This document shows positions 1 through 64,000 of a stretch of 64,000 bases of DNA, one piece after another; the stretch's first letter is position 1, and every line of letters starts with the position of its first letter. The position numbers and the translations under genes are program-made. The notes under the pieces were generated by a model that made no database searches, was not told the DNA's origin, and saw nothing but the letters and a program-made list of their open reading frames with translations. The stretch spans positions 11,011,501-11,075,500 of the forward strand of contig NZ_JAUSZI010000002.1 of the NCBI RefSeq assembly GCF_030817415.1. Reading direction: 5' to 3'. Source of the DNA: Streptomyces umbrinus. GTDB lineage: Bacteria > Actinomycetota > Actinomycetes > Streptomycetales > Streptomycetaceae.

Positions 1-466
1 ACCGCCCATCGCGGAACCCCGCACTCCGCAGCACGCCCTCGCGGGTGAATCCCGCCTTCCCCAGGGCCCGTTGCTCGGCGATGTTCTCGACCTCGGTGTC
101 CGCCTCGATCCGGACCACCTGCGTATGCGCGAACAGGTACTCGACCAGCAGCCGCTGCGCCCGCGTACCCACCCCCTTGCCACGGGCCTCCCGCAGCAGG
201 GCGATCCCCATGTTCCAGTAGTACGACGTGCGGGTGGCGACGATCTTGCGCCAGGCCACGAACCCCACCGCCTCCCCGTCGAGCTCCACGATCAGATGGC
301 CTGCCTCATCCGTTATCAGGCCGGTCTCGGCCCACTGCCGTCGCCAGCGTCCGGTGTCCCACCAGCCGTACCACTGGAAGGGCGAGGCCTCCTCCGGGTC
401 GATCAGGAACCGCTCCATCACGGTCAGGCCGTCCTCGTCCACCGGGCGCAGTGTCACGTGATCCAT
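1..466 (-). CDS. GNAT-family N-acetyltransferase (3' end outside window)
   Basis: Reading the minus strand from the ATG at 466 gives an open frame to the window edge, starting MDHVTLRPVDEDGL. It has the GNAT pattern: a beta-strand pair ending VGFVAWRK, the segment MGIALLREARGKGVGTRAQ that carries the acetyl-CoA pyrophosphate loop (R/Q-x-x-G-x-G/A), and the late motif ENIAEQRALGKAGFTREGVL. The enzyme should transfer an acetyl group from acetyl-CoA to an amine on an unknown small molecule or protein, in the cytoplasm. The C-terminus is missing because the window starts inside the gene. It is divergent from the next gene, also a GNAT, about 190 bp away. Confidence 0.85.
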   Translation of the reverse strand, partial: MDHVTLRPVDEDGLTVMERFLIDPEEASPFQWYGWWDTGRWRRQWAETGLITDEAGHLIVELDGEAVGFVAWRKIVATRTSYYWNMGIALLREARGKGVGTRAQRLLVEYLFAHTQVVRIEADTEVENIAEQRALGKAGFTREGVLRSAGFRDGR

Positions 467-658
467 GAACGGCCACCCTAGGCGCGGCCATCGGCCGTGT
501 ACTCCCCCCTGCGAAGGACACTGGCTCATTGCCGCGCCACGCACCTCGGCCATCGGGAAGGATGCTGCGCGGGCGCGGCTGATCACCGCATTCCGCTTGC
601 CGTGTTCCGACTCCCTTCCGCCCCCCCTTCCGGCATTCCAACGAAATGGAGCGCACAG

Positions 659-1516
659 ATGACCCCTCCGAGCGCCGAAGGCCTCGTCGTCACGCAGGCC
701 TCGCTCGACGACTGGCCGGTGATCAAGGGGTGGGCGGCGGACGAGGGGTGGGATCCGGGGGAGTCGGACGGCGCGTGCTTCTTCGCCCAGGATCCCGAGG
801 GGTTCTTCCTCGGCAGGATCGACGGGGAGCCGGTCTCCGCGATCTCCGTCGTCAACTACGGCGCCGACTACGCTTTCCTGGGCTGCTACCTCGTACGCCC
901 CGATGTACGGGGTCGCGGCTACGGCCTCACCACCTGGAAGACGGCCCTCGCCCACGCGGGCGGCCGGACGGTCGGGCTCGACGGGGTGGTCGCGCAGCAG
1001 GGGAACTACCGCCGGTCGGGGTTCGAACTCGCCTACAAGACCTTCCGGTTCGGAGGCGTCCCGGCCGCGGGGGAGCCCGCCGGAACCGGCGTCCGGGCTG
1101 CCGAGGCGGCGGACCTCGACGCGATCACGGCCTACGACAGCGCCTGTTACCCCGCCGACCGGGCACGCTTCGTAGAGCACTGGATCAACGGGCCCGGGCA
1201 CCGCGCCCTGGTCCGGATCGTCGACGGGCGGCTGACCGGCTACGGCGTGATCCGGCCCGCGCTCACCTCGCTGCGCATCGGACCGCTGTTCGCCGACACC
1301 GCCGAGGACGCCCGCGCCCTCTTCGCCGCACTGGCCGCCGAGGCCGACGGCCGCCCCGTCTCCGTCGACATCCCCGAGACGAGCGCGGCGGGCGTCGCCC
1401 TGGCCGAGGAGTACGGTCTGACCCCGTCGTTCGAGACCGCCCGGATGTACACCGGGCCCGTCCGCCCGCACGCCACGGACCGGGTCTTCGGGGTCACGAC
1501 ACTCGAACTGGGTTAG
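659..1516 (+). CDS. GNAT-family acetyltransferase, two-domain (YitH/DUF1248-like)
   Basis: The protein is 285 aa from ATG 659, chosen because GGAG lies about 10 nt upstream and the frame further upstream has no acetyltransferase-like sequence. The N-terminal GNAT half has the fold-typical FLGRIDGEPVSAISVVNYG strand pair, followed by LVRPDVRGRGYG, the acetyl-CoA loop. A second GNAT-like half follows (TGVRAAEAADLDAI onward) and ends near EEYGLTPSFETARMYTGP, as in the YitH-type family with a C-terminal GNAT-like domain. The substrate is unknown. Its stop codon overlaps the stop of the convergent acyltransferase gene by 4 bp. Confidence 0.85.
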   Translation: MTPPSAEGLVVTQASLDDWPVIKGWAADEGWDPGESDGACFFAQDPEGFFLGRIDGEPVSAISVVNYGADYAFLGCYLVRPDVRGRGYGLTTWKTALAHAGGRTVGLDGVVAQQGNYRRSGFELAYKTFRFGGVPAAGEPAGTGVRAAEAADLDAITAYDSACYPADRARFVEHWINGPGHRALVRIVDGRLTGYGVIRPALTSLRIGPLFADTAEDARALFAALAAEADGRPVSVDIPETSAAGVALAEEYGLTPSFETARMYTGPVRPHATDRVFGVTTLELG

Positions 1517-2628
1517 CCGGAGGGACGTCTGTCGGCCGTCGTCGTGGTCTCGCCGCGATGGCTGAACATCCATGCCATGCGAGGCTCCACGACGAACCGG
1601 AACACCGAACGGACCGGGCCCGAGCACAGCACCGTGATGAGTCCCACGGCGGCCGCCGTGACGGCCAGTTCACCGAGCGGCGTACGTACCCATGCGTGGT
1701 CGTACCAGTCCCAGAAGCGGGACGCCTTGATGACGAAGCCGTGCAGCAGATAGCCGTACATCGTCCCGGCGCCCAGAGCGGTGCACCACAGATGCCGGCC
1801 CGGTACCCAGGCCAGGAAACAGCCGGTCAGGACCAGTGCGAGCAGGAACAGCGCCGGAGTGGTGAACAGCCCCGCCCAAGCCGGCGCGCCCTGGCCCGTG
1901 ACGCTGCCACGGTGGTAGAACCACCCGGCGCTGAACCAGGGCGCCACCGCGTACGCGGCACCGAGGGCCACCGCGGCCACCGGCAGCGCGAGCAGCCGTA
2001 CGCGCCAGGTGCGCAGCCGCTCGAAGTGCTCGGCGCGCAGAGTCAGTCCGAGCACGAAGAACGGCAGGAACCCCAAGGTCCGTTGGATCGAGATGTCCCC
2101 GCCCAGGTCGGGTGAGACGGCGGCGAGTACGGCGAAGCCCAGCGCGACCGGCACCGGGTGGCGCAGCGCCAGCCAGATCGGGGTCGTCAGCCGCCAGATG
2201 AACAGCGCGACCAGGAACCACATCACGTACCAGGGATCGAGCAGGCTGAACGGATAGCCCGGATCGTCCTGCGCCCAGCGGTAGAAGAGCGTGTAGGCGG
2301 TCTCGAAGACGAAGTACGGCACGACGACACTCGTCAGCAGTCGGCGCACCCGGCCCGGCGCCATGTCGAAACTCCGGGAGAAGTAGCCGGAGATGAGCGC
2401 GAACGCCGGCATGTGGAAGGCGTACACGGTCAGATACGCCGCCGTCGCGGCTCTGCTGCCGTGGGTCAGCGGCTCCCACGCGTGACCGCAGACCACCAGC
2501 ACGATGGTGAGGTACTTCGCGTTGTCGAAGTACGGGTCCCTGCGGGCGGGCGCCGGCCTGGCCCGTTTTTCCGGCAGGCGTTCCCGCAGAGCTACGGGCG
2601 CGGGGGCTGACAAGTCTTGCGACACCAC
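1513..2628 (-). CDS. Acyltransferase family 3 integral membrane protein (OafA/fucose 4-O-acetylase-like)
   Basis: The 371-aa protein has about ten hydrophobic segments. Near residue 33 it carries DNAKYLTIVLVVCGHAWEP, the family-3 acyltransferase signature with the conserved His of the first membrane helix, and then HMPAFALISGYFSRSF. Family members move acyl groups across or along the membrane onto sugars, peptidoglycan or lipid carriers. The gene starts with tandem GTG codons preceded by AGGAG. The 3' end shares 4 bp with the stop of the convergent GNAT gene. The acceptor cannot be told from sequence. Confidence 0.85.
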   Translation of the reverse strand: MVSQDLSAPAPVALRERLPEKRARPAPARRDPYFDNAKYLTIVLVVCGHAWEPLTHGSRAATAAYLTVYAFHMPAFALISGYFSRSFDMAPGRVRRLLTSVVVPYFVFETAYTLFYRWAQDDPGYPFSLLDPWYVMWFLVALFIWRLTTPIWLALRHPVPVALGFAVLAAVSPDLGGDISIQRTLGFLPFFVLGLTLRAEHFERLRTWRVRLLALPVAAVALGAAYAVAPWFSAGWFYHRGSVTGQGAPAWAGLFTTPALFLLALVLTGCFLAWVPGRHLWCTALGAGTMYGYLLHGFVIKASRFWDWYDHAWVRTPLGELAVTAAAVGLITVLCSGPVRSVFRFVVEPRMAWMFSHRGETTTTADRRPSG

Positions 2629-2686
2629 ATCTCCTGGCCTCCGGGGCGGGCAACCGATCCGTCCCGCCTGCCCCCTCTCGTACGGC

Positions 2687-3325
2687 TCAGTCGTCGCGTA
2701 CGTTCGCGCGCCTCGCGGACAGCCGTTCGAAAGTGGCCATCATGGCGCCCGGCAGCCGGTCCGGGTCCGCGCCTGTCAGGGCGACGGCGGCCTCGTAGCA
2801 GGCCTGGCAGACGGCGGCGGCGAGCACGGCCGTCTCCCGGCCGGCCCCGTGGCGCTCCAGCACGTCGATCGCCGCGGCCGCGTATGCGCGCTGCTTCAGC
2901 AGGCTGCGGGCGAGCAGTGCGGGATCCCCGTTGATCAGGCGCTCGCGCTCGGCGAGCCATGTGGTGTGTTCGGCGATGCTGCCCACGAGCGCGCTCATGC
3001 CCGCACGGCCCGCGTCCAGCGCGCGGTCGAGTGAGTCGCCGATGGGGGCAAGGGCAGCGGCGGCGTCGTCGACGGCTGAGATGAGCGCCTCGCGGTGCTG
3101 GTCCTCGTCCGCGAAGAGCACTTCCTGCTTGTCGGTGAAGTAGCGGAAGAAGGTCGTCCGGCCGACTTCGGCGCGGCGGGCGATGTCGGTGACCGTGACC
3201 GCCTCGAAGCCGTGCTCGACGAAGAGTTCCATGGCCGCGTCGATCAGGGCCCCACGGGTCCGCAGCCGCTTGCGCTCCCGGAGGGGGATCTCGTCGTCGC
3301 TGCTCAGCGGCTTGCCGTTGTCCAT
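2687..3325 (-). CDS. TetR-family transcriptional regulator
   Basis: The protein is 212 aa from ATG 3325; a GTG at 3346 would add seven residues. The N-terminal TetR HTH is clear: RTRGALIDAAMELFVEHGFEAV, then VTDIARRAEVGRTTFFRYF, the recognition helix, followed by TDKQEVLF. The C-terminal ligand domain is all-helical and not diagnostic. It is divergent from the SDR gene at 3466, and the 140-bp spacer holds a pair of 13-bp repeats, so it probably represses that gene and itself. The inducer is unknown. Confidence 0.92.
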   Translation of the reverse strand: MDNGKPLSSDDEIPLRERKRLRTRGALIDAAMELFVEHGFEAVTVTDIARRAEVGRTTFFRYFTDKQEVLFADEDQHREALISAVDDAAAALAPIGDSLDRALDAGRAGMSALVGSIAEHTTWLAERERLINGDPALLARSLLKQRAYAAAAIDVLERHGAGRETAVLAAAVCQACYEAAVALTGADPDRLPGAMMATFERLSARRANVRDD

Positions 3326-3365
3326 GGGGCCAGGGTATCGGGCCACGGGGTACCCGATCCATAAT

Positions 3366-3396
3366 GGTATCGAGTACCGTTTGGTATCGAGAACCG
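3366..3396. promoter_or_regulatory. Candidate TetR operators between divergent TetR and SDR genes
   Basis: Two direct copies of GGTATCGAG(T/A)ACC lie at 3366-3378 and 3383-3395, spaced by 17 bp. The first is a near-palindrome with arms GGTA and TACC. Related half-sites (GGGTATCGGG and GGGTACCCGATCC) lie at about 3333-3360, nearer the TetR start. The spacing and position suit dimer binding on one DNA face. That the adjacent TetR binds here is inference. Confidence 0.5.
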
Positions 3397-3465
3397 ATTT
3401 GCTTGCGGGTGGATCGATTCTCCGTCTGCTCGTGCCCCACCCCTCTCACACGGCCGGAGCAAGCC

Positions 3466-4419
3466 ATGTCTGCCATCCCCTCTCCCGGAACCGTCCTCCT
3501 CACCGGCGCGGGCCGCGGTCTCGGGCGCGCCACCGCCCTGACGCTCCTGCGCGACCGTCCCGACCTGCATCTCCTCGTCGCAGTCCGCTCGGACCCGGAC
3601 GGACTCGCGGAGCGGCTGGCCGCCGAGACCGGCTCATCGAAGGTGCGCGGTGTCGCCTGCGACCTGGGCTCACTCGACTCCGTACGCCAGGCGGCCGACT
3701 CCGTACGGGAGTTGCTCGACTCCGGAGAACTCCCGCCGCTGCGTGCCGTGGTGGCGAACGCGGGTACGCAGGCCGTCACTGCCATGAATCGGACGGCCGA
3801 CGGCTTCGAAACCACCTTCGGCACCAACGTCCTCGGGCACCATCAGCTGATCCGGCGGCTTCAGGACCGGCTGACGGCGCCGGGGCGCGTAGTCCTCGTC
3901 GGCAGCGGCACGCACTTCGGGGACTTCCGGCACTCCTGGGGGCTGGTTCCGCCGCCGCGCACCGCTCCGGTCGCCGAGCTGGCGCTGCCCTGGACGACCC
4001 CGGACGCCGGAACCGTCAGGGCGGGCCGGTCCGCTTACGCGGCGAGCAAGCTGGCCACCGTGCACCTCGCGCACGAGCTGGACCGCCGCACCCCCGAGGG
4101 CATCGGCGTCTACACCTTCGATCCCGGTCTGATGCCGGGCACCGGCCTCGTCCGCGAGGCGGGACCGCTGGACCGCCTCGCCTGGAACAGCCTGCTGCAC
4201 CTCACCCGCGTCCATCCCAGCTCGACCAACCCGCGCGCGTCCGGACGCAAACTCGCCCAGGCGGCCGTCGCCGAGCCGGTCGCCCCGTCCGGGAGCTATC
4301 TCGACCGCGGCCGTCCCGTCCGGTCCTCGCCCGCGTCGTACGACCCCGCCCGCGAGGCCGAACTCTGGGAGGAACTGGAACGGCTGGTCGCCGCCAAGGG
4401 GGCCTGTCCGCCCGCGTGA
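3466..4419 (+). CDS. Short-chain dehydrogenase/reductase (SDR)
   Basis: The protein is 317 aa from ATG 3466 with GGAGC upstream. It carries the Rossmann motif TGAGRGLG near residue 13, the structural NAG motif (VVANAGTQA), and the active-site YAASK. It should oxidise or reduce a hydroxyl/carbonyl substrate with NAD(P)(H). The length and the long insertion before the catalytic Tyr resemble protochlorophyllide-reductase/retinol-dehydrogenase-like classical SDRs. It is probably the target of the divergent TetR. The last 124 bp overlap the antisense 3' end of the deaminase gene. Confidence 0.88.
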   Translation: MSAIPSPGTVLLTGAGRGLGRATALTLLRDRPDLHLLVAVRSDPDGLAERLAAETGSSKVRGVACDLGSLDSVRQAADSVRELLDSGELPPLRAVVANAGTQAVTAMNRTADGFETTFGTNVLGHHQLIRRLQDRLTAPGRVVLVGSGTHFGDFRHSWGLVPPPRTAPVAELALPWTTPDAGTVRAGRSAYAASKLATVHLAHELDRRTPEGIGVYTFDPGLMPGTGLVREAGPLDRLAWNSLLHLTRVHPSSTNPRASGRKLAQAAVAEPVAPSGSYLDRGRPVRSSPASYDPAREAELWEELERLVAAKGACPPA

Positions 4420-4886
4420 TGGAACCGCCGGTGCAGAGCCCTCACCTCGTCCGTCAACTCCGGGACCGGTCCCTCGACGAGCACTCCGGGGGCCACGTCC
4501 TGGATCGGCAGCGGACGGACCGGGGCGGCGGGGACGCCCAACTCTCCGAGCCAGGCAGACAGTTGCTCGGAGGACGCCACGTACACGATGCGTCCGAGAC
4601 CGACCCAGCCGTGTGCCGCCGCGCACATCGGGCAGTGTTCGCCGGAGGTGTAGACGGTCGCCGCGGCCCTCTCCTCCGGTGTCAGATGCGCCGCCGACCA
4701 GCGGGCCAGCTCGAACTCCGGGTGGCGGGTGCGGTCACCGGAGGCCACGCGGTTGTGGTCCTCGGCCAGGACCGTGCCGTCCGCGCCCACCAGCACCGAC
4801 CCGAACGGCTCGTCACCGGAGTCCAGCGCCTCGGTCGCGAGTTCCACACAGCGGCGCAGATGCTTCAGCTCGGCTTCACTCAGCAT
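4296..4886 (-). CDS. Cytidine/deoxycytidylate deaminase-fold nucleoside deaminase
   Basis: The 196-aa protein has the zinc-dependent deaminase motifs: HPEFEL (H-x-E, zinc ligand His plus proton-shuttle Glu) and SGEHCPMCAAA (the C-x-x-C zinc pair). The spacing resembles the guanine/tRNA-adenosine deaminase branch. The last about 40 residues are Ser/Arg-rich and read antisense to the SDR 3' end. It starts inside the 3' end of the upstream MFS gene (11-bp overlap), so the two are probably co-translated and the pair may link uptake or efflux with deamination of a base analogue. The substrate is unknown. Confidence 0.8.
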   Translation of the reverse strand: MLSEAELKHLRRCVELATEALDSGDEPFGSVLVGADGTVLAEDHNRVASGDRTRHPEFELARWSAAHLTPEERAAATVYTSGEHCPMCAAAHGWVGLGRIVYVASSEQLSAWLGELGVPAAPVRPLPIQDVAPGVLVEGPVPELTDEVRALHRRFHHAGGQAPLAATSRSSSSQSSASRAGSYDAGEDRTGRPRSR

Positions 4887-6183
4887 GCCGTACCCGCCCT
4901 CCTGCCGACCTTGGACCGACCGTACTCAACTCCGTGCGGCGCCGCGAGGGAAAGGCGTGCCGGCGCCCCGCGGCCACGATCGCGAGCGTCGCCGTGACCA
5001 GCAGAAATGTCGTCCATGGGAGGGCGTCTGCGCCCGATCTGCTCAGGATCAGACCGCCGGTTAGGGAACCGGCCGCGATGCCCGCGTTGTAGACCGTGGT
5101 CTGCAGCGAGGTGGCCACATCGGCGTTCGCGGGACCGGAGGCGTCGACCAGCGCGGTCTGGATGAGCGTCGGCGCGCCGCCGAACGCCATGCCCCACAGC
5201 GCGACCGAGGCCATCAGTACGGCTCCATGACCGGCGTACGTGCCCAGCGCGAGCATCGCGGCCGCGAGCAGGGCGAGCGCACCCAGCAGGGTCCGGCGCG
5301 GATGCCGGTCGATCAGCAGTCCGGTGAGCCAGATCCCGACGACGGTCGCGGCACCGAACACCAGCAGCACCAGCCCCGTACGGCCGAAGCCCGCGTGCTC
5401 CGAGAACGGTGCCACGTACGTGTACATCACCTGATGGCCGACGAGCAGCGTCAGCGTGACGGACAGGACCGTGCCGATGCCGGGCAGTGCGGCGACGCGA
5501 GGCAACGGCACGCGCTCGCCCCGTGCCTCACCGGGAAAGCCCGGCACCCGGCGTCGTATCCACACCACGAGCGGCACGGCCAGCAGCGCCGGGACGGCGA
5601 AGGCCGCTCGCCAGCCGAGTGCGTCGGCCAGCGCCGAGCCCGCGGGAAGCCCCAGGGAGAGCGCGAGTGTGATGCCCGCCAGCACGATCGCGATGGCCCG
5701 GCCGCGCCGCTCGGCGGGCACCATCCGGGCGGCGTACCCCACGAGCATCGCCCACAGCGTCCCGCCCATCACCCCGGCCACGAGCCGTGCCGCGAACGTC
5801 AGCCCGTACGACGACGACAGTGCGGTGACGGCGTTGGCAGCCGCGAAACCCAGCAGCGCGCCGAGGAGGACGGGCCGCCGTGGCAGTCCGCGCAGGGCGG
5901 CGGTGAGCGGGATCGCGGCGAGGAACGACGCGACCGCGTAGCCGGTCACCAGGAAGCCCACCCGCGCCTCGGAAACCCCGAGATCCGGTGCCATCCGCGG
6001 CAGCAGACCCGCCGGAAGAAGCTCCGTCAGTACGGCGGTGAAGGCGGCCGTGGACAGGGCGAGCAACCCCGAGAGGGGCAGACCGGGCTCGGCGGACGTG
6101 GACGTGGGCTCGGACGGGAGCGTGGGTTCGGACGTGGGTGTGCCGGGTTGTTCGGCGATCGGTGCGGGCGTCATACGGCCCAT
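4876..6183 (-). CDS. Major facilitator superfamily transporter (AraJ/DHA1-like)
   Basis: The protein is 435 aa with twelve predicted membrane helices and a Pro/Ser/Thr-rich N-terminal cytoplasmic stretch of about 35 residues. DHA1-type features include LLPAGLLPRMAPDLGVSEARVG in helix 1, and PLTAALRGLPRRPVLLGAL, the loop 2-3 motif. It should act as a proton-coupled efflux pump for a small molecule. ATG 6174 is an alternative start nine bases in. The downstream deaminase gene overlaps it by 11 bp. No clear ribosome-binding site is seen, so the start is less certain than the family. Confidence 0.88.
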   Translation of the reverse strand: MGRMTPAPIAEQPGTPTSEPTLPSEPTSTSAEPGLPLSGLLALSTAAFTAVLTELLPAGLLPRMAPDLGVSEARVGFLVTGYAVASFLAAIPLTAALRGLPRRPVLLGALLGFAAANAVTALSSSYGLTFAARLVAGVMGGTLWAMLVGYAARMVPAERRGRAIAIVLAGITLALSLGLPAGSALADALGWRAAFAVPALLAVPLVVWIRRRVPGFPGEARGERVPLPRVAALPGIGTVLSVTLTLLVGHQVMYTYVAPFSEHAGFGRTGLVLLVFGAATVVGIWLTGLLIDRHPRRTLLGALALLAAAMLALGTYAGHGAVLMASVALWGMAFGGAPTLIQTALVDASGPANADVATSLQTTVYNAGIAAGSLTGGLILSRSGADALPWTTFLLVTATLAIVAAGRRHAFPSRRRTELSTVGPRSAGGRVRHAE

Positions 6184-6193
6184 GCTGAAACGT

Positions 6194-6207
6194 TCACATC
6201 AGTGTGA
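6194..6207. promoter_or_regulatory. Candidate operator upstream of MFS gene
   Basis: TCACATCAGTGTGA is an inverted repeat with 5-bp arms, centred about 17 bp upstream of the MFS start. Its place between the divergent MFS and sialidase genes suits a dimeric repressor or activator. No regulator gene is adjacent, so the binding protein is unknown. Confidence 0.35.
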
Positions 6208-6322
6208 GGGCAAGCCCGCCGGGCGGCCGAGGCGGGCCCGCGCCGCGACGCTCCGGCTACTCCCGAGGAGGTAGGGGCGACAGCGCCACGCGTACGACGA
6301 CAGGGCAGGAGCGCCTTCCGAG

Positions 6323-6353
6323 GATGGTGGCAACCATCTGGAAGGGGCCTTCC
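6323..6353 (+). promoter_or_regulatory. Two tandem inverted repeats abutting the sialidase start
   Basis: GATGGT-GGCA-ACCATC (6323-6338) is followed one base later by GGAAGG-GG-CCTTCC (6340-6353), directly before the GTG at 6354. The second repeat contains the only Shine-Dalgarno-like sequence (GGAAGG). In RNA the two would form stacked hairpins and hide the ribosome-binding site. In DNA they could be operators. Confidence 0.45.
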
Positions 6354-7832
6354 GTGCGCTCTGCCCCGCCCTCTCGCCTTCGTTCCCTGACCGCGCTCAC
6401 GGCTGTCCTGTTGCCGGCGCTCGCACTGTCCGGCACCTCGGCCGGCGCGACGCCCGACGGCCACGGACACAAACCCGTGCGGCTCTCCGGAGCCAGTCCG
6501 TTCGCCGGCTGCGCCCCAGGAGCGCTCGACGGCAAGATGGCCGACGGTGCCATCGAGCCGCAGCTCGCCGCCGACCCGGGCGACCCCCGTCGTATCGCGG
6601 CGGTGTGGCCGCAGGACCGCCAGCGCGGCGTGGTGCTGGCCGTCACGCGTGACGGCGGAACGTCCTGGAAACGCACCGTCGTTCCACACCTGACCCGATG
6701 CTCGGGAGGCCGCTACGACTACGCCGACGAACCCGCCGTGACGTTCACAGCGGACGGCGCGCTGCTGGTCACCGGCGGTCTGGCCATGGCCGACGGCTCC
6801 GCCAGTGCAGGCCTGTCGATACGTTCCGACGACGGCGGACGGACCTGGACACGCCCCGCGGTGATCATCGAGGAGACCGATCCGGCGCGGGGCGGCGTCG
6901 CCTCGGGCCCGGCGGTCGCGGACCCGCGCGATCCGGACGTGCTGTACGTCGTCACCCCGCGTTTCCCAGCGGCCGAGCGGACCCGCAACGACGCCTGGAT
7001 CAGCCGCAGTACCGACGGCGGCCGCAGCTGGCAGCCGCCCACCCTGGTCGTGGACGCCGGCGACCGGCACCTCGTCTCCGGCCACCGGCTGACCGTGCTC
7101 GACGACGGCACCCTGGTGGACGTCCACACCCTGGTCCGCTTCGGCGAGGGGCCGATCACCAACCGGCTCACCCTTCAGGCCGTACGGTCCACCGACGCCG
7201 GCCGGACCTGGTCCGAGCCCGTGAAGGTGGCCGACCTGCGCACCAGGTTCCTGTTCCAGGACCCCGAATCCGGTGAACAGGTCTCGCACACCACCAGCCT
7301 GCTCTCCGACACCGCAGTCGACCGCCGCACCGGGCGCATCCATGTGGCCTGGCAGGACTCGCGGTTCACCGACGGCGCCGTCGACTCCGTGGCCGTGGCC
7401 GCCTCCGACGACGGCGGCCGCACCTGGTCCACGCCGGGGAAGGTGAACCGCACGCCGAGCGGCATTCCGCTGCCCAACCAGCAGGCCTTCACCGTCGCGT
7501 TGGCGGTCGGTGACGACGGCACGGTCGCCGTCTCCCACTCCGACTTCCGGCACAACGACACGGGCGAGGCACTGCTGACGGACCGTTGGCTGGTGCGCTG
7601 CCGGCCGGAGCCCGCCGACTGTACGAGCGATGCGGCGACCTGGCGGGAGACCCGGCTGACCCCGACGTCGTACGACATGCGGCGGGCGCCGGGGATCCCC
7701 GACGAGGCCAGTCCGCGCGGCTACTTCCTGGGCGAGCGCATGGGGTTGGTCGCCACCGGGCGCGGGTTCACCGCGGCGTGGGCCGTACCGGACGCCCCGG
7801 GCAGGGCCGCCGTGCACGTCTCCACGCCCTGA
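6354..7832 (+). CDS. Secreted sialidase-superfamily (BNR/Asp-box) protein
   Basis: The protein is 492 aa from GTG 6354. I chose this start because GGAAGG lies just upstream and the product then begins with a good signal peptide (basic residues, then LTALTAVLLPALALSG, with cleavage after a small residue). At least five Asp boxes (S/T-x-D-x-G-x-T/S-W) recur, for example SDDGGRTW, STDGGRSW and STDAGRTW, which mark a six-bladed beta-propeller. Members hydrolyse sialic acids or related glycosides, or are non-catalytic propellers. I cannot identify the full catalytic Arg triad, so enzymatic activity is unproven. It probably acts extracellularly. Confidence 0.78.
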   Translation: MRSAPPSRLRSLTALTAVLLPALALSGTSAGATPDGHGHKPVRLSGASPFAGCAPGALDGKMADGAIEPQLAADPGDPRRIAAVWPQDRQRGVVLAVTRDGGTSWKRTVVPHLTRCSGGRYDYADEPAVTFTADGALLVTGGLAMADGSASAGLSIRSDDGGRTWTRPAVIIEETDPARGGVASGPAVADPRDPDVLYVVTPRFPAAERTRNDAWISRSTDGGRSWQPPTLVVDAGDRHLVSGHRLTVLDDGTLVDVHTLVRFGEGPITNRLTLQAVRSTDAGRTWSEPVKVADLRTRFLFQDPESGEQVSHTTSLLSDTAVDRRTGRIHVAWQDSRFTDGAVDSVAVAASDDGGRTWSTPGKVNRTPSGIPLPNQQAFTVALAVGDDGTVAVSHSDFRHNDTGEALLTDRWLVRCRPEPADCTSDAATWRETRLTPTSYDMRRAPGIPDEASPRGYFLGERMGLVATGRGFTAAWAVPDAPGRAAVHVSTP

Positions 7833-7888
7833 CGCCCACGTCTTGACGGGAGTTACAGCCGTCTCTATCGTCACGTCCGCTCATTCGT

Positions 7889-7906
7889 AAAGTTCCCCGA
7901 AACTTT
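7889..7906. promoter_or_regulatory. Inverted repeat in promoter region of GDSL hydrolase gene
   Basis: AAAGTT-CCCCGA-AACTTT lies about 110 bp before the start codon, in the most A/T-rich part of the gap. It resembles the A/T-flanked operators of LacI-type regulators of secreted enzymes in this genus, but no regulator is adjacent. Confidence 0.3.
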
Positions 7907-7929
7907 CACACATGCCTGCCTGTTCGAGA

Positions 7930-7955
7930 CCCGGCCTCCCTTGTCGGAGGCCGGG
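7930..7955 (+). promoter_or_regulatory. Strong hairpin in 5' leader of GDSL hydrolase gene
   Basis: CCCGGCCTCC-CTTGTC-GGAGGCCGGG forms a perfect 10-bp stem with a six-base loop. It lies between the sialidase stop and the GDSL start, without a U-run. It may be a Streptomyces-type terminator for the sialidase gene or a structured leader element. Confidence 0.5.
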
Positions 7956-8012
7956 CCTCGACGGCCCCCGCCAGGGGTGCCAACCCTTCCTCCGGACGAC
8001 GAGGAGCCGCAC

Positions 8013-9320
8013 ATGGAACGCCTGACTGTTCGCAAGAGACTCGCCGCGTTATTCACCGGAGCCCTCCTGCTGGGAGCCGCTCTCACTTCTCCAGCCTCTG
8101 CCCAGGCGCCCGCACCAACCACGTGGACCGGCACTTGGGGCACGGCCCCCACCACCATCCCCAAGACGGACACCACGACCTTCCACGACCAGACGATCCG
8201 CCAGGTCGTCCACACCAGCATCGCCGGAACAGCCCTGCGCATCCGCCTCTCGAACGAGTTCGGCAAGCAGCCACTGAAGATCGGCGAGGTGCACGTCGCC
8301 CGCCGGGCGCCGGGCACGGACGAGCCGATCATCGACCCCGCCACGGACCGCCAACTGACCTTCTCGGGCAAGTCCTCGGTCACGACCCCCGCCGGAGCGC
8401 CCGTCCTCAGCGATCCCGTCACGCTCCGCGTGCCCGCTCGTTCCGACCTCGTCGTGAGCCTCCACCTGCCCGAGAGCACTCCGGGATCGACGGTCAACTC
8501 CTTTGCAGCTCAGCGCAGTTACATCGCGGCGGGCAATGTGACGGGCGAGACCAAGATCGAGCCCCAGTCCGTCACGGAACGCTGGTACTTCCTGACCGGC
8601 GTGAGCGTCCGAGCCACCTCCGCAGGGCCTGCCGCCACGGGCAGGGCATCGGCCGCCGTCGCACTCGGCGACTCCATCACGGCCGACACCACCCTCGGCA
8701 CCAACCACCGCTGGACCGACTACCTCGCCCAGCGTCTCCAAGGCCCCGGCGGCCCCCGCCACCCCGTCGGCGTCCTCAACAAGGGCATCAGCGGCAACCG
8801 CCTGCTCCACGACCCCAACCCGCCCGCAGGCCACCCCGCGGAGGCGTACGCCGCGTACTTCGGCGAGAGCGGACTCAAGCGCTTCGACCGCGATGTGGCC
8901 GCCCAGCCAGAAGTCCGCCATGTCCTCGTCCTGCTCGGCGTGAACGACCTGGGCCACCCCGGGACCATCGCCCCGCTCTCCGAGAAGGTGACCGGACAGG
9001 ACCTGATCGACGGCCACCGGCAGCTCATCGCCCGCGCCCACGAGCGCGGACTGCGGATTTACGGAGCCACCATCACGCCGTTCAAGAACGACACGCTCGG
9101 CTTCTACACGCCCGAGAACGCGGCGGCGCGGCAGACCTTCAACCACTGGCTGCGCACGAGCGGAGAGTACGACGGTGTGATCGATTTCGACGCCGCGCTG
9201 CGCGACCCGGCCGATCCCGAGCGACTCCTCGCCGCCTACGACAGCGGCGACCACCTGCACACCAACGACGCGGGCCGGGAGGCGATGGCACGAGCGGTGC
9301 CGCTGCGCTTCTTCAAGTGA
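8013..9320 (+). CDS. Secreted SGNH/GDSL-family esterase or lipase
   Basis: The protein is 435 aa from ATG 8013, preceded by GAGGAG. It has a Sec signal peptide (TVRKRLAALFTGALLLGAAL, then a small-residue cleavage site). All SGNH blocks are present: block I ALGDSIT with the nucleophile Ser, block II GISGNR, block III GVNDLG, and block V DHLHTND with the catalytic Asp and His. An N-terminal beta-rich domain of about 180 residues precedes the catalytic domain, as in many secreted actinobacterial lipases. It should hydrolyse esters outside the cell; the natural substrate is unknown. Confidence 0.9.
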   Translation: MERLTVRKRLAALFTGALLLGAALTSPASAQAPAPTTWTGTWGTAPTTIPKTDTTTFHDQTIRQVVHTSIAGTALRIRLSNEFGKQPLKIGEVHVARRAPGTDEPIIDPATDRQLTFSGKSSVTTPAGAPVLSDPVTLRVPARSDLVVSLHLPESTPGSTVNSFAAQRSYIAAGNVTGETKIEPQSVTERWYFLTGVSVRATSAGPAATGRASAAVALGDSITADTTLGTNHRWTDYLAQRLQGPGGPRHPVGVLNKGISGNRLLHDPNPPAGHPAEAYAAYFGESGLKRFDRDVAAQPEVRHVLVLLGVNDLGHPGTIAPLSEKVTGQDLIDGHRQLIARAHERGLRIYGATITPFKNDTLGFYTPENAAARQTFNHWLRTSGEYDGVIDFDAALRDPADPERLLAAYDSGDHLHTNDAGREAMARAVPLRFFK

Positions 9321-9426
9321 GCACCGGCACTGACGGCGCAGCGTGGCGTCCGAATCCCGCCAGCATCCGTGATCGGGACACCCCAGTATGAGGAGTGGAA
9401 CGAAAGCGCATGAAAGGGAGGCCACG

Positions 9427-9930
9427 ATGACCGCCTGTACGACGACCGACAGCCCGCTGGGCGCACTGCTACTGGTCGGGGAAGAGACCCCGGACGGCGT
9501 CATGTTGACGTCGCTGTCCATGCCGGGGCAGCGGAACGCCCCTGCCATAACGCCCGGTTGGCGGCGCGACCCCGACCGCTTCGCGGACGTCACCCGGCAG
9601 CTGACGGCCTACTTCGCCGGTGAACTCACCGAGTTCGACATCGGGTTCACCCCGGGTGGCACGGACTTCCAGCAGCGCGTGTGGCATGCGCTGGAGGAGA
9701 TCCCGTACGGCACGTCGACCACGTACGGCGCGCTTGCCGAGCGGCTCGGTGTGCCCCGCGAGCGGATCCAGGCGCTGGGGGCGGCGATCGGAGCGAACCC
9801 GCTGCTGCTGGTGCGCCCGTGCCACCGGGTGATCGGCGCGGACGGCACCATGCGCGGCTACGCCGGCGGCGTGGAGCACAAGATCCAGCTCCTCACCCAC
9901 GAGGGCGTCCTGCAGCTCACCCTCCTCTGA
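9427..9930 (+). CDS. ogt: Methylated-DNA-protein-cysteine S-methyltransferase
   Basis: The protein is 167 aa from ATG 9427 with GGGAGG upstream. The active-site motif PCHRVIG places the acceptor Cys at about residue 132, after an HTH-like DNA-binding segment (TTYGALAERLGVPRERIQAL). It removes alkyl groups from O6-alkylguanine in DNA in a single-turnover suicide reaction. It has no Ada-type N-terminal domain, so it is a repair enzyme and not a regulator. It is followed 20 bp later by a 2OG-Fe(II) oxygenase gene, which suggests a two-gene alkylation-repair operon. Confidence 0.93.
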   Translation: MTACTTTDSPLGALLLVGEETPDGVMLTSLSMPGQRNAPAITPGWRRDPDRFADVTRQLTAYFAGELTEFDIGFTPGGTDFQQRVWHALEEIPYGTSTTYGALAERLGVPRERIQALGAAIGANPLLLVRPCHRVIGADGTMRGYAGGVEHKIQLLTHEGVLQLTLL

Positions 9931-9950
9931 CCCCTGAGGCACCTCTCACC

Positions 9951-10670
9951 ATGAACCACACCACAGATCTGGCGGCCCGCGTCGAGGCGCAGGACTGGGC
10001 CGCCCTGACCGACGAACTCGACGAGCACGGCAACGCGCTCACCGGACAGCTCCTCACCCCCGGGCAGTGCCACGAGATCGCCGCCCTCTATGACGAGGAC
10101 GACCGATTCCGCGCGACCATCGACATGGCCCGCCACCGCTTCGGCTCCGGCCAGTACCGCTACTTCACGCATGAACTGCCGGATGCCGTCAGGGAGTTGC
10201 GCGAGGCGTTCTACCCGCGGCTCCTGCCCGTTGCCCGCGACTGGGCCGAGAGGCTGGGCCAACCAGCGCCCTGGCCCGACACGTTGGGGGAGTGGGTGGA
10301 GCGGTGCCACGCGGCCGGACAGTCCAAGTCCGCCCAGATCCTGCTGCGTTACGGGCCCGGCGACTGGAACGCCCTGCACCGGGACGTGTTCGGCGACCTG
10401 CTCTTCCCGCTCCAGGTCGTGATCGGTCTCGACGCCCCGGGAGCCGACTTCACGGGCGGCGAGTTCATCATGACCGAGCAGCGCCCGCGCGCCCAGTCCA
10501 GGGGATCGTCCACGACCCTGCCCCAGGGCCACGGCCTGATCTTCACCACCCGCGACCGGCCCGTGGCCTCCAGGCGGGGCTGGTCCATCGGTCCCATGCG
10601 GCACGGCGTGAGCACGGTCCGCTCCGGGCGGCGACGCACGCTCGGGCTGGTCTTCCACGACGCCAGATGA
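9951..10670 (+). CDS. 2-oxoglutarate/Fe(II)-dependent oxygenase linked to ogt
   Basis: The protein is 239 aa from ATG 9951. The iron ligands are visible as ALHRDVFGD (H143, D145) and the distal MRHGVS (H218), followed by Arg-rich RRRTLGLVFHDAR, which supplies the 2OG-binding Arg. The fold is double-stranded beta-helix, closer to the prolyl-hydroxylase-like branch than to AlkB. It should couple 2OG decarboxylation to hydroxylation or demethylation. Direct linkage to ogt argues for repair of alkylated nucleic acid, but the substrate is inferred from context only. Confidence 0.85.
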   Translation: MNHTTDLAARVEAQDWAALTDELDEHGNALTGQLLTPGQCHEIAALYDEDDRFRATIDMARHRFGSGQYRYFTHELPDAVRELREAFYPRLLPVARDWAERLGQPAPWPDTLGEWVERCHAAGQSKSAQILLRYGPGDWNALHRDVFGDLLFPLQVVIGLDAPGADFTGGEFIMTEQRPRAQSRGSSTTLPQGHGLIFTTRDRPVASRRGWSIGPMRHGVSTVRSGRRRTLGLVFHDAR

Positions 10671-10768
10671 CGGCCAGGACGCCAAATGACCACCCGGTCG
10701 GCGCCCCGGAACACCCACTCGCCCGAAACTCCGTTGCCCGCCCGTCCGACGGATGCTGGAGTGGCGTA

Positions 10769-11554
10769 ATGGATCACGCAGCGGTACTGGCACTGTTCGA
10801 CCGGGACATGCGCGAGGGCGCGCGCCCCTTCGGCCTCGACTCCGTGGTGGAGCGCGTCGGAGCGGTGGTGCGGCACGTCGGACCCGAGAAGGGCTGGAAC
10901 GGGGTGCTCTGGTCGGACCTCTCGGAGGCCGACGCGGACGCGGCGATCGCCGAGCAGGTGCGCCATTTCGGGAGCCTGGGCCTGGAGTTCGAGTGGAAGC
11001 TGTACGCGCACGACCGGCCCGTCGATCTGGGCCGACGGCTGCGCGCGGCCGGCTTCACGGCCGAACCCGAGGAGACGCTGATGATCGCCGAGGTCGGCGA
11101 GCTGGACCTCGACGTCCGGCCGCCGCAGGGCATCGAGCTGCGGCCCGTCGCCGACGCCGCGGGCGTCGACCTCGTGGCCGACGTCCATGAGCAGGCCTTC
11201 GGCACGGACAGCTCCCGGCTCCGCCACCTGCTGCTCACCCAGCTGGCCGGAGAACCGGACACCGTGGTCGCCGTCGTGGCCCTCGCCGATGACGTGCCGG
11301 TGAGCTCGGCCCGCATGGAACTCATTCCCGGCACACGGTTCGCGGGACTGTGGGGCGGCGGCACCGTCGAGGCCTGGCGCGGCCGCGGAATCTACCGCGC
11401 ACTGGTCGCCCACCGCGCCCGTATCGCCGCGGACCGTGGCTACCGCTACCTCCAGGTCGACGCCTCCGACGAGAGCCGCCCCATCCTCGAACGACTCGGC
11501 TTCGCCCCACTGACGACGACCACTCCGTACGTGCACCCCATCGCACGGGTGTGA
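10769..11554 (+). CDS. GNAT-family N-acetyltransferase, two-domain
   Basis: The protein is 261 aa from ATG 10769. The N-terminal about 110 residues form a degenerate GNAT-like half. The C-terminal half has the standard pattern: ELRPVADAAGVDLVADVHEQAF, VVALADDVPVSSARMEL, GGGTVEAWRGRGIYRALV (acetyl-CoA loop) and DESRPILERLGFAPLTTT. The acceptor is unknown. It lies 98 bp after the oxygenase gene, so co-transcription with the repair pair is possible but not shown. It ends 10 bp from the stop of a convergent GNAT gene. Confidence 0.85.
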   Translation: MDHAAVLALFDRDMREGARPFGLDSVVERVGAVVRHVGPEKGWNGVLWSDLSEADADAAIAEQVRHFGSLGLEFEWKLYAHDRPVDLGRRLRAAGFTAEPEETLMIAEVGELDLDVRPPQGIELRPVADAAGVDLVADVHEQAFGTDSSRLRHLLLTQLAGEPDTVVAVVALADDVPVSSARMELIPGTRFAGLWGGGTVEAWRGRGIYRALVAHRARIAADRGYRYLQVDASDESRPILERLGFAPLTTTTPYVHPIARV

Positions 11555-11564
11555 CGACGCCGCC

Positions 11565-12446
11565 TCACAGATCGAGCTGGTACTCCACCGCCTTGTGCGT
11601 GGGCAGATAGCCGAGCGTGTCGTTGATGCCGCGCATGTGCGCGTTGCTGTCGGCCGTGTCCGTGAGCAGGCCGCCGAGTTCCGGGTGGTGTGCGCGGGCC
11701 TGGCGGATGGCCTGTGCCTTCATCCAGAGGCCGAGACCGTGGCCTCGGTGTTCGGGCAGCACACCGGTCCCGTAGTGCTGTGCGTCTCCCCTGCCGTCGC
11801 CGGGAACCACGAGCTCGGAGAAGCCGGCGACCGAACCGTTCGCGTTGTCCACCACGGCGACGGTGTGCAGGAGTTCGCCCCGCTTGGCGATCGCCTCGGC
11901 GGCCGAGAGCACCCGGTCCACGTCCCAGACGACCGTGCCGTAGTCGGTCCCGTCCATCGGCATGTCGTCCATGGCCCGGCGCGAGTGGGCGAAGGAGAGG
12001 GCCAGTTCGGGCGGCACCGCGCCCTCCCACTGGATCAACCGGTAGCCCTCATGGGGCTGTTCGACGATCTCGTCGATGCGGTGGAGGTCGGCGTCGGCCA
12101 GCGGGAGCCGGGCGTACGTCAGCGCCAGCACCCTGCGGAAACCGCGCGCCGCCAGAAAGAGGTCTCCGGGGGAACCGGCCTCGGCCTGGGCGAGAACGGA
12201 GCGGCGCCCCTCGTCCCGTGCCGCCGCGACGGCCGCGTCCAGGAGGCAACCACCCACACCGCACCGGCGCTCCGCCCGGTGTACGGCGATCTCCAACTCG
12301 GCGAGATGCTCCTGCCCTCCCTTGGTGAACAGCCGAAGGAAGGCGGATCCGACCGGCGCCCCCTCGTCGTCGGACGCGAGCCACGCCAGACGGCGGCTCG
12401 ACGCGCTGGGCTGGGGGTCGGTGAGCGCGGTGATGCGGTGCGGCAA
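11565..12446 (-). CDS. GNAT-family N-acetyltransferase, two-domain, probable TTG start
   Basis: About 293 aa from TTG 12446, which has GGAGA five bases upstream; no in-frame ATG or GTG fits the conserved start LPHRITALTDP. Both GNAT halves are recognisable: EIAVHRAERRCGVGGCLLDA in the first, and GTGVLPEHRGHGLGLWMKAQ with NAHMRGINDTLGYLPTHKAV in the second. This resembles the mycothiol-synthase-like double-GNAT layout. A GTG in another frame 12 bases upstream (MTETP) leaves open a frameshift at the start. The ribosome-binding site is predicted to sit in a long stem (12451-12518). Confidence 0.75.
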   Translation of the reverse strand: MPHRITALTDPQPSASSRRLAWLASDDEGAPVGSAFLRLFTKGGQEHLAELEIAVHRAERRCGVGGCLLDAAVAAARDEGRRSVLAQAEAGSPGDLFLAARGFRRVLALTYARLPLADADLHRIDEIVEQPHEGYRLIQWEGAVPPELALSFAHSRRAMDDMPMDGTDYGTVVWDVDRVLSAAEAIAKRGELLHTVAVVDNANGSVAGFSELVVPGDGRGDAQHYGTGVLPEHRGHGLGLWMKAQAIRQARAHHPELGGLLTDTADSNAHMRGINDTLGYLPTHKAVEYQLDL

Positions 12447-12450
12447 GGTG

Positions 12451-12518
12451 TCTCCGTCACGGTTGAGGTGCGGTGCGGGCTGCGGGGGGAAACCCGCAGA
12501 CGCTAGCCGTGACGGAGA
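12451..12518 (-). promoter_or_regulatory. Two-tier stem-loop that would occlude a Shine-Dalgarno site
   Basis: On the minus strand TCTCCGTCACGG (12518-12507) is perfectly complementary to CCGTGACGGAGA (12462-12451). The latter contains the GGAGA ribosome-binding site of the downstream GNAT gene. Inside the loop sits a second perfect hairpin, CTGCGGG/CCCGCAG (12480-12499). This is a candidate structured 5' leader that controls translation. Confidence 0.5.
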
Positions 12519-12615
12519 ACGACCTGCAACAGCTTTTCGTACTTTGACGCGCCATGCGGTGGACGGTGGACACCTCGTGGAGCCCCGGTGCGCGGTGCGC
12601 CGCGATCTGTCCCGG

Positions 12616-12882
12616 TCAGCGGCGCCCTGCCTTCGACCGGTCCAGGGCCGTGACACCGAGCGCCGCGAGTCCGATCTGGATCAGCCACTCGATCCAGTCC
12701 ACTCCGTTGGTGTCGGACACGTCGAACGCGTTGGCCAGCGCCGAACCGATGAGCGCGGCCACGATGCCGACCGCGATCGTCCACAGAATGCCGATGCGCT
12801 GACGGCCCGGAACAACGAGCCGGCCCAGCACACCGATGATGATGCCGATCACGATGGCACTGATGATGCCCGAGATCTCCAT
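12616..12882 (-). CDS. GlsB/YeaQ/YmgE-family stress-response membrane protein
   Basis: The protein is 88 aa with three hydrophobic segments: ISGIISAIVIGIIIGVLGRL, GILWTIAVGIVAALIGSAL and WLIQIGLAALGV. The glycine-rich first helix followed by R-x-x-x-PGRQ is typical of the transglycosylase-associated (PF04226) family. These small inner-membrane proteins are linked to envelope and acid stress. Length and topology match the family. GAGGGG lies upstream of ATG 12882. It stands alone on the minus strand between the GNAT and kinase-like genes. Confidence 0.9.
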   Translation of the reverse strand: MEISGIISAIVIGIIIGVLGRLVVPGRQRIGILWTIAVGIVAALIGSALANAFDVSDTNGVDWIEWLIQIGLAALGVTALDRSKAGRR

Positions 12883-12966
12883 CTCAGCCCCTCTTCGCCC
12901 CTCTTCGTCATACTCCTTACCTCTACAAGTGCCCCGTCGGCGTGAGTGCAGTCCGGGCGGTTTTCC

Positions 12967-13512
12967 TCAGTCGACGCCGTTTCCGGTCCAGCCGGTGACT
13001 CCCAGCACCTCGCGCGCGATGTCGATCACCTCGCGGTCGTCCGTGACCACCCGTACGGTGTCCGCGGGCGCCCGTTCCTCCAGCAGGCGGGCCTTGTTCG
13101 CGCTGCCCCGCAGCTCCTGTTCCAGCTCGGAGCCCAGCTCCCGCCCCTTCAGCCGCTTGGCGGCGGTGGCGTCGGAGGCGGTCAGGAGCACCCGTACGAG
13201 CCGTACGTCCTCGCCCATCGCCCGCTCGAACATGCCCGCGGCCTCGGTCAGCACGCTCACGGTGTTCGTGTAGATGAGGCGCCGGTGGCCGAGCTCGGCG
13301 AAGTTCCCCCACACCGCCGCCAGATTGCGTTCGGTGATCGCTGCCCGGTGCGGATCGTCCTCCGGCGCCGGATGCACCTGCCCCATGAAGTCGCCCTCCA
13401 GCACGGCGTGGGCGACCTGCGCCCGCCGCAGCCGGGCCGAGACCTCCCAGCCCACTGTCGACTTCCCGACACCCGCGCGCCCACCGATGAGCAGAACCTC
13501 CGCATGATCCAT
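12967..13512 (-). CDS. P-loop NTPase, small-molecule-kinase-like
   Basis: The protein is 181 aa from ATG 13512. The Walker A motif GGRAGVGKST is at residues 9-18, and VLEGDFMGQVHP follows as in gluconate/shikimate/chloramphenicol-phosphotransferase-like kinases, where the Asp binds the substrate. No ABC or AAA+ signature is present. The tail contains an Arg-rich stretch (RLKGRELGSELEQELRGS) that could form the lid. It probably phosphorylates a small metabolite or antibiotic; the substrate is unknown. It lies 55 bp downstream of a GNAT gene on the same strand. Confidence 0.75.
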   Translation of the reverse strand: MDHAEVLLIGGRAGVGKSTVGWEVSARLRRAQVAHAVLEGDFMGQVHPAPEDDPHRAAITERNLAAVWGNFAELGHRRLIYTNTVSVLTEAAGMFERAMGEDVRLVRVLLTASDATAAKRLKGRELGSELEQELRGSANKARLLEERAPADTVRVVTDDREVIDIAREVLGVTGWTGNGVD

Positions 13513-13567
13513 GGGAGCAGCCTGCCAGCCAGGGGCGGGCTCCCGCGATCGAGAACCGCCCGAAGGG

Positions 13568-14128
13568 TTACGCGGCGCCACCGGTCAGGCTCCACGTCCG
13601 CAGGGTTATCGGCCGCCCCCGTGATGTCCGCAGGACGGGCTCGTCGTCGGTGAGCGTGAAGCCGGTGGACCGGGCGACGGCGATGCTGGCCGCGTTGTCC
13701 TCCTCGATGCACAGCACCACGCGCCGCGCCCCCGTGTGCCGCACGGCGTACTCGGAGAGGAGGCGGACGGCCCGGGAGGCAAGACCCCGGCCCCGGTGGG
13801 CGGCTCCCACGCCGTAGGCGATCTCGACGTCCCGCTCGTCGGCCTTGCTGCGGAACAGCAGCACCTCGCCCTGGGGCAGGACCCCGTCCGTGGTGATCGC
13901 GAGCTGCACCTTGCGTCCCTGCGCCCGGGCCTCCTGGGCCTCGGTGAGATAGACCTGCGCGGCCATCGTGTCGAAGGGCGAGGCCACCGGCGTCCAGCGG
14001 GCGATCTCCGGGTCGTCGTACAGCTCGACCAGGGCGGGGATGTCCTCCTCGGACCATTCGCGCAGGTGAATACCCTCTCCTTCGAGCCGCAGGTACGGAG
14101 GCGGGGCGAGTGTCAGCGGGCTGTCCAT
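13568..14128 (-). CDS. GNAT-family acetyltransferase (RimJ/RimL-like)
   Basis: The protein is 186 aa from ATG 14128. It has the RimJ/RimL layout: LREWSEEDIPALVELYDDPEI near residue 22, IAYGVGAAHRGRGLASRAVR (acetyl-CoA loop) and IEEDNAASIAVARSTGF. This group acetylates alpha-amino groups of ribosomal proteins or amines of small molecules. It lies 53 bp downstream of the APH-like gene and 55 bp upstream of the P-loop kinase gene, all on the minus strand, so the three may form an operon of modifying enzymes. Confidence 0.88.
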   Translation of the reverse strand: MDSPLTLAPPPYLRLEGEGIHLREWSEEDIPALVELYDDPEIARWTPVASPFDTMAAQVYLTEAQEARAQGRKVQLAITTDGVLPQGEVLLFRSKADERDVEIAYGVGAAHRGRGLASRAVRLLSEYAVRHTGARRVVLCIEEDNAASIAVARSTGFTLTDDEPVLRTSRGRPITLRTWSLTGGAA

Positions 14129-14181
14129 GAGGCGATCCTGCCTCGCGCGTGGACGGGCGGCCAAGGGCGCGTGAGCGTCGC

Positions 14182-15417
14182 TCACCGCACGACGGAGCGC
14201 TCCAGATCGGCCAGCCCCTGGTCGGGAGCGGTCGCGCGGCGCACGGCCTCGCGGATCACCGACACGGGATCGTCCTGGTGATAGATCCGCTCCGACGGCT
14301 CGATGCCGTCCAGGAACTCCTGATAGCGGACCGCGTACGCGAGATGCGCGAGAGGCTCGGCGACGGCCAGGGCACGGGCGGGATCGCTGTCCGGCACCTG
14401 CTCCAGCCACGCGTCCGCCCAGACGCGGGCGGCACCGGCGCGTACGTCCTCGGCAAGGAAGTCGTGCACGCGCAGCGCGTCCAGGACCGGGTTGCCCCAG
14501 TGGGCGTCGGCGAAGTCGACGACCACCGGCGGCCCGCCGTCGCTGCGCCAGTTGCCGGGGTGGAAGTCGCCGTGCACGACGGTGTCCGGCAGACCGCACT
14601 CGTCGAGCAGCCGCCAACGGTCCGTCAACTCCCGTGCCACGTCCAGCTCATGGGCGGTCAGCTCGCCGGAGACAGGGCCGTCGAGCAACTCCCGGACCCG
14701 CTCGGCGAAGACGGACGTATGACGGTCGGGCAGGCCCGCGGGCCGTTCCTCCGGCCGCAGGGCGAGGGCCGCCTGCGCCGCGACGAAGCGCCGCACTCCG
14801 GAGGCGGCGGTGTCCGCCGACGCCTTCCAGCAGTCCTCGCCGGGGATGTGCTCCATCAGAATGCGCCCGCCGGCCGAGCCGAGGACGGTCGGGACCAGGC
14901 CCGGATCGACGCGGGCGAACGCGGCGATGACCTCCGCCTCGTCCGAGGCGAAGTGCGGAGTGGCCTTGAGCCAGACCGGGCCCCGGTCGGTGGGCAGCCG
15001 GAAGAGCCCGGCCAGGTTCCAGGTGCGGCGCTGCTCCACCGGCCCGGTCACAGGCCGGCCCCTCCCTGCCAGCGTGCGGGTCGACCAGTCGAGCAGCTCC
15101 CGGAGTCCGTCGAGCCGCGCCCAGGGAGCCCGCAGCGGATCGAGTCCGTACAACATCCCTGGATCCGCCGGGAGTTGGAGCAGCATGCCTGGACGCTCCA
15201 ACGCCTCGACGTGGTACGTCACATGGCCGTCGCGCCCGCCCTCCCCGCCGTCCACGGACAGCAGACGGACCACCAACACCCGTACTCCGAGCGCCTGTTG
15301 CAGACGCCGGACGACCGGCTCGACCTCGGACCACCACGGCACGTCGACGGAGAAGGGGCCGACGGCGCCGAGAAAGTCCTCACCCGACGTCACCCACGCA
15401 CTGAAAGTTCGGCTCAC
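14182..15417 (-). CDS. Aminoglycoside-phosphotransferase-fold kinase
   Basis: The protein is 411 aa from GTG 15417. The catalytic loop is VVHGDFHPGNW (Brenner motif H-x-D-x-x-x-x-N) and the metal-binding Asp is in VVVDFADAHWGNP. The ATP-binding N-lobe has VWLKATPHFASDEAEVIAAF. The first about 110 residues, before the N-lobe, are not diagnostic. APH-fold enzymes phosphorylate antibiotics, choline, homoserine or sugars; sequence alone does not choose. It is divergent from the ArsR-SRPBCC gene, with 138 bp between the start codons. Confidence 0.85.
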   Translation of the reverse strand: MSRTFSAWVTSGEDFLGAVGPFSVDVPWWSEVEPVVRRLQQALGVRVLVVRLLSVDGGEGGRDGHVTYHVEALERPGMLLQLPADPGMLYGLDPLRAPWARLDGLRELLDWSTRTLAGRGRPVTGPVEQRRTWNLAGLFRLPTDRGPVWLKATPHFASDEAEVIAAFARVDPGLVPTVLGSAGGRILMEHIPGEDCWKASADTAASGVRRFVAAQAALALRPEERPAGLPDRHTSVFAERVRELLDGPVSGELTAHELDVARELTDRWRLLDECGLPDTVVHGDFHPGNWRSDGGPPVVVDFADAHWGNPVLDALRVHDFLAEDVRAGAARVWADAWLEQVPDSDPARALAVAEPLAHLAYAVRYQEFLDGIEPSERIYHQDDPVSVIREAVRRATAPDQGLADLERSVVR

Positions 15418-15520
15418 CGCGACAGTCTGAGCGAGCCGCCCGGCCGCTGCCAGCGAATATCGCCGGGGTACCCCGGATGGCAGACGGCACCGGACGGGGA
15501 TGGCGGACAGCCCCGGACGG

Positions 15521-15550
15521 TTGACATGCAGGTAATTGCCTGCATAACGT
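15521..15550 (+). promoter_or_regulatory. Promoter with palindromic operator filling the -35/-10 spacer
   Basis: TTGACA (15521-15526) is a consensus -35 and TAACGT (15545-15550) fits the Streptomyces -10 pattern TAnnnT. The 18-bp spacer is the inverted repeat TGCAGG-TAATTG-CCTGCA (15527-15544). Transcription from this promoter would begin at or next to the GTG at 15556, giving a leaderless mRNA. Binding of the gene's own ArsR-type product would block RNA polymerase. Confidence 0.7.
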
Positions 15551-15555
15551 TGAGT

Positions 15556-16374
15556 GTGCGATCGGACGAGGAACAGCCAAGTGGGCCAGTGCCGGGCAGG
15601 GGCGCGGAGACGGACCGGGTCTTCAAGGCCCTGGCCGACGGGACGCGCAGACGGCTGCTCGACAGGCTGCACGAGCACAGCGGACAGACGCTGGGGGAGC
15701 TGTGCGAGCACATCGACATGACCCGCCAGTCGGTCACTCAGCACCTGGCCGTCCTGGAGGCGGCCAACCTGGTCAGCACGGTGCGGCGCGGGCGGGAAAA
15801 GCTGCACTACCTCAACCCCGTACCGCTCCACGAGATCCAGGAGCGTTGGATCGACAAGTTCGAGCGCCCGCGCCTGCGCGCGCTGAGCGCGGTCAAACGA
15901 CGAGCCGAGGAAGACATGAGCGACAAGCCGACATTCGTGTACGTCACCTACATCGCCAGCACGCCCGAGAAGGTCTGGGACGCGCTCACCGACGCCGACC
16001 TGACCGCCTCGTACTGGGGTCACAGCAACGTTTCCGAGGACTGGCGCCCAGGATCCCGGTGGGAGCACCGGCGCATCGACGGATCGGGGATCGCCGACGT
16101 GGTCGGCACGGTCGTGGAGAGCGAGCGGCCCGCCCGGCTGGTGACCACCTGGGCCTCGCCCGAGGACGAGGGCCAGGAGGACAAGTACTCCAAGGTCACC
16201 TACGACATCCGGCCGCACGGCGGGATCGTCCGGCTCACCGTCACGCACGAGGACCTCGCCGACGGGACCGCGGTCAAGGAGGTGTCGGCCGGCTGGCCCG
16301 CCGTCCTGGCCAATCTGAAGTCGCTGCTGGAGACCGGCAGCCCGCTCCCGCAGGAGCCGTGGCTGGTGCCGTAG
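15556..16374 (+). CDS. ArsR-type HTH fused to SRPBCC (AHSA1) ligand-binding domain
   Basis: The protein is 272 aa from GTG 15556, the codon expected at the transcription start. Residues about 15-110 form a winged HTH: VFKALADGTRRRLLDRLHEH, TLGELCEHIDMTRQSVTQHL and the wing TVRRGREKLHYLNPV. After a basic linker, an SRPBCC/START-like domain begins at VYVTYIASTPEKVWDALTD and ends with GWPAVLANLKSLLETG. ArsR regulators often sit beside an AHSA1 gene; here they are one protein, so ligand binding in the SRPBCC cavity could directly control DNA binding. An internal ATG before SDKPTF could make the SRPBCC half alone. It probably represses itself and perhaps the divergent APH-like gene. Confidence 0.85.
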   Translation: MRSDEEQPSGPVPGRGAETDRVFKALADGTRRRLLDRLHEHSGQTLGELCEHIDMTRQSVTQHLAVLEAANLVSTVRRGREKLHYLNPVPLHEIQERWIDKFERPRLRALSAVKRRAEEDMSDKPTFVYVTYIASTPEKVWDALTDADLTASYWGHSNVSEDWRPGSRWEHRRIDGSGIADVVGTVVESERPARLVTTWASPEDEGQEDKYSKVTYDIRPHGGIVRLTVTHEDLADGTAVKEVSAGWPAVLANLKSLLETGSPLPQEPWLVP

Positions 16375-16458
16375 TGCCGACCGGCCCGGCGTGCGTCGGC
16401 CGGCCCGCGGTGTGGGCGCGCGGACCGGTCGACGGTCCTCATCGGCGCAGACGTCCTG

Positions 16459-16899
16459 CTACGTCTGTGATGTGCTCTTCGCGGACGTGGCCGCGCACAG
16501 GAACCCCAGCACCACGGCGAGAACGCCGATGATGATGTTGTTCAGCACGACGCCCGCGTCAGGGCTCTCGCCGACTATCCACGGCGAGATGATCATCCAC
16601 GTACCCATGGCACACATGGCCCAGCTCAGGCCGTACATCCGGGTCGGGTTGGTGGTGAATCCGAGGGCCAGAACGCCTATTGCGATGCCCATGATGAGGT
16701 TGTGCGTCACGAGCGCGGGCTGGCTTGTCGTGTAGTGGAGTATCCACGGGGAGGTGGCGCAGTACAGACCGAGCAGGAACACCGGTCCGTCCACGAGCGC
16801 CACATCGCGACCACCGAGCATGCGGGCGTAGCGATCCCGCATTTCGGGCACATCAGGGTGGCTGGCTATGTCACCTCTGGTGTTCGAGACGTTGGCCAT
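16459..16899 (-). CDS. SPW-repeat integral membrane protein
   Basis: The protein is 146 aa with four hydrophobic segments in two related halves. Each half contains the SPW signature (TSPWILHY and ISPWIVGE), which defines the SPW family. AAAGGAG precedes ATG 16899. Its start lies inside the 3' end of the ECF sigma gene (29-bp overlap), so the two are co-expressed. Function of the family is unknown. The pairing with a sigma factor raises the possibility that it is a target or partner. Confidence 0.88.
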   Translation of the reverse strand: MANVSNTRGDIASHPDVPEMRDRYARMLGGRDVALVDGPVFLLGLYCATSPWILHYTTSQPALVTHNLIMGIAIGVLALGFTTNPTRMYGLSWAMCAMGTWMIISPWIVGESPDAGVVLNNIIIGVLAVVLGFLCAATSAKSTSQT

Positions 16900-17644
16900 G
16901 ACTCGACTCCTTTGTCTCTGCAGGCCTGACCGCGACTGTGCGGTATGCGGTAGACGCCGCGTATGTACATTCTGCTCTTATTTCTTCCTTATGTGTAGAG
17001 GTGGGCGGGTCGGAGGAGGCAGGAGTTGCGTAGTCCGCACGCAGACAGCGACGCAGCCGGTACAGCCCGCGTCGGGCGTGGCTCTTGACCGTCCCAAGCG
17101 GCCAGTCGGTGCGCTGGGCGATCTGGGCCTGGGTGAGGTCCTCGTAGAACGTCAGCCGCAGGACCCGCTGCTGGGCGGAGGGCAGCCTGGCCATCTCCCG
17201 CCGGATCAGGATCCGGTCGAGGACGGCTTCGGGCCCTTCGTCCACTGGATCGCCGAGTACCAGGACGGATCCCGCCCGGGCGATGAGCTCCGCGTGGCGC
17301 GTCCGGGCCGCCAGGGCGTCGGCGATCCTGCGTCTGGTGATGCCCACGATCCAGACCGCGACCGCGCCGCGTTCGGGCCGGTAACCGTGACGGCCGCGCC
17401 ACACCCCCAGGAAGACCTGCTGGGTGACGTCCTCCGCCTCCCTCGTGTCGCCCAGCGCACGCCAGGCGAGCGTGTGGACCAGCGCGGACCACCTGCGGTG
17501 GGCGGCGGTCAGGCAGGCCTCGTCGCCGTCGGCCAGGCCGCGGGCCAATGCCTCGTCGGTGAGCGGCTCCTTCGAACGAACCCTTGAGGGTGTGTCACCC
17601 TCCGCCGTGACCACCGGCGGTTCGGGCATCGCATGTCCGGTCAT
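16871..17644 (-). CDS. ECF-family RNA polymerase sigma factor
   Basis: The protein is about 257 aa from ATG 17644, chosen because GAGGAG is eight bases upstream; ATG 17650 is the alternative. Region 2 is seen as REAEDVTQQVFLGVWRGRHG, and region 4 as LPSAQQRVLRLTFYEDLTQA with the HTH QIAQRTDWPLGTVKSHARRG. No C-terminal extension domain is recognisable after the about 50-residue tail. It is divergent from the truncated MerR gene. Light-responsive LitR-type MerR regulators in Streptomyces are often paired with an ECF sigma, so this may be a LitS-like remnant; that is inference from context. Confidence 0.85.
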   Translation of the reverse strand: MTGHAMPEPPVVTAEGDTPSRVRSKEPLTDEALARGLADGDEACLTAAHRRWSALVHTLAWRALGDTREAEDVTQQVFLGVWRGRHGYRPERGAVAVWIVGITRRRIADALAARTRHAELIARAGSVLVLGDPVDEGPEAVLDRILIRREMARLPSAQQRVLRLTFYEDLTQAQIAQRTDWPLGTVKSHARRGLYRLRRCLRADYATPASSDPPTSTHKEEIRAECTYAASTAYRTVAVRPAETKESSHGQRLEHQR

Positions 17645-17741
17645 GGCCATGGCTCCTCACGTCGTGCCCCGGTGCGGCCATCGTCGGAGCAGGGCCGTGA
17701 GGTGATCAATCCGCATCGATTCTGCGTCGTACAGTCGGCCC

Positions 17742-18003
17742 ATGTACGAGCCGACGGGCGGTCGGAACCGCCCGGACGACACCCCTCCGAAAGCGGTCCA
17801 GGCGGCCGATACGGGCATGACGACCGGGGCAGTGGCCCGTCGGCTCGGGGTGTCGCCGACCACGCTGCGCTCGTGGGACCGTCGTTACGGCCTTGGCCCC
17901 GCCGTCCGCGCCGACGGGCGCCACCGCCGCTGGACGACCCGGGACGTCGCGATGCTGGAGGCGATGTGCCGGCTGACCTCCGCCGGGGTCCCGCCCGCCG
18001 ACC
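17742..18003 (+). pseudogene. MerR-family regulator, truncated after the DNA-binding domain
   Basis: From ATG 17742 the frame encodes a normal MerR HTH: GAVARRLGVSPTTLRSWDRR, YGLGPAVRADGRHRRWT and TRDVAMLEAMCRLTSAGVPP. Homology-type sequence stops at about residue 87 (GVPPAD). Beyond about 18003 the frame runs on only as antisense of the SDR gene. The family usually continues with a long linker and often a B12-binding photosensor domain (LitR/CarH type), which is lost here. A truncated HTH could still bind DNA but would lack its effector domain. Confidence 0.75.
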
Positions 18004-19175
18004 AGCCGGTCCAGCCAGCCGCGCACCGCCCAGGCGAGGGGAAAGGAGTACCAGCCGTTGTCACCGCCGATGCCCTCGATCACCCGCCACAGGGCTTCGG
18101 ACGGGGCGTCGACCGCCAGCTCGCGCCGGTCCGTGTAGAGGCTGCCGCCCGCCCAGTCGGGGTCGGTGGGCAGCGGGTCACTCGGGGCACCCGGTACCGA
18201 GGCGGACGACCAGCGCGTGGCGACTCGCGCCTCCCGGACGCGTCGCAGGGCCAGTCGCACCGACTCCTCGAAGCCGATCGGCCCGCCCGGCGGGTCGGGC
18301 ACAAGGCGGGCGATGTCGTGCTCGTGGCAGACGACCTCGTGGCGCAGCGACTCGGTGAGCGGGCGCGCGATGGAGTTCGGTACGGGCGTGACCAGTCCGA
18401 CCCAGTGACTGGAGAGCCGGGGCGTCAGCACCGGCACCGGCACGATCAGGCGGCGCGGCAGGCCCGCGACCGCCGCGTATCTGACCATCATCTCCCGGTA
18501 CGTCAGGATCTCCGGGCCGCCGATGTCGAAGGCCCGGCTGACGTCGTCCGGCATCCGTGCGGCGCCCACCAGCGTGCGCAGCACGTCCCGTACCGCGATG
18601 GGCTGGATCCGCGTATGGACCCAGCTCGGGGTGACCATCACCGGCAGCCGCTCGGTGAGATAGCGCAGCATCTCGAAGGAGGCCGAACCCGAACCGATGA
18701 TGACCGCCGCGCGCAGCACGGTCGTCGGCACCCCGGAGTCCAGCAGGACGCGGCCGACCTCGGCCCGGGACCGCAGATGCGGCGACAGCTCCTTCTCCGG
18801 CACCCCGGCGGGGGTGAGCCCGCCCAGATAGACGATCCGGCGTACGCCCGCCGCGCGGGCCCGCTCCCCGAAGGTGCGCGCCGCCCTGCGGTCGGTCTCC
18901 TCGAAGCCCTTGCCCGTGCCGAGCGCGTGCACCAGGTAGTAGGCGACGTCGATGTCCCGCATCGCCCCGGCGACGGACTCGGGGTCGGTGACGTCCCCGC
19001 GCACCACCTCGACGTCACCCGCCCACTCATGGTCGCGGAGAGCGCCGGGGGAGCGGGCCATGCAGCGCACCCGGTGGCCCGCGGCGAGGAGCTTCGGGAC
19101 GAGCCGGCCGCCGATGTATCCCGTCGCGCCCGTCACCAGGCACCGCAGTCCGCCTTCGGAGACGTCACCGCTCAT
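18000..19175 (-). pseudogene. SDR/NmrA-type oxidoreductase with DUF2867, truncated at its C-terminus
   Basis: From ATG 19175 the protein has the extended-SDR Rossmann motif VTGATGYIGGRL, then the NmrA-like core (VYLGGLTPAGVPEKELSPHL; LRAAVIIGSGSASFEMLRYL). A DUF2867 domain starts near DRRELAVDAPSEALWRVIEG and continues to WYSFPLAWAVRGWLDRLVGG. It then passes at about 18000 into antisense of the MerR gene and reads on to 17706 without family-like sequence. About 100 residues of DUF2867 are missing. The Rossmann domain is intact, so partial activity cannot be excluded. Confidence 0.75.
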
Positions 19176-19358
19176 GAGTTCTCAGCCTTCCGTGTCGGTG
19201 TCCCCCCTCCCGATCACTTCCCTGGTGAAGGCCCCTTTGGATGCGCCGACCGGGCCACTGCGGCCATCCGGGTCGCGGGCGTCGGCACATGTTTTCGCAG
19301 ATCGGGGGCAGACGACGTGCAGCAGAGTCGTTGGTGGATGCTGGAGGTGGCTGCCGTC

Positions 19359-19526
19359 ATGGGCGCGAAGGTGCTGGAGCGGTTTCCCGCGGGAGCCCCG
19401 CGCGGATCGTGGCCCGCGGAGGAGTACGCGGCACGGCGTCGCGCCGAAGGACAGCCCGCGGCGGTCGTGATGGACCTGAAGTCGGACGCCTTCCTCGTGG
19501 TGGTCCCGGCGCGCGACGAGCACTGA
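19359..19526 (+). CDS. Small conserved-type protein of unknown function (55 aa)
   Basis: The frame from ATG 19359 has an excellent ribosome-binding site (GGAGGTGG, eight bases upstream) and encodes a 55-residue protein with GC3-biased codons, containing VLERFPAGAPRGSWPAEEYA and a hydrophobic end (VVMDLKSDAFLVVVPARDEH). I believe similar small proteins occur in other Streptomyces but cannot assign a function. It lies between the truncated SDR gene and the LysR gene, transcribed toward the LysR gene. Confidence 0.55.
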   Translation: MGAKVLERFPAGAPRGSWPAEEYAARRRAEGQPAAVVMDLKSDAFLVVVPARDEH

Positions 19527-19574
19527 TCCCGCACGGGCGGGCGCCGCTCCGGGGCGAGCCGGACAGGCGCCGCG

Positions 19575-20495
19575 TCACGGCCGGCCGGTCACCGTTCCCC
19601 CGAGTGCAGCCGCCCGGTGCACGAAGGCCTCGTGCAGATCGTGGGCGGCCCGCGGCACCGAGTCCGCCTTGCGCCGCTGCAGCATCAACAGCACGCGCGT
19701 CGAGTCGTCGGCCAGCGGACGGCAGAGGATGGAGCCCTGCCGTTCCAGCGGATCGTCGATCACGCTGAAGTCGGGCAGCACCGTGGCCCCCAGCCCTTCC
19801 GCCACCATCAGTTTGCCCATCTCCGCACCGTCGGTGGAGTAGGAGAAGGACGGCTCGCGGTCGCCCAGCAGCCGGTGGACGTAGCGGTGCATCACATAGC
19901 CTGAGCGCATCGCGATGAGCGGTTCCGCGAGCAGGTCGGACACGGACACCACCGGGAGCGACGCCAGCGGACTGTCCGGCCGCACGCACACCACCGGCCG
20001 CCCGCGCAGCAGCTCCGTGGAGTCGAAGTCGGCGGCCACGTCGTCACCCTCCAGGTGATTCACCAGACCGAGGTCGAAGCCGCCCTCCAACAGGGTCCGG
20101 TGGATCTCCGACTGCTGGGCGCCGACGACCTCCACCTGCGTCGCCGGATGCGTGGCGCGGAACTCCCGTACGGCAGGAATGAGCAGCGGCACCGTCGCCG
20201 CGTTCACCGTGCCGACGCGCACCATGCGACTGATGCGGTGCTGCTCGCCCGCGGCGCCCCGCAGCCGGTCCACCGCATCGAGGACGTTGATGATGTGCGG
20301 CAGCAGCTCCCGCCCCTCCGCGCTCATCTTCGCGCCGGTCCGCTTGCGCTCCAGGAGGTCGACCCCGAGTTCCCGCTCCAGATTCCGCACGGTCTCGCTC
20401 AACGCGGGCTGGGAGAGGTGGAGTTCCTCGGCCGCGCGGCGCAGCGAACCGAGCCGGGTGACCGCCGTGATGTATTCCAGCTGCTCTATTCGCAC
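19575..20495 (-). CDS. LysR-family transcriptional regulator of the sulfur-scavenging operon
   Basis: The protein is 306 aa from GTG 20495, the start that places the HTH at the usual distance (RIEQLEYITAVTRLGSLRRA, then AEELHLSQPALSETVRNLER). The C-terminal periplasmic-binding-like domain includes GLVNHLEGDDVAADFDS and GLGATVLPDFSVIDDPLERQ. LysR proteins bind T-N11-A sites and usually activate a divergent operon with a small-molecule co-inducer. Here the divergent operon encodes sulfone/sulfonate enzymes, so a CysB/Cbl/SfnR-like role in sulfur limitation is likely by context. Start codons are 138 bp from the leader peptide. Confidence 0.88.
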   Translation of the reverse strand: MRIEQLEYITAVTRLGSLRRAAEELHLSQPALSETVRNLERELGVDLLERKRTGAKMSAEGRELLPHIINVLDAVDRLRGAAGEQHRISRMVRVGTVNAATVPLLIPAVREFRATHPATQVEVVGAQQSEIHRTLLEGGFDLGLVNHLEGDDVAADFDSTELLRGRPVVCVRPDSPLASLPVVSVSDLLAEPLIAMRSGYVMHRYVHRLLGDREPSFSYSTDGAEMGKLMVAEGLGATVLPDFSVIDDPLERQGSILCRPLADDSTRVLLMLQRRKADSVPRAAHDLHEAFVHRAAALGGTVTGRP

Positions 20496-20867
20496 CCCAG
20501 CAGAATGCGGTGCCCGCAACGCCCTGTTCAAGGGCTGCCCTGTCACGCCTTCGTGAAATTCGCCGGTCCGCGATGCGAGACCGATCGGGTATTCCTTGAC
20601 GGTCAGGACCGACGGCTGCCACGATCGAGAACATGATGATGCGACTGGACCTCACGCGGCGACGCCACGTCGACCTCGCGCGTGTCTCCAGCGCCGCCTG
20701 TTGCTCCGTGGCCTGATCCACCGGATCCGCTGCGCCTCGCACCCCCTCTTCTTCCGACGCCCACGGCTGCCGTAAAGCCGTGAGTCGCTTTCCGCCGCCC
20801 GAATTCGGCAATGCACTGCCACCCGCCGAATTCGGCCTGCCTGAATTCCCCGCAACAGGAGTTCCGC
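20496..20867 (+). promoter_or_regulatory. Regulatory leader region of the sulfur operon
   Basis: This 372-bp gap holds a promoter (TTGACG at 20596-20601, 18-bp spacer, CACGAT at 20620-20625), the leader peptide ORF, a hairpin CACGGCT/AGCCGTG at 20762-20782, and two copies of the palindrome CCGAATTCGG (20799-20808, 20826-20835) with a third GAATTC at 20843-20848, just before the sfnG ribosome-binding site AGGAG. The order promoter, Cys-codon ORF, hairpin, structural gene fits an attenuation leader. Confidence 0.6.
20633..20716 (+). CDS. Cysteine-containing leader peptide, putative attenuator
   Basis: A 27-codon ORF starts with three consecutive ATGs (20633, 20636, 20639). Its product contains MRLDLTRRRHVDLARVSSAA followed by Cys-Cys-Ser-Val-Ala and stop. 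The R-x-H-V-D-L-x-R-V motif followed by cysteines matches the actinobacterial putative leader peptides that precede sulfur-assimilation genes. The -10 hexamer ends at 20625, so transcription should begin at or just before 20633 and the ORF is probably leaderless. Slow reading of the adjacent Cys codons when Cys-tRNA is scarce would change folding of the downstream RNA and permit sfnG expression. Confidence 0.75.
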   Translation: MMMRLDLTRRRHVDLARVSSAACCSVA

Positions 20868-22004
20868 ATGCCTGCCGAAAACCCGTCCGCAGACCCCGTC
20901 CGCTTCGCCTACTGGGTGCCCAACGTCAGCGGCGGCCTGGTCACCAGCAAGATCGAGCAGCGCACCGACTGGGGCTACGAGTACAACCGCGAACTCGCCG
21001 TCCTGGCCGAGAACAACGGCTTCGACTACGCCCTCAGCCAGGTCCGCTACATGGCCAGCTACGGCGCCGAGTTCCAGCACGAGTCGACCAGCTTCAGCCT
21101 CGCCCTGCTGCTCGCCACCCAGCGTCTGAAGGTCATCGCCGCCGTCCACCCCGGCCTCTGGCACCCGGGCGTCCTCGCCAAACTCGGCGCCACCGCCGAC
21201 CACCTGTCGAACGGCCGCTTCGCCGTCAACGTCGTCTCCGGCTGGTTCAAGGGCGAGTTCACCGCCCTCGGCGAGCCCTGGCTGGAGCACGACGAGCGCT
21301 ACCGCCGCTCCGAGGAGTTCATCCAGGCCCTGCGTCAGATCTGGACCGAGGACCACACCGAACTCGCCGGTGACTTCTACCGGTTGCGCGACTTCTCCCT
21401 CAAGCCCAAGCCCCTCAACACCGTCGAGCGCCCCCACCCGGAGATCTTCCAGGGCGGCAACTCCACCGCCGCCCGCGCGATGGCCGGCCGGGTCTCCGAC
21501 TGGTACTTCTCCAACGGCAAGGACTTCGACGGGGTCGTCGAACAGCTCGCGGACGTACGGGCATCAGCGGCCCAAGTGGGCCGTACGGCACCGAAGTTCG
21601 GCCTCAACGGCTTCCTGATCGCCCGTGACACCGAGGCCGAGGCCCGCGAGACCCTCCGCGAGATCGTCGCCCACGCCGACCGCGAGGCCGTCGAGGGATT
21701 CGGCGCCGCAGTGAAGCAGGCCGGACAATCCGCCGCGGACGGCAAGGGCATGTGGCAGGACTCCTCCTTCGAGGACCTCGTCCAGTACAACGACGGCTTC
21801 CGTACGGGGCTGATCGGCACCCCGGAGCAGATCGCCGAACGGATCGTCGCGTACAAGCGCCTCGGCGTCGACCTCCTGCTTCTCGGCTTCCTCCACTACC
21901 ACGAGGAGGTCGAGTACTTCGGCCGCCGCGTGCTGCCGCTCGTACGCGAACTGGAAGCCCAACTCCCGGACACCGAGCCCGAGTCCGCACCCGTCCACGC
22001 CTGA
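20868..22004 (+). CDS. sfnG: FMNH2-dependent dimethylsulfone monooxygenase
   Basis: The protein is 378 aa from ATG 20868, with AGGAG upstream. It is a luciferase-like monooxygenase matching the SfnG branch: FAYWVPNVSGGLVTSKIEQR at the N-terminus, GFDYALSQVRYMASYGAEFQ, VNVVSGWFKGEF, and GLIGTPEQIAERIVAYKRLG near the C-terminus. SfnG converts dimethylsulfone to methanesulfinate with FMNH2 and O2. The reductant would come from the FMN reductase now separated from it by the IS110 element. It is the first structural gene after the Cys leader. Confidence 0.9.
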   Translation: MPAENPSADPVRFAYWVPNVSGGLVTSKIEQRTDWGYEYNRELAVLAENNGFDYALSQVRYMASYGAEFQHESTSFSLALLLATQRLKVIAAVHPGLWHPGVLAKLGATADHLSNGRFAVNVVSGWFKGEFTALGEPWLEHDERYRRSEEFIQALRQIWTEDHTELAGDFYRLRDFSLKPKPLNTVERPHPEIFQGGNSTAARAMAGRVSDWYFSNGKDFDGVVEQLADVRASAAQVGRTAPKFGLNGFLIARDTEAEARETLREIVAHADREAVEGFGAAVKQAGQSAADGKGMWQDSSFEDLVQYNDGFRTGLIGTPEQIAERIVAYKRLGVDLLLLGFLHYHEEVEYFGRRVLPLVRELEAQLPDTEPESAPVHA

Positions 22005-22020
22005 CCGCCCGTCCCCGGGC

Positions 22021-22037
22021 GCCTCCCGCGCGGAGGC
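22021..22037 (+). terminator. Short hairpin after sfnG
   Basis: GCCTCC-CGCGC-GGAGGC follows the sfnG stop by 16 bp, just before the IS110 insertion. A six-bp G/C stem without a U-run could act as a weak terminator or processing site. Confidence 0.35.
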
Positions 22038-22056
22038 ATCCCCCGTCCCGAAAGAG

Positions 22057-23369
22057 TCTCAATGACGAAGTCAAGCCGCCTGCGTGACCGGCGGAGCGGA
22101 GGTGAACACCCGTCCGTCACGCAGCAGAGCCCACAACACACTCGCTCGTCGGCGGGCCAGGGCGATGACGGCCTGGACGTGTTTGCAGCCCTCGCCCCGC
22201 TTCTTGAGGTAGAAGTCCCGGTTCGGTCCCTCGCGGATGATGCTGGTCTGCGCGGACATGTAGAACACCCGTCGCAGGCGGCGGCTGTAGCGTTTGGGCC
22301 GGTGAAGGTTGCCGGTGCGCCGGCCGGAGTCACGCGGGACGGGCACCAGCCCGGCCGCCGACGCCAGGTGGCCGGCGTCGGCGTAGGCCGACAAGTCGCC
22401 GGCGGACACGACGAACTCGGCCCCGAGTATCGGGCCCATCCCGGGCAGGGATTCGATGATCTCCGCCTGCGGGTGACCGCGGAACGTGTCGCGGATCTGC
22501 TTGTCGATCCGCTTGAGCCGGTCGTCCAGGGCCAGGATCTGCCCGGCCAGGTCGGCCACGATCTGCGCGGCGACGTCCTCGCCGGGCAGCGCGGTCTGCT
22601 GGGCTTGTGCCGCCTCCAGTGCGGTCGCGGCGACCTCGTCGGCGCTGCGCACGCTGCGGTTGGCCAGCCAGGCTGTCAGCCTCGCCCGGCCGCGGCGGCG
22701 GATGGCGGCCGGGGTCTGGTAACCCGTCAGCAGGACCAGCGCGCCTTTGTGCGAGCTGTAGTCGAAGGCCCGCTCCAGCGCGGGGAAGACGCCGGTCAGC
22801 ACATCGCGCAGGCGGTTGATCATCCGCACGCGGTCGGCCACCAGGTCGGAGCGGTGGGCGGTCAGCAGCGCGAGGTCGGCGGCCAGCTGGGCGGGCACGT
22901 CGATGGCGGTGAAGTCGTTGCGGTGGCGGGCGGTCTCGGCGATGACGTAGGCGTCGCGGGCGTCGGTCTTCGCCTCACCCCGGTAGGCACCCGACATGCG
23001 GTTGACCGTGCGGCCAGGCACGTAGACGGCCCGCTGGCCGTGGGCCGCGAGCAGGGCCAACAGCAGAGCCGAGGACGTGCCGGAGATGTCCACCGCCCAG
23101 TGAACCTCGTCCGCCAGATCGAGGATCTCGCCGAGCGCGGCCAGGATCGCCGACTCGTCGTTGTCGATCTTCTTCGACCACAACGTGGCGCCGGTCTCAT
23201 CGACCACAGCCGCCCAGTGGTGGCCCTTGCCCGCGTCGACACCGGCCCAGAGCTGGGCCCTCCGCTTGCTCACTCGCCCTCCTCGCGCCGTTCGGCATGC
23301 CGTCGGCCCGAGGAACACCCCGCTGTCATCTCCGTAATCAGCGACCGCACGAAGCGCGCACATCTCAAT
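22057..23369 (-). mobile_element. IS110-family insertion sequence inside the sulfur operon
   Basis: A complete IS110-type transposase gene (22071-23273, minus) interrupts the plus-strand operon between sfnG and the FMN reductase gene. IS110 elements lack conventional terminal inverted repeats, so ends are hard to set. A 7-bp direct repeat TCTCAAT at 22057-22063 and 23363-23369 gives plausible limits of about 1.3 kb, but the right end could lie further on, up to about 23470. IS110-group elements carry a guide (bridge) RNA in a non-coding end 5' of the transposase; only 96 bp lie there with these limits, which argues for a more distant right end. Confidence 0.75.
22071..23273 (-). CDS. IS110-family transposase (DEDD recombinase)
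   Basis: The protein is 400 aa from GTG 23273 with GAGGAGGGC upstream. The N-terminal RuvC-like DEDD domain shows AGVDAGKGHHWAAVVDETGA (first Asp) and KTDARDAYVIAETARHRNDF (third/fourth acidic residues). The C-terminal Tnp_IS116/IS110/IS902 domain has ESLPGMGPILGAEFVVSAGD and the later SAAGLVPVPRDSGRRTG with the conserved Ser. It catalyses RNA-guided site-specific insertion of its element. The frame looks intact, so the element may be active. It is transcribed against the operon it interrupts. Confidence 0.93.
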   Translation of the reverse strand: MSKRRAQLWAGVDAGKGHHWAAVVDETGATLWSKKIDNDESAILAALGEILDLADEVHWAVDISGTSSALLLALLAAHGQRAVYVPGRTVNRMSGAYRGEAKTDARDAYVIAETARHRNDFTAIDVPAQLAADLALLTAHRSDLVADRVRMINRLRDVLTGVFPALERAFDYSSHKGALVLLTGYQTPAAIRRRGRARLTAWLANRSVRSADEVAATALEAAQAQQTALPGEDVAAQIVADLAGQILALDDRLKRIDKQIRDTFRGHPQAEIIESLPGMGPILGAEFVVSAGDLSAYADAGHLASAAGLVPVPRDSGRRTGNLHRPKRYSRRLRRVFYMSAQTSIIREGPNRDFYLKKRGEGCKHVQAVIALARRRASVLWALLRDGRVFTSAPPVTQAA

Positions 23370-23485
23370 CAGCAGCCAGGGCGCCCCGGAGAGCCGGGCG
23401 GCCACTCCTTCGAAGCCACTGAAGGCAAGAACCCATAAGCCACACCCGGCCCTCCCGGGCCGCCTAACAACTTACGGAGAAACCC

Positions 23486-24040
23486 ATGGCCACCGTCCTG
23501 TCCGTCTCCGGCAGCCCCTCCGCCTCCTCCCGCACCAACCGACTCCTGCGCCACCTGGACAACCGGCTGACCGCGCAGGGTCACGAGGTGATCCCGCTCG
23601 ACGTCCGTACGATCCCCGCCGAGGCCCTGCTCGGCGCCGACTTCAGGCATCCGGCGATCGTCGAGGCCACCGCGCTCTTCGCCCGCGTCGACGGCATCGT
23701 CATCGGCACCCCCGTCTACAAGGCCGCCTACTCCGGCGTCCTCAAGGCGCTGCTCGACCTGCTTCCGCAGTACGCCCTCACCGGCAAGACCGTGCTGCCC
23801 CTGGCGACCGGGGGCACCACCGCGCACGTGCTGGCCATCGACTACGCCCTGCGCCCGGTGCTCAGCTCCATGGGCGCCCGGCACATCGTCCAGGGCTGGT
23901 TCACCCTCGACAAGGACATCGCGGTGGGCGAGGACGGCGGACTCACGGTGGCACCCGCGGCCGCCGAGGCGCTGACCCAGGTGCTCGACCAGTTCTCCGA
24001 GGCCCTGGGCCGTACGCCGGTCCTGGCCGCGGCGAGCTGA
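23486..24040 (+). CDS. NADPH-dependent FMN reductase (SsuE/MsuE type)
   Basis: The protein is 184 aa from ATG 23486 with CGGAGA upstream. The flavodoxin-like fold shows VLSVSGSPSASSRTNRLLRH (phosphate-binding loop) and DGIVIGTPVYKAAYSGVLKA, the hallmark of the SsuE family, then GKTVLPLATGGTTAHVLAID. It reduces FMN with NAD(P)H and hands FMNH2 to the partner monooxygenases SfnG and SsuD. It is followed 2 bp later by sfnB. Its own promoter is unclear; the IS110 element lies directly upstream, so its expression may now depend on a promoter in or beyond the element. Confidence 0.9.
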   Translation: MATVLSVSGSPSASSRTNRLLRHLDNRLTAQGHEVIPLDVRTIPAEALLGADFRHPAIVEATALFARVDGIVIGTPVYKAAYSGVLKALLDLLPQYALTGKTVLPLATGGTTAHVLAIDYALRPVLSSMGARHIVQGWFTLDKDIAVGEDGGLTVAPAAAEALTQVLDQFSEALGRTPVLAAAS

Positions 24041-24042
24041 CC

Positions 24043-25275
24043 GTGTCCGCACAGGCCTCTACCCAGGTCTCCGCGCAGACCTCCGTCCGGGGCGCCGCCA
24101 AGCTCATCGCCGACGATGCTGAGGCCCTGACCGTCGCCGCCGCACTGGCCGACGAGTTCCGGGCCGGGGCTTCCCGGCGGGACGCCGAACGCGGGCTCCC
24201 CCGGGAGGAGTTGGACCGGCTCTCCGACTCCGGCCTGCTCGCCGTCACCGTGCCCGCCGAGCACGGTGGCGCCGACGTACGGCAGGAGACTCTCGCCGAG
24301 ATCTTCCGGCTCCTCGCCTCGGCCGACGCCAGCTTCGCCCAGATCCCGCAGAGCCACTTCGTCTATGTCAATGTGATCCGCCGTCAGGGGACCCCGGAGC
24401 AGCGGACGTTCTTCTTCGGCGAGGTGCTGGCCGGGCGCCGCTTCGGCAACGCCCAGTCGGAGGCCGGCACGAAGCACGTCCAGGACATCCGCACCCGATT
24501 GGAGCCGGCCTCGGACGGTTCGTACGTCCTCACCGGCGTCAAGCACTACTCCACGGGCGCCCTCTTCGCCGACTGGATTCCGGTCCTCGCCCGCGCCGAG
24601 GACGACAACCTGCACGTCGCGTACGTACCCCGGGACGCCGAAGGCCTCACGGTCGTCGACGACTGGGACGGCATGGGCCAGCGCACCACCGCCAGCGGCA
24701 CCGTCAGGCTCGACGCCGTACCCGTGCCCCCCGACCGGGTCCTCCCGCACCACCTCACCTTCCGGGGCCCCCAACTCCACGGCGCAGTGGCCCAGTTGCT
24801 GCACGCCGCCATCGACGCCGGGATCGCGGCGGGCGCACTCGCCGAGGCCGCGGAGTTCGTCCGCACGAAGAGCCGACCGTGGTTCGAGAGCGGTGTCGAG
24901 ACCGCCGTCGAGGATCCGCTGCTCATCCAGCGCTTCGGGGAGCTGGCCATTCAGGTGCGGGCCACCGAGGCGCTGCTCGGCGCGGCGGCCCGGGCGGTCG
25001 ACACGGCCCGCGCCGACCTGACGGAGGCGTCGGCGGCCGAGGCGTCCATCGCCGTGGCCGCGGCGAAGGCTCACGCCGCGAGCACCGCCGTCGAGGTGTC
25101 GGGCGCGCTCTTCGAGGTGTCCGGCACCCGGTCCGCCCTCAACTCCCTCAATCTGCACCGGCATTGGCGCGACGCCCGCACCCACACACTGCACGACCCG
25201 GCCCGCTGGAAGATCCAGCACATCGGCCGGTATGTACTGAACGGCACGTTGCCCCCACGGCACGGACTCCTCTGA
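24043..25275 (+). CDS. sfnB: SfnB-family flavin-dependent sulfur-acquisition monooxygenase
   Basis: The protein is 410 aa from GTG 24043. It has the acyl-CoA-dehydrogenase fold in the DszC/SfnB branch: SDSGLLAVTVPAEHGGADVR, ADASFAQIPQSHFVYVNVIR, LTGVKHYSTGALFADWIPVL and a C-terminal HRHWRDARTHTLHDPARWKI. SfnB proteins belong to sulfur-starvation loci for dimethylsulfone or related compounds; the exact reaction is not settled. It begins 2 bp after the FMN reductase stop, so translation is coupled. It supports the idea that the locus recovers sulfur from organosulfur compounds. Confidence 0.88.
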   Translation: MSAQASTQVSAQTSVRGAAKLIADDAEALTVAAALADEFRAGASRRDAERGLPREELDRLSDSGLLAVTVPAEHGGADVRQETLAEIFRLLASADASFAQIPQSHFVYVNVIRRQGTPEQRTFFFGEVLAGRRFGNAQSEAGTKHVQDIRTRLEPASDGSYVLTGVKHYSTGALFADWIPVLARAEDDNLHVAYVPRDAEGLTVVDDWDGMGQRTTASGTVRLDAVPVPPDRVLPHHLTFRGPQLHGAVAQLLHAAIDAGIAAGALAEAAEFVRTKSRPWFESGVETAVEDPLLIQRFGELAIQVRATEALLGAAARAVDTARADLTEASAAEASIAVAAAKAHAASTAVEVSGALFEVSGTRSALNSLNLHRHWRDARTHTLHDPARWKIQHIGRYVLNGTLPPRHGLL

Positions 25276-25305
25276 GACCGGACTCTTCCGAGACCGGACT
25301 CTTCC
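25274..25305 (+). repeat. 16-bp tandem repeat between sfnB and ssuD
   Basis: GAGACCGGACTCTTCC occurs twice head to tail (25274-25289, 25290-25305), followed by the partial copy GAGACCCGG. The first copy overlaps the sfnB stop codon. It may come from replication slippage; no function is evident. Confidence 0.6.
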
Positions 25306-25363
25306 GAGACCCGGAAAAGCGCCCAGGCACCCCACCAGCATCCCCCGATCGGAGAACGGACCC

Positions 25364-26509
25364 GTGTCCCTCACCTTCCACTGGTTCCTGCCCACCAACG
25401 GCGACAGCCGTCATGTCGTCGGCGGCGGCCACGGCACCCCGGCCACGGTGTCCGGCCGGGACCGGCCGCCGACGGTCGCCTATCTCAGCCAGATCGCCCG
25501 CGCCGCCGAGGACCTGGGCTTCGTCGGCGCGCTCACGCCCACCGGCGCCTGGTGCGAGGACGCCTGGCTGACCACCGCGATGGTCAGCCAGAACACCGAG
25601 CGGCTGAAGTTCCTGGTCGCCTTCCGGCCGGGCTTCGTTTCCCCGACGCTCGCCGCGCAGATGGCGTCGACCTTCCAGCGCCAGTCCGGCGGACGGCTCC
25701 TCCTCAACGTCGTCACCGGCGGCGAGAGCCACGAGCAGCGCGCCTACGGCGACTTCCTCGACAAGGACGCCCGCTACCGCCGTACCGGCGAGTTCCTGCA
25801 GATCGTCCGGGACCTGTGGGAGGGCAAGACCGTCGACCTGTCCGGCGAGTTCCTCCAGGTCGAGGACGCCAAGCTCGCCCGTGTGCCCGACCCGGTCCCC
25901 GAGGTCTACTTCGGCGGATCCTCGCCCATCGCGGGCGAGGTCGCGGCCAAGCACGTGGACGTGTACCTCACGTGGGGCGAACCGCCCGCGCAGGTCGCCG
26001 AGAAGGTCGCGTGGGTCCGCGCGCTGGCGGAGAAGGAGGGGCGCAGCGTCCGGTTCGGCATCCGCCTGCACGTCATCACCCGGGACACCTCCGAGCAGGC
26101 CTGGGCCGAGGCGGACCGGCTGCTGGCCGGTTTCGACCCGGAGACCGTGAAGTCCGTACAGGCCGGTCTCGCCCGCAGCGAGTCCGAGGGCCAGCAGCGG
26201 ATGCTCGCCCTGCACGGCGGCGGCAACCGCGACGGCCTGGAGATCCATCCCAACCTCTGGGCCGGCATCGGACTCGTGCGCGGCGGCGCGGGCACCGCCC
26301 TGGTCGGCAGCCACGACGAGGTCGCCGAGCGCATCGCCGAGTACCACCGCCTCGGCATCGACGAGTTCGTGCTCTCCGGCTATCCGCACCTGGAGGAGGC
26401 GTACTGGTTCGGCGAGGGCGTCCTGCCCCGGCTCGCCGCGCAGGGCCTGTGGCGGCACCCGTTCGCCGAGCGTCCGGCCCCCGCGGCGCAGGTGCCGTTC
26501 GCGAGCTGA
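25364..26509 (+). CDS. ssuD: FMNH2-dependent alkanesulfonate monooxygenase
   Basis: The protein is 381 aa from GTG 25364. It is a luciferase-like monooxygenase with SsuD features: FHWFLPTNGDSRHVVGG at the N-terminus, NVVTGGESHEQRAYGDFLDK, YFGGSSPIAGEVAAKHVDVY, and VLSGYPHLEEAYWFGEGVLP at the C-terminus. SsuD cleaves C1-C10 alkanesulfonates to aldehyde and sulfite using FMNH2 and O2. It ends the operon; a strong terminator follows. No ssuABC sulfonate transporter is present in the window, so uptake must be encoded elsewhere. Confidence 0.93.
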   Translation: MSLTFHWFLPTNGDSRHVVGGGHGTPATVSGRDRPPTVAYLSQIARAAEDLGFVGALTPTGAWCEDAWLTTAMVSQNTERLKFLVAFRPGFVSPTLAAQMASTFQRQSGGRLLLNVVTGGESHEQRAYGDFLDKDARYRRTGEFLQIVRDLWEGKTVDLSGEFLQVEDAKLARVPDPVPEVYFGGSSPIAGEVAAKHVDVYLTWGEPPAQVAEKVAWVRALAEKEGRSVRFGIRLHVITRDTSEQAWAEADRLLAGFDPETVKSVQAGLARSESEGQQRMLALHGGGNRDGLEIHPNLWAGIGLVRGGAGTALVGSHDEVAERIAEYHRLGIDEFVLSGYPHLEEAYWFGEGVLPRLAAQGLWRHPFAERPAPAAQVPFAS

Positions 26510-26513
26510 GGAT

Positions 26514-26545
26514 CCGGGGGCGCAGTCGTTACCCGGCGCCCCCGG
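26514..26545 (+). terminator. Terminator of the sulfur operon
   Basis: CCGGGGGCGC and GCGCCCCCGG form a perfect 10-bp G/C stem with a 12-base loop, five bases after the ssuD stop codon. No U-run follows, as is usual for Streptomyces terminators. Confidence 0.75.
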
Positions 26546-26610
26546 AATGCCGCCGCCCTCGCCCCGCCCCGCGGAAAATGGCTGTACGCGGCCGCCTCCC
26601 GGGTGATGAC

Positions 26611-26638
26611 CTTGTGCGAGCCGCCCGGCTCGCACAAG
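26611..26638. promoter_or_regulatory. 28-bp perfect palindrome upstream of the nucleotidyltransferase gene
   Basis: CTTGTGCGAGCCG and CGGCTCGCACAAG are separated by only CC, ending 28 bp before the GTG at 26667. A 13-bp perfect arm is unusually long for chance. As DNA it would be a strong dimer operator; as RNA it would be a tight hairpin just before the ribosome-binding site. Confidence 0.55.
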
Positions 26639-26666
26639 GGAACTCACACAGGTAAGGGGGACGGCT

Positions 26667-27371
26667 GTGACGACCTCGAACATCCTGCTGTCCGGCATCG
26701 TCGGCTCCACCGCCTACGGTCTTGCACACGAGGGCTCGGACGTGGACCGCCTCGGCATGTTCGCCGCCCCCACCGATGACCTCCACGGCCTGCACCCGCC
26801 GAAGGAGTCCCACGTCACGACCAAGCCCGACAGCACGCTCCACGAAGCGGCCAAGTGGTGCCGACTCGCCCTGCGCGGCAATCCGACGGTCACCGAACTG
26901 GTGTGGCTGCCCGACGAGTTGTACGAGGTCCGTACGCCGCTGGGCGACGAGCTCATCGGCATCCGCACCACGTTGCTGTCCGCGAAGCGTGTCCGCGACG
27001 CCTATCTCGGTTACGCCACCCAGCAGTTCAAGCGCCTCTACGACCGCGGCGACAGCTCCTTCTCCGCGGACACCCGCAAGCGGACCGCAAAACACGCCCG
27101 ACATCTGCGCCGCCTGTGCCACCAGGGCTTCGAGCTGTACGCCACCGGCCGAGTGAGTATCCGTGTCGAGAACCCGGAGGAGTACCACCGCTTCGGCGAA
27201 CAGGTGGCAGCCGACGCCATGGCCGCGCTGCCCCTGCTCAAGCGGTACGAGGCGGCCTTCGACGAGACCCGGAGCGCCCTGCCGGAACAGCCCGACGAGG
27301 CTCCCGTCGAGGCGTGGCTGCGCCGCGTTCGCGCCCACTACTACACGCCGGCGGGTGTGCCGGGGCGGTGA
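26667..27371 (+). CDS. Predicted nucleotidyltransferase (RlaP/YcgL-like, pol-beta fold)
   Basis: The protein is 234 aa from GTG 26667 with AAGGGGG upstream. Residues 10-31 hold the pol-beta nucleotidyltransferase core: GIVGSTAYGLAHEGSDVDRL, where the G-S motif and the D-x-D pair bind Mg-NTP. The layout (NTase core, then a helical C-terminal part with HARHLRRLCHQGFELYATGR) matches the PF10127 family. Members are linked to RNA repair by genomic neighbourhood (RNA-ligase-associated protein), but no RNA ligase is next to this gene. A 28-bp palindrome precedes it. Target unknown. Confidence 0.8.
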   Translation: MTTSNILLSGIVGSTAYGLAHEGSDVDRLGMFAAPTDDLHGLHPPKESHVTTKPDSTLHEAAKWCRLALRGNPTVTELVWLPDELYEVRTPLGDELIGIRTTLLSAKRVRDAYLGYATQQFKRLYDRGDSSFSADTRKRTAKHARHLRRLCHQGFELYATGRVSIRVENPEEYHRFGEQVAADAMAALPLLKRYEAAFDETRSALPEQPDEAPVEAWLRRVRAHYYTPAGVPGR

Positions 27372-27403
27372 CCGAAAAAATCTCCCGTGGATGTCGTGGC
27401 GTG

Positions 27404-27432
27404 TGTCGATCCGGCGGTTCCCCCTTCGTGTA
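27404..27432 (+). promoter_or_regulatory. Candidate ECF42-dependent promoter
   Basis: TGTCGA (27404-27409) is followed after 17 bp by CGTGTA (27427-27432), about 31 bp before the YCII gene start. I recall TGTCGA as the -35 element used by ECF42 sigma factors, and an ECF42 gene lies just downstream, so autogenous control is likely but inferred. Confidence 0.45.
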
Positions 27433-27463
27433 GTCAGTGAGAGACCACCAAGGAGGACACGTC

Positions 27464-27817
27464 ATGAAGCACTACCTGTTGAGCGTGATGCAGCCGGTGG
27501 GGGAGCCGCCCGAGCCCGAGGTCCTGGAAGGGATCATGCACAACCTCGAGGTCTTCCACGCCGAGCTGAAGGAGGCCGGCGCCTGGGTGTTCGCCGGGGG
27601 ACTGCACGGGCCCGAGACGGCCACCGTGCTGCGGGCCGACAAGGGGGACGTACTGATCACCGACGGCCCGTACACCGAGAGCAAGGAGTACCTCGGCGGG
27701 ATCTGTCTCATCAAGGCACCCGACCTCGACGCGGCGCTCGAATGGGGCCGCAAGGCGACGGTCGCGACCACGCTCCCCATCGAGGTGCGGCCCTTCATGG
27801 GCGAGGCCGAGGGCTGA
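27464..27817 (+). CDS. YCII/DGPF-domain protein
   Basis: The protein is 117 aa from ATG 27464 with AAGGAGG upstream. It has the YCII-type ferredoxin-like fold and a variant of the signature motif, TDGPYTESKEYLGG. These DGPF proteins are of unknown biochemical role and are consistently encoded next to ECF42 sigma factors, whose main regulatory target they are. It lies 27 bp upstream of such a sigma gene here. Confidence 0.9.
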   Translation: MKHYLLSVMQPVGEPPEPEVLEGIMHNLEVFHAELKEAGAWVFAGGLHGPETATVLRADKGDVLITDGPYTESKEYLGGICLIKAPDLDAALEWGRKATVATTLPIEVRPFMGEAEG

Positions 27818-27844
27818 GGGCAGGGGAGTGAGGACTGAGGACCG

Positions 27845-29041
27845 ATGACCTCGACGGCCGGCATCGAGGCCGTCTTCCGTGCGGAGTACGGCCGCGCGGT
27901 CGCCGTCCTCGTCCGCTTCCTCGGCGACATCGACCTCGCCGAGGAAGCGGTCCAGGACGCGTTCGCCACGGCGGTGCGGAAGTGGCCGGAGACGGGGATC
28001 CCGCCGAGCCCGGCCGGGTGGATCATCACCACCGCCCGGAACCGGGCCGTGGACCGGCTGCGCCGCGAGTCCACGCGTGAGGCCCGGCACGCCGAGGCGG
28101 CCCAGCTGTACGCCCCCGACGCACCGCCCGAGGAGGGCCCCGTGCGCGACGACCGGCTCCGTCTGATCTTCACCTGCTGCCACCCCGCGCTCGCCACCCG
28201 GGCCCAGGTCGCCCTCACCCTGCGACTCCTCGGCGGGCTCACCACGCCACAGATCGCGCGCGCCTTTCTCGTACCCGAGCCCACCATGGCCCAGCGCCTG
28301 GTCAGGGCCAAGGCCAAGATCCGCGACGCCCGTATCCCGTACCGCGTCCCGCGAGACGCCGACCTCCCGGAACGGGTCAGGGGAGTGCTGGCCGTCGTCT
28401 ACCTCATCTTCAACGAGGGATACGGGGGCCGGGAGGACCTGTGCGCGGAGGCCGTACGGCTCGGCCGTGTCCTCGCCGAGCTGATGCCGGACGAGCCTGA
28501 GGTCCTCGGGCTGCTCGCGCTGATGCTCCTGATCGAGGCACGCCGTCCGGCCCGGGAGACCCCCGACGGAGACCTGGTCCTCCTCTCCGACCAGGACCGC
28601 CGCCTCTGGGACCGTGACCTGATCGCCGAGGGACAGTCCCTCGTGCGCCGCTGCCTGCGCCGCAACCAGCCCGGCCCCTACCAGATCCAGGCCGCGATCA
28701 ACGCCGTCCACAGCGACGCGCCCATCGCGGCCGCCACCGACTGGGGTCAGATCCTCGCGCTCTACGACCAGTTGATGGTTCTCGCCCCGAGCCCGGTCGT
28801 CGCCCTCAACCGCGCGGTGGCGGTCGCCGAGACCGAGGGCCCGCGCACGGCCCTCGCCCTCGTCGACGCCCTCGATCTCGACGGCTACCACGCCTTCCAC
28901 GCCGTACGGGCCGAGCTGCTGCGGCGCACCGGGCGGCCGACGGAAGCGGCGGCGGCGTACGAAGCGGCCATCGCACTCACCGAGAACCCGGCCGAGCGCG
29001 CCCCCCTGGAGCGCCGCAGGACGGAACTCCAGGGGGAGTAG
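27845..29041 (+). CDS. ECF42-family RNA polymerase sigma factor with C-terminal TPR-like domain
   Basis: The protein is 398 aa from ATG 27845. Sigma regions 2 ([20 protein letters not shown]) and 4 ([40 protein letters not shown]) fill the first about 180 residues. The rest is an alpha-helical, TPR-like C-terminal domain including [20 protein letters not shown] and INAVHSDA, which is the ECF42 hallmark. ECF42 factors have no anti-sigma factor; the C-terminal domain is needed for activity. It probably directs transcription of the upstream YCII gene. Length is typical of the group. Confidence 0.92.
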
Positions 29042-29080
29042 CCCTGGGAGTTCCAGGCGGCGTGAACCCGGCGTGAACCG

Positions 29081-29776
29081 CTACACGCTCAGCGCCTCGC
29101 GCACCGACCGCTCCGCCTCCTGCCCGCCCTCGCCGAACGACGTGACCCGGCCGGCCTCCAGGACGTAGTACCGCTGCGCCGCCCGCATCGCGAAGCCGAC
29201 GTGCTGCTCGACGAGGAGCACCGAGAGCCCGCCGCGGGCGGCCAGCGCGAGGATCGTCTCCTCGATCTCGGCCACGACGGAGGGCTGGATGCCCTCGGTC
29301 GGCTCGTCTAGCAGGAGAATCCGAGGATCCGTCACCAGGGCCCGGGCGATGGCCAGTTGCTGCCGCTGGCCACCGGAGAGCAGCCCCGCCCGCCGCCCCG
29401 ACAGAGTCCTCAGCGCGGGGAACAGGTCCAGAGCCTCGTCGATCGCCGCCCTGCCGCGCCTGCGGCCGTCCGCGACGAGCTGGAGGTTCTCGGCCGTCGT
29501 GAGATGGGGGAAGGCCTGCTGGCCCTGCGGCACGTACGCCATGCCGCGCGCCACGCGCTCGTGGGGCTTGCGCCGGCCGATGTCCTCGCCGTCGAGACGG
29601 ATCGCACCGCTCGACGGAGTGAGGAGCCCCACGGCCGCCCGCAACAGCGTGCTCTTGCCCGCGCCGTTGTGCCCGAGCACCGCGGCGACGCCGTCGTCCG
29701 GCACCTCCACGGAGACTCCGTGCAGGACCAGGCTGCGGTGGTAGCCGACCCGGATGTCGTCGATCTCCAGCTTCAT
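29081..29776 (-). CDS. urtE: Urea ABC transporter ATP-binding subunit UrtE
   Basis: The protein is 231 aa from ATG 29776. It is a LivF-type ATPase with Walker A GHNGAGKST, signature LSGGQRQQLAIARAL and Walker B ILLLDEPTEGIQPSVV, followed by the H-loop VLLVEQHVGF. It is the last gene of urtABCDE and starts 7 bp after urtD. It energises high-affinity urea uptake with UrtD. Assignment rests on the operon order and the UrtE-like EGIQPS motif. Confidence 0.9.
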   Translation of the reverse strand: MKLEIDDIRVGYHRSLVLHGVSVEVPDDGVAAVLGHNGAGKSTLLRAAVGLLTPSSGAIRLDGEDIGRRKPHERVARGMAYVPQGQQAFPHLTTAENLQLVADGRRRGRAAIDEALDLFPALRTLSGRRAGLLSGGQRQQLAIARALVTDPRILLLDEPTEGIQPSVVAEIEETILALAARGGLSVLLVEQHVGFAMRAAQRYYVLEAGRVTSFGEGGQEAERSVREALSV

Positions 29777-29783
29777 GTCGGCC

Positions 29784-30605
29784 TCACGCCTCCTGTACGG
29801 CCGCACTCGGCGCGGCGGCGCCACTCGCGGGCTCGGGCTCTTCAGGCAGCATCAACTCGGCGTCCTGGACCGCCGCGTGTCCGAGGTACACCTCCTGCAC
29901 CTTGGGGTCGGCCTGAACCTCGGCGACCGTTCCCTCGCTCAGCACCTTGCCTGCGTGCAGCACACTGACGCTGCGCGCGAAGGACCGCATGAAGTCCATG
30001 TCGTGCTCGATGACGACCACGGTCCGCTCCTCGCTGATGCGCTCCAACAGCTCACCCGTGGCCTGCCGTTCGTCGTGGCTCATCCCGGCGACCGGCTCGT
30101 CGAGCAGCAGCAGCCGTACGTCCTGCACGAGCAGCATGCCGATCTCCAGCCACTGCTTCTGCCCGTGGGCGAGCGTCCCGGCCGGGGAGTCGGCCAGCTC
30201 CGCGAGCCCGACCGTCTCCAGCGCACGCGCGACGGGCTCCGGCACGCCCTTGCGGCGCCGCAGCATCGTCAGCATGCCGCGTCCGGCACCGGCCGCGATG
30301 TCCAGATTCTGAAGGACCGTCAACTCCTCGAAGACGGTGGCCGTTTGGAACGTACGGCCGATCCCCGACCGGGCGATGGTGTGCACGCTCCGCCCCAGCA
30401 GCTCCGTGCCGCCGAAGAGCACGGAGCCTTCGGCCTTCACGAGGCCCGTGACGGCGTCGACGAGCGTGGTCTTGCCCGCGCCGTTGGGTCCGATCAGGAA
30501 GCGCAGATCGCCCGGCCGCACGTCGAGGTCCACCCCGTCGACGGCCGTGAACCCGTCGAAGGACACCCGCAGTCGGCGTATCTCAAGGCCCGAGAGTTCA
30601 CTCAT
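29784..30605 (-). CDS. urtD: Urea ABC transporter ATP-binding subunit UrtD
   Basis: The protein is 273 aa from ATG 30605. It is a LivG-type ATPase: Walker A GPNGAGKTT, GIGRTFQTATVFEELTVLQN, the UrtD-type signature LAHGQKQWLEIGM and Walker B RLLLLDEPVAGMSHDERQ. A Pro/Ala-rich C-terminal extension of about 20 residues is unusual but not disruptive. Its ATG overlaps the stop of an 8-codon minicistron created by a tandem duplication, so translational coupling to urtC now passes through that minicistron. Confidence 0.92.
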   Translation of the reverse strand: MSELSGLEIRRLRVSFDGFTAVDGVDLDVRPGDLRFLIGPNGAGKTTLVDAVTGLVKAEGSVLFGGTELLGRSVHTIARSGIGRTFQTATVFEELTVLQNLDIAAGAGRGMLTMLRRRKGVPEPVARALETVGLAELADSPAGTLAHGQKQWLEIGMLLVQDVRLLLLDEPVAGMSHDERQATGELLERISEERTVVVIEHDMDFMRSFARSVSVLHAGKVLSEGTVAEVQADPKVQEVYLGHAAVQDAELMLPEEPEPASGAAAPSAAVQEA

Positions 30606-30644
30606 GCTGCTTCTCCAAGAGCACTCATGCTGCTTCTCCAAGAG
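30600..30644. repeat. 23-bp tandem duplication at the urtC/urtD junction
   Basis: ACTCATGCTGCTTCTCCAAG and the next two bases AG are repeated exactly at 30600-30621 and 30623-30644, with a period of 23 bp. On the coding strand each copy contains the end of urtC (LGEAA, stop) and an overlapping ATGA. The duplication therefore copied both the urtC stop and a start codon. Confidence 0.9.
30602..30628 (-). CDS. Eight-codon minicistron bridging urtC and urtD
   Basis: ATG at 30628 overlaps the urtC stop (ATGA) and encodes MSALGEAA before a TGA that overlaps the urtD ATG (again ATGA). It exists only because of the 23-bp duplication and sits in a position where terminating ribosomes would reinitiate. 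It is unlikely to make a functional peptide but should lie in the translational path to urtD. Confidence 0.6.
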   Translation of the reverse strand: MSALGEAA

Positions 30645-31752
30645 GAAGGGCAGGCGTCTTTTCCCCGGTCCCGTCGCCGGCCGCGTCGCCGGTCTCGCGC
30701 GAGGACCTGCGCCGCCGTACGATCCCCACCAGCGAGGCGAGACCACCCGGCAGGAACGCGAGGGCCACGATGAACAGCAGCCCCTGGAAGTAGGTCCAGG
30801 CGGCCGGGAACTCCTCCGACAGCGCCGTCTTCGCCCACGCCACGCCGACCGCGCCGAGCACCGCGCCGACCAGGCTCGCCCGGCCGCCGACCGCGGCACC
30901 GATGACGAACTCGATCGACGGCACGATGCCGATCATCGCGGGGGAGATGATGCCGACCGCGGGCACGAACAGCGCGCCCGCGAGCCCTGCCATGCCGGCC
31001 GCCACGACGTACGCGACGAGTTTCACGTTCGCCGGGTTGTACCCGAGGAAGCGCACGCGCTCCTCCGAGTCCCGTACGGCGACGAGGAGTTCGCCGTATC
31101 GGCTGTGGATCAGCTGCCGGGCGAGGGCGATCAGCAGCAACAGCGCGGCGGCGATGATGAAGTACACCATCCGCTGGTTGACCGGGTCGTTGAGGTCGTA
31201 GCCGAAGAAGCCCTGGATGTCGGTGAGTCCGTTGGTGCCGCCGGTCGTGGCCTGCTGGCCGATCAGCCAGATGGCGAAGGCCGCGGCGAGCGCCTGGCTG
31301 AGGATCGCGAAGTACGCGCCCTTGACCCGGCGGCGGAAGATGAACGAGCCGAGGATCGCGGCGACGGCCATCGGCAGCAGCACGGTCGCGGCGAGCGCGA
31401 AGAGCGGGTTCTCGAACGGCCGCCACCACCAGGGGAGTTCGGTGGCCGTGCCGTACAGCTGCATGAAGTCGGGAAGGTTGCCCGGACCCGCGTCGGCGAT
31501 CTTCAGATGCATCGCCATGGCGTAGCCGCCGAGCCCGAAGAAGACGCCCTGCCCGAGGGTGAGCAGTCCGCCGCGGCCCCAGGCCAGGCAGATGCCGACG
31601 GCGACCATCGCGGTGCACAGGTACTTGGCGAGCAGCCCGAGCCGGAAGTCGGACAGGGCCAGCGGGGCTACGGCGAACAGGGCGAGCGCGGCCGCGGCGA
31701 ATCCGGCCCAGGCGCGCGCCGACCGGCCTTTGAGCAGGGGCAGCAGGGTCAT
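30625..31752 (-). CDS. urtC: Urea ABC transporter permease UrtC
   Basis: The protein is 375 aa from ATG 31752 with about ten membrane helices. The LivM-type motif region includes AWGRGGLLTLGQGVFFGLGG near residue 58 and the cytoplasmic loop AVRDSEERVRFLGYNPANVK that contacts the ATPases. GTNGLTDIQGFFGYDL is typical of UrtC. The start overlaps urtB by 4 bp (ATGA). The C-terminal tail after SLVGIVRRRRSSRETG is hydrophilic. Confidence 0.93.
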   Translation of the reverse strand: MTLLPLLKGRSARAWAGFAAAALALFAVAPLALSDFRLGLLAKYLCTAMVAVGICLAWGRGGLLTLGQGVFFGLGGYAMAMHLKIADAGPGNLPDFMQLYGTATELPWWWRPFENPLFALAATVLLPMAVAAILGSFIFRRRVKGAYFAILSQALAAAFAIWLIGQQATTGGTNGLTDIQGFFGYDLNDPVNQRMVYFIIAAALLLLIALARQLIHSRYGELLVAVRDSEERVRFLGYNPANVKLVAYVVAAGMAGLAGALFVPAVGIISPAMIGIVPSIEFVIGAAVGGRASLVGAVLGAVGVAWAKTALSEEFPAAWTYFQGLLFIVALAFLPGGLASLVGIVRRRRSSRETGDAAGDGTGEKTPALPLGEAA

Positions 31753-32645
31753 ACGAGACTCCTCGTACGCAGCGTGTACAGCCCCTGGGGCCGCCACTGG
31801 AGGAACGCGACGATGGCCACGAGGACGAGCACCTTCGCGACGCTGACGGTGGTGGAGTATTCGAGGACGGACTGCAGGACACCGAGGACGAAGGCGACGA
31901 TGACCGTTCCCTTGAGCTGTCCGATGCCGCCGACGACGATCACCAGGAACGCGTCGATGATGATGTTGGTGCCCATCGTCGGACCGATCGGACCGACCAG
32001 GGTCAGCGCGACGCCCGCGACGCCCGCGAGGCCGGACCCGATGAAGAACGCGGTCCGGTCCACGCGCGAGGTGGAGATGCCGGACACCTCGGCGAGATCC
32101 CGGTTCTGCACGACCCCGCGGATCCGGCGGCCGAGCGGGGTCAGCCGCAGGGTCAGCGACAGCGCGACCACGGCCGCGATCGCCAACCCCAGAATGAACA
32201 AACGGCTGTTGGCGAAGGTCAGCGGATCGTCGCCGCCGATGACGGTGATGTTCCCGGTGAGCAGGTCGGGCGCGCGGGTCTGCACGTTCGGCGCGCCGAA
32301 GATGTCCCGGGCCGCCTGCTGGAGCATCAGCGAGACACCCCAGGTGACGAGCAGCGTGTCGAGCGGCCGCAGATACAGCCGGCGGATGAGCACCCACTCG
32401 AGCAGCGCGCCGAGTGCACCGGCGACCAGAAACGCGACCGGCAGCGCGACGAGCAGCGAGAGGCCCGCGCTGGAGATGGACTTCTGGAGGACGTACGTGG
32501 TGTAGGCGCCGGCCATGATGAACTCGCCGTGGGCCATGTTGATGACGTTCATCTGGCCGAAGGTGAGCGAGAGACCGAGCGCGATGAGCAGCAGGACGGC
32601 ACCGATGCTGATACCGGTGAAGGTCTGACCGAGGATCACGGTCAT
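31749..32645 (-). CDS. urtB: Urea ABC transporter permease UrtB
   Basis: The protein is 298 aa from ATG 32645 with eight or more membrane helices. LivH-type motifs include LGLSLTFGQMNVINMAHGEF near residue 24, typical of UrtB, RVDRTAFFIGSGLAGVAGVA, and NIIIDAFLVIVVGGIGQLKG. It pairs with UrtC as the channel. It follows urtA by 72 bp, a gap filled by a strong hairpin, and overlaps urtC by 4 bp. Confidence 0.94.
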   Translation of the reverse strand: MTVILGQTFTGISIGAVLLLIALGLSLTFGQMNVINMAHGEFIMAGAYTTYVLQKSISSAGLSLLVALPVAFLVAGALGALLEWVLIRRLYLRPLDTLLVTWGVSLMLQQAARDIFGAPNVQTRAPDLLTGNITVIGGDDPLTFANSRLFILGLAIAAVVALSLTLRLTPLGRRIRGVVQNRDLAEVSGISTSRVDRTAFFIGSGLAGVAGVALTLVGPIGPTMGTNIIIDAFLVIVVGGIGQLKGTVIVAFVLGVLQSVLEYSTTVSVAKVLVLVAIVAFLQWRPQGLYTLRTRSLV

Positions 32646-32675
32646 GCGGCGGCTCCGGGGAGGCGGGACGCGGGA

Positions 32676-32699
32676 CCGGCCCTCTCTTCAGAGGGCCGG
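32676..32699 (-). promoter_or_regulatory. Intercistronic hairpin between urtA and urtB
   Basis: CCGGCCCTCT-CTTC-AGAGGGCCGG is a perfect 10-bp stem with a tetraloop, placed between urtA and urtB. Such elements in binding-protein operons commonly attenuate transcription or protect the upstream mRNA 3' end, giving more binding protein than membrane complex. Confidence 0.6.
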
Positions 32700-32717
32700 C
32701 TCCTGCGTGACGGTCGG

Positions 32718-34013
32718 TCAGGAGAGGCCGGAGGCCCAGGAGTAGCCCTTCAGGTACGGGTCCGGCTTGATCGCCTTGCCGGAGTCCCACACCTGCTCGA
32801 TCAGCCCGTCGGTGCCGATCTTCCCGATCCGGGCGGTCTTGTAGATGTGCTGGCTCGCGCCGTCCACGGTGACCTCGCCCTCGGGAGCGTCGAAGGTGAT
32901 GCCGTCGGAGGCCGCCTTCACCTTCTCCGGGTCGAAGGACTTGGCCTTCTCGACCATCGCCTTCCACAGGTAGACCGAGGTGTACGCGGCCTCCATCGGG
33001 TCACTGGTCGGCTTGTCCTGGCCGTACTTGGCCTTGTAGGCCTTCACGAACTTGGTGTTCGCCTCGCCCGCGGTCGTCTGGTAGTAGTTCCAGGCCGTCA
33101 ACTGGCCCGCCAGATACTGCGATCCGATCGACTTGACCTCTTCCTCGGCGATCGACACCGAGACCACCGGCATGCTCTTGGCGGTCAGGCCGGCCGACTT
33201 GTACTCTTTGAAGAAGGCCACGTTCGAGTCGCCGTTGAGGGTGTTGAAGACCGCATCGGCCTTCGACGCCTTCACCTTGTTGGCGATGGTGCTGAACTCG
33301 GTGGAACCCAGCGGCGCGTAGTCCTCGCCGAGCACCTTCATGCCATTGGCCTTCGCGTACGCCTTGATGATCTTGTTGGCGGTGCGCGGGAAGACATAGT
33401 CGCTGCCCACGAGGTAAATGCTCTTCTTGCCCTGGCTCTTGAGGTAGTCGAGCGCCGGGACGATCTGCTGGTTGGTGGTGGCACCCGTGTAGAAGATGTA
33501 CGGGGACTCCTCAAGTCCCTCGTACTGCACGGGATAGAACAGCAGGGACTTGTTCTTCTCGAAGACGGGCTTCACGGCCTTGCGGCTCGCGGAGGTCCAG
33601 CAGCCGAAGGTGGCCGTGACCCGGTCCTCCTTGATGAGCTTGTTCGCCTTCTCGGCGAACGTCGGCCAGTCGGAGGCGCCGTCCTCGCTGATCGGCCTGA
33701 CCTTCTTGCCGAGCACTCCGCCCGAGGCGTTGATCTCGTCGATCGCCAGCTTCAGCGAGTCGCGTACGGTCACCTCGCTGATCGCCATGGTGCCGGAGAG
33801 CGAGTTGAGCAGGCCGACCTTGACGGTGTCGCCGCTCGTGTCGGCCTTGGCGGCCGCGTCGGACGAGCCGCCCGCCGAGTCGGTCTTGGCGCCGCACGCG
33901 GAGAGCACGACGACGGCGGTGAGCGCGGCGGCGCCCGCCATCACCCGGCGTCGGGAAGGACCGGACCCCTTGAAACCCTTGAAACGACTGGAACCGCTGG
34001 AACCGCTGGACAA
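32718..34013 (-). CDS. urtA: Urea ABC transporter substrate-binding lipoprotein UrtA
   Basis: About 431 aa from TTG 34013, chosen because AGGGGG lies just upstream; the TTG at 34040 has its purine-rich site too close. A lipoprotein signal follows ([20 protein letters not shown] then Cys), so the protein is tethered outside the membrane. The type-1 binding-protein fold shows [60 protein letters not shown] and [20 protein letters not shown], all characteristic of UrtA. The stretch before the signal contains short 8-9-bp repeats ([14 protein letters not shown]). It feeds urea to UrtBCDE. Confidence 0.93.
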
Positions 34014-34073
34014 AAGAACCCCCTCGGGCTGGGAGGACAACCTCCTCCTGAAGTGCGGTCCACAGCCTCAAGT

Positions 34074-34137
34074 CACCCTGTTTCCAGGGTGTTTCGCGGT
34101 ACTTTCCCGGCGGTATCTTCCGGCTCTCACCGGGAAA
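34074..34137 (-). promoter_or_regulatory. Structured 5' region of urtA
   Basis: On the urtA strand CACCCTG-GAAA-CAGGGTG (34091-34074) is a perfect hairpin closed by a GNRA tetraloop. Upstream, TTTCCCGG and CCGGGAAA (34137-34130 and 34110-34103) form an 8-bp inverted repeat with a 19-base gap, a plausible operator. Promoter hexamers are not clear. Confidence 0.4.
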
Positions 34138-34192
34138 CAAAAAATGCCCGGGGCGGAATTCTTCGCATGAATTCACAGTTCGCCCGAGGCAT
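34138..34192 (-). terminator. Intrinsic terminator with U-run between the UrtA-like gene and urtA
   Basis: On the minus strand ATGCCTCGGGCG (34192-34181) pairs with CGCCCCGGGCAT (34155-34144, 10 of 12 matched), with an inner GAATTC/GAATTC pairing, and is followed directly by TTTTTT. This is a classical intrinsic terminator, rare in Streptomyces. It would separate the UrtA-like gene from urtABCDE or act as an attenuator. Confidence 0.7.
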
Positions 34193-34238
34193 TCTAATTA
34201 CTTCCTGCGGGAAGTATCTTCGCGGATGCGCGGACATG

Positions 34239-35354
34239 TCAAGGCCGGGTTTCGTGAAGATCCAGCTGGGCCACGACGTCGAAGTCCACACCGTCCGCCC
34301 GCGCGAGGTAGATGCGCTGGCGGACATGGCTGCCGCGCAGATGGAGCAGCCCGCGCGGCCCCTCGTACGAGACGGTGTCCGCCGCCGCGCCGATCGCGGA
34401 TACGTCGAGGGTCCTGGCGCGGTCGATGAGCGCGGCCAGCAACAGGACCCCCTCGTAACACGATTCGCCGAGACTGCCGAGAACCGGTGCCTCGACTCCG
34501 TACCGTCCCGCGTACTGGCCGTGGAAGTCGAGGGTGTCCTGATTGGCGAGAGAAGCGAAGAAACCCGCCGTGCTGTAGAGGCCGGTGGTGGCCGTGGGGC
34601 CGCTCGCCATCAGCATGTTCTCGTCCATCAGGGTGCTGAGCCGAAGACACCGCTCGTCGAGGCCGGACGCGGCGAACGCCCGGTTGAACCGGACCGCGTC
34701 GCTGCCCACGAGCAGCATCAGCACGCCGTCCGCCTCCGAACGCTCGATCCGTCGCAGCACCCCGTCGAAGTCGTGTGTGCCGAGCGGCAGATAGGCGGCC
34801 TCCGCGCAGATACCGCCGCCCGACTCGCGCGCGTATCGGTGCGCCGCACGGGCCGTACGGCGGGGCCACACATAGTCGTTGCCCACGACGAACCACCGGC
34901 GCACCCGGTGCTCACGGGCCAACAGGCTCATGGCGGGCCGCAGTTGGTCGTTCGGGGTCTCACTCGTCAGGAACACACCGGCCGTGTCCTCGCCGCCCTC
35001 GTACAGCGCCGTATACACGTAGGGCACTCGGTGGGCGATCCGCGGCGCCAGCTTCTGGCGTACGGAGGAGATGTGCCAGCCGGTGACGCCCTGCACGATG
35101 CCGAGGTCGACCAGGGCCTCGACGTTCTCGGCGATGCGGTGCGGCTCGGCGCCGCCGTCGACCGGCAGCAGCCGCAACTCCTTGCCCAGTACCCCGCCCG
35201 AGCGGTTGACCTCCTCCACGGCAAGGCGGGCGCACAACTCGCACGTGGGCCCGAAGATCCCCGCGGCGCCCTGCATGGGAAAGACCAGCGCCACGCTGAC
35301 GACCGAGTCGTCGGCCGTGAACCAGTCGAGCGGAGGCGGGTCGAGCCGGACCAT
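34239..35354 (-). CDS. Cytoplasmic UrtA/AmiC-like ligand-binding protein, putative sensor
   Basis: The protein is 371 aa from ATG 35354. It has the type-1 periplasmic-binding fold of the UrtA/AmiC group (VSVALVFPMQGAAGIFGPTC, VEEVNRSGGVLGKELRLLPV, WFVVGNDYVWPRRTARAAHR) but no signal peptide or lipobox, so it should stay in the cytoplasm. AmiC is a cytoplasmic amide sensor that holds the antiterminator AmiR inactive. No AmiR-like gene is seen here. Its position directly upstream of urtABCDE, same strand, suggests a urea or amide sensor for that operon. Confidence 0.75.
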   Translation of the reverse strand: MVRLDPPPLDWFTADDSVVSVALVFPMQGAAGIFGPTCELCARLAVEEVNRSGGVLGKELRLLPVDGGAEPHRIAENVEALVDLGIVQGVTGWHISSVRQKLAPRIAHRVPYVYTALYEGGEDTAGVFLTSETPNDQLRPAMSLLAREHRVRRWFVVGNDYVWPRRTARAAHRYARESGGGICAEAAYLPLGTHDFDGVLRRIERSEADGVLMLLVGSDAVRFNRAFAASGLDERCLRLSTLMDENMLMASGPTATTGLYSTAGFFASLANQDTLDFHGQYAGRYGVEAPVLGSLGESCYEGVLLLAALIDRARTLDVSAIGAAADTVSYEGPRGLLHLRGSHVRQRIYLARADGVDFDVVAQLDLHETRP

Positions 35355-35557
35355 GGGGGCATGATTCCGGGAACACCCGGTGAACTCCAATCCGTCTCGG
35401 GGTACGGTCCGCGCCCGGGGCGGCAGGACCCTGTACTCGATGGGTGTGCGGCGGCCGGACCCTGGCATGCGGTGCGCGCGTGCGGCGGCAGATGTGGGAG
35501 ATCCTTGTGGGAAGCGGGACTTGTACGATGTGCTGACCCCCGGGAGCGAGGAGAAGG

Positions 35558-36004
35558 ATGCCGACCCCACCTCCGCGTCGGTCTCAGGACCTCATGCACC
35601 TCTTGACGCGGGCCGAACGACTGGCGGCGCGCCGGCTCCAGGCTGCCCTGGACGAACACGGCTGCTCGCTCGACGCCTGGCGTGTGCTCTCCCTGCTCTC
35701 CGACGGTGAGGGGCACCCGATGGCGGCGGTCGCCGAAGCGGCTTTCCTGCCGCCCCCCACCCTCACCAAACTGGTCGACCAGCTCGTCGACCAGAACCTC
35801 GTCTACCGACGCGTCGACCCCCTGGACCGGCGCCGCATCCTCGCCCACCTCACTCCGCGCGGCGAGGACCACTGGCGGCGCGTCGACCGCGAGGTCCGCG
35901 CCCAGTGGCCCGTCCTGAGCGACGGCGACGACGAACTGCTGCGGGGGCTCCTGCACCGGCTGGCGGACACGCTCGACGGGGCGGCGGCCGAGTCCTCCGT
36001 GTAG
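35558..36004 (+). CDS. MarR-family transcriptional regulator
   Basis: The protein is 148 aa from ATG 35558 with GAGGAGAAGG upstream. The winged HTH is clear: CSLDAWRVLSLLSDGEGHPM, AAVAEAAFLPPPTLTKLVDQ, and the wing LVYRRVDPLDRRRILAHLTP. It is divergent from the UrtA-like gene (203-bp gap) and upstream of an aldehyde dehydrogenase gene on the same strand, so it may control either. Ligand unknown. Confidence 0.9.
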   Translation: MPTPPPRRSQDLMHLLTRAERLAARRLQAALDEHGCSLDAWRVLSLLSDGEGHPMAAVAEAAFLPPPTLTKLVDQLVDQNLVYRRVDPLDRRRILAHLTPRGEDHWRRVDREVRAQWPVLSDGDDELLRGLLHRLADTLDGAAAESSV

Positions 36005-36192
36005 GTGTCGGCCGCCGGGGGGCCTCGCCGCGAGCCGCCGTTGCGCCCTCGGTGTGATCTGTGACGCTCATGGCCGTTTGCTGCGCGTGGTGCGGAATCA
36101 TGATGCCGTATAAATGGTTGGCATATACATCGAGCTTGCCGCTCGACCCCACCGCACGCGGGCCACCGGCCCACTCCGACCAGCGAGGCACC

Positions 36193-37515
36193 GTGAACCA
36201 GCCCACCCCCGAGCAGCCCGCCGATGTCGTGGCCCGGCTGCGCGCCACCTTCCGCTCCGGCCGCACCAAGCCCGTCGTGTGGCGCACCACCCAGCTGCGC
36301 CGCCTGCGCGAGCTGCTCACCACGCACGGCGAGGGCCTGGCCGCGGCCCTCCACGCCGACCTGGGCAAGAGCTCCACCGAGGCGTTCCGTACGGAGATCG
36401 ACTTCGTCGTGCGGGAGATCGACCACACCCTGGAGCACCTCGGCGAGTGGCTGCGCCCCGAGTCCGCCCCCGTCCCCGCGCACCTCGGCGAGGACGCCAC
36501 GGCCTGGACGCAGTACGACCCCCTCGGCGTCGTCCTGGTGATCGCGCCCTGGAACTACCCGGCGCAGCTCCTGCTCGCGCCGATGCTCGGTGCGCTCGCC
36601 GCCGGCAACGCGGTCGTCGTCAAGCCCAGCGAGCTGGCTCCGGCCACCTCGGCCTTCCTCGCCCGGTGGCTGCCGGAGTACCTGGACACCGACGCGATCG
36701 CCGTCGTCGAGGGCGGCATCCCCGAGACCACGGCCCTGCTCGCCGAGCGTTTCGACCACATCTTCTACACCGGCAACGGCACCGTCGGCCGCATCGTCAT
36801 GACCGCCGCCGCCCAGCACCTCACCCCGGTCACCCTGGAACTGGGCGGCAAGTCCCCGGCGTTCGTCGACCGGGACGCCGACCTGACCGTCGTCGCCGAC
36901 CGCCTCGCCCGCGGCAAGTTCCTCAACGCCGGACAGACCTGCGTCGCCCCCGACTACGTACTCACCGACCCGGAGACGGCCCGCGCCCTGGAACCGGCTC
37001 TGGCCAAGGCCGTCGAGGGCCTGTACGGAACCGACGCCGCCACCTCCACCGAGTACGGCCGGATCATCAACGAGCGGCACTTCGACCGCCTCAGTGGACT
37101 GCTCGACTCCGGTCGTGTCGTGGTCGGCGGTGACAGCGACCGCGCCACCAAGTACATCGCGCCGACCGTTCTGGCCGACGTGGACCCCGATTCGCCGGTC
37201 ATGGGCGAGGAGATCTTCGGCCCGGTCCTGCCGATCGTGACCGTGCCGGGGCTCGACGAGGCCGTCGAGTTCATCAACGACCGGGACAAGCCACTGGCTC
37301 TGTACGTCTTCACCGAGTCCGACGTCACCCGCGAGCGGCTCGCTGCCGAAACGTCTTCCGGCGGCCTCGGCTTCGGTCTGCCGCTCGCCCATCTCACCGT
37401 CTCCGACCTGCCGTTCGGCGGTGTCGGCGAGAGCGGCATGGGCAACTATCACGGTCGCTACTCCATCGAGACGTTCAGTCACCGCAAGGCGGTTCTGGAG
37501 AAGCCGCTGGGCTGA
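36193..37515 (+). CDS. NAD(P)-dependent aldehyde dehydrogenase
   Basis: The protein is 440 aa from GTG 36193 with GAGG upstream. ALDH motifs are complete: VLVIAPWNYPAQLLLAPMLG, the Glu motif LELGGKSPAF, and the catalytic Cys in FLNAGQTCVAPDYV; EEIFGPVLPIVTV and DLPFGGVGESGMGNYHG follow. Length and the short N-terminus match the ALDH3 group, which oxidises fatty, aromatic or aldehyde-stress substrates. It follows a MarR gene by 188 bp. The real substrate is unknown. Confidence 0.92.
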   Translation: MNQPTPEQPADVVARLRATFRSGRTKPVVWRTTQLRRLRELLTTHGEGLAAALHADLGKSSTEAFRTEIDFVVREIDHTLEHLGEWLRPESAPVPAHLGEDATAWTQYDPLGVVLVIAPWNYPAQLLLAPMLGALAAGNAVVVKPSELAPATSAFLARWLPEYLDTDAIAVVEGGIPETTALLAERFDHIFYTGNGTVGRIVMTAAAQHLTPVTLELGGKSPAFVDRDADLTVVADRLARGKFLNAGQTCVAPDYVLTDPETARALEPALAKAVEGLYGTDAATSTEYGRIINERHFDRLSGLLDSGRVVVGGDSDRATKYIAPTVLADVDPDSPVMGEEIFGPVLPIVTVPGLDEAVEFINDRDKPLALYVFTESDVTRERLAAETSSGGLGFGLPLAHLTVSDLPFGGVGESGMGNYHGRYSIETFSHRKAVLEKPLG

Positions 37516-37537
37516 ATCGGAGCGGCCGCGGGGCGGG

Positions 37538-37571
37538 TTGACTGGTCTACACCCTTGACTGGTCCAGACCA
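37538..37571 (+). promoter_or_regulatory. Paired DasR-type (dre) sites and promoter of the chitinase gene
   Basis: TTGACTGGTCTACACCC (37538-37554) is followed directly by TTGACTGGTCCAGACCA (37555-37571). The 12-bp cores at 37543 and 37560 match the Streptomyces chitinase direct repeat TGGTCTAGACCA, the DasR-responsive element, with 17-bp spacing. The second TTGACT could serve as the -35, with TTGAGT (about 37578-37583) as the -10. DasR, sensing glucosamine-6-phosphate, would repress here. Confidence 0.8.
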
Positions 37572-37711
37572 AGGGAGTTGAGTGTGCCTCCACACCCCCC
37601 ACCACGGCCGCCCCGTACGCCGTGGCCGGTCACACCGGCCTGCGCGCACAAGGTTCCGCTCCGCTGTGCCCGCGTACGGGCGCGGCCGTGCTCCGTGAAG
37701 GAGTTGGTCCT

Positions 37712-38596
37712 GTGTCGAGGCGTCGTATCTCCGCGTTCGTGGCCGCGCTCATGCTCGCAAGTGCCGCGCCGGTGCTCCTGCCGGCGTCGAGCGCGTCCGC
37801 AGCGGCCTGTTCGAGCTACCCGAGCTGGGTGGCCGGCAAGTCCTACGTCACCGGCAACATCGTCCGCTACACCGACGGCAAGGCCTACATAGCCGAGCAC
37901 GACAACCCGGGCTACGACCCCACCATCAGCACCTGGTACTGGGAGCCGTACGCCTGCGACGGAGGCACCAACCCCTCCGGCTTCGTCGTGAGCGAGGCGC
38001 AGTTCAACCAGATGTTCCCGAGCCGGAACTCGTTCTACACGTACAGCGGGCTGAAGGCCGCGCTGAGCGCCTACCCGGGCTTCGCGAACACCGGCAGCGA
38101 CACGGTGAAGAAGCAGGAGGCCGCCGCCTTCCTCGCCAACGTCAGCCACGAGACCGGCGGGCTGGTCCACATCGTCGAGCAGAACACCGCCAACTACCCC
38201 CACTACTGCGACTGGGGCCAGCCGTACGGCTGCCCGGCAGGCCAGGCCGCGTACTACGGCCGCGGACCGATCCAGCTCAGCTGGAACTTCAACTACAAGG
38301 CCGCGGGCGACGCGCTGGGCATCGACCTCCTGGGCAACCCCTGGCTCGTGCAGAACGACGCCGCCGTGGCCTGGAAGACCGGCCTCTGGTACTGGAACAC
38401 CCAGAACGGCCCCGGCACCATGACCCCGCACAACGCCATGGTCAACCAGGCCGGCTTCGGCCAGACCATCCGCTCCATCAACGGCTCCCTGGAGTGCGAC
38501 GGCAAGAACCCCGCCCAGGTGCAGAGCCGGGTGAACAACTACCAGCGGTTCACCTCGATCCTCGGAGTCTCGCCGGGCAACAACCTGTACTGCTGA
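37712..38596 (+). CDS. Secreted chitinase, GH19 with N-terminal chitin-binding domain
   Basis: The protein is 294 aa from GTG 37712 with GAAGGAG upstream. A signal peptide (RRRISAFVAALMLASAAPVL) ends at SASA. Residues about 34-82 form a CBM5/12-like chitin-binding domain (YPSWVAGKSYVTGNIVRYTD, then WYWEPYAC). The GH19 catalytic domain follows with FLANVSHETGGLVHI (catalytic Glu), YYGRGPIQLSWNFNYKAAG and the late FGQTIRSINGSLECDGKNP. It hydrolyses chitin by inversion outside the cell. Control by DasR is expected from the operators upstream. Confidence 0.95.
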   Translation: MSRRRISAFVAALMLASAAPVLLPASSASAAACSSYPSWVAGKSYVTGNIVRYTDGKAYIAEHDNPGYDPTISTWYWEPYACDGGTNPSGFVVSEAQFNQMFPSRNSFYTYSGLKAALSAYPGFANTGSDTVKKQEAAAFLANVSHETGGLVHIVEQNTANYPHYCDWGQPYGCPAGQAAYYGRGPIQLSWNFNYKAAGDALGIDLLGNPWLVQNDAAVAWKTGLWYWNTQNGPGTMTPHNAMVNQAGFGQTIRSINGSLECDGKNPAQVQSRVNNYQRFTSILGVSPGNNLYC

Positions 38597-38626
38597 GGTA
38601 CCGCCCGGGTACGCCCGGCGGCCGTG

Positions 38627-38651
38627 GGGCGGCGGCTCGATGTCGCCGCCC
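38627..38651 (+). terminator. Terminator after the chitinase gene
   Basis: GGGCGGCG and CGCCGCCC form a perfect 8-bp stem with a 9-base loop, 30 bp after the chitinase stop codon. Confidence 0.6.
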
Positions 38652-38671
38652 TGTCCGGCCGGTCCAGGCTA

Positions 38672-38700
38672 TTGACCAGTACATACCAAGCCGATTGAGT
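38672..38700 (+). promoter_or_regulatory. Promoter of the PI-PLC gene, similar to the chitinase promoter
   Basis: TTGACC (38672-38677), a 17-bp spacer and TTGAGT (38695-38700) copy the layout before the chitinase gene. The spacer contains AGTACATACCAAG where the chitinase promoter has GGTCCAGACCAAG. The likeness continues into TTGAGTGT. This suggests shared control, although the site matches the dre consensus only partly. Confidence 0.5.
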
Positions 38701-38774
38701 GTCCCGCGCAGACCCCCCATTTCCCGGCTGCCGCTTCCGGCGCCGTCGCGCTGCTGAAAGGGACCCCTACCGAC

Positions 38775-40139
38775 ATGCGGATGCATCGCCCCCTGCTCGC
38801 CCTCACCGCCGCCGGAGCGGCACTCACCTCCGTCATGGCCGCTCCCGCCCACTCGGCGGCGGTCCCGACGGGGGGAGTGTTCTACGTGCAGAGCGCTGTC
38901 ACCGGCCTGAACGCCGCCGACAGCGGGGGAGCGGTCGTCCAGCGAAACCCCAAGGGCAACGAGGACCGACAGCAGTGGACGCTCCGGTCGAGCGGTTCCT
39001 CGTACGTGCTGGAGAGCACCGACACGGCGGGCAGTTGCCTCGGCCGCTCCGGCGGTCAGGCGAGAACCGTTGCCTGTACGAGCGGCGACGCCCCGTGGGA
39101 GATCACGGCGACGGGGACCGACCAGTACCGGCTCAAAGTCCCGGGCGCCGACCAGTACTTGACGGTGGCCGCGAAGCCGTCCGGCTCCAACTACCCGGCC
39201 CAACTGGCCCTGGGTACGGCGGGGAACCTGGCCTCCTGGTACCTGACTCCCACGACGTCCCCGAGCTCCCCGATGCCGTCCCCTGACCAACGCACCCTGG
39301 ACCAGGTCACGTTCCTCACGTCCCACAACGCGTACGCGAACGGCGTCGACGGCGGATTCGCGCCACCCTTCGTCAACCTCGTCCCGAACCAGAGCCGGGG
39401 AATCAACCAGCAACTCACCGACGGTGTACGCGGGTTCATGCTGGACATCCACCAGACCTCCGACGGCGCGATCCTCTGCCACAACAGCTGCACCCTCGTC
39501 AGTCGGCCGGTCGCGCTGTGGGTGGACATCCAGCGCATGGTCGACTACCTGAGGGCGAACCCGAACGAGTTCGTCACCGTCTTCCTGGAGGACTACGTCG
39601 ACCCGGGCGTCCTGCGCAGCGAACTGGCCCGGGTGAACGGCCTGTCCGACGTGCTGTACCGCCCCGACCGGACCGGCGTGCGCACGAACGGGTGGCCGAA
39701 GATGTCGGAGCTCATCGCGGCCAACGACCGGCTCCTCATCTTCACCGACCACAGCCGCTCCGCCGACCAGTCCGCCGGCCTCACCCGCGACAGCTTCGGC
39801 GTGATGTACCAGCGCGAGTGGACCGTCGAGAACTACTGGTCCATGGGCTCCGGTCTCGGCGTCTCCGACTGGTCCTGCTACAGCCGCTGGTACGACGCCA
39901 ACTCCAACGTGCCCCTCACCTCCACGGCACCGCCGTTCCGGCCGCTCTTCGTCATGAACCACTTCCGTGACGCGGCGATCGCCTCCACGGCCACCACCGA
40001 CAACACCAAACTCACCGACCGGGCCCAGCGCTTCTGCCAGCCCGCCGCCCGCAAGAAGCCCAACTTCCTCGCCGTGGACCGGTACGACCTCGGGAACCCG
40101 GCGGCCGCGGTGTCGACGCTCAACGGCTACACGTACTGA
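38775..40139 (+). CDS. Secreted phosphatidylinositol-specific phospholipase C-like protein
   Basis: The protein is 454 aa from ATG 38775 with a signal peptide (RMHRPLLALTAAGAALTSVM). Residues about 35-155 form a beta-rich, ricin-B-like region (QQWTLRSSGSSYVLESTDTA). The PLC-X domain then starts with VTFLTSHNAYANGVDGGF (first catalytic His), SRGINQQLTDGVRGFMLDIH, and ILCHNSC (second catalytic His region). This family cleaves phosphatidylinositol or related lipids. The promoter resembles that of the chitinase gene upstream. Its last 13 bp overlap the convergent WYL gene. Confidence 0.85.
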   Translation: MRMHRPLLALTAAGAALTSVMAAPAHSAAVPTGGVFYVQSAVTGLNAADSGGAVVQRNPKGNEDRQQWTLRSSGSSYVLESTDTAGSCLGRSGGQARTVACTSGDAPWEITATGTDQYRLKVPGADQYLTVAAKPSGSNYPAQLALGTAGNLASWYLTPTTSPSSPMPSPDQRTLDQVTFLTSHNAYANGVDGGFAPPFVNLVPNQSRGINQQLTDGVRGFMLDIHQTSDGAILCHNSCTLVSRPVALWVDIQRMVDYLRANPNEFVTVFLEDYVDPGVLRSELARVNGLSDVLYRPDRTGVRTNGWPKMSELIAANDRLLIFTDHSRSADQSAGLTRDSFGVMYQREWTVENYWSMGSGLGVSDWSCYSRWYDANSNVPLTSTAPPFRPLFVMNHFRDAAIASTATTDNTKLTDRAQRFCQPAARKKPNFLAVDRYDLGNPAAAVSTLNGYTY

Positions 40140-41149
40140 CGCCTCTCGCCGAGTGGGCCCGTCGCCGCGTTCGCGTAGCGGCGGGCCAACTGAGCGAAGG
40201 CGTCGCGGAGTTCGTCCGGGCCGACGACCTCGATGTCGGCGTCGAACCTGCCGATGTCGGCGGCCAGGCCGGGCCACGACCATGAACCCAGGACGAGCCG
40301 GCAGCGGTTCGGGCCGAGCTCCTCGACGACTCCGTCGCGGGAGTAGCGGGACACCTCGGCGGCGGGGAGACGGAGGATCACCTCGCCGCGGCAGGGCCAG
40401 TCGCCGGAGCCGCCGGACCCGTCGGAACCCCGGAACCGGCCCGCCACGAAAGCGGCCACATCGCCGCCGGGCAGCTCGCGCGGAGTGAACCGGGGCCCTG
40501 TAGGGACGCGCGGGGTGATCCGGTCGGCGCGAAAGGTGCGCCAGTCCTCGCGGTCCAGGTCCCAGGCGACGAGATACCAGCGCCCGCCCCAGGTGACGAG
40601 GTGATGGGGCTGCACCCGGCGCGGTGCGGTCATGGCCGGATCGTCGTCGCCCGCTCCGCGAGGTGAGGCGTAGTCGAAACGCAGCACATCGCGGGCATGG
40701 ACGGCTGTGCCGAGTGCCATGAGTACGCCACTGTCGACCCGCGACTCCGGCCGGGTCGCGGATCGCCCGACGGCGGTGACCTGGAGCATGTCGATCCGGC
40801 GGCGCAACCGCGCCGGCATCACCTGCCGGACGGTGGTCAGCGCACGCGCCGCGGCCTCCTCGATGCCGGCGCCGGTGGTCGTGGCGATCTGGAGCGCGAC
40901 GGCGAGGGCGACGGCCTGCTCGTCGTCGAACAGCAGCGGCGGCAGATCGGCTCCGGCGTCGAGCCGGTAACCGCCGTCGGGCCCTTTGAAGGCCACGATG
41001 GGATAGCCGAGCTCGCGCAGCCGGTCGACATCGCGGCGCACGGTACGCGGACTGATGTCCAGCCGCTCCGCCAGCAGCGCCCCCGGCCAGTCCCGGCGCG
41101 CCTGGAGCAGGGAGAGCAGGGACAGCAGTCGGGCTGACGTCTTCGGCAT
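40127..41149 (-). CDS. YafY-type HTH/WYL-domain transcriptional regulator
   Basis: The protein is 340 aa from ATG 41149 (ATG 41158 is possible). The N-terminal HTH_11 is TSARLLSLLSLLQARRDWPG then LLAERLDISPRTVRRDVDRL. The WYL domain is visible as VQPHHLVTWGGRWYLVAWDL and the following DREDWRTFRADRITPRVPTG, and a WCX-type C-terminal domain closes the protein. WYL domains bind nucleic acid or nucleotides and often act in DNA-damage or defence control. It is divergent from a DinB gene, with 101 bp between starts. Confidence 0.92.
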   Translation of the reverse strand: MPKTSARLLSLLSLLQARRDWPGALLAERLDISPRTVRRDVDRLRELGYPIVAFKGPDGGYRLDAGADLPPLLFDDEQAVALAVALQIATTTGAGIEEAAARALTTVRQVMPARLRRRIDMLQVTAVGRSATRPESRVDSGVLMALGTAVHARDVLRFDYASPRGAGDDDPAMTAPRRVQPHHLVTWGGRWYLVAWDLDREDWRTFRADRITPRVPTGPRFTPRELPGGDVAAFVAGRFRGSDGSGGSGDWPCRGEVILRLPAAEVSRYSRDGVVEELGPNRCRLVLGSWSWPGLAADIGRFDADIEVVGPDELRDAFAQLARRYANAATGPLGERRQYV

Positions 41150-41189
41150 GACACCCATACTGGCCCGAGAAGAGGACACTCCCTGTCCG

Positions 41190-41239
41190 CTTCTGCTGCG
41201 ACTGTCGTTCTCGTACCGAACAACGGGAACGACCAGAAG
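41190..41239. promoter_or_regulatory. Nested inverted repeat between WYL and DinB genes
   Basis: CTTCTG (41190-41195) and GTCGTTC (41204-41210) are mirrored by GAACGAC (41227-41233) and CAGAAG (41234-41239). The gap between the two arm elements differs on the two sides, so this is an interrupted repeat. It is a candidate site for the divergent WYL regulator. Confidence 0.35.
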
Positions 41240-41250
41240 GACCGATCACT

Positions 41251-41829
41251 GTGACCGCCATGACCACGCCCCCTGTCACTCCCGACGCCGAGCGGGCCGA
41301 CCTGATCGCCGCGCTCGCGACCGCGCGGACAGCCCTGACCGACACCGTGCGCGGGCTCACCGACGAGCAGGCCGGTGAACGCCCGACCGTCAGCGCGCTG
41401 TGCCTGGGCGGGCTGATCAAGCACGTCGCCTCCATCGAGGAGGGATGGCTGCGCTTCGTGGTCGACGGCCCGTCGGCGCTGCGCCACGACCTGCCCGACG
41501 GCGTCACCTGGGCCGACATCGCGGCCGGTACCGCACGCGAGTTCCCGCAGTGGATGATCGACCACCAGAACGACTTCCTGATGCTGCCCGGCGAGACGCT
41601 GGCCGGTGTCGTCGAGCGCTACGACCAGGTCGCCGCCCACAGCGAGAAGATCATCGCCTCCGTGCCCGACCTCTCGGCGACGCATCCGCTGCCGGAGGCG
41701 CCTTGGCACGAGCCGGGAGCCGTGCGCAGCGTGCGCCGGGTGCTGACGCACGTCATCGCCGAGACCGCCCAGCACGCCGGGCACGCGGACATCCTGCGCG
41801 AGACGCTCGACGGGCGGAAGTCGACCTGA
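41251..41829 (+). CDS. DinB-family (DUF664-like) putative thiol-dependent enzyme
   Basis: The protein is 192 aa from GTG 41251 with GAAGGA nine bases upstream; ATG 41260 is an alternative. It has the DinB four-helix-bundle pattern with metal-ligand histidines: GGLIKHVASIEEGWLRFVVD (first His), DHQNDF, and RRVLTHVIAETAQHAGHADI (last two His). DinB proteins bind Ni or Zn and many actinobacterial members act with mycothiol in S-transfer or isomerisation. The substrate is unknown. It probably answers to the divergent WYL regulator. Confidence 0.85.
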   Translation: MTAMTTPPVTPDAERADLIAALATARTALTDTVRGLTDEQAGERPTVSALCLGGLIKHVASIEEGWLRFVVDGPSALRHDLPDGVTWADIAAGTAREFPQWMIDHQNDFLMLPGETLAGVVERYDQVAAHSEKIIASVPDLSATHPLPEAPWHEPGAVRSVRRVLTHVIAETAQHAGHADILRETLDGRKST

Positions 41830-41896
41830 CGCAGACGGATCCGGACCGGGTCGGGCCACCGCCCCGACCCGGTCCCGACCTCGGAATCCCGCACAT

Positions 41897-41930
41897 ATTC
41901 GAAGTACGTATTCGAAGTACGCATTCGAAG
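41897..41930. repeat. 13-bp tandem repeats (ATTCGAAGTACGN) before the HTH_42 gene
   Basis: ATTCGAAGTACGT (41897), ATTCGAAGTACGC (41910) and the partial ATTCGAAG (41923) follow each other with a 13-bp period. Each contains the palindrome TTCGAA. They sit 14 bp before a mini-ORF and about 46 bp before the HTH_42 gene, a place expected for operators. Confidence 0.6.
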
Positions 41931-41943
41931 GGAAGAGCGCACC

Positions 41944-41979
41944 ATGAGGTTCGGCCAGGCCCCGGGGGCGACCCGATGA
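41944..41979 (+). CDS. Mini-ORF coupled to the HTH_42 gene
   Basis: ATG 41944 opens an 11-codon frame (MRFGQAPGATR) whose TGA overlaps the ATG of the next gene (ATGA). GGGAAGAG lies upstream, a better ribosome-binding site than any before the HTH_42 start itself. It may exist to load ribosomes for coupled translation. Coding purpose beyond that is doubtful. Confidence 0.45.
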   Translation: MRFGQAPGATR

Positions 41980-43073
41980 CCGTTCTCGACGCCCGGGCGC
42001 TCAACAGGGCAACGCTGGCACGGCAGTTGCTGCTCGACCGCGCCGACATACCGGTGCTCGACGCCGTCGCGCACCTCGGCGGTCTGCAGGCGCAGGAACC
42101 GCAGGAGCCGTTCGTCGGGCTCTGGTCGCGGCTGCGCGCGTTCGACCCGGCAGTGCTCTCGGACCTGTTGACCGGACGGAGCGTGGTGCGCACCCATCTC
42201 ATGCGCCGAACCGTCCATCTCGTCACCGCCGCCGACGTCCTGGCCTGGCGGGCCCGCCACGACGCCATGCTGCGCCAACGGGTACTCGGGGTCTACCGCG
42301 GTGAACTCGCCGGAGTGGATCTCGACGAGCTCGCAGCTGCGGGCCGGGCCGTCATGGCCGACGGCGAGCCCCGCTCGATGAGCGAACTCGCGCGGGCGCT
42401 CGCCGACCGCTGGCCGAAGCCGGGACCACGGCCACTGGGCGAAATGCTGGTCGCCGCCCTCATCCCGATGGTGCAACTGCCACCGCGCGGACTGTGGCGC
42501 ACCCGGGCGGGAGTGCGCAACGCCCCGCTCTCCTCCTGGCTCGGGCGCGAGATCGACCCGCCCGCCCCGGACGGCTCCGACCCTGTGGGTCAGGACCTGG
42601 TGCGGCGCTATCTGGCAGCGTTCGGCCCCGCCGCCTCGGCCGACCTGCGCGCCTGGTGCGGTCTCGCCGGACTGCCGGCCGCGATCACCGCCGTGCGCGA
42701 GGAGTTGGTGACCTTCCGCGACGAGCGAGGACGGGAACTGCTGGACCTTCCCGACGCGTTGCGCCCCGACCCCGAAACCCCCGCCCCGGCGCGGTTCCTG
42801 CCCGCGTTCGACAACGCGATCCTCGGGTACCACGACCGCGGCCGGATCATCGACGACGCTCACCGCGGCCTGTCGGTCGCCGGGGCTCGCGTCGTCCTGG
42901 TCGACGGCCGGGTCTCCGCGACCTGGCACGTGGAGGCGGACACCGTGCTGGTCACCCCGCTGCGTCGCCTCTCCCGGGCCGAACGCACCGATGTGGCCGA
43001 GCAGGGGCGGGAGTTGGCCGCGTTCCTCTCCGACGGCGCAGGCGATCGCGTACGGATCGCCGCGTCCTCCTGA
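41976..43073 (+). CDS. HTH_42 (AlkZ-like) winged-helix protein, putative DNA glycosylase family
   Basis: The protein is 365 aa from ATG 41976. It belongs to the HTH_42 winged-helix family that includes the AlkZ DNA glycosylases: an LNRATLARQLLLDR start, the Q-x-Q motif in HLGGLQAQEPQEPFVGLWSR, and VVRTHLMRRTVHLVTAADVL. Late conserved parts include FLPAFDNAILGYHDRGRIID. AlkZ enzymes unhook interstrand crosslinks or excise alkylated bases, and several protect producers from their own genotoxins. No toxin cluster is adjacent, so a general housekeeping or AlkX-like role is as likely. Confidence 0.85.
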   Translation: MTVLDARALNRATLARQLLLDRADIPVLDAVAHLGGLQAQEPQEPFVGLWSRLRAFDPAVLSDLLTGRSVVRTHLMRRTVHLVTAADVLAWRARHDAMLRQRVLGVYRGELAGVDLDELAAAGRAVMADGEPRSMSELARALADRWPKPGPRPLGEMLVAALIPMVQLPPRGLWRTRAGVRNAPLSSWLGREIDPPAPDGSDPVGQDLVRRYLAAFGPAASADLRAWCGLAGLPAAITAVREELVTFRDERGRELLDLPDALRPDPETPAPARFLPAFDNAILGYHDRGRIIDDAHRGLSVAGARVVLVDGRVSATWHVEADTVLVTPLRRLSRAERTDVAEQGRELAAFLSDGAGDRVRIAASS

Positions 43074-43118
43074 GGAGCGACAGGAGCGCCGGGAGTGCTG
43101 GGAGCGCCCCACCCGTGA

Positions 43119-43149
43119 GTGACGCGGGTCCATGCGCGACCCGCGTCAC
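43119..43149. terminator. Bidirectional terminator between convergent genes
   Basis: GTGACGCGGGTC and GACCCGCGTCAC form a perfect 12-bp stem with a 7-base loop, between the HTH_42 stop (43073) and the dienelactone hydrolase stop (43174). Confidence 0.8.
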
Positions 43150-43173
43150 GGCACCGCCGTACCGCCGCTCCGG

Positions 43174-43884
43174 TCAGCCCAGCTGTGCGTGCAGGAAGTC
43201 CACCGTGCTCCGCCAGGCCAGGGCCGACGACTCGGGCTCGTGGACCTCGGGGCGGCCGTCGTTGAAGAAGGCGTGGTCGGCGGGGTAGACGCGGAAGTCC
43301 GGGGTGATGCCGGACTGCTCGCGGATCGTGTCGCGGAGCGGGGCGAGGGAGTCGACGGGAATGGCCGAGTCGCGCTCGCCGTAGTGGCCGAGGATCTGCG
43401 CCTTGAGGCCGGAGAAGTCGGGGGTCTCGCCCTGGATGACGCCGTAGAAGGGGACGGCGGCGTGGACGCGCGGGTCGGTGGCGGCCTGGTAGAGGACGAA
43501 ACCGCCGCCCATGCAGAAGCCGACCGAGCCGACGGTCCCGGAGGTGACCTCGGGCATCGCGAGCAGATGGTCGACGGCACCGGAGAGCAGCTCGACGCCG
43601 CGCGCCACGGGCAGGTCCTGCATCATGCGGTACGCCTCGGCGCTGTCGTGGGCGACATTGCCGCCGTACAGGTCGGGAGCCAGCGCCACGAAGCCCTCCT
43701 TCGCCAGGCGCTCGGTGACGTCCGCGATGTGGTCGGTGAGGCCCCACCACTCCTGGATCACGATGACGCCGGGCCCCTGTCCGGAGGGCGGCAGCGCCAG
43801 ATAACCGTGCGCGGTGGTCCCGCCGCTCGGGAACGTGACGTTCTGGTGGGTGGGGGCTCCGGTCGACCTGGGCGTCTCGGACAT
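43174..43884 (-). CDS. Dienelactone hydrolase-family protein
   Basis: The protein is 236 aa from ATG 43884. The alpha/beta-hydrolase core shows the nucleophile Cys in [17 protein letters not shown], the acid region [12 protein letters not shown], and the catalytic His in [37 protein letters not shown] at residue 38 carries the conserved Glu that orients the Cys. The Cys-Asp-His triad is standard for this family, which hydrolyses dienelactone or other cyclic esters. It is divergent from the VOC gene. Confidence 0.9.
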
Positions 43885-44059
43885 GGTGTGTCACTCCTGT
43901 CGCTTGATCTTGACTCCAGCATGCAGGAGGCCGGTACGGCGACGGCACGCGGCCCCTCCTTCCCCGGGGCGGGAGTCCCTGTGTCTCGCCATGCCGTATC
44001 CTCGCGTGTTACGTATAACCCGCCCCGTGTCCTGCCCCTTCACTCCCCGAGAGGCTCCG

Positions 44060-44491
44060 ATGAAACGCGTCGCCCTGGTCACCCTCGTCGTCGACGACTA
44101 CGACGAGGCGATCCGCTTCTACACCGAGGCTCTCGGATTCCGGCTCGCCGAGGACAGCCCGCGACCCGACGGGTCCCGCTGGGTCGTCGTGGAGCCGGAC
44201 ACCGGAGGGCACGGCACCGGCCTCCTGCTGGCCCGGGCCAAGGACGAGGCCCAGCGCGGCCGGGTCGGCGACCAGACCGGCGGACGTGTCGGCTTCTTCC
44301 TGCACACCGACGACTTCGCCCGCGACCACGCACGGATGACCGCGGCGGGCGTGACCTTCCTGGAGGAGCCGCGGCACGAGACGTACGGCTCGGTCGTCGT
44401 CTTCCAGGACCTGTACGGAAACCGGTGGGATCTGCTGCAGCCCGCCGCGCCCGACCCGCGGCCCGCCGCTCCCGACGCGACCGCCCAGTGA
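44060..44491 (+). CDS. VOC-superfamily (glyoxalase/bleomycin-resistance-fold) protein
   Basis: The protein is 143 aa from ATG 44060. Both beta-alpha-beta-beta-beta modules are present: [20 protein letters not shown] and [20 protein letters not shown], then [16 protein letters not shown], whose late aromatic/acidic pattern matches single-domain glyoxalase-like proteins. It could be a metal-dependent isomerase or dioxygenase, or an antibiotic-binding protein. It lies 56 bp upstream of the adenosine deaminase gene on the same strand. GTTACGTATAAC at 44007-44018 is a palindrome in its promoter region. Confidence 0.88.
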
Positions 44492-44547
44492 TCAGCACTC
44501 CCCATCCACAGACGACATCCACCGAGAACCTGCCGAGGAAACACCGC

Positions 44548-45612
44548 ATGACCGCGTCCCGCATCGACATCGACACCATCCGCCGGCTCCCCAAGGCTGT
44601 CCTGCACGACCACCTCGACGGCGGCCTGCGCCCCGCCACGCTCGTCGAACTCGCCGACGCGGTCGGCCACACGCTCCCCACCACGGACCCGGACGAGTTG
44701 GCCGCCTGGTACTACGAGGCCGCCAACTCCGGTGACCTGGTCCGCTACATAGCCACCTTCGAGCACACCCTCGCTGTGATGCAGACCCGTGAGGGCCTGC
44801 TGCGGACCGCCGAGGAGTACGTGCTCGATCTGGCCGAGGACGGTGTCGTCTACGGCGAGGTGCGTTACGCCCCCGAGCTGCTGGTCAACGGCGGGCTGGC
44901 CCTCTCCGAGGTCGTCGAGACCGTGCAGGAGGGACTGGCCGCCGGTATGGCGAAGGCGGCAGCCGCCGGCACCCCGGTCCGGGTCGGCACCCTGCTGTGC
45001 GGGATGCGCATGTTCGACCGGGTCCGCGAGGCGGCCGACCTGGCCGTGGCCTTCCGGGACGCGGGCGTCGTCGGCTTCGACATCGCGGGAGCCGAGGACG
45101 GCTTCCCGCCCGCCGACCACCTCGGCGCCTTCGAGCACCTGCGCGTCGAGAACGTCCCGTTCACCATCCACGCCGGCGAGGCCCACGGCCTGCCCAGCAT
45201 CCACCAGGCCCTCCAGGTCTGCGGCGCCCAGCGCATCGGACACGGCGTCCGTATCACCGAGGACATCGTGGACGGCAAGCTCGGACGCGTCGCGGGCTGG
45301 GTGCGCGATCGCCGCATCGCCCTGGAGATGTGCCCAACGTCCAACCTCCAGACGGGCGCTGCCACTTCGATCGCCGACCACCCGATCACGCGCCTGCGCG
45401 ACCTGGGCTTCCGCGTCACGCTCAATACCGACAACCGGCTGGTCTCCGGCACGACCATGACCCGCGAGATGTCCCTGCTCGTCGACGAGGCGGGCTGGAC
45501 CCTCGACGACCTGCGCACGGTCACGGTCAACGCCCTGAAGAGCGCGTTCATCCCGTTCGACGAGCGGGCCGCCCTCATCCGGGACGTCGTCCTGCCGGGC
45601 TACGAGCTCTGA
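44548..45612 (+). CDS. add: Adenosine deaminase
   Basis: The protein is 354 aa from ATG 44548. The metal site and catalytic residues are all seen: LHDHLDGG (H20, H22), HAGEAHG (H207, catalytic E210), QRIGHG (H231) and TLNTDNR (D295). The LDGG form rather than LxGS follows the actinobacterial type. It deaminates (deoxy)adenosine to (deoxy)inosine in purine salvage. It ends at a strong terminator, and may share a transcript with the VOC gene. Confidence 0.94.
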
Positions 45613-45619
45613 GCACCCC

Positions 45620-45657
45620 GAGGCCGGCCGGACCGCTCAGCGGTTGCGGCCGGCCTC
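45620..45657. terminator. Two-tier terminator after adenosine deaminase gene
   Basis: GAGGCCGGCCG and CGGCCGGCCTC are perfect 11-bp arms that enclose a second perfect stem, ACCGCT/AGCGGT. It lies between convergent genes and would stop both. Confidence 0.8.
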
Positions 45658-45667
45658 TCACGTGCTC

Positions 45668-47164
45668 TCACGCGTCGGCCACCCAGTTCCCGTGGAAGCC
45701 CAGCGGCACCCGCCCCGGCAGCTGGACCCGGGCCACCGGCTCACCTGTGAAGTCCTGAGCGGACAGGATCAGCAGATCGGCCGCGCCCCGGTCGGGATTG
45801 TGGACGTACGCCAGCGTGTAGCCGTCGTCCTCGGCCGCCCTCCGGTCCGCCGGGTCCGAGGCCACGAACACCGGCTCGCCGGCCGCCGCGTGCCGGGGCA
45901 GCCGGTGCGCCTGAGTCGTACCGCGCATCAGGTCGTGCTTGATCAGCTCGTTGCGGAAGACGCGGTCGGGCGGGTTCCCGTCGGGCGTCACATACGCCAG
46001 CGTCAGCTCGGCGGAGGCTGCCGAGTACCCGTACCGATGCCGCCGCCCCACCAGCGACTCGTTGACTCGCGGGAACTCCTGAGGCCGGTCGTCCAGCACC
46101 TTGGTGCGTACGCGGCCCCGGTCGAGGTCGACCGTCCAGCGGTGCAGCCGCGGGGTCCCGGCCCCGTACGGTCCGCCTGAGCCGCGTCCCGCGACGAAGA
46201 AGGGCGCCGCAATGGCCGTGAGGTCGACGACCACCGACGATCCCTCGTCGTAGGCGTTGAGGGTGTGCGAGTAGTACGTCGGCTCCGCCTCGATCCAGCG
46301 GATCCGGCCGCCGGCCCGCGGCAGCACACCGACTCGCGCGGCATGCCGGTCGTTCCACACGTATGGCACCAGGTCTCCCCGCTCGGCGCCCGCCGGGTCG
46401 AAGGTGACAGGCATGTCGAAGATGACGACGTACTTCTCGGTGAGCGCGAAGTCGTGGATCATCGGGCTGTCCGACACCGGGATCCTGGTGGTCCTGACGA
46501 CCCGTCCCGCCGCGTTCACCACCAGGTGCCGGATGTGGTTCCAGGTCGGGTAGTACGTGATCGCGTGCAGCTCGCCCGACTCCGCGTCGAGCTTGGTGTG
46601 CGCCGTGAACGCGCCCTCCAGGGTGCCGCGGAAGTCGTACGTGCCCACCGTGTTGAGCTCGTAGTCGAGTTCGTACGGCAGAGGACCGCTCTCCTGGAGG
46701 GCCAGGACCCGTCCGCGGTGACCGATGACGTGGGTGTTGCAGGGGAAGTCGTCCGGCGGCACCGGTCCCGGGTAGGGCTCGCCGAGCTTCTCGGCGACGC
46801 GGGAGGAGCGGACCCAGCGGTTGCAGTACCACTCGGCGCGGCCGTCCCGCAGCCGGACGCCGTGCACCATGCCGTCGCCCTGCATCCAGTGGTGCGCCCG
46901 GGGGTCCTCCAGGCCAAGGACGTTCGGCCCGTTCCTGAGGTAGCGGCCGTTCAGCTCGCGCGGGATCCGTCCTGTGACGGGGAGGCCGAAGGCGGTCAGC
47001 TCTTCGGTGACCGGTGCGAACGCCCCTTCCAGGAACGGGAAGTGGCGCCCCTTCGAGGCGGCGGGAGCACCTGCGGCGAGTCCTCCCGTCGCCCCTACGA
47101 GTCCGCTCGCCGCCGCGATGGCCGCCGCCCCGCGCAGTACGTTCCGTCGGCTGTGCTCAGTCAT
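45668..47164 (-). CDS. Carotenoid cleavage oxygenase (RPE65 family), Tat-exported
   Basis: The protein is 498 aa from ATG 47164 with GGGAG upstream. A twin-arginine signal is seen (SRRNVLRGAAAIAAASGLVG). The seven-bladed propeller enzyme motifs include LNGRYLRNGPNVLGLEDPRA, HHWMQGDGMVHGVRL, and iron-ligand His regions YPTWNHIRHLVV, SPMIHDFALTEKYV, YYSHTLNAYDEG and GFHGNWV. It should cleave carotenoids, stilbenes or related alkenes with O2. Export is unusual for a lipid-cleaving enzyme but occurs in actinobacterial members. No carotenoid biosynthesis genes are in the window. Confidence 0.9.
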   Translation of the reverse strand: MTEHSRRNVLRGAAAIAAASGLVGATGGLAAGAPAASKGRHFPFLEGAFAPVTEELTAFGLPVTGRIPRELNGRYLRNGPNVLGLEDPRAHHWMQGDGMVHGVRLRDGRAEWYCNRWVRSSRVAEKLGEPYPGPVPPDDFPCNTHVIGHRGRVLALQESGPLPYELDYELNTVGTYDFRGTLEGAFTAHTKLDAESGELHAITYYPTWNHIRHLVVNAAGRVVRTTRIPVSDSPMIHDFALTEKYVVIFDMPVTFDPAGAERGDLVPYVWNDRHAARVGVLPRAGGRIRWIEAEPTYYSHTLNAYDEGSSVVVDLTAIAAPFFVAGRGSGGPYGAGTPRLHRWTVDLDRGRVRTKVLDDRPQEFPRVNESLVGRRHRYGYSAASAELTLAYVTPDGNPPDRVFRNELIKHDLMRGTTQAHRLPRHAAAGEPVFVASDPADRRAAEDDGYTLAYVHNPDRGAADLLILSAQDFTGEPVARVQLPGRVPLGFHGNWVADA

Positions 47165-47232
47165 CTCCGCACTCCCGTGCCGCAGTTGTCGTGATCGATG
47201 TGCACGAGTCTGCGGCGGGGGAGCGGGCCGGG

Positions 47233-48144
47233 TCAGGAGTGTTGGAGCCCCTCCTGGGGTGGTGCCAGGCCCCCTGTTTCGAGCAGCGACATCAGGGCCC
47301 GGGCGGCCGGACTGGTCGCCTCCGGGGGCGGGAGCATGGCGACGGTCTCGTACGGCGTCTCGGTGTCGGCTTTGAGGGGGAGTGCGGGCAGGGCCCGCCG
47401 TTTGTGGGCGAAGTGGCGCGGTACGACGGCGATGCCCAGGCCCTCTTCGACGAGGTCGAGGAGGCTGTGCACGTCGTTCACCTCCAGGGCGACCGTGCGG
47501 TGCACACCTGCCGCCGCGAAGGCCGCGTCTGTGGTGCGGCGCGGCCCCCAGTCGGGGTGGAAGTCGACGAAGGACTCGCCGCCCAGTTCGTCCGGGGTGA
47601 CGGGCCCTCCGGTCGCCAGCCGGTGCGAGGGGTGGCAGAGCACGGTCATCGGCTCGCTGGTCAGGGGCAGACAGCGGAGCTGCTCCGTGTCGGCGCGGGT
47701 CGTCACGGCGAAGGCCAGGTCCAGGCGGCCGGCGGCGACGTCCTCGGCGAGCGCGCCCGAGCCGGCCTGCCGCAGCCGGATCTCCACGTCCGGATGCTGC
47801 CGACGGAACGCGGCCAGCAGTTGCGCGACGGGCACCCCGGCGATGCACTGCTCGGTGCCCAGTGAGAGTGTGCCGCGCAGCACGCCCTGTACGGCGGCCA
47901 CGGCGTCCTGGGCCGCGCGGACCTGCGCGAGGATCCGTTCCGCCTCGGTCAGCAGGGCCCGGCCGGCCTCGGTGAGCGTGACGCGGCGGGTCGTGCGGAC
48001 GAACAGCGGGGCCCGCAGCTCCCGCTCCAGCGCGCGGATCGATGCCGACAGACCGGACTGGGACACCATCAGGCGTTCCGCTGCCCGGGTGAAGTGCTGG
48101 TCCTCGGCGACCGCGACGAAGTGCTGCAGGTGGCGCAATTCCAT
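47233..48144 (-). CDS. LysR-family transcriptional regulator
   Basis: The protein is 303 aa from ATG 48144. The N-terminal HTH is standard: MELRHLQHFVAVAEDQHFTR, AAERLMVSQSGLSASIRALE. The effector domain includes LSLGTEQCIAGVPVAQLLAA and GLGIAVVPRHFAHKRRALPA. It is divergent from the aldo/keto reductase gene with 113 bp between starts, so that gene is its likely target. It also sits 68 bp upstream of the carotenoid oxygenase gene on the same strand. Confidence 0.92.
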   Translation of the reverse strand: MELRHLQHFVAVAEDQHFTRAAERLMVSQSGLSASIRALERELRAPLFVRTTRRVTLTEAGRALLTEAERILAQVRAAQDAVAAVQGVLRGTLSLGTEQCIAGVPVAQLLAAFRRQHPDVEIRLRQAGSGALAEDVAAGRLDLAFAVTTRADTEQLRCLPLTSEPMTVLCHPSHRLATGGPVTPDELGGESFVDFHPDWGPRRTTDAAFAAAGVHRTVALEVNDVHSLLDLVEEGLGIAVVPRHFAHKRRALPALPLKADTETPYETVAMLPPPEATSPAARALMSLLETGGLAPPQEGLQHS

Positions 48145-48257
48145 GATTGAGAAGCGTATCCGCTGAATCCCATCCGATTCTCCTGTTGGACCGCTGTCGA
48201 GCGGGCAGGCGAGAGTGGACACCGGTCCACTCCGTACCGACCCCTCTGGAGAACGCG

Positions 48258-49259
48258 TTGTACACCGCACACACCGACCGTTACGCGGACATGCCCTACC
48301 GGCGCACGGGACGCAGCGGCCTGAAACTCCCCGCGCTCTCCCTCGGCCTGTGGCACAACTTCGGCCCCGACCGTCCCGTGGAGACCCAGCGTGCGATCCT
48401 GCGCCGGGCGTTCGACCTGGGCGTCAGCCACTTCGACCTGGCGAACAACTACGGGCCTCCGCCCGGCGCCGCCGAGTCGGCCCTTGGTGAGGCGCTCAAG
48501 GCCGACTTCGGCCCGTACCGCGACGAGCTGGTCATCTCCACCAAGGCCGGATACCTGATGTGGCCGGGCCCGTACGGCGAATGGGGCTCCCGCAAGTACC
48601 TGCTGTCCTCGCTCGACCAGAGCCTGGGCCGGATGGGCCTCGACTACGTCGACATCTTCTACTCCCACCGCCCCGACCCGGAGACTCCCCTGGAGGAGAC
48701 GATGGGCGCGCTGCACTCGGCGGTCCAGCAGGGCAAGGCGCTGTACGTCGGTGTCTCCAACTACTCGCCGGAGCAGACCCGCGAGGCCGCCCGCATCCTG
48801 GGCGAGCTGGGCACCCCGCTCCTCATCCACCAGCCGCGCTACTCGATGCTCGACCGGCGCCCGGAGGAGGGGCTCCTGGACGCGCTCGACGAGCTGAAGG
48901 TGGGCTCGATCGCCTACTCGCCGCTGGAGCAGGGCCTGCTCACCGGCCGCTACCTCGACGGCATCCCGGAGGGCTCGCGGGCCGCCAGTGACAGCCCCTT
49001 CCTGAGCGCCGACACGGTGACCGAGGACCTCGTCGGCAACCTGCGCGCCCTGGCCGACATCGCCAAGTCCCGCGGTCAGTCCCTGGCCCAGATGGCGCTC
49101 GCCTGGGTACTGCGCGGCGGCCGGGTCACCTCCGCCCTGATCGGCGCGAGCAGCCCGCAGCAGCTGGAGGACAGCGTGGCTGCCACGGGCAACCTGGACT
49201 TCTCGGAGGACGAGCTCACCCGCATCGACGAGATCGTGCGGCAGGCGTCCAAGGCCTGA
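48258..49259 (+). CDS. Aldo/keto reductase (YghZ-like)
   Basis: The protein is 333 aa from TTG 48258 with GGAGAA upstream; ATG 48291 (MPYRRTGRSG) would shorten it by eleven residues. The TIM-barrel active site is present: HFDLANNYGPPPGAAESALG (Asp and Tyr), ISTKAGYLMWPGPYG (Lys) and YVDIFYSHRPDPETPLEETM (His). The sequence fits the YghZ/Kv-beta-like branch that reduces glyceraldehyde-3-phosphate or methylglyoxal with NADPH. Probably under the divergent LysR. Confidence 0.92.
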   Translation: MYTAHTDRYADMPYRRTGRSGLKLPALSLGLWHNFGPDRPVETQRAILRRAFDLGVSHFDLANNYGPPPGAAESALGEALKADFGPYRDELVISTKAGYLMWPGPYGEWGSRKYLLSSLDQSLGRMGLDYVDIFYSHRPDPETPLEETMGALHSAVQQGKALYVGVSNYSPEQTREAARILGELGTPLLIHQPRYSMLDRRPEEGLLDALDELKVGSIAYSPLEQGLLTGRYLDGIPEGSRAASDSPFLSADTVTEDLVGNLRALADIAKSRGQSLAQMALAWVLRGGRVTSALIGASSPQQLEDSVAATGNLDFSEDELTRIDEIVRQASKA

Positions 49260-49283
49260 GTGCCGGGTACGGACCGACGGACC

Positions 49284-49310
49284 GACCCCCGAGCCGTGGG
49301 CGAGGGGGTC
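49284..49310. terminator. Terminator between convergent AKR and DUF1905 genes
   Basis: GACCCCC and GGGGGTC pair across a 13-base loop and are flanked by further complementary bases. It overlaps the DUF1905 stop codon by two bases. Confidence 0.65.
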
Positions 49311-49596
49311 AGTCCGTGACGCGTTCCTCCAGTCGTACGGTCACGGTGTCCCCGGCCTCCTTGCCGATCGCCTTGCGGACGTCGGCCTTCACGGGAAGCT
49401 TGTGGGTGCCGTCGCCGAGGGCCATGAACGAACTCCGGAAGGGATGGCCGTCGATCGTCCCGCGGACCTTGACCAGTCCGCGCGTGCCGAAGAATCCGAC
49501 GGACTCCGGCCAGACGAGATAGGTCCAGCCGCCCTTCTCGGGACTCTTCAGAAGTACCGCGGTGAATTGCTGGTCCAATTCGGTGCCCGTGCTCAT
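49309..49596 (-). CDS. DUF1905-family small protein
   Basis: The protein is 95 aa from ATG 49596 with GGAGG upstream. [40 protein letters not shown] and TVRLEERV follow the DUF1905 beta-barrel pattern. DUF1905 is often fused to a YdeI-type domain; here it stands alone. Function is unknown. Its promoter overlaps a 10-bp inverted repeat, so it is probably regulated. Confidence 0.85.
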
Positions 49597-49630
49597 GATG
49601 TCCTCCGCTGTCCCGGTGGTCTCTCCCACT

Positions 49631-49658
49631 CGGTGGTCTCTCCTATACGAGACCACCG
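49631..49658. promoter_or_regulatory. Palindromic operator over the -10 of the DUF1905 gene
   Basis: CGGTGGTCTC and GAGACCACCG are perfect 10-bp arms around TCCTATAC; on the minus strand the centre reads GTATAGGA, a plausible -10 (TATAGG). A further half-site GGTGGTCTCTCC lies at 49616-49627, nearer the gene. This layout fits repressor control by an unlinked protein. Confidence 0.5.
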
Positions 49659-49691
49659 GGCGCGGCAAAACTCATCGCGACAGCCGTGGTG

Positions 49692-50075
49692 TCACGCCCC
49701 GGCGGGCATCCGGTCCAGGAATCCGTGCACGCTCCGTATCCGCCCGTCGTCGCTCAGGGTGATCACGTCGAAGCCGGCGACCGGCGCCGAGCCGTCCGCG
49801 ACGGCGACCAGCTCCCAGCCGAAGCGGGCGAGGTCGTGGTGGCCGTCCACGGCACCGGTGAGCCGGAACTCGAATCCGGGGAACTGCTCGTGGGCCCCGG
49901 CGATCACAGCCGCGATCCCTTCGTGCCCGCGGACGTCGGCCAGGGGGTCGGTGTACGTGCCGTCCGCGGTCCAGGCGGCGGTCACGGCCTTCGTCAGGGC
50001 CTCCTCCCCGCCCGCGTTCCAGGCCTCGAAGTAGCGGGCGACGGCGGTTTCGTAGCGGTCCTGGTTCGCGGACAT
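49692..50075 (-). CDS. SnoaL/NTF2-like protein
   Basis: The protein is 127 aa from ATG 50075. The NTF2-like cone fold is indicated by YFEAWNAGGEEALTKAVTAA, YTDPLADVRGHEGIAAVIAG and GWELVAVADGSAPVAGFDVI followed by GRIRSVHGFLDRM. Members are polyketide cyclases, isomerases or ligand binders; no neighbour narrows this. It ends 95 bp upstream of the DUF1905 start on the same strand. Confidence 0.88.
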   Translation of the reverse strand: MSANQDRYETAVARYFEAWNAGGEEALTKAVTAAWTADGTYTDPLADVRGHEGIAAVIAGAHEQFPGFEFRLTGAVDGHHDLARFGWELVAVADGSAPVAGFDVITLSDDGRIRSVHGFLDRMPAGA

Positions 50076-50501
50076 GGGCGATCAGCCTCCATCGAGGTCG
50101 TACGTGCTCGTACGTACTGGTCAGGGCCCGGATCGGACGTCGTCGGGATCCGGTACCGCAACCATGCCGGGCGTCGCCGGAACCGTCGATTACCCCTCGG
50201 GTAATGCCCGCGGACACCTCTCGGGTGATGCCCCCGGATGACCCTGATCTCCACGGCCGAGTCATTTCAGCCAGTCACCGCGGTGAATATGCCAGGAGAC
50301 TGGCTGGAATGGCATGGTGACAGTGTGTCAGGAGTGGCGATACTTGAATGCTAGGGCTATTCACAGCCCTGAGAACGGCTCGGGAATTGCCAGGGGATCA
50401 CCCGGCGGACCGACCGAAGAACAGCGCCATCGTGCACCACCAGCGAGCCGCAGGAAAGAGAGGCCGGACCGGCAGCAAGCGGATGCAATGGGGGAGCGAT
50501 C
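50076..50501. promoter_or_regulatory. Repeat-rich regulatory region between divergent genes
   Basis: This 426-bp gap has no convincing gene. It holds two CGTACGT palindromes (50099-50105, 50109-50115), the palindrome TTACCC-CTC-GGGTAA (50190-50204) within a repeated unit CTCGGGT(A/G)ATGCCC (50196 and 50220, period 24), and TGACA-GTG-TGTCA (50318-50330). They are spread toward both flanking genes, so several regulators may act here. Confidence 0.5.
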
Positions 50502-50912
50502 GTGCACGACGAATTCCTTTGCCATGTCACCGCGTACGGAGTGTGCGGGGGCATGTGGGTCGGTGTACCGCTCGGCACCTACCGGGCGCCCACCCTGGCG
50601 CTGGCCATGTGGTGGTTACGGGACCGGGCGTCATGGATGGCCGAGCGCCTCGATCCGAACCCCGACGCCCCGTACTTCCCGCCGAACTCGATGATGCCCG
50701 TCTCGGCCACGGCCCCCGACGTGCCCGGCGTGCTGCGCGCGTGGTGCGGCGACATCTTCCAACAGGAGCTGGCCGCCGAGGAGCTGGCCGCGGGGCATCT
50801 GGTCCGTATCGCCACGAGTGACGACACCACCGAGTACGAGCTGCTCGCGGAGTCGGTCGACGCCCTGCGCATGCAGCGCACCCTCCCCTTCCTGTCCATG
50901 CCGGCCGCCTGA
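50502..50912 (+). CDS. Conserved-type protein of unknown function
   Basis: The protein is 136 aa from GTG 50502 with GGGGAG upstream. It starts HDEFLCHVTAYGVCGGMWVG and has LALAMWWLRDRASWMAERLD, with two early Cys and a Trp-rich helix; the rest is acidic and helical (GDIFQQELAAEELAAGHLVR). No signal peptide or family is recognised. It precedes the FHA-ABC gene by 85 bp on the same strand and may belong to that transcription unit. Confidence 0.65.
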   Translation: MHDEFLCHVTAYGVCGGMWVGVPLGTYRAPTLALAMWWLRDRASWMAERLDPNPDAPYFPPNSMMPVSATAPDVPGVLRAWCGDIFQQELAAEELAAGHLVRIATSDDTTEYELLAESVDALRMQRTLPFLSMPAA

Positions 50913-50997
50913 TCCCCGATCCCGGCGGAACCGCTCGGGCGTGGCCCCCGCCGACCCGCAGCAGGCGCACATGTGGACGAATAGCTAGAATTCAGGC

Positions 50998-53334
50998 ATG
51001 GGAGAGCGTTCAGTGGCGCCCGAACTCGTCCTCGAAACCGAGACGGGGTCCACGGTGATGACCCCGAACCACGACTATCACGTCGGCCGCGACCCGCTGA
51101 GCGACATCGTCATCGACGACGCCCGGGTCTCCTGGCACCACGCGGTCCTGCGGCCCAATGCCGATCACTGGACGCTCTGGGACGAGAACAGCACGAACGG
51201 TACGTACGCCGACGGCCGCCGCGTCCACGAGTGGGACGTCGGCCCCGGCAGCGTCATCCGCTTCGGCAACCCCGCCGACGGCCCGAGCGCGGTGCTCGCC
51301 GGCCGGCCCCCGCCAGCCCCCGAGCGCCCCTCCTCCGTCTCCCTGCCCGCCGCGACCGGCACCTTCCGGCAGCCCACGACCGTGCGCCCGCTGCCCGCCC
51401 GTATGGTCCGCATCGGCCGCGGCGGCGACAACGACCTGGTCGTCGACGACCTGATCGTGTCCAGACGGCACGCGGAACTGCGCGCCCAGCCGGACGGGAC
51501 GTACGAGATCGTCGACCTGGGCAGCCACAACGGCACGTTCCTCAACGGGCAGCCCGTCACCCGGGCCTCCATCGACGCGGGCGACATCGTCGGCATCGGC
51601 CACTCGGCGTTCTGCCTGGTCGGCGACCAGCTTCAGGAGTACGTCGACACCGGCGAGGTCTCGCTCGACGTGCAGGACCTGTCGGTGGCCGTCGACAAGG
51701 GCCGCAAGACGCTCCTCGACCGGGTCTCCTTCCCCGTCGGCGAGAAATGCCTGCTGGCCGTCGTCGGGCCCAGCGGCGCAGGAAAGTCCACGCTGCTCAA
51801 CGCCCTGACCGGCCAGCGGCCCGCCGACCGGGGCACGGTCCTGTACGACGGCCGCGACCTGTACCGCGACTACGCCGAGCTGCGCCAGCGCATCGGACTC
51901 GTACCGCAGGACGACATCCTGCACGCCCAGCTGACCGTGCGGCGGGCCCTCACCTACGCCGCCCAGCTGCGCTTCCCGCAGGACACCGCGAAGGCCGAGC
52001 GCCGGGCCCGGGTCGACGAGGTCGTGCGCGAGCTGGGACTGGAACAGCGCGTCGGGCAGCCCATCCACAGCCTCTCCGGCGGCCAGCGCAAGCGCGTCAG
52101 CGTGGCCCTGGAGCTGCTCACCAAGCCCTCGCTGCTCTTCCTCGACGAGCCGACTTCCGGCCTCGACCCCGGTATGGACCGCTCCGTGATGCACATGCTG
52201 CGCGGCCTCGCCGACGACGGGCGGACCGTCATCGTGGTCACCCACAGCGTCCTCAGCCTCGACGTCTGCGACCGGCTGCTCGTCCTGGCACCAGGCGGCA
52301 AGGTCGCCTACTACGGGCCGCCCGACGAGACCCTCGCCTTCTTCGGCTACGAACAGTGGCCCGAGGCGTTCGAGGCCTTCGAGCGGGACCGCGAACGGGA
52401 CTGGGCCGGCGACTACCTGGCGTCGCTCCAGCACCGGCAGTACATCGTCAACTCCACCGCCCAGCCGCACATGGGCCAGGCCGCCCCGGCCCCTGGCGCG
52501 GTTTCCCGCCCGCCCAAGGCGCAGAGCTGGGGCTCCCAGCTGGGCACGCTCGTGCGCCGGTACGCGGCCGCGCTCAGCGCCGACCGGACGTTCCTCGCCA
52601 TCATGATCGCCCTGCCGTTCGTGATGGGCGCCATGGCCCGGGCCCTGGCCGGCAGCAAGCTGACGCAGGAGACGGCGATGAACGCGCTGCTCATCCTCTG
52701 CGTCGGCGGAGTCCTCACCGGCGCGGCCAACGCCGTGCGCGAACTGGTCAAGGAACGGGTGATCTACCAGCGAGAACGGGCCGTCGGTCTGTCCAGATCG
52801 GCGTACCTGATGTCCAAGGTCGTCGTCCTCGGCACGATCACCGTCCTCCAGGCCGTCGTCCTGACCCTGGTGGCGTTGCTCGGCGTCGACCTGAACGCGC
52901 CCGGCGGCGAGGGCGTGCTCATGCCGCCCCTCGTCGAGATCACGGTCGCCGTCGCCCTGCTCTCCTTCACCGCGATGATGCTCGGCCTCCTCGTCTCCGC
53001 CCTGGTGCGCAAGGAGGAGGTCACGATGCCCCTGCTCGTGCTCCTCGCCATCGTCCAGGTCGTGTTCTGCGGCGCGCTGCTGAAGCTCGACGGCGTCCCC
53101 GGCATCGAGCAGCTGTCCTGGCTGGTGCCGTCCCGCTGGGCGCTCGGAGCCATGGCGGGCACCATCGGCCTGGCCCGGCTCGTCCCGGGCGACCTGACCG
53201 CCGACCCGCTGTTCAAGCACTCGGCGGGCGTGTGGCTGCTCAACATGGGCATGCTCGTGGTCCTCTCGGCCGTCTTCGGCTATCTGGTCGCCCGGCTGCT
53301 GAGGCGGCACGAACCCGAAGTCATGCGGAAGTAG
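50998..53334 (+). CDS. Dual-FHA ABC exporter (Rv1747-like)
   Basis: The protein is 778 aa from ATG 50998. Two FHA domains occupy about residues 20-90 and 130-205, each with the phosphothreonine-binding pattern G-R, S-x-x-H and N-G-T (HVGRDPLSD, VSWHHAVL, NSTNGT; GRGGDNDLV, VSRRHAEL, SHNGT). An ABC ATPase follows (Walker A GPSGAGKST at 257, signature LSGGQRKRVSVAL, Walker B LLFLDEPTSG). The C-terminal about 240 residues form an ABC-2 membrane domain of six helices. This is the layout of Mycobacterium tuberculosis Rv1747, which is regulated by a Ser/Thr kinase. A kinase gene lies two genes downstream. The exported substrate is unknown. Confidence 0.93.
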   Translation: MGERSVAPELVLETETGSTVMTPNHDYHVGRDPLSDIVIDDARVSWHHAVLRPNADHWTLWDENSTNGTYADGRRVHEWDVGPGSVIRFGNPADGPSAVLAGRPPPAPERPSSVSLPAATGTFRQPTTVRPLPARMVRIGRGGDNDLVVDDLIVSRRHAELRAQPDGTYEIVDLGSHNGTFLNGQPVTRASIDAGDIVGIGHSAFCLVGDQLQEYVDTGEVSLDVQDLSVAVDKGRKTLLDRVSFPVGEKCLLAVVGPSGAGKSTLLNALTGQRPADRGTVLYDGRDLYRDYAELRQRIGLVPQDDILHAQLTVRRALTYAAQLRFPQDTAKAERRARVDEVVRELGLEQRVGQPIHSLSGGQRKRVSVALELLTKPSLLFLDEPTSGLDPGMDRSVMHMLRGLADDGRTVIVVTHSVLSLDVCDRLLVLAPGGKVAYYGPPDETLAFFGYEQWPEAFEAFERDRERDWAGDYLASLQHRQYIVNSTAQPHMGQAAPAPGAVSRPPKAQSWGSQLGTLVRRYAAALSADRTFLAIMIALPFVMGAMARALAGSKLTQETAMNALLILCVGGVLTGAANAVRELVKERVIYQRERAVGLSRSAYLMSKVVVLGTITVLQAVVLTLVALLGVDLNAPGGEGVLMPPLVEITVAVALLSFTAMMLGLLVSALVRKEEVTMPLLVLLAIVQVVFCGALLKLDGVPGIEQLSWLVPSRWALGAMAGTIGLARLVPGDLTADPLFKHSAGVWLLNMGMLVVLSAVFGYLVARLLRRHEPEVMRK

Positions 53335-53353
53335 CCCGCAGGAAGCAGGCGCG

Positions 53354-54094
53354 ATGACGACGACCGAGGACTTCCGCCCCACCCACGTGGTCCCGCAGGA
53401 CGGCCTGCCGGCCTGGGAGGCCCCGGACCCGACCAGACCCACCGTGCCGCTCGACGCCCTCCTGCCGGTCCGTCTCGTCGAGCGGCGCGGTGACTGGGGG
53501 CACGTCCTGTGCGCCAACGGCTGGTCGGCGTGGGTGGACGGGCGTCTGCTGCTCGCCGTACCGCAGGAGCCGCCTGCCGCCGGACAGCCTCTCGCCCGTA
53601 CCGCCGACCCGCGCCCCCTGCTCGCCCGCGTCGAGGAGACGGTCGGCCGCTACCGGCAGACGGTCGAGGAACTGGCGGCCGGACGCCTCGACGGGGAGGA
53701 GTTCCACGGCCGTACGAAGGGCATGCGGGTCGGGATTGTCGTCGACGGGGAGGCCGTGTGGCTGTACGAGGCCGAGCACGAGCGGTGGGTGTACTGCGAC
53801 GGCACTCGGCTGAGCACGTACGCGACACCCAAGCCGGTCGAGGACGGACCGGGGCCCAATGACGAGGCCGGCCCCGAGCCGCCCGCCGCGGCCCGGCCCG
53901 AGCCGCCCGCGGCGGGCGACCCCGAGCCCACTCAGATCGTGCCGGGCATCGGGCCGGAACCGACGCAGGTCGTGGGCAACACGGATCCGGAACCGACACG
54001 GATCGTGGGCGACAGGGGTGCGGAACCTCCTGAGCCCGGGGAAGACCGCAGTCACGCCCCCACCCGGTTCGTCACGGGCGACGGTGACGGCTGA
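53354..54094 (+). CDS. Protein with tandem phosphothreonine-like motifs, FHA/kinase-linked
   Basis: The protein is 246 aa from ATG 53354. It starts with RPTHVVPQDGLPAW and an SH3-like segment (LLPVRLVERRGDWGHVLCAN, GWSAWVDGRLLLAV), then a central part with YRQTVEELAAGRLDGEEFHG and WLYEAEHERWVYCDG. The C-terminal 80 residues are Pro/Glu-rich and carry four spaced copies of P-T-x-(I/V/F)-V: EPTQIV (T193), EPTQVV (T204), EPTRIV (T215) and APTRFV (T237), with a related PTHVV at T10. Such Thr motifs are natural kinase sites and FHA ligands. It sits 19 bp after the FHA-ABC gene and overlaps the kinase start by 1 bp. No named family recognised. Confidence 0.8.
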   Translation: MTTTEDFRPTHVVPQDGLPAWEAPDPTRPTVPLDALLPVRLVERRGDWGHVLCANGWSAWVDGRLLLAVPQEPPAAGQPLARTADPRPLLARVEETVGRYRQTVEELAAGRLDGEEFHGRTKGMRVGIVVDGEAVWLYEAEHERWVYCDGTRLSTYATPKPVEDGPGPNDEAGPEPPAAARPEPPAAGDPEPTQIVPGIGPEPTQVVGNTDPEPTRIVGDRGAEPPEPGEDRSHAPTRFVTGDGDG

Positions 54095-55092
54095 TGCCGC
54101 ACGACACGAGCCTGTACGCGGGGCGGCCCTCCGACCTGATCGGCAAGCAGATCGCCGGCTACCGGATCGAGCGCGAGGTCGGCCGCGGTGGCATGGCCGT
54201 CGTCTACCGTGCCAAGGACCTGCGCCTCGACCGCACGGTAGCCCTGAAACTGCTCGCACCGGAACTGGCCCGCAACGACACCTTCCGCAAACGCTTCACG
54301 CACGAGTCACGGGTGGCCGCCGCGATCGACCACCCGCACATCGTGCCGGTCTTCGAGGCGGGCGAGACCGACGGCGTCCTCTACATCGCCATGCGGTACG
54401 TCGCCGGTCGCGACCTGCGCCATCTCCTGGACCGCGAGGGCCCGTTGGCGATCGCGGACGCCACCCGTATCGCCATCCAGGTGGCGTCCGCGCTCGACGC
54501 CGCCCACGACCACGGCCTGGTCCACCGGGACGTCAAACCGGGCAACATCCTGGTCGCGGCGGGCACGGACAGTGACCATCCCGAGCACGTCTACCTCACC
54601 GACTTCGGCCTCACCAAGAAGTCGCTGTCCCTGACCGGGTTCACGACGGTCGGCCAGTTCGTCGGCACGCTCGACTATGTGGCGCCCGAGCAGATCTCCG
54701 GCCGTCCTGTCGACGGCCGCTGTGACGTCTACAGCCTCGCCTGCGTGGTCCACGAGACCCTGACGGGTCATCCGCCCTTCCAACGGGACGACGACATGGC
54801 GCTCTTGTGGGCCCACCAGTACGACCAGCCGCCCACGCTGACCTCGCAGCGGCCCGAACTCGCCGAACCGGTCGACGGGGTCCTGGCGAAGGCCCTCGCC
54901 AAGAGTCCCGATGACCGGTACGAGTCGTGTCTTGCCTTTGTGACCGCGTTGCGTGCGGCTGCGACGGGCGTGGCCGTCGGTCATGCGCCCACGCAGGTGG
55001 ATATGCGTGCCGTGGACGGGCCTCGGCGTCCGGGGCCCCCGCCCGGGCCGCCGAGGTGGGCCCGGCCCGTGTTTCCAGGCTCGGCGGGGTGA
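54094..55092 (+). CDS. Soluble Ser/Thr protein kinase (Hanks type)
   Basis: The protein is 332 aa from ATG 54094, whose A is also the last base of the preceding stop (TGATG), so translation is coupled. All kinase motifs are present: GRGGMAVVY (30-38), VALKLL (K52), HRDVKPGN (D146), DFGL (D170) and APEQ (197-200). The activation segment has several Ser/Thr (KKSLSLTGFTTVGQFVGTLD). There is no transmembrane helix or PASTA domain; the tail is Pro-rich and includes APTQVD, similar to the motifs in the neighbouring protein. It probably phosphorylates that protein and the FHA-ABC exporter. Confidence 0.92.
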   Translation: MPHDTSLYAGRPSDLIGKQIAGYRIEREVGRGGMAVVYRAKDLRLDRTVALKLLAPELARNDTFRKRFTHESRVAAAIDHPHIVPVFEAGETDGVLYIAMRYVAGRDLRHLLDREGPLAIADATRIAIQVASALDAAHDHGLVHRDVKPGNILVAAGTDSDHPEHVYLTDFGLTKKSLSLTGFTTVGQFVGTLDYVAPEQISGRPVDGRCDVYSLACVVHETLTGHPPFQRDDDMALLWAHQYDQPPTLTSQRPELAEPVDGVLAKALAKSPDDRYESCLAFVTALRAAATGVAVGHAPTQVDMRAVDGPRRPGPPPGPPRWARPVFPGSAG

Positions 55093-55120
55093 GGGTCTGC
55101 TTGGACCGGTGGGTTCGTGC

Positions 55121-55168
55121 GGGTTGTAGTGGGCTGGTCGCGCAGTTCCCCGCGCCCCTGACGGGGCA
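55121..55168. repeat. Streptomyces interspersed intergenic repeat
   Basis: The segment includes GGCTGGTCGCGCAGTTCCCC followed by GCGCCCCTGACGGGGC. I recognise this sequence from many intergenic regions of Streptomyces genomes. The end CGCCCCTGACGGGGC can fold as a short hairpin, so it may work as a terminator after the kinase gene. Its origin and function are not established. Confidence 0.6.
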
Positions 55169-55174
55169 CCGATG

Positions 55175-55822
55175 TCAGACCTTGCTGAGCAGCAAGTGAG
55201 CCTGCGGGAAGTCGCGTTTGGCATCCGGCGGGGCTACTTGTCGTAGGCGGGCCGTCTCGGTGAAGCCCGTCTCACTCAGCAGGGCGGCGACGCGGTCGGG
55301 GGACCAGTGGTAGGCGAGCGCCACCTTGTGGTCGAAGGACTCGGCGAGCTCCGACGGGTCGTCGTGGGCCTGGAAGGCGAGCAGCAGGCGGCCGCCGGGT
55401 GCCAGGACCCGGTGGAACTCGGCGAATACCCGCGGCAGTTGCTCCGGCGGGGTGTGGATGATCGAGTAACGGGCCAGGACACCTCCGAGGCTGCCGTCCG
55501 CCAGGTCCAGGGCGGTCATCGAACCCACCTCGAACCGCAGCTCCGGATGGGCCGCCCGGGCGATTGCGATCATCTCCGGCGACAGGTCGACGCCGGACGC
55601 GTCCAGGCCGAGCGAGTGGAGTAACCCGGTCACATGGCCCGGTCCGCAGCCGAGGTCGGCGACCGGACCGCCGCCGTCCGCCCGCACGAGGTCGGCGAAC
55701 GCCATGAGCATGGCCCGGTCCAGTGGATGCTCCTCCAGACCGTTGGCGAAGAGCTCGGCGTAGAGGGCGGCCATGGAGTCGTAGGCCGTTCGGGTGGTGC
55801 GCAGGAAGTCTGGTTCGATCAT
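55175..55822 (-). CDS. Class I SAM-dependent methyltransferase
   Basis: The protein is 215 aa from ATG 55822. The Rossmann-like core shows motif I VADLGCGPGHVTGLL, the acidic post-I LDASGVDLSPEMIAIARAAH and the late LLAFQAHDDPSELAES region. It resembles the UbiE/methyltransferase-11/25 group. The methyl acceptor is unknown. It is next to the streptophobe gene (30-bp gap, same strand) but no functional link is evident. Confidence 0.88.
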   Translation of the reverse strand: MIEPDFLRTTRTAYDSMAALYAELFANGLEEHPLDRAMLMAFADLVRADGGGPVADLGCGPGHVTGLLHSLGLDASGVDLSPEMIAIARAAHPELRFEVGSMTALDLADGSLGGVLARYSIIHTPPEQLPRVFAEFHRVLAPGGRLLLAFQAHDDPSELAESFDHKVALAYHWSPDRVAALLSETGFTETARLRQVAPPDAKRDFPQAHLLLSKV

Positions 55823-55852
55823 GGGTGCGTACCGTAGTACGCCCCACTGACA

Positions 55853-57139
55853 TCAGGCCTTCGGGTTCTCCACCTCGCCGCGGTGGCGTACGCGAGTGGC
55901 GAGCAGTGCGCCCACGAAGCCCGTGACCAGGCCCCAGAGCAGGGCGAAGCCGATCGCCCCCCACAGTTGTGGCCGCAGGAAGAGTTCGCCGGACAGGCCG
56001 CCGCCGACGTCGCCGATACCGAGCAGCGACAAGCCGTAGTGCGCGTCGATCCGGCCGATGAGGCAGACCGTGAGCACTGTGAGGGCGAGCGCCACGGCCA
56101 TGTGCACGGCGTGCTGCCAGGCCCGTGTCCGGGCCGGTGAGCGTTTGGCCATCAGGAACGCGACGGCCAGCAGCAGCACGGCGTCGACGACCACGAGCCA
56201 CCACACCCTGCCGTCCTGTTCGGAGAGCGTCCGCAGGTTGAGGGTGGAGAGGTCGGGCGTCCGCAGCACGCTGTCCAGCACGCGCGGCATCGGCAGCCCG
56301 AACGGCCCCTCGACGCGCCCCTCCCAGGAGGCGCCGAGACCGATGGTGAAGACCAGCCAGACGAGGTTCGGCAGCCCCAGGAGGATCACGGCGAGCGTCT
56401 CCGGCGCACGGCCGCGCGTCACCGCCACCACCAGTGCGATCACCACGCCGAGGGCGACGAAGGAGAGGAGCAGCACGACCATGGCGTACGCGGCCGGCCG
56501 TACCGACTCCTGGAAACGCAGCAGCCGGGCCGGGAGCGGGGCCCTGGGCGAGACGAGCAGCGCGATGACGAGGACGCCCGCCAGCCACAGCAGGCCGAAG
56601 GCCAGCGTCACGGGCACGTCGGCCTTGAAGCCGACCCGGGGCGACGAGGCCCCGAAGATGTCACCGATGTCGGAGAGCGTGCCCTCGCCGAGCGAGATCG
56701 CGAAGGTCTGACGGGCCGACAGCGCCAGCGCGGCCAGCGCGAGGAGCCACAGGACGGCGATTCTCGCGGCCCAGCCGGCCAGTTCGGGGGCGCCCGCGAC
56801 GGCCCGGTGGCGCAGTGGCCGGAGGAATCCGGCGGCGACGACCAGGACTCCGGCAAGGGTGACCGACAGGGGAGTGACCGACATCCCCGCCTTGGTCTCG
56901 GCGATCGCTCCGGCGTCTCCCGTGAGCTCGATCGAGCCGCCGACCGCCACCACGACAGTGGCCGCGACGACCCGGGGGAACGCGCCGTCCGGCAGGTCGG
57001 CGGCCCCGGCGGCCCACAGGCCGAGCGCGGCGACCACGATCATGGCGATCAGCCCGGCCAGGACCGTCACCAGGGCGTGGACCCAGCCGTGGCGGGCCAC
57101 TGCCTGGTCGGGGACTGTCTGGAGGCTCACCCTGCCCAC
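55853..57139 (-). CDS. Streptophobe-family polytopic membrane protein
   Basis: About 428 aa from GTG 57139, with GAAGG upstream; GTG 57130 is an alternative. It has about ten hydrophobic helices with Ala/Val/Leu-rich composition, for example HALVTVLAGLIAMIVVAALG and LWLAGVLVIALLVSPRAPLP, and a soluble loop TLSDIGDIFGASSPRVGFKA. The sequence fits the streptophobe family, which is restricted mainly to Streptomyces and has no known function. It is divergent from the DUF6777 gene, a pairing I associate with this family. Confidence 0.8.
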   Translation of the reverse strand: MGRVSLQTVPDQAVARHGWVHALVTVLAGLIAMIVVAALGLWAAGAADLPDGAFPRVVAATVVVAVGGSIELTGDAGAIAETKAGMSVTPLSVTLAGVLVVAAGFLRPLRHRAVAGAPELAGWAARIAVLWLLALAALALSARQTFAISLGEGTLSDIGDIFGASSPRVGFKADVPVTLAFGLLWLAGVLVIALLVSPRAPLPARLLRFQESVRPAAYAMVVLLLSFVALGVVIALVVAVTRGRAPETLAVILLGLPNLVWLVFTIGLGASWEGRVEGPFGLPMPRVLDSVLRTPDLSTLNLRTLSEQDGRVWWLVVVDAVLLLAVAFLMAKRSPARTRAWQHAVHMAVALALTVLTVCLIGRIDAHYGLSLLGIGDVGGGLSGELFLRPQLWGAIGFALLWGLVTGFVGALLATRVRHRGEVENPKA

Positions 57140-57294
57140 GCTAAGCAGGCCTTCGGCGGTGCGCCCGCCGAGAGGGCCGACCGCGTCGGCTTGCGAGCTG
57201 TACGGGACAGGAGCACACAATGGGCACGTTGTGGAAGAAAGCGGCATGAAACGTAAGAAGTGCCGCGGGATCCCTACGCCGGGAAGAAGAGCTC

Positions 57295-58605
57295 GTGAGC
57301 GTCGAACCGCCGTCGTCCGGCCGCCCCACAGGACCGCCCTCCGGCCCCTTGTCGGGGCCGACCCAGCCGAGCTCCACGCCGCCGCCTCCGGGCGACCAGG
57401 GCCCCTCGGGGCCTTCGGGTCCTTCGGGCGGCGGATCGGGCGGCGGTCCGTCGGGTCCCTCAGGTCCGTCGGGTCCGTCGGGTGACGGTCCAGGTGGTCC
57501 CGGAGGTCCGTCCGGTCCGGACGGACCTGGTCAGGGCCCCGGAAAGGGGCCCGACCGGGCCTGGTGGCAGTCGGCCCCGCGCGTCGCCGTCATCGCCGCC
57601 ACGATCGTCGTCGCCGTCACCCTGGTCGTCGTCTTCACCCGTTCGGACGGTGGCACCTCGGGCGCGGGCGGCGGCGAGGTCTTTCTCCAGGCCGCGGGCA
57701 AGTCGGGCCCCGACCCGTTCACCGAGTCGACCGCGGAGGACAGTTCCGCTCCGCCCGTGACGCCCTCGCCGACGGAGACCGCCGAGTCCGGCAACGTCAC
57801 GCGCGGCGTGGAGGGTTCGGCGCCCGGCCTCTACGGCGGTACGCAAAAGGTGGCCAGCTGCGACGTCGAGAAGCAGATCTCCGCACTCCAGAAGGCCCCG
57901 GCCAAGAACAAGGCGTTCGCCTCGGTCCTGGGCCTCCAGCCCTCCGGCGTGCCCGCGTATCTGCGCTCACTCACCCCCGTGCAGCTGCGGATGGACACCC
58001 GCGTCACCAACCACGGCTACCGCGACGGCAAGGCCACCAGCTACCAGGCGGTCCTGCAGGCCGGCACCGCCGTACTCGTCGACGACCGCGGTGTGCCCAG
58101 GGTGCGGTGCGCGTGCGGCAACCCGCTGACGCCGCCGGTCGCGCTGAAGTCCACGCCCAAGCAGACCGGCGACTCCTGGCCGTCGTACCGGGCGTCGAAC
58201 GTCGTGGTCGTCGCGCCCGCGACCCAGGTCATCAACGTCTTCGTGATCTACGACCCGGACAGCGGCGACTGGTTCAAGCGGCACAAGGGCGACACCGGGG
58301 TCAAGGACCAGAAGACGGATCCGCCGACGGACCGGCCCTCGCCGTCCGAGAGTTCGCTGTCGCCGAGCTCCGCGTCGCCGTGCGTGTCCGTGCCTCCCGG
58401 TGAGACCGCGCCGCCCGACGGTTCGGCGAGCCCCTGCCCGGAGACGTCCTCGGCGACACCCTCGTCACCGTCCCCGGAGACCGAGTCGCCCTCGTCCGAG
58501 CCCCCGTCGGCGGAGACCTCCGACTCGGAATCGGCCGACATCACGACGGAGTCGGCCGCCAGCAACAGTGCCCCGGAGTCGGCCGCGACCTCCCCGGGGC
58601 TCTGA
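57295..58605 (+). CDS. DUF6777 membrane-anchored protein with collagen-like N-terminus
   Basis: The protein is 436 aa from GTG 57295 with GAAGAAG upstream. The first about 90 residues are Gly/Pro/Ser-rich with repeated GPSGPSGPSG triplets. One transmembrane helix follows (VAVIAATIVVAVTLVVVFTR). The DUF6777 domain spans about residues 125-325, with LRSLTPVQLRMDTRVTNHGY and PRVRCACGNPLTPPVALKST. The C-terminal 100 residues are Ser/Pro/Glu-rich and probably extended at the cell surface. Topology suggests an intracellular collagen-like tail and an extracellular domain. Function unknown. Confidence 0.82.
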   Translation: MSVEPPSSGRPTGPPSGPLSGPTQPSSTPPPPGDQGPSGPSGPSGGGSGGGPSGPSGPSGPSGDGPGGPGGPSGPDGPGQGPGKGPDRAWWQSAPRVAVIAATIVVAVTLVVVFTRSDGGTSGAGGGEVFLQAAGKSGPDPFTESTAEDSSAPPVTPSPTETAESGNVTRGVEGSAPGLYGGTQKVASCDVEKQISALQKAPAKNKAFASVLGLQPSGVPAYLRSLTPVQLRMDTRVTNHGYRDGKATSYQAVLQAGTAVLVDDRGVPRVRCACGNPLTPPVALKSTPKQTGDSWPSYRASNVVVVAPATQVINVFVIYDPDSGDWFKRHKGDTGVKDQKTDPPTDRPSPSESSLSPSSASPCVSVPPGETAPPDGSASPCPETSSATPSSPSPETESPSSEPPSAETSDSESADITTESAASNSAPESAATSPGL

Positions 58606-58626
58606 GCGCCGGTCCGTTCCGACGGC

Positions 58627-60096
58627 CTACTCGTCGATCGCCGCGCCGAAGGCGGCGCCCGGGGAGGGGGCGCCGAGGGTCTCGGCGCCGTACGTCCACG
58701 AGCCCGTGGCCGTGATGCCGCCCGCGCCGGCCGACAGCACCCAGACGAATCCGTCACCGGCGTTCTCGCCGGGCGCCGAGGCCAGCAGTCCGAAGCGGCC
58801 GTCCCTGTTGGGGTCGGTGAGACGGACCTGGCCGCCCCACTTGTCGCCCTTCTCGGGGACGCCGGACACGTCGGCGGAGTCCTGGTCCCAGGACTTGGCG
58901 CCCGTCGCGGTCAGCCCGGCGGACGCGCCGCGCAGCACCCACACCGCGCCCGCGTCGGCGACCGTGCCGATGTCCTCGCCGGCGGCGCCGATCGCCACGT
59001 CCGCGTACCCGTCGCCGTCCGTGTCCGCGACCGAGAGGTCCGTGCCCCAGCCGTCGCCGCGCTCGGCGGTGCCGGGGACGCCGGGTGAGTCCTGCGTCCA
59101 CCACTGGACCTCGTCCGCGGGGCCGTTCTCGCCGCCGTAGCGCACGCCGACCAGCCCGCCGGTGAGAGTCTCGCCGCCGTCGTCGGGGGAGTTGGGCTCG
59201 CCGGTCACCAGGTCGTCGTAGCCGTCGTTGTCGATGTCCCCGGAGGCGGTGACCGGGCCGCCGCGCAGATCCCGCTCGTACTTCAGCCCGTCGGCGTTTC
59301 CGGACAGGTACGTGGACCAGCCGTGACCGGGCTCCTCCTCGCCGATCGTCACCCCCGAGACGACCAGGTCGGCGTAGCCGTTGTTGTCGTAGTCGCCCGT
59401 GGTGAGCGACTTGGGCAGGATGTGGCGCTGTTCGGCCCGTGCGGAGAGCCGGGTCGACGACCGCTCCTTGAGCGAGCTGGGGGCCGCGGAGTCGTAGGCG
59501 AACAGCTCCAGGTCGTCGTGGTCGAGTACGGCGAGCAGGTCGCCCGGCGTCTCGTCCGTGAAGTGCGCCGCGGCGAGCCCGACGCCGAACTGCTCGCCCG
59601 CGGTGGGTTCCTGAGTCTCCAGCCAGTCGCTGGCGGCGCCGGTGAGCCCCGCCTTCGAGCCCCACAGGACCGCCACGCCACCCGCGTCGGCGACGGTCCC
59701 GAGGTCCTCGCCCGGAATGCCGACGACGGCGTCGTCGTACCCGTCCCCGTCCAGGTCACCGGTCGCGACCGCCTTGCCGAACCCGTCACCCGCCTCGGCG
59801 GCGCCCGCGACAACTGCCGTGGACTGGCTGAACCGCGCCACCTTGCTCGTCCCGATGCCTGTCGACGAGCCGTACTGCACGGTCACGAGACCGGCACCCT
59901 TCTTGCCGCTGACGGTCGCCCCGGGCGCACCCACCAGCACGTCCTCGTACCCGTCGCCGTTGAAGTCGCTGTTTCGGTCGTCGGCGTGCGTACCGCCCGG
60001 TGTTCCGGCGTACGCGGACGGGGCGGCGGCGATCCCCAGACCGGCCACGAGAAGAAATGACGCCGCGGCCAGAGCGGCGGAACGGTTCTTGCGCAT
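58627..60096 (-). CDS. Secreted FG-GAP (integrin-alpha-like) beta-propeller protein
   Basis: The protein is 489 aa from ATG 60096 with a signal peptide (KNRSAALAAASFLLVAGLGI, cleavage after SAYA). It has at least six FG-GAP repeats with Ca-binding D-x-D-x-D-G loops: SDFNGDGYEDVLVGAPGA, GDLDGDGYDDAVVGIPGE, GDYDNNGYADLVVSG, GDIDNDGYDDLVTGEP and ADTDGDGYADVAIGAAGE. This makes a seven-bladed Ca-dependent propeller outside the cell. No catalytic residues are recognised. It is convergent with the DUF6777 gene (21-bp gap). Confidence 0.9.
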   Translation of the reverse strand: MRKNRSAALAAASFLLVAGLGIAAAPSAYAGTPGGTHADDRNSDFNGDGYEDVLVGAPGATVSGKKGAGLVTVQYGSSTGIGTSKVARFSQSTAVVAGAAEAGDGFGKAVATGDLDGDGYDDAVVGIPGEDLGTVADAGGVAVLWGSKAGLTGAASDWLETQEPTAGEQFGVGLAAAHFTDETPGDLLAVLDHDDLELFAYDSAAPSSLKERSSTRLSARAEQRHILPKSLTTGDYDNNGYADLVVSGVTIGEEEPGHGWSTYLSGNADGLKYERDLRGGPVTASGDIDNDGYDDLVTGEPNSPDDGGETLTGGLVGVRYGGENGPADEVQWWTQDSPGVPGTAERGDGWGTDLSVADTDGDGYADVAIGAAGEDIGTVADAGAVWVLRGASAGLTATGAKSWDQDSADVSGVPEKGDKWGGQVRLTDPNRDGRFGLLASAPGENAGDGFVWVLSAGAGGITATGSWTYGAETLGAPSPGAAFGAAIDE

Positions 60097-60272
60097 GATT
60101 CGGCTCCTGACGAAAAGGACGGCCGGGCAGCGCGGGGGTGTCCGGAAAGGGCCCGTTCCTTGTCCGGCGCCGTGTTTGACACCGGATGGGGCTCAAGGGT
60201 TGTACGGGGATTTCGCGGAGGTGCCGGACGAGGTGGACGCGCCCGACCGACCGCCGTATCAAGGAGGAACGC

Positions 60273-60818
60273 GTGTCCGTGTGGTCTGCCACGGGGAGGC
60301 GGCTCATGGTGTTCAACATCATCTCGCTCGTGATGTCGGTCATGGCTCTGGCGGCTTCGACGTGGGGCGTCAGCCGGCAGATCGGACGGGCCCGGGCGGA
60401 CAGCGATCTCGCCATGACGACCGAACTGCTGCTGACGCACATCCGCGACCCCGAGTTTCAGCGGGATCAGCGCTGGGTCCTGTTCGAGCTCGCCTCGGCG
60501 CACAGCCCGGACCAAGGGATCGACCTGCTGCCGGACGATGCCAAGTACCGGGCGTGGAACGTCGCGTTCGTCTTCGAGGCCGTCTCCGTCATGATGCGCT
60601 TCGAGATCGTCAACTCCGAGATTCTGACCAGCCTGACGCACTACCGCCTGATGCGGACCTGGGAGGTTCTGGAGCCGTACATCCAGGCCGAGTGCGCCCG
60701 GCGTGGCAGCGTGGTCTTTCCGTTCTTCGAGGACGCGTACGCCGTCGCGCGACGCACCGACCCTGAGGCCCTGCACCATCGGCTGGGGTTGAAGCGGGCG
60801 GACGGCTCACCGCGGTGA
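60273..60818 (+). CDS. Membrane-anchored conserved hypothetical protein (DUF6082-like)
   Basis: The protein is 181 aa from GTG 60273 with a perfect AAGGAGGA ribosome-binding site. A single N-terminal helix (MVFNIISLVMSVMALAASTW) anchors it; the rest is helical and cytoplasmic, with TELLLTHIRDPEFQRDQRWV and FEAVSVMMRFEIVNSEILTS. It resembles small Streptomyces membrane proteins of the DUF6082 type, but I am not certain of the family. No neighbour suggests a role. Confidence 0.65.
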   Translation: MSVWSATGRRLMVFNIISLVMSVMALAASTWGVSRQIGRARADSDLAMTTELLLTHIRDPEFQRDQRWVLFELASAHSPDQGIDLLPDDAKYRAWNVAFVFEAVSVMMRFEIVNSEILTSLTHYRLMRTWEVLEPYIQAECARRGSVVFPFFEDAYAVARRTDPEALHHRLGLKRADGSPR

Positions 60819-60867
60819 GCGGAAAGCGGTGGCGGATCTCCAGCGCGCGCGTCGACGGACGCGTCGG

Positions 60868-61668
60868 TCAGTAGCGCCCGCCCCGCCGCGAGCCCCCGCC
60901 CCGCCGCACCAGGATCAGCTCGTGCAGGTACCGCTTCGTGACGCTGCCTCCGTGGCGGGTGTCGATCAGCTTGCGGATGCCGTCCAACAGGCCCTTGCGG
61001 GCGGTCGGTTCCAGTGCGCGGTGGTTCGAGTACGTCAGCAGGAGGTCGATGTACGTCTGGGTGGTGTACGTGATCTCCTGTGGGAACCGGAGCGACTCGA
61101 CCCGGCCGAGCACCTCGAACTCCCTTGTGTCCGTGGCCGTTTCGGCGTCGGTCGACTGCCGCAGACCAGGGGGTGTGGCCGGATCCCAGCGCTCGTAGCA
61201 GTCCTGGACCTCGACGAAGAAGTCACGGCTGCCGCCCGCCGTGTGGTGCGTGATGACGAGAGCGAGCGTTCCGTCCGGGCGAAGCGCGTCCGCCACCTTG
61301 GTGAGGCGCGTCGCGGGGTCGAGCCAGTGGAACGACGTCGCGGCCACCATCAGGTCGAACGGCTCCTGGGGCAGCGGCCATTGCTCGAACTCGGCCACCT
61401 CGATGTGCGCTCGCGGGAAGGCTCGCAGATTGCGCCGCGCCACCGCCGCCATCGACGGACCGAGCTCCACGGCGGTGATGTGACAGCCCAACTCGGCGAG
61501 GGGCACAGTCATTTGGCCGGTCCCGGGGCCGAATTCGAGGACCCGGCTGTCCGCGTCGAGGCCCGCGCGGGTGGCCAACGCCTCGACCAGGGCGGGTGGA
61601 TAGGAGGGCCGGGCCCGGTCGTACAGCTCGGCGTCCTCGTCGAAGATGCCACGCAGCGAACGGGTCAT
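60868..61668 (-). CDS. Class I SAM-dependent methyltransferase (methyltransferase-11 type)
   Basis: The protein is 266 aa from ATG 61668. Motif I is VLEFGPGTGQMTVPLAELGC, followed by ITAVELGPSMAAVARRNL, FDLMVAATSFHWLDPATRLT and LRPDGTLALVITHH. ATSFHW is typical of the trans-aconitate/TylF-like group of small-molecule methyltransferases. Its ATG overlaps the stop of the epoxide hydrolase gene (ATGA), so the two are co-translated. The C-terminus is Arg/Gly-rich (RRGGGSRRGGRY). Acceptor unknown. Confidence 0.9.
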   Translation of the reverse strand: MTRSLRGIFDEDAELYDRARPSYPPALVEALATRAGLDADSRVLEFGPGTGQMTVPLAELGCHITAVELGPSMAAVARRNLRAFPRAHIEVAEFEQWPLPQEPFDLMVAATSFHWLDPATRLTKVADALRPDGTLALVITHHTAGGSRDFFVEVQDCYERWDPATPPGLRQSTDAETATDTREFEVLGRVESLRFPQEITYTTQTYIDLLLTYSNHRALEPTARKGLLDGIRKLIDTRHGGSVTKRYLHELILVRRGGGSRRGGRY

Positions 61669-62903
61669 GCGGTGCCGCCGACCCGAACGCTCCGGTCGCC
61701 GCCGTCACTTCGGTGCTGCCGCAGCCCGCGGAAGAACGCCCGGACATCCCCGACGAGCAGATCCGGCTCCTCCATCGCCGCGAAGTGCCCGCCCCGGTCG
61801 AACTCCGTCCACCGCACGATGTTCTCCGTGCGGTCCGCGACGTGCCGCAGCGGGATGAAGTTGTCCCGGGGGAAGACGGCGAGCGCGGTGGGTGCCGTCG
61901 ACGGCTGCACGGGTTCGCCCCAACCGGCCGCGTGCGCCCGCTCGTAGTAGATCCGCGCGGACGAACCCGCCGTCCCCGTCAGCCAGTACAGCATCACGTT
62001 CGTGAGCAGCTGGTCCCGGTCCACGGCGTCCTCGGGGCGCTCGTGCGAGTCCGTCCACTCCTTGAACTTCTCGACGATCCAGGCGAGTTGGCCGACGGGC
62101 GAGTCGGTGAGCCCGTAGGAGAGGGTCTGCGGCCGGGTCATCTGGACGGCGGCGTACCCCAGCCGCTCGCGGGTCCACTCCTCGTTGCGCCGCCACGAGG
62201 CGAGCGTCTTCTCACGCTCCCGCGGGCTCAGCGCGGCCAGCTCCTCGGGGGTGGGCTCGGTGCTCGCGTGGGCGCCCGGCAGGAGGTTCAGATGGACGCC
62301 GATCACCCGGTCGGGGAAGGCACGGCCGAGCTCACGGGAGATCCCCGCTCCCCAGTCGCCGCCCTGTACGCCGAAGCGGCGGTGGCCGAGCCGGTCCATC
62401 AGCTCGGCGAACGCGGCGCCGACCCTCCTGAGCTCCCAGCCCGTGTCCCGCGTGGGCCCCGACAGACCGAACCCGGGAATGCTCGGCAGCACCACGTGGA
62501 ACGCGTCGGCCGGATCACCGCCGTGGGCGCGCGGATCGGTCAGCGGCCCGACCACATCGAGGAACTCGACGATCGAGCCCGGCCAGCCGTGGGTGATCAT
62601 CAGCGGCGTCGCATCCGGTTCGGGTGAGCGGATGTGCGCGAAGTGGACGTTCGTCCCGTCGATCGTCGTCGTGAACTGGGGCCACTCGTTGAGCCGGGCC
62701 TCGGCCGCCCGCCAGTCGTACGTGTGCCGCCAGTACCGCACGAGCTCCTTCAGATAGTCGCGCGGGACCCCGTACTCCCAGTCCACGCCCGGCAGCTCGT
62801 CCGGCCAGCGGGTGAGGTCGAGGCGTGCGTGCAGATCGTCGAGGTCGGACTGGGGGATGTCGAGGACGAAAGGCCGGATCGTGTCGTCGTGCGGGGAGGT
62901 CAT
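61665..62903 (-). CDS. Epoxide hydrolase (EHN-type alpha/beta hydrolase)
   Basis: The protein is 412 aa from ATG 62903. The N-terminal EHN domain is typical (FVLDIPQSDLDDLHARLDLT, RWPDELPGVDWEYGVPRDYL). The hydrolase core has the oxyanion motif THGWPGS, the nucleophile Asp in VQGGDWGAGISRELG, a cap with Tyr residues, and the catalytic His in FDRGGHFAAMEEPDLLVGDV. It should open epoxides to diols. The 4-bp overlap with the methyltransferase gene marks a two-gene operon. Confidence 0.93.
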   Translation of the reverse strand: MTSPHDDTIRPFVLDIPQSDLDDLHARLDLTRWPDELPGVDWEYGVPRDYLKELVRYWRHTYDWRAAEARLNEWPQFTTTIDGTNVHFAHIRSPEPDATPLMITHGWPGSIVEFLDVVGPLTDPRAHGGDPADAFHVVLPSIPGFGLSGPTRDTGWELRRVGAAFAELMDRLGHRRFGVQGGDWGAGISRELGRAFPDRVIGVHLNLLPGAHASTEPTPEELAALSPREREKTLASWRRNEEWTRERLGYAAVQMTRPQTLSYGLTDSPVGQLAWIVEKFKEWTDSHERPEDAVDRDQLLTNVMLYWLTGTAGSSARIYYERAHAAGWGEPVQPSTAPTALAVFPRDNFIPLRHVADRTENIVRWTEFDRGGHFAAMEEPDLLVGDVRAFFRGLRQHRSDGGDRSVRVGGTA

Positions 62904-63225
62904 GGCGGGCCATGCTAGTTCGGCACCGGCATCCGGTCGCGTGATTAAAAGCCGTGGTCACCGGCCGGTGGGGCGGTCACGAGGGAGGCAGTCGGGTTCG
63001 CCGTGCGGGCCGCCCGCCTGTCCTCGTCGTGACGGCCGCGCCGACTCCCGCGGCATGGCCGTGCCGGCCTTTCCGTGCCAGGGCCGCCCGTGTGAAGGCC
63101 GCCCGCGACGGCCGGGCGCCGGCCCCCGGAGTCACCCACCCGGACCGGCTTTCCGGGCCACCGATGAGTTTTCGCACGAGGATCCGTCTACATAGGTGAC
63201 AGCGTTCCCGCCCCAGGAGGTACCC
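62904..63225. other. Gene-free gap with likely promoter of the VOC gene
   Basis: This 322-bp, very G/C-rich stretch has no coding frame I can support. It contains the palindrome ACCGGCCGGT and several short G/C stems. The only A/T-rich part (about 63163-63200) includes TACATA about 35 bp before the VOC gene start, a possible -10; no clear -35 is seen. Confidence 0.5.
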
Positions 63226-63708
63226 ATGACCACCGACGGATTCACCACGTGCCTTTGGTTCGACGGCCAGGCCGAGGAGGCCGCGAATTTCTACGTCTCG
63301 GTCTTCAAGAACTCCCGCATCGGCACGATCCTCCGCTACAGCGAGGTAGGGCACGGCGAGCCCGGCACCGTACTGACCGTCGAGTTCGAGGCCAACGGCC
63401 AGAAGTTCTACGCCCTCAACGGCGGCCCGCAGTTCAAGTTCAACGAGGCCATCTCCTTCGAGGTCCGCTGTGACGACCAGGCCGAGGTGGACCACTACTG
63501 GAAGGCGCTGACCGAGGGCGGCGGCGAGGAGGGCCCCTGCGGCTGGCTGAAGGACAGGTTCGGCGTCTCCTGGCAGGTCACCCCCGCCAGGCTGGTCGAG
63601 ATGATCAGCGACCCGGACCAGCAGAAGGCGGATCGGGCCATGCAGGCCATGCTCAAGATGCACAAGATCGACGTCGCCGAACTGGAGAAGGCCTACGCGG
63701 GCGAGTGA
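63226..63708 (+). CDS. VOC-family protein (PhnB / 3-demethylubiquinone-methyltransferase-like)
   Basis: The protein is 160 aa from ATG 63226 with AGGAGG upstream. It fits the PhnB-like branch: TTCLWFDGQAEEAANFYVSV, VLTVEFEANGQKFYALNGGP, ISFEVRCDDQAEVDHYWKAL and CGWLKDRFGVSWQVTP. The name for the family comes from an annotation legacy; these are metal-less glyoxalase-fold proteins of unknown activity. It ends before a 27-bp repeat array. Confidence 0.92.
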   Translation: MTTDGFTTCLWFDGQAEEAANFYVSVFKNSRIGTILRYSEVGHGEPGTVLTVEFEANGQKFYALNGGPQFKFNEAISFEVRCDDQAEVDHYWKALTEGGGEEGPCGWLKDRFGVSWQVTPARLVEMISDPDQQKADRAMQAMLKMHKIDVAELEKAYAGE

Positions 63709-63737
63709 GGCGACCGGCACGGCGGCCGGCCACCTCA

Positions 63738-63845
63738 CGCCCTACCGGCCCAGGTGAGGCCTTGCGCCCCACCGACCCAGGTGGGGTCTCCCGCCCCACC
63801 GGCTCCGGTGAGTCCCCGTGCCCCACCGACTCAGGTGAGCTGGCC
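63738..63845. repeat. Four 27-bp tandem repeats, each able to form a hairpin
   Basis: Four degenerate units start at 63738, 63765, 63792 and 63819, each of the form (C/T)GCCC(C/T)ACCG(G/A)C(T/C)C(A/C)GGTG(A/G)G. Unit two folds as CCCCACC-GACCCA-GGTGGGG, and the others fold similarly. They fill the gap between the convergent VOC and ABC genes and run over the ABC stop codon, so they look like a multiplied terminator. Confidence 0.75.
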
Positions 63846-64000
63846 GCTGTGCAGAGCGGTGTACGCACCCCCGCGGTCCAGCAACTCCTCGTGCGACCCG
63901 ATCTCCCGTACGGCACCGTCCCCCATCACCACGATCCGGTCCGCACTCCGGATCGTGGACAGCCGGTGCGCCACCACGAAGGTGGTGCGCCCGCGCATGA
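63831..64000 (-). CDS. ABC exporter ATPase domain, C-terminal end (5' part outside window)
   Basis: The frame ending at 63831 reads [20 protein letters not shown], then [20 protein letters not shown] and [12 protein letters not shown] before the stop. The AHRLSTI motif is the switch His of exporter-type ABC ATPases, and the rest matches the end of permease-ATPase half-transporters (MsbA/lipid A export type). Only about 56 residues are in the window. Substrate cannot be judged. Confidence 0.88.

Follow-up and report, generated by a model that had tools for sequence, protein, structure and literature searches.

A conserved Cys-codon leader peptide gene in front of sfnG in Streptomyces, and the case for a ribosome-read cysteine sensor

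In front of sfnG, which encodes a dimethylsulfone monooxygenase (20868..22004, forward strand; TIGR04021, 630.6 bits against a cut-off of 382.95), lies a short open reading frame, MMMRLDLTRRRHVDLARVSSAACCSVA (20633..20716, forward strand), which sequence comparison identifies as a leader-peptide gene and not a chance ORF. Positions are those of the window, the whole stretch of 64,000 nt from Streptomyces umbrinus that was analysed. We favour a reading in which this ORF would serve as a ribosome-read cysteine sensor for sfnG, and from the comparisons and from RNA folding models we give it a probability of roughly 0.6. If it is true, sulfone scavenging in Streptomyces would stand under a cysteine-reading leader like the mycobacterial ones. 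Leaders with Cys codons are a known kind; new are the form linked to sfnG and a constraint on the choice of one codon. The fixed distance between an aspartate and a UGU codon, which the initial annotation missed, is the more unusual feature.

The leader ORF and its surroundings

The ORF has 27 codons and ends with the Cys codons TGT TGC (20699-20704) followed by Ser-Val-Ala-stop, in agreement with the initial annotation, which had described adjacent Cys codons shortly before the stop. It matches the NCBIfam family NF042934 ('putative leader peptide', cis_reg_atten) with 33.6 bits, or 32.0 bits in the genome-wide search, at a curated cut-off of 27, the model aligning to leader residues 7-23. 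The name of the family carries no tested mechanism, and its association with sfnG and the TGT rule described below come from the present analysis.

Relatives of sfnG were collected from one-genome-per-species contigs, where at least 590 stretches encode one, and the best 80 were kept. The comparison with leaders of sfnG homologues that had been proposed earlier speaks for the ORF, as a cognate leader lies within 600 nt 5' of sfnG in 60 of these best 80 loci. They comprise all 58 Streptomyces loci, one from Actinacidiphila (L090) and one from a Pseudonocardiales MAG (L098), while the leader regex found none within the same 600 nt in the 20 other loci (Actinomadura, Nocardia, Gordonia, Williamsia, Microbispora and others). 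That regex did not require Cys. A later and stricter one, which required Cys near the end, lost L090, so that all later sets of 60 consist of the window and 59 loci; the L090 leader also carries TGT.

The ratio pN/pS of the leader codons is 0.19 (36 distinct sequences, 12 codons, no correction for kinship), which indicates at the sequence level that they are under purifying selection. A functionless chance ORF might be suspected, as short ORFs are common and 12 of at least 20 aa occur around this spot. This has a negligible probability and was rejected because of the family match, the conservation in 60 of the 80 loci and the pN/pS value, and it is also contradicted by the TGT counts given below. 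A DNA pattern for RRHVDL had 8 matches in the strain's own genome compared to 3 for the reversed pattern. A known Rfam element was likewise rejected, the sole match being far below its gathering score.

Downstream of sfnG, all on the forward strand, are genes for an ssuE-like FMN reductase (23486-24040; TIGR03567 over cut-off), for SfnB (24043-25275; TIGR04022 over cut-off) and for an ssuD-like monooxygenase (25364-26509), the last with scores below both cut-offs (PRK00719, 481/510 bits; TIGR03565, 469.9/518.2 bits). The order ssuE-sfnB-ssuD is the same in most Streptomyces relatives with a long enough contig. An IS110-family transposase gene (22071-23405, reverse strand) separates these genes from sfnG. 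In the stretches of the 80 relatives (flanks reaching 6 kb at most, and less in some), tblastn listed no copy that spans half of this gene. It therefore has the appearance of a recent insertion, and the operon may be interrupted by it in this strain. In L037 and many other loci an additional acyl-CoA-dehydrogenase-like gene (~37% identity to SfnB) is found between sfnG and ssuE.

A near-invariant UGU codon nine residues after a conserved aspartate

Positions in the leaders were counted from the D of [HA][VI]D[LFY]xR as zero, which places a Cys codon at +9. In the window this is the UGU at 20699..20701 (forward strand), the proposed sensor codon, and all 60 sfnG leaders have TGT there. At the place of the second Cys codon (UGC, 20702..20704, forward strand), the same set has 33 Cys and 27 Arg. 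Among the leaders read in the strain's own genome, 12 of 13 have TGT at Asp+9 and the other has TGA. A phylum search yielded TGT at 62 of 68 places outside the own genome, the exceptions being 2 TGA and one each of TAG, GGG, TGC and GTT, the last in a low-scoring and probable non-member. From the matches listed in a class sample, 61 further places were chosen by hand for their spread over 23 families; 60 have TGT and one has TGC, and TGT occurs in 22 of the 23 families. When the non-sfnG sets are pooled, a Cys at Asp+9 is encoded by TGT in 134 of 136 cases. The sets overlap slightly, as two of them contain the window leader and some of the places from the phylum search resemble sfnG leaders, and all of these counts are uncorrected for kinship by a tree. 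Because the family search works at the protein level, it does not select codons, although it may favour the fixed spacing.

Elsewhere in the leaders TGC is the commoner Cys codon. In the non-sfnG sets, TGT makes up 4/58 of the Cys codons at +2 and 10/41 of those at +7, and other U-ending codons are also in the minority (GAT in 32/141 for Asp, CAT in 21/97 for His). In the genes of the window and of 55 Streptomyces loci, 95 of 572 Cys codons are TGT. The remaining Cys codons of the leaders (sfnG, own-genome and phylum sets) comprise 111 TGC and 46 TGT, with TGT commoner at +10 (14/45) and in the majority at +11 (15/21). Cys codons with a final U are therefore found at other positions too, but near-invariance is seen at +9 alone. 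In 97 of 123 distinct leaders, the Asp+9 codon is followed by C. Such a constraint among synonymous codons is not what ordinary codon-hunger attenuation predicts, and no account of it was found in open-licence PMC papers.

A choice between tRNAs is not a likely cause. An initial tRNA pattern gave no matches in the own genome. With further pattern scans, 7 of 17 GCA-type matches were run in ARAGORN and two proved to be tRNA-Cys(GCA), while none of the ACA-type matches, all 9 of which were run, was a Cys tRNA. A dedicated tRNA-Cys with an ACA anticodon was rejected on these scans, and tRNA-Cys(GCA), with two genes, is the sole Cys tRNA found, both statements holding within the limits of the patterns. 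This tRNA reads UGU by G-U wobble. As it is the only one found, selective charging of an isoacceptor cannot explain the UGU rule, and if UGU is read by wobble on this tRNA alone, the rule would reflect decoding kinetics and not tRNA choice. We propose that it reflects the kinetics of decoding at an A site primed by the peptide. Pairing with the Shine-Dalgarno (SD) region of sfnG was considered as a general reason for UGU and rejected, since TGT is also found where this pairing is absent.

These observations bear on the question of what would make the ribosome stall. The peptide itself might do so, with R-x-H-V-D-L-x-R in the exit tunnel at a fixed distance from UGU setting the stall, which would then not depend on codon hunger alone. 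This explanation is compatible with a cysteine sensor. It accords with a peptide that is conserved while its codons drift synonymously, with the almost invariant distance of 9 and the almost invariant UGU, and with the many members in which just one Cys comes after the motif. In four members (L019, L137b and L154, of the LTRRLHIDL type, and L153) a stop codon is found exactly at Asp+9, which also speaks for this explanation. The spacing by itself is a partly circular argument, however, as the HMM and the regexes favour a fixed spacing, and the conservation of the peptide could have other causes, the kinship of the sequences being uncorrected by a tree. We consider a role of the nascent chain possible, if somewhat improbable on present evidence. 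The member L019, with its stop codon at Asp+9, precedes a GST-like gene.

Promoter, spacer and predicted access to the Shine-Dalgarno region

The initial annotation had noted a consensus-like promoter. A promoter is predicted at 20596..20625 (forward strand), consisting of a -35-like TTGACG (20596-20601), an 18-nt spacer and a -10-like CACGAT (20620-20625) that ends 7 nt 5' of the leader ATG. The description fits the -35 box, with 5 of 6 consensus positions, but not the -10 box, which agrees with TATAAT in only 3 of 6 (counted by hand), and a strict sigma-70 scan returned no promoter. TTGAC and its spacing to the leader are retained in 32 of the 33 sequences with an RLDLT-type leader (window included), and for this reason a leaderless leader ORF is predicted; that at 20633-20716 is probably translated in this way. 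The L067 and L084 types have an SD-like stretch 5' of the leader instead.

The divergent gene for a LysR-family regulator (19575..20546, reverse strand; PF00126 and PF03466; possibly with a later start, at 20495) was correctly noted before, and it is conserved in 54 of 58 Streptomyces sfnG loci. A block 5' of the -35 box (20576-20595, GACCGGTCGGG-like) is conserved in most of the 33 sequences and could be a LysR site. One might argue from both that LysR alone controls sfnG and that the ORF merely loads ribosomes by coupling, its Cys content being irrelevant. We regard this as very improbable, for it leaves the TGT at Asp+9 in 60 of 60 sfnG leaders without a role, and the same leader type also precedes unrelated sulfur genes.

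The spacer between leader and sfnG contains the 7-bp hairpin and the repeated GAATTC of the initial annotation. The hairpin (CACGGCT-loop-AGCCGTG, 20762..20782, forward strand, from the predicted fold) is not conserved in sequence, and some stem of at least 7 bp is present in 14 of 60 spacers. The three GAATTC copies (20801..20848, forward strand, at 20801, 20828 and 20843) represent a common feature, found in 38 of the 60 sfnG spacers, often within CCTGAATTCGGC. GAATTC is enriched about 70-fold, with 63 copies in 10,277 nt of spacer vs 65 in the 763,899 nt of the rest of the loci (6.1 vs 0.085 per kb). By inspection, the GGAGTTC of the SD region is a possible pairing partner of GAATTCC.

The Cys-Cys leader had been proposed as a putative attenuator. 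The conserved NF042934 leader before sfnG supports this in part, but no intrinsic terminator was found in 20400-20900 of the window, and a classical terminator attenuator was rejected for this reason. The likelier output is then access to the SD of sfnG, with the Cys codons acting as anti-SD. Transcription would start at or near the leader AUG. As long as Cys-tRNA is plentiful, the ribosome would clear the leader ORF, so that the Cys-codon segment could pair with the SD and damp the translation of sfnG; in this strain, the last GAATTC copy might pair with the SD as well. When Cys-tRNA is scarce, the ribosome would stall on UGU and cover the Cys-codon segment, which would free the SD. Sulfone sulfur would in this way be drawn on when cysteine is short, beneath any control by the divergent LysR.

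The SD region of sfnG is GCAACAGGAG (20852..20861, forward strand; SD AGGAG at 20857-20861). The putative anti-SD arm made by the Cys codons, CCTGTTGC (20697..20704, forward strand), matches GCAACAGG (20852-20859) perfectly over 8 bp, and this pairing is present in the predicted fold (whole region, z -2.78). A longer helix of 10-11 bp occurs in 20 of the 60 sfnG loci. In 19 of these it is formed by CTCCTGTTGC and GCAACAGGAG, while in the 20th, L048, the codon and the SD flank have both changed and pair with each other (CTCCTGTCG with CGACAGGAG). The pairing is broken in most CR leaders, where GCAAC is kept and an A-C mismatch is gained, and in L047 and L081, where the SD side is altered.

When a ribosome footprint is simulated on the Cys codon, opening the SD becomes cheaper by 2.5-10.5 kcal/mol in the 19 CTCCTGTTGC loci. 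In the window the effect at the Cys codon is -0.86 kcal/mol, the best offset being -24 (-1.59). Among the other 40 loci, the cost falls by 1.1 to 4.7 kcal/mol in 10 and stays within ~1 of zero in 30, so SD masking does not hold for the sfnG loci as a whole. Averaged over the 60 loci, the effect is greatest at offsets of -12 to +12 nt (-2.9 to -2.4, with -2.46 at the Cys codon itself) compared to -1.44 at +18, -1.19 at +36, +1.16 at -42 and -0.25 at +84. The modest value of the window may be due to a second segment. Its SD-opening cost is 7.14 when nothing is blocked, 6.16 with the Cys footprint blocked, 7.18 with the last GAATTC blocked and 3.57 with both blocked. By this model, the window has two redundant anti-SD segments, the Cys codons and the last GAATTC, and the predicted release is small for that reason. 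Blocking GAATTC in six relatives adds at most ~1 kcal/mol, with L036 going in the opposite direction. We therefore predict from the folding models that a stalled ribosome would free the SD strongly in the relatives with long pairing and weakly in the window.

With random synonymous recoding of the leader, run for 28 of the 60 loci, sequestration is weakened in the seven SASCC loci that were included (z between 0.4 and 3.9). There is no difference in the window (z 0.13). Six nearby variants have z values between -0.9 and 2.4, and 14 loci from other clades have values between -1.8 and 1.0. Against a crude null of 272 other SDs, which is contaminated by false starts within genes, the pairing of the window is equalled 12.5% of the time and most of the 10-11 bp pairings 3-5% of the time. 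In an RNAduplex permutation of 13 own-genome leaders, the true leader/SD pairs were not clearly better (P 0.058). The SD null and the own-genome permutation alone do not support the pairing, and we are more confident of the leader itself than of the SD mechanism.

Alternatively, the output may be transcriptional, in that a Cys stall would shield the leader RNA against termination before sfnG, whether Rho-dependent or cryptic, the SD pairing being incidental. The 30 of 60 loci with a footprint effect near zero would fit this, as the leader is conserved there too, and a T4 run is present in 36 of the 60 spacers. Rho has been proposed for mycobacterial cys leaders in a comparative paper of 2005, according to excerpts of it (PMC1262725). 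We think this alternative unlikely, as the window lacks an intrinsic terminator in the region given above and the leader codons favour SD pairing in one clade.

Related leaders and their sulfur genes

Canestrari et al. (2020) are said to have described polycysteine leaderless short ORFs in mycobacteria, with masking of the next ribosome-binding site as the output. Such ORFs stand before sulfur genes in the excerpted literature (PMC13236596, PMC9094748, PMC9031893). The leader of the window resembles them in that its Cys codons are near the ORF end, that a sulfur gene follows and that it is predicted to be leaderless; it differs in having two adjacent Cys, and many of its relatives one, in place of a polycysteine run. 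With 26 bits for NF042933 (Ms5788A) and 23.4 bits for NF042936 (Ms4527A), it is below the 45-bit cut-offs of these two mycobacterial leader families, from which target gene and clade also set it apart. Cys-codon leaders have been published for mycobacteria and some other Actinobacteria, as far as the excerpts extend (PMC9094748, PMC4633059, PMC1262725, PMC9031893). In 2005, cys leader peptides had been put forward as candidates in Mycobacterium, P. acnes and B. longum; like ours they are Cys-codon leaders without terminators. They are located before cys operons, and the excerpts name no Streptomyces sulfur gene among those reported (PMC1262725). The cysS leader of Rhodobacterales, uORFC-8-2, is similar as a conserved uORF with tandem Cys codons, whereas UGC prevails in it and a terminator-like run of U is found, again as excerpted (PMC8632094). 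In the excerpts of a 2021 reannotation of S. lividans, eight leader peptides are listed, none of them assigned to cysteine, and the metL leader peptide contains three Cys (PMC8079986). Among open-licence PMC papers, we found none on a Streptomyces sulfur leader of the NF042934 type or on an sfnG leader.

The own genome (12.4 Mb) has 26 places with a match to NF042934 at E <=10, of which 11 are over the cut-off; in 14 control genomes none was over it. The best 13 members were read, the downstream gene being the nearest plausible ORF, chosen by hand, and several of the names given here rest on scores below NCBIfam cut-offs. The 11 members over the cut-off precede ORFs for a sulfatase (149 residues, a fragment), an NtaA/DmoA-type monooxygenase, cysteine dioxygenase, SsuA, a cysO-like protein (named from its neighbour, the gene itself having no HMM match), an SsuC-like protein, SfnG, a sulfite/nitrite reductase-like protein, a sulfite dehydrogenase-like protein, a mercaptopyruvate sulfurtransferase/rhodanese-like protein and a GST-like protein. 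The two below the cut-off precede genes for a 2OG-Fe oxygenase and a ROK regulator. The earlier remark that related leaders precede sulfur genes in Streptomyces is thus confirmed for most of the 11, so that several sulfur loci of a genome appear to be tied together by a single leader family, with no protein regulator involved. Members over the cut-off were found in 12 of 198 genomes of a phylum sample, where 8 Streptomyces genomes have 4 to 11 matches each, and in 177 of 296 genomes of a class sample.

Cysteine dioxygenase and the sulfite dehydrogenase-like protein remove cysteine or sulfite, so a simple rule of 'on when cysteine is low' is insufficient for the leader type as a whole. Either the sign of control differs at these disposal genes or the leader responds to something other than cysteine hunger alone. 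The leader of the cysteine dioxygenase gene, L011, belongs to the NF042934 family, and its place before such a gene is the opposite of what would be expected under induction by cysteine starvation.

More speculatively, an actinomycete-wide cysteine sensor in two parts may be considered, in which the nascent R-x-[HA]-[VI]-D-[LFY]-x-R would act in the tunnel and UGU would be obligatory for the Cys codon at a set distance from it. The stop-codon members would then be a branch that senses termination, and the copies would form one ribosome-directed sulfur regulon that includes sfnG. We put this forward tentatively and think it rather doubtful in this full form. Two of the leaders in the own genome, L010 and L019, are only ~600 bp apart and are divergently oriented.
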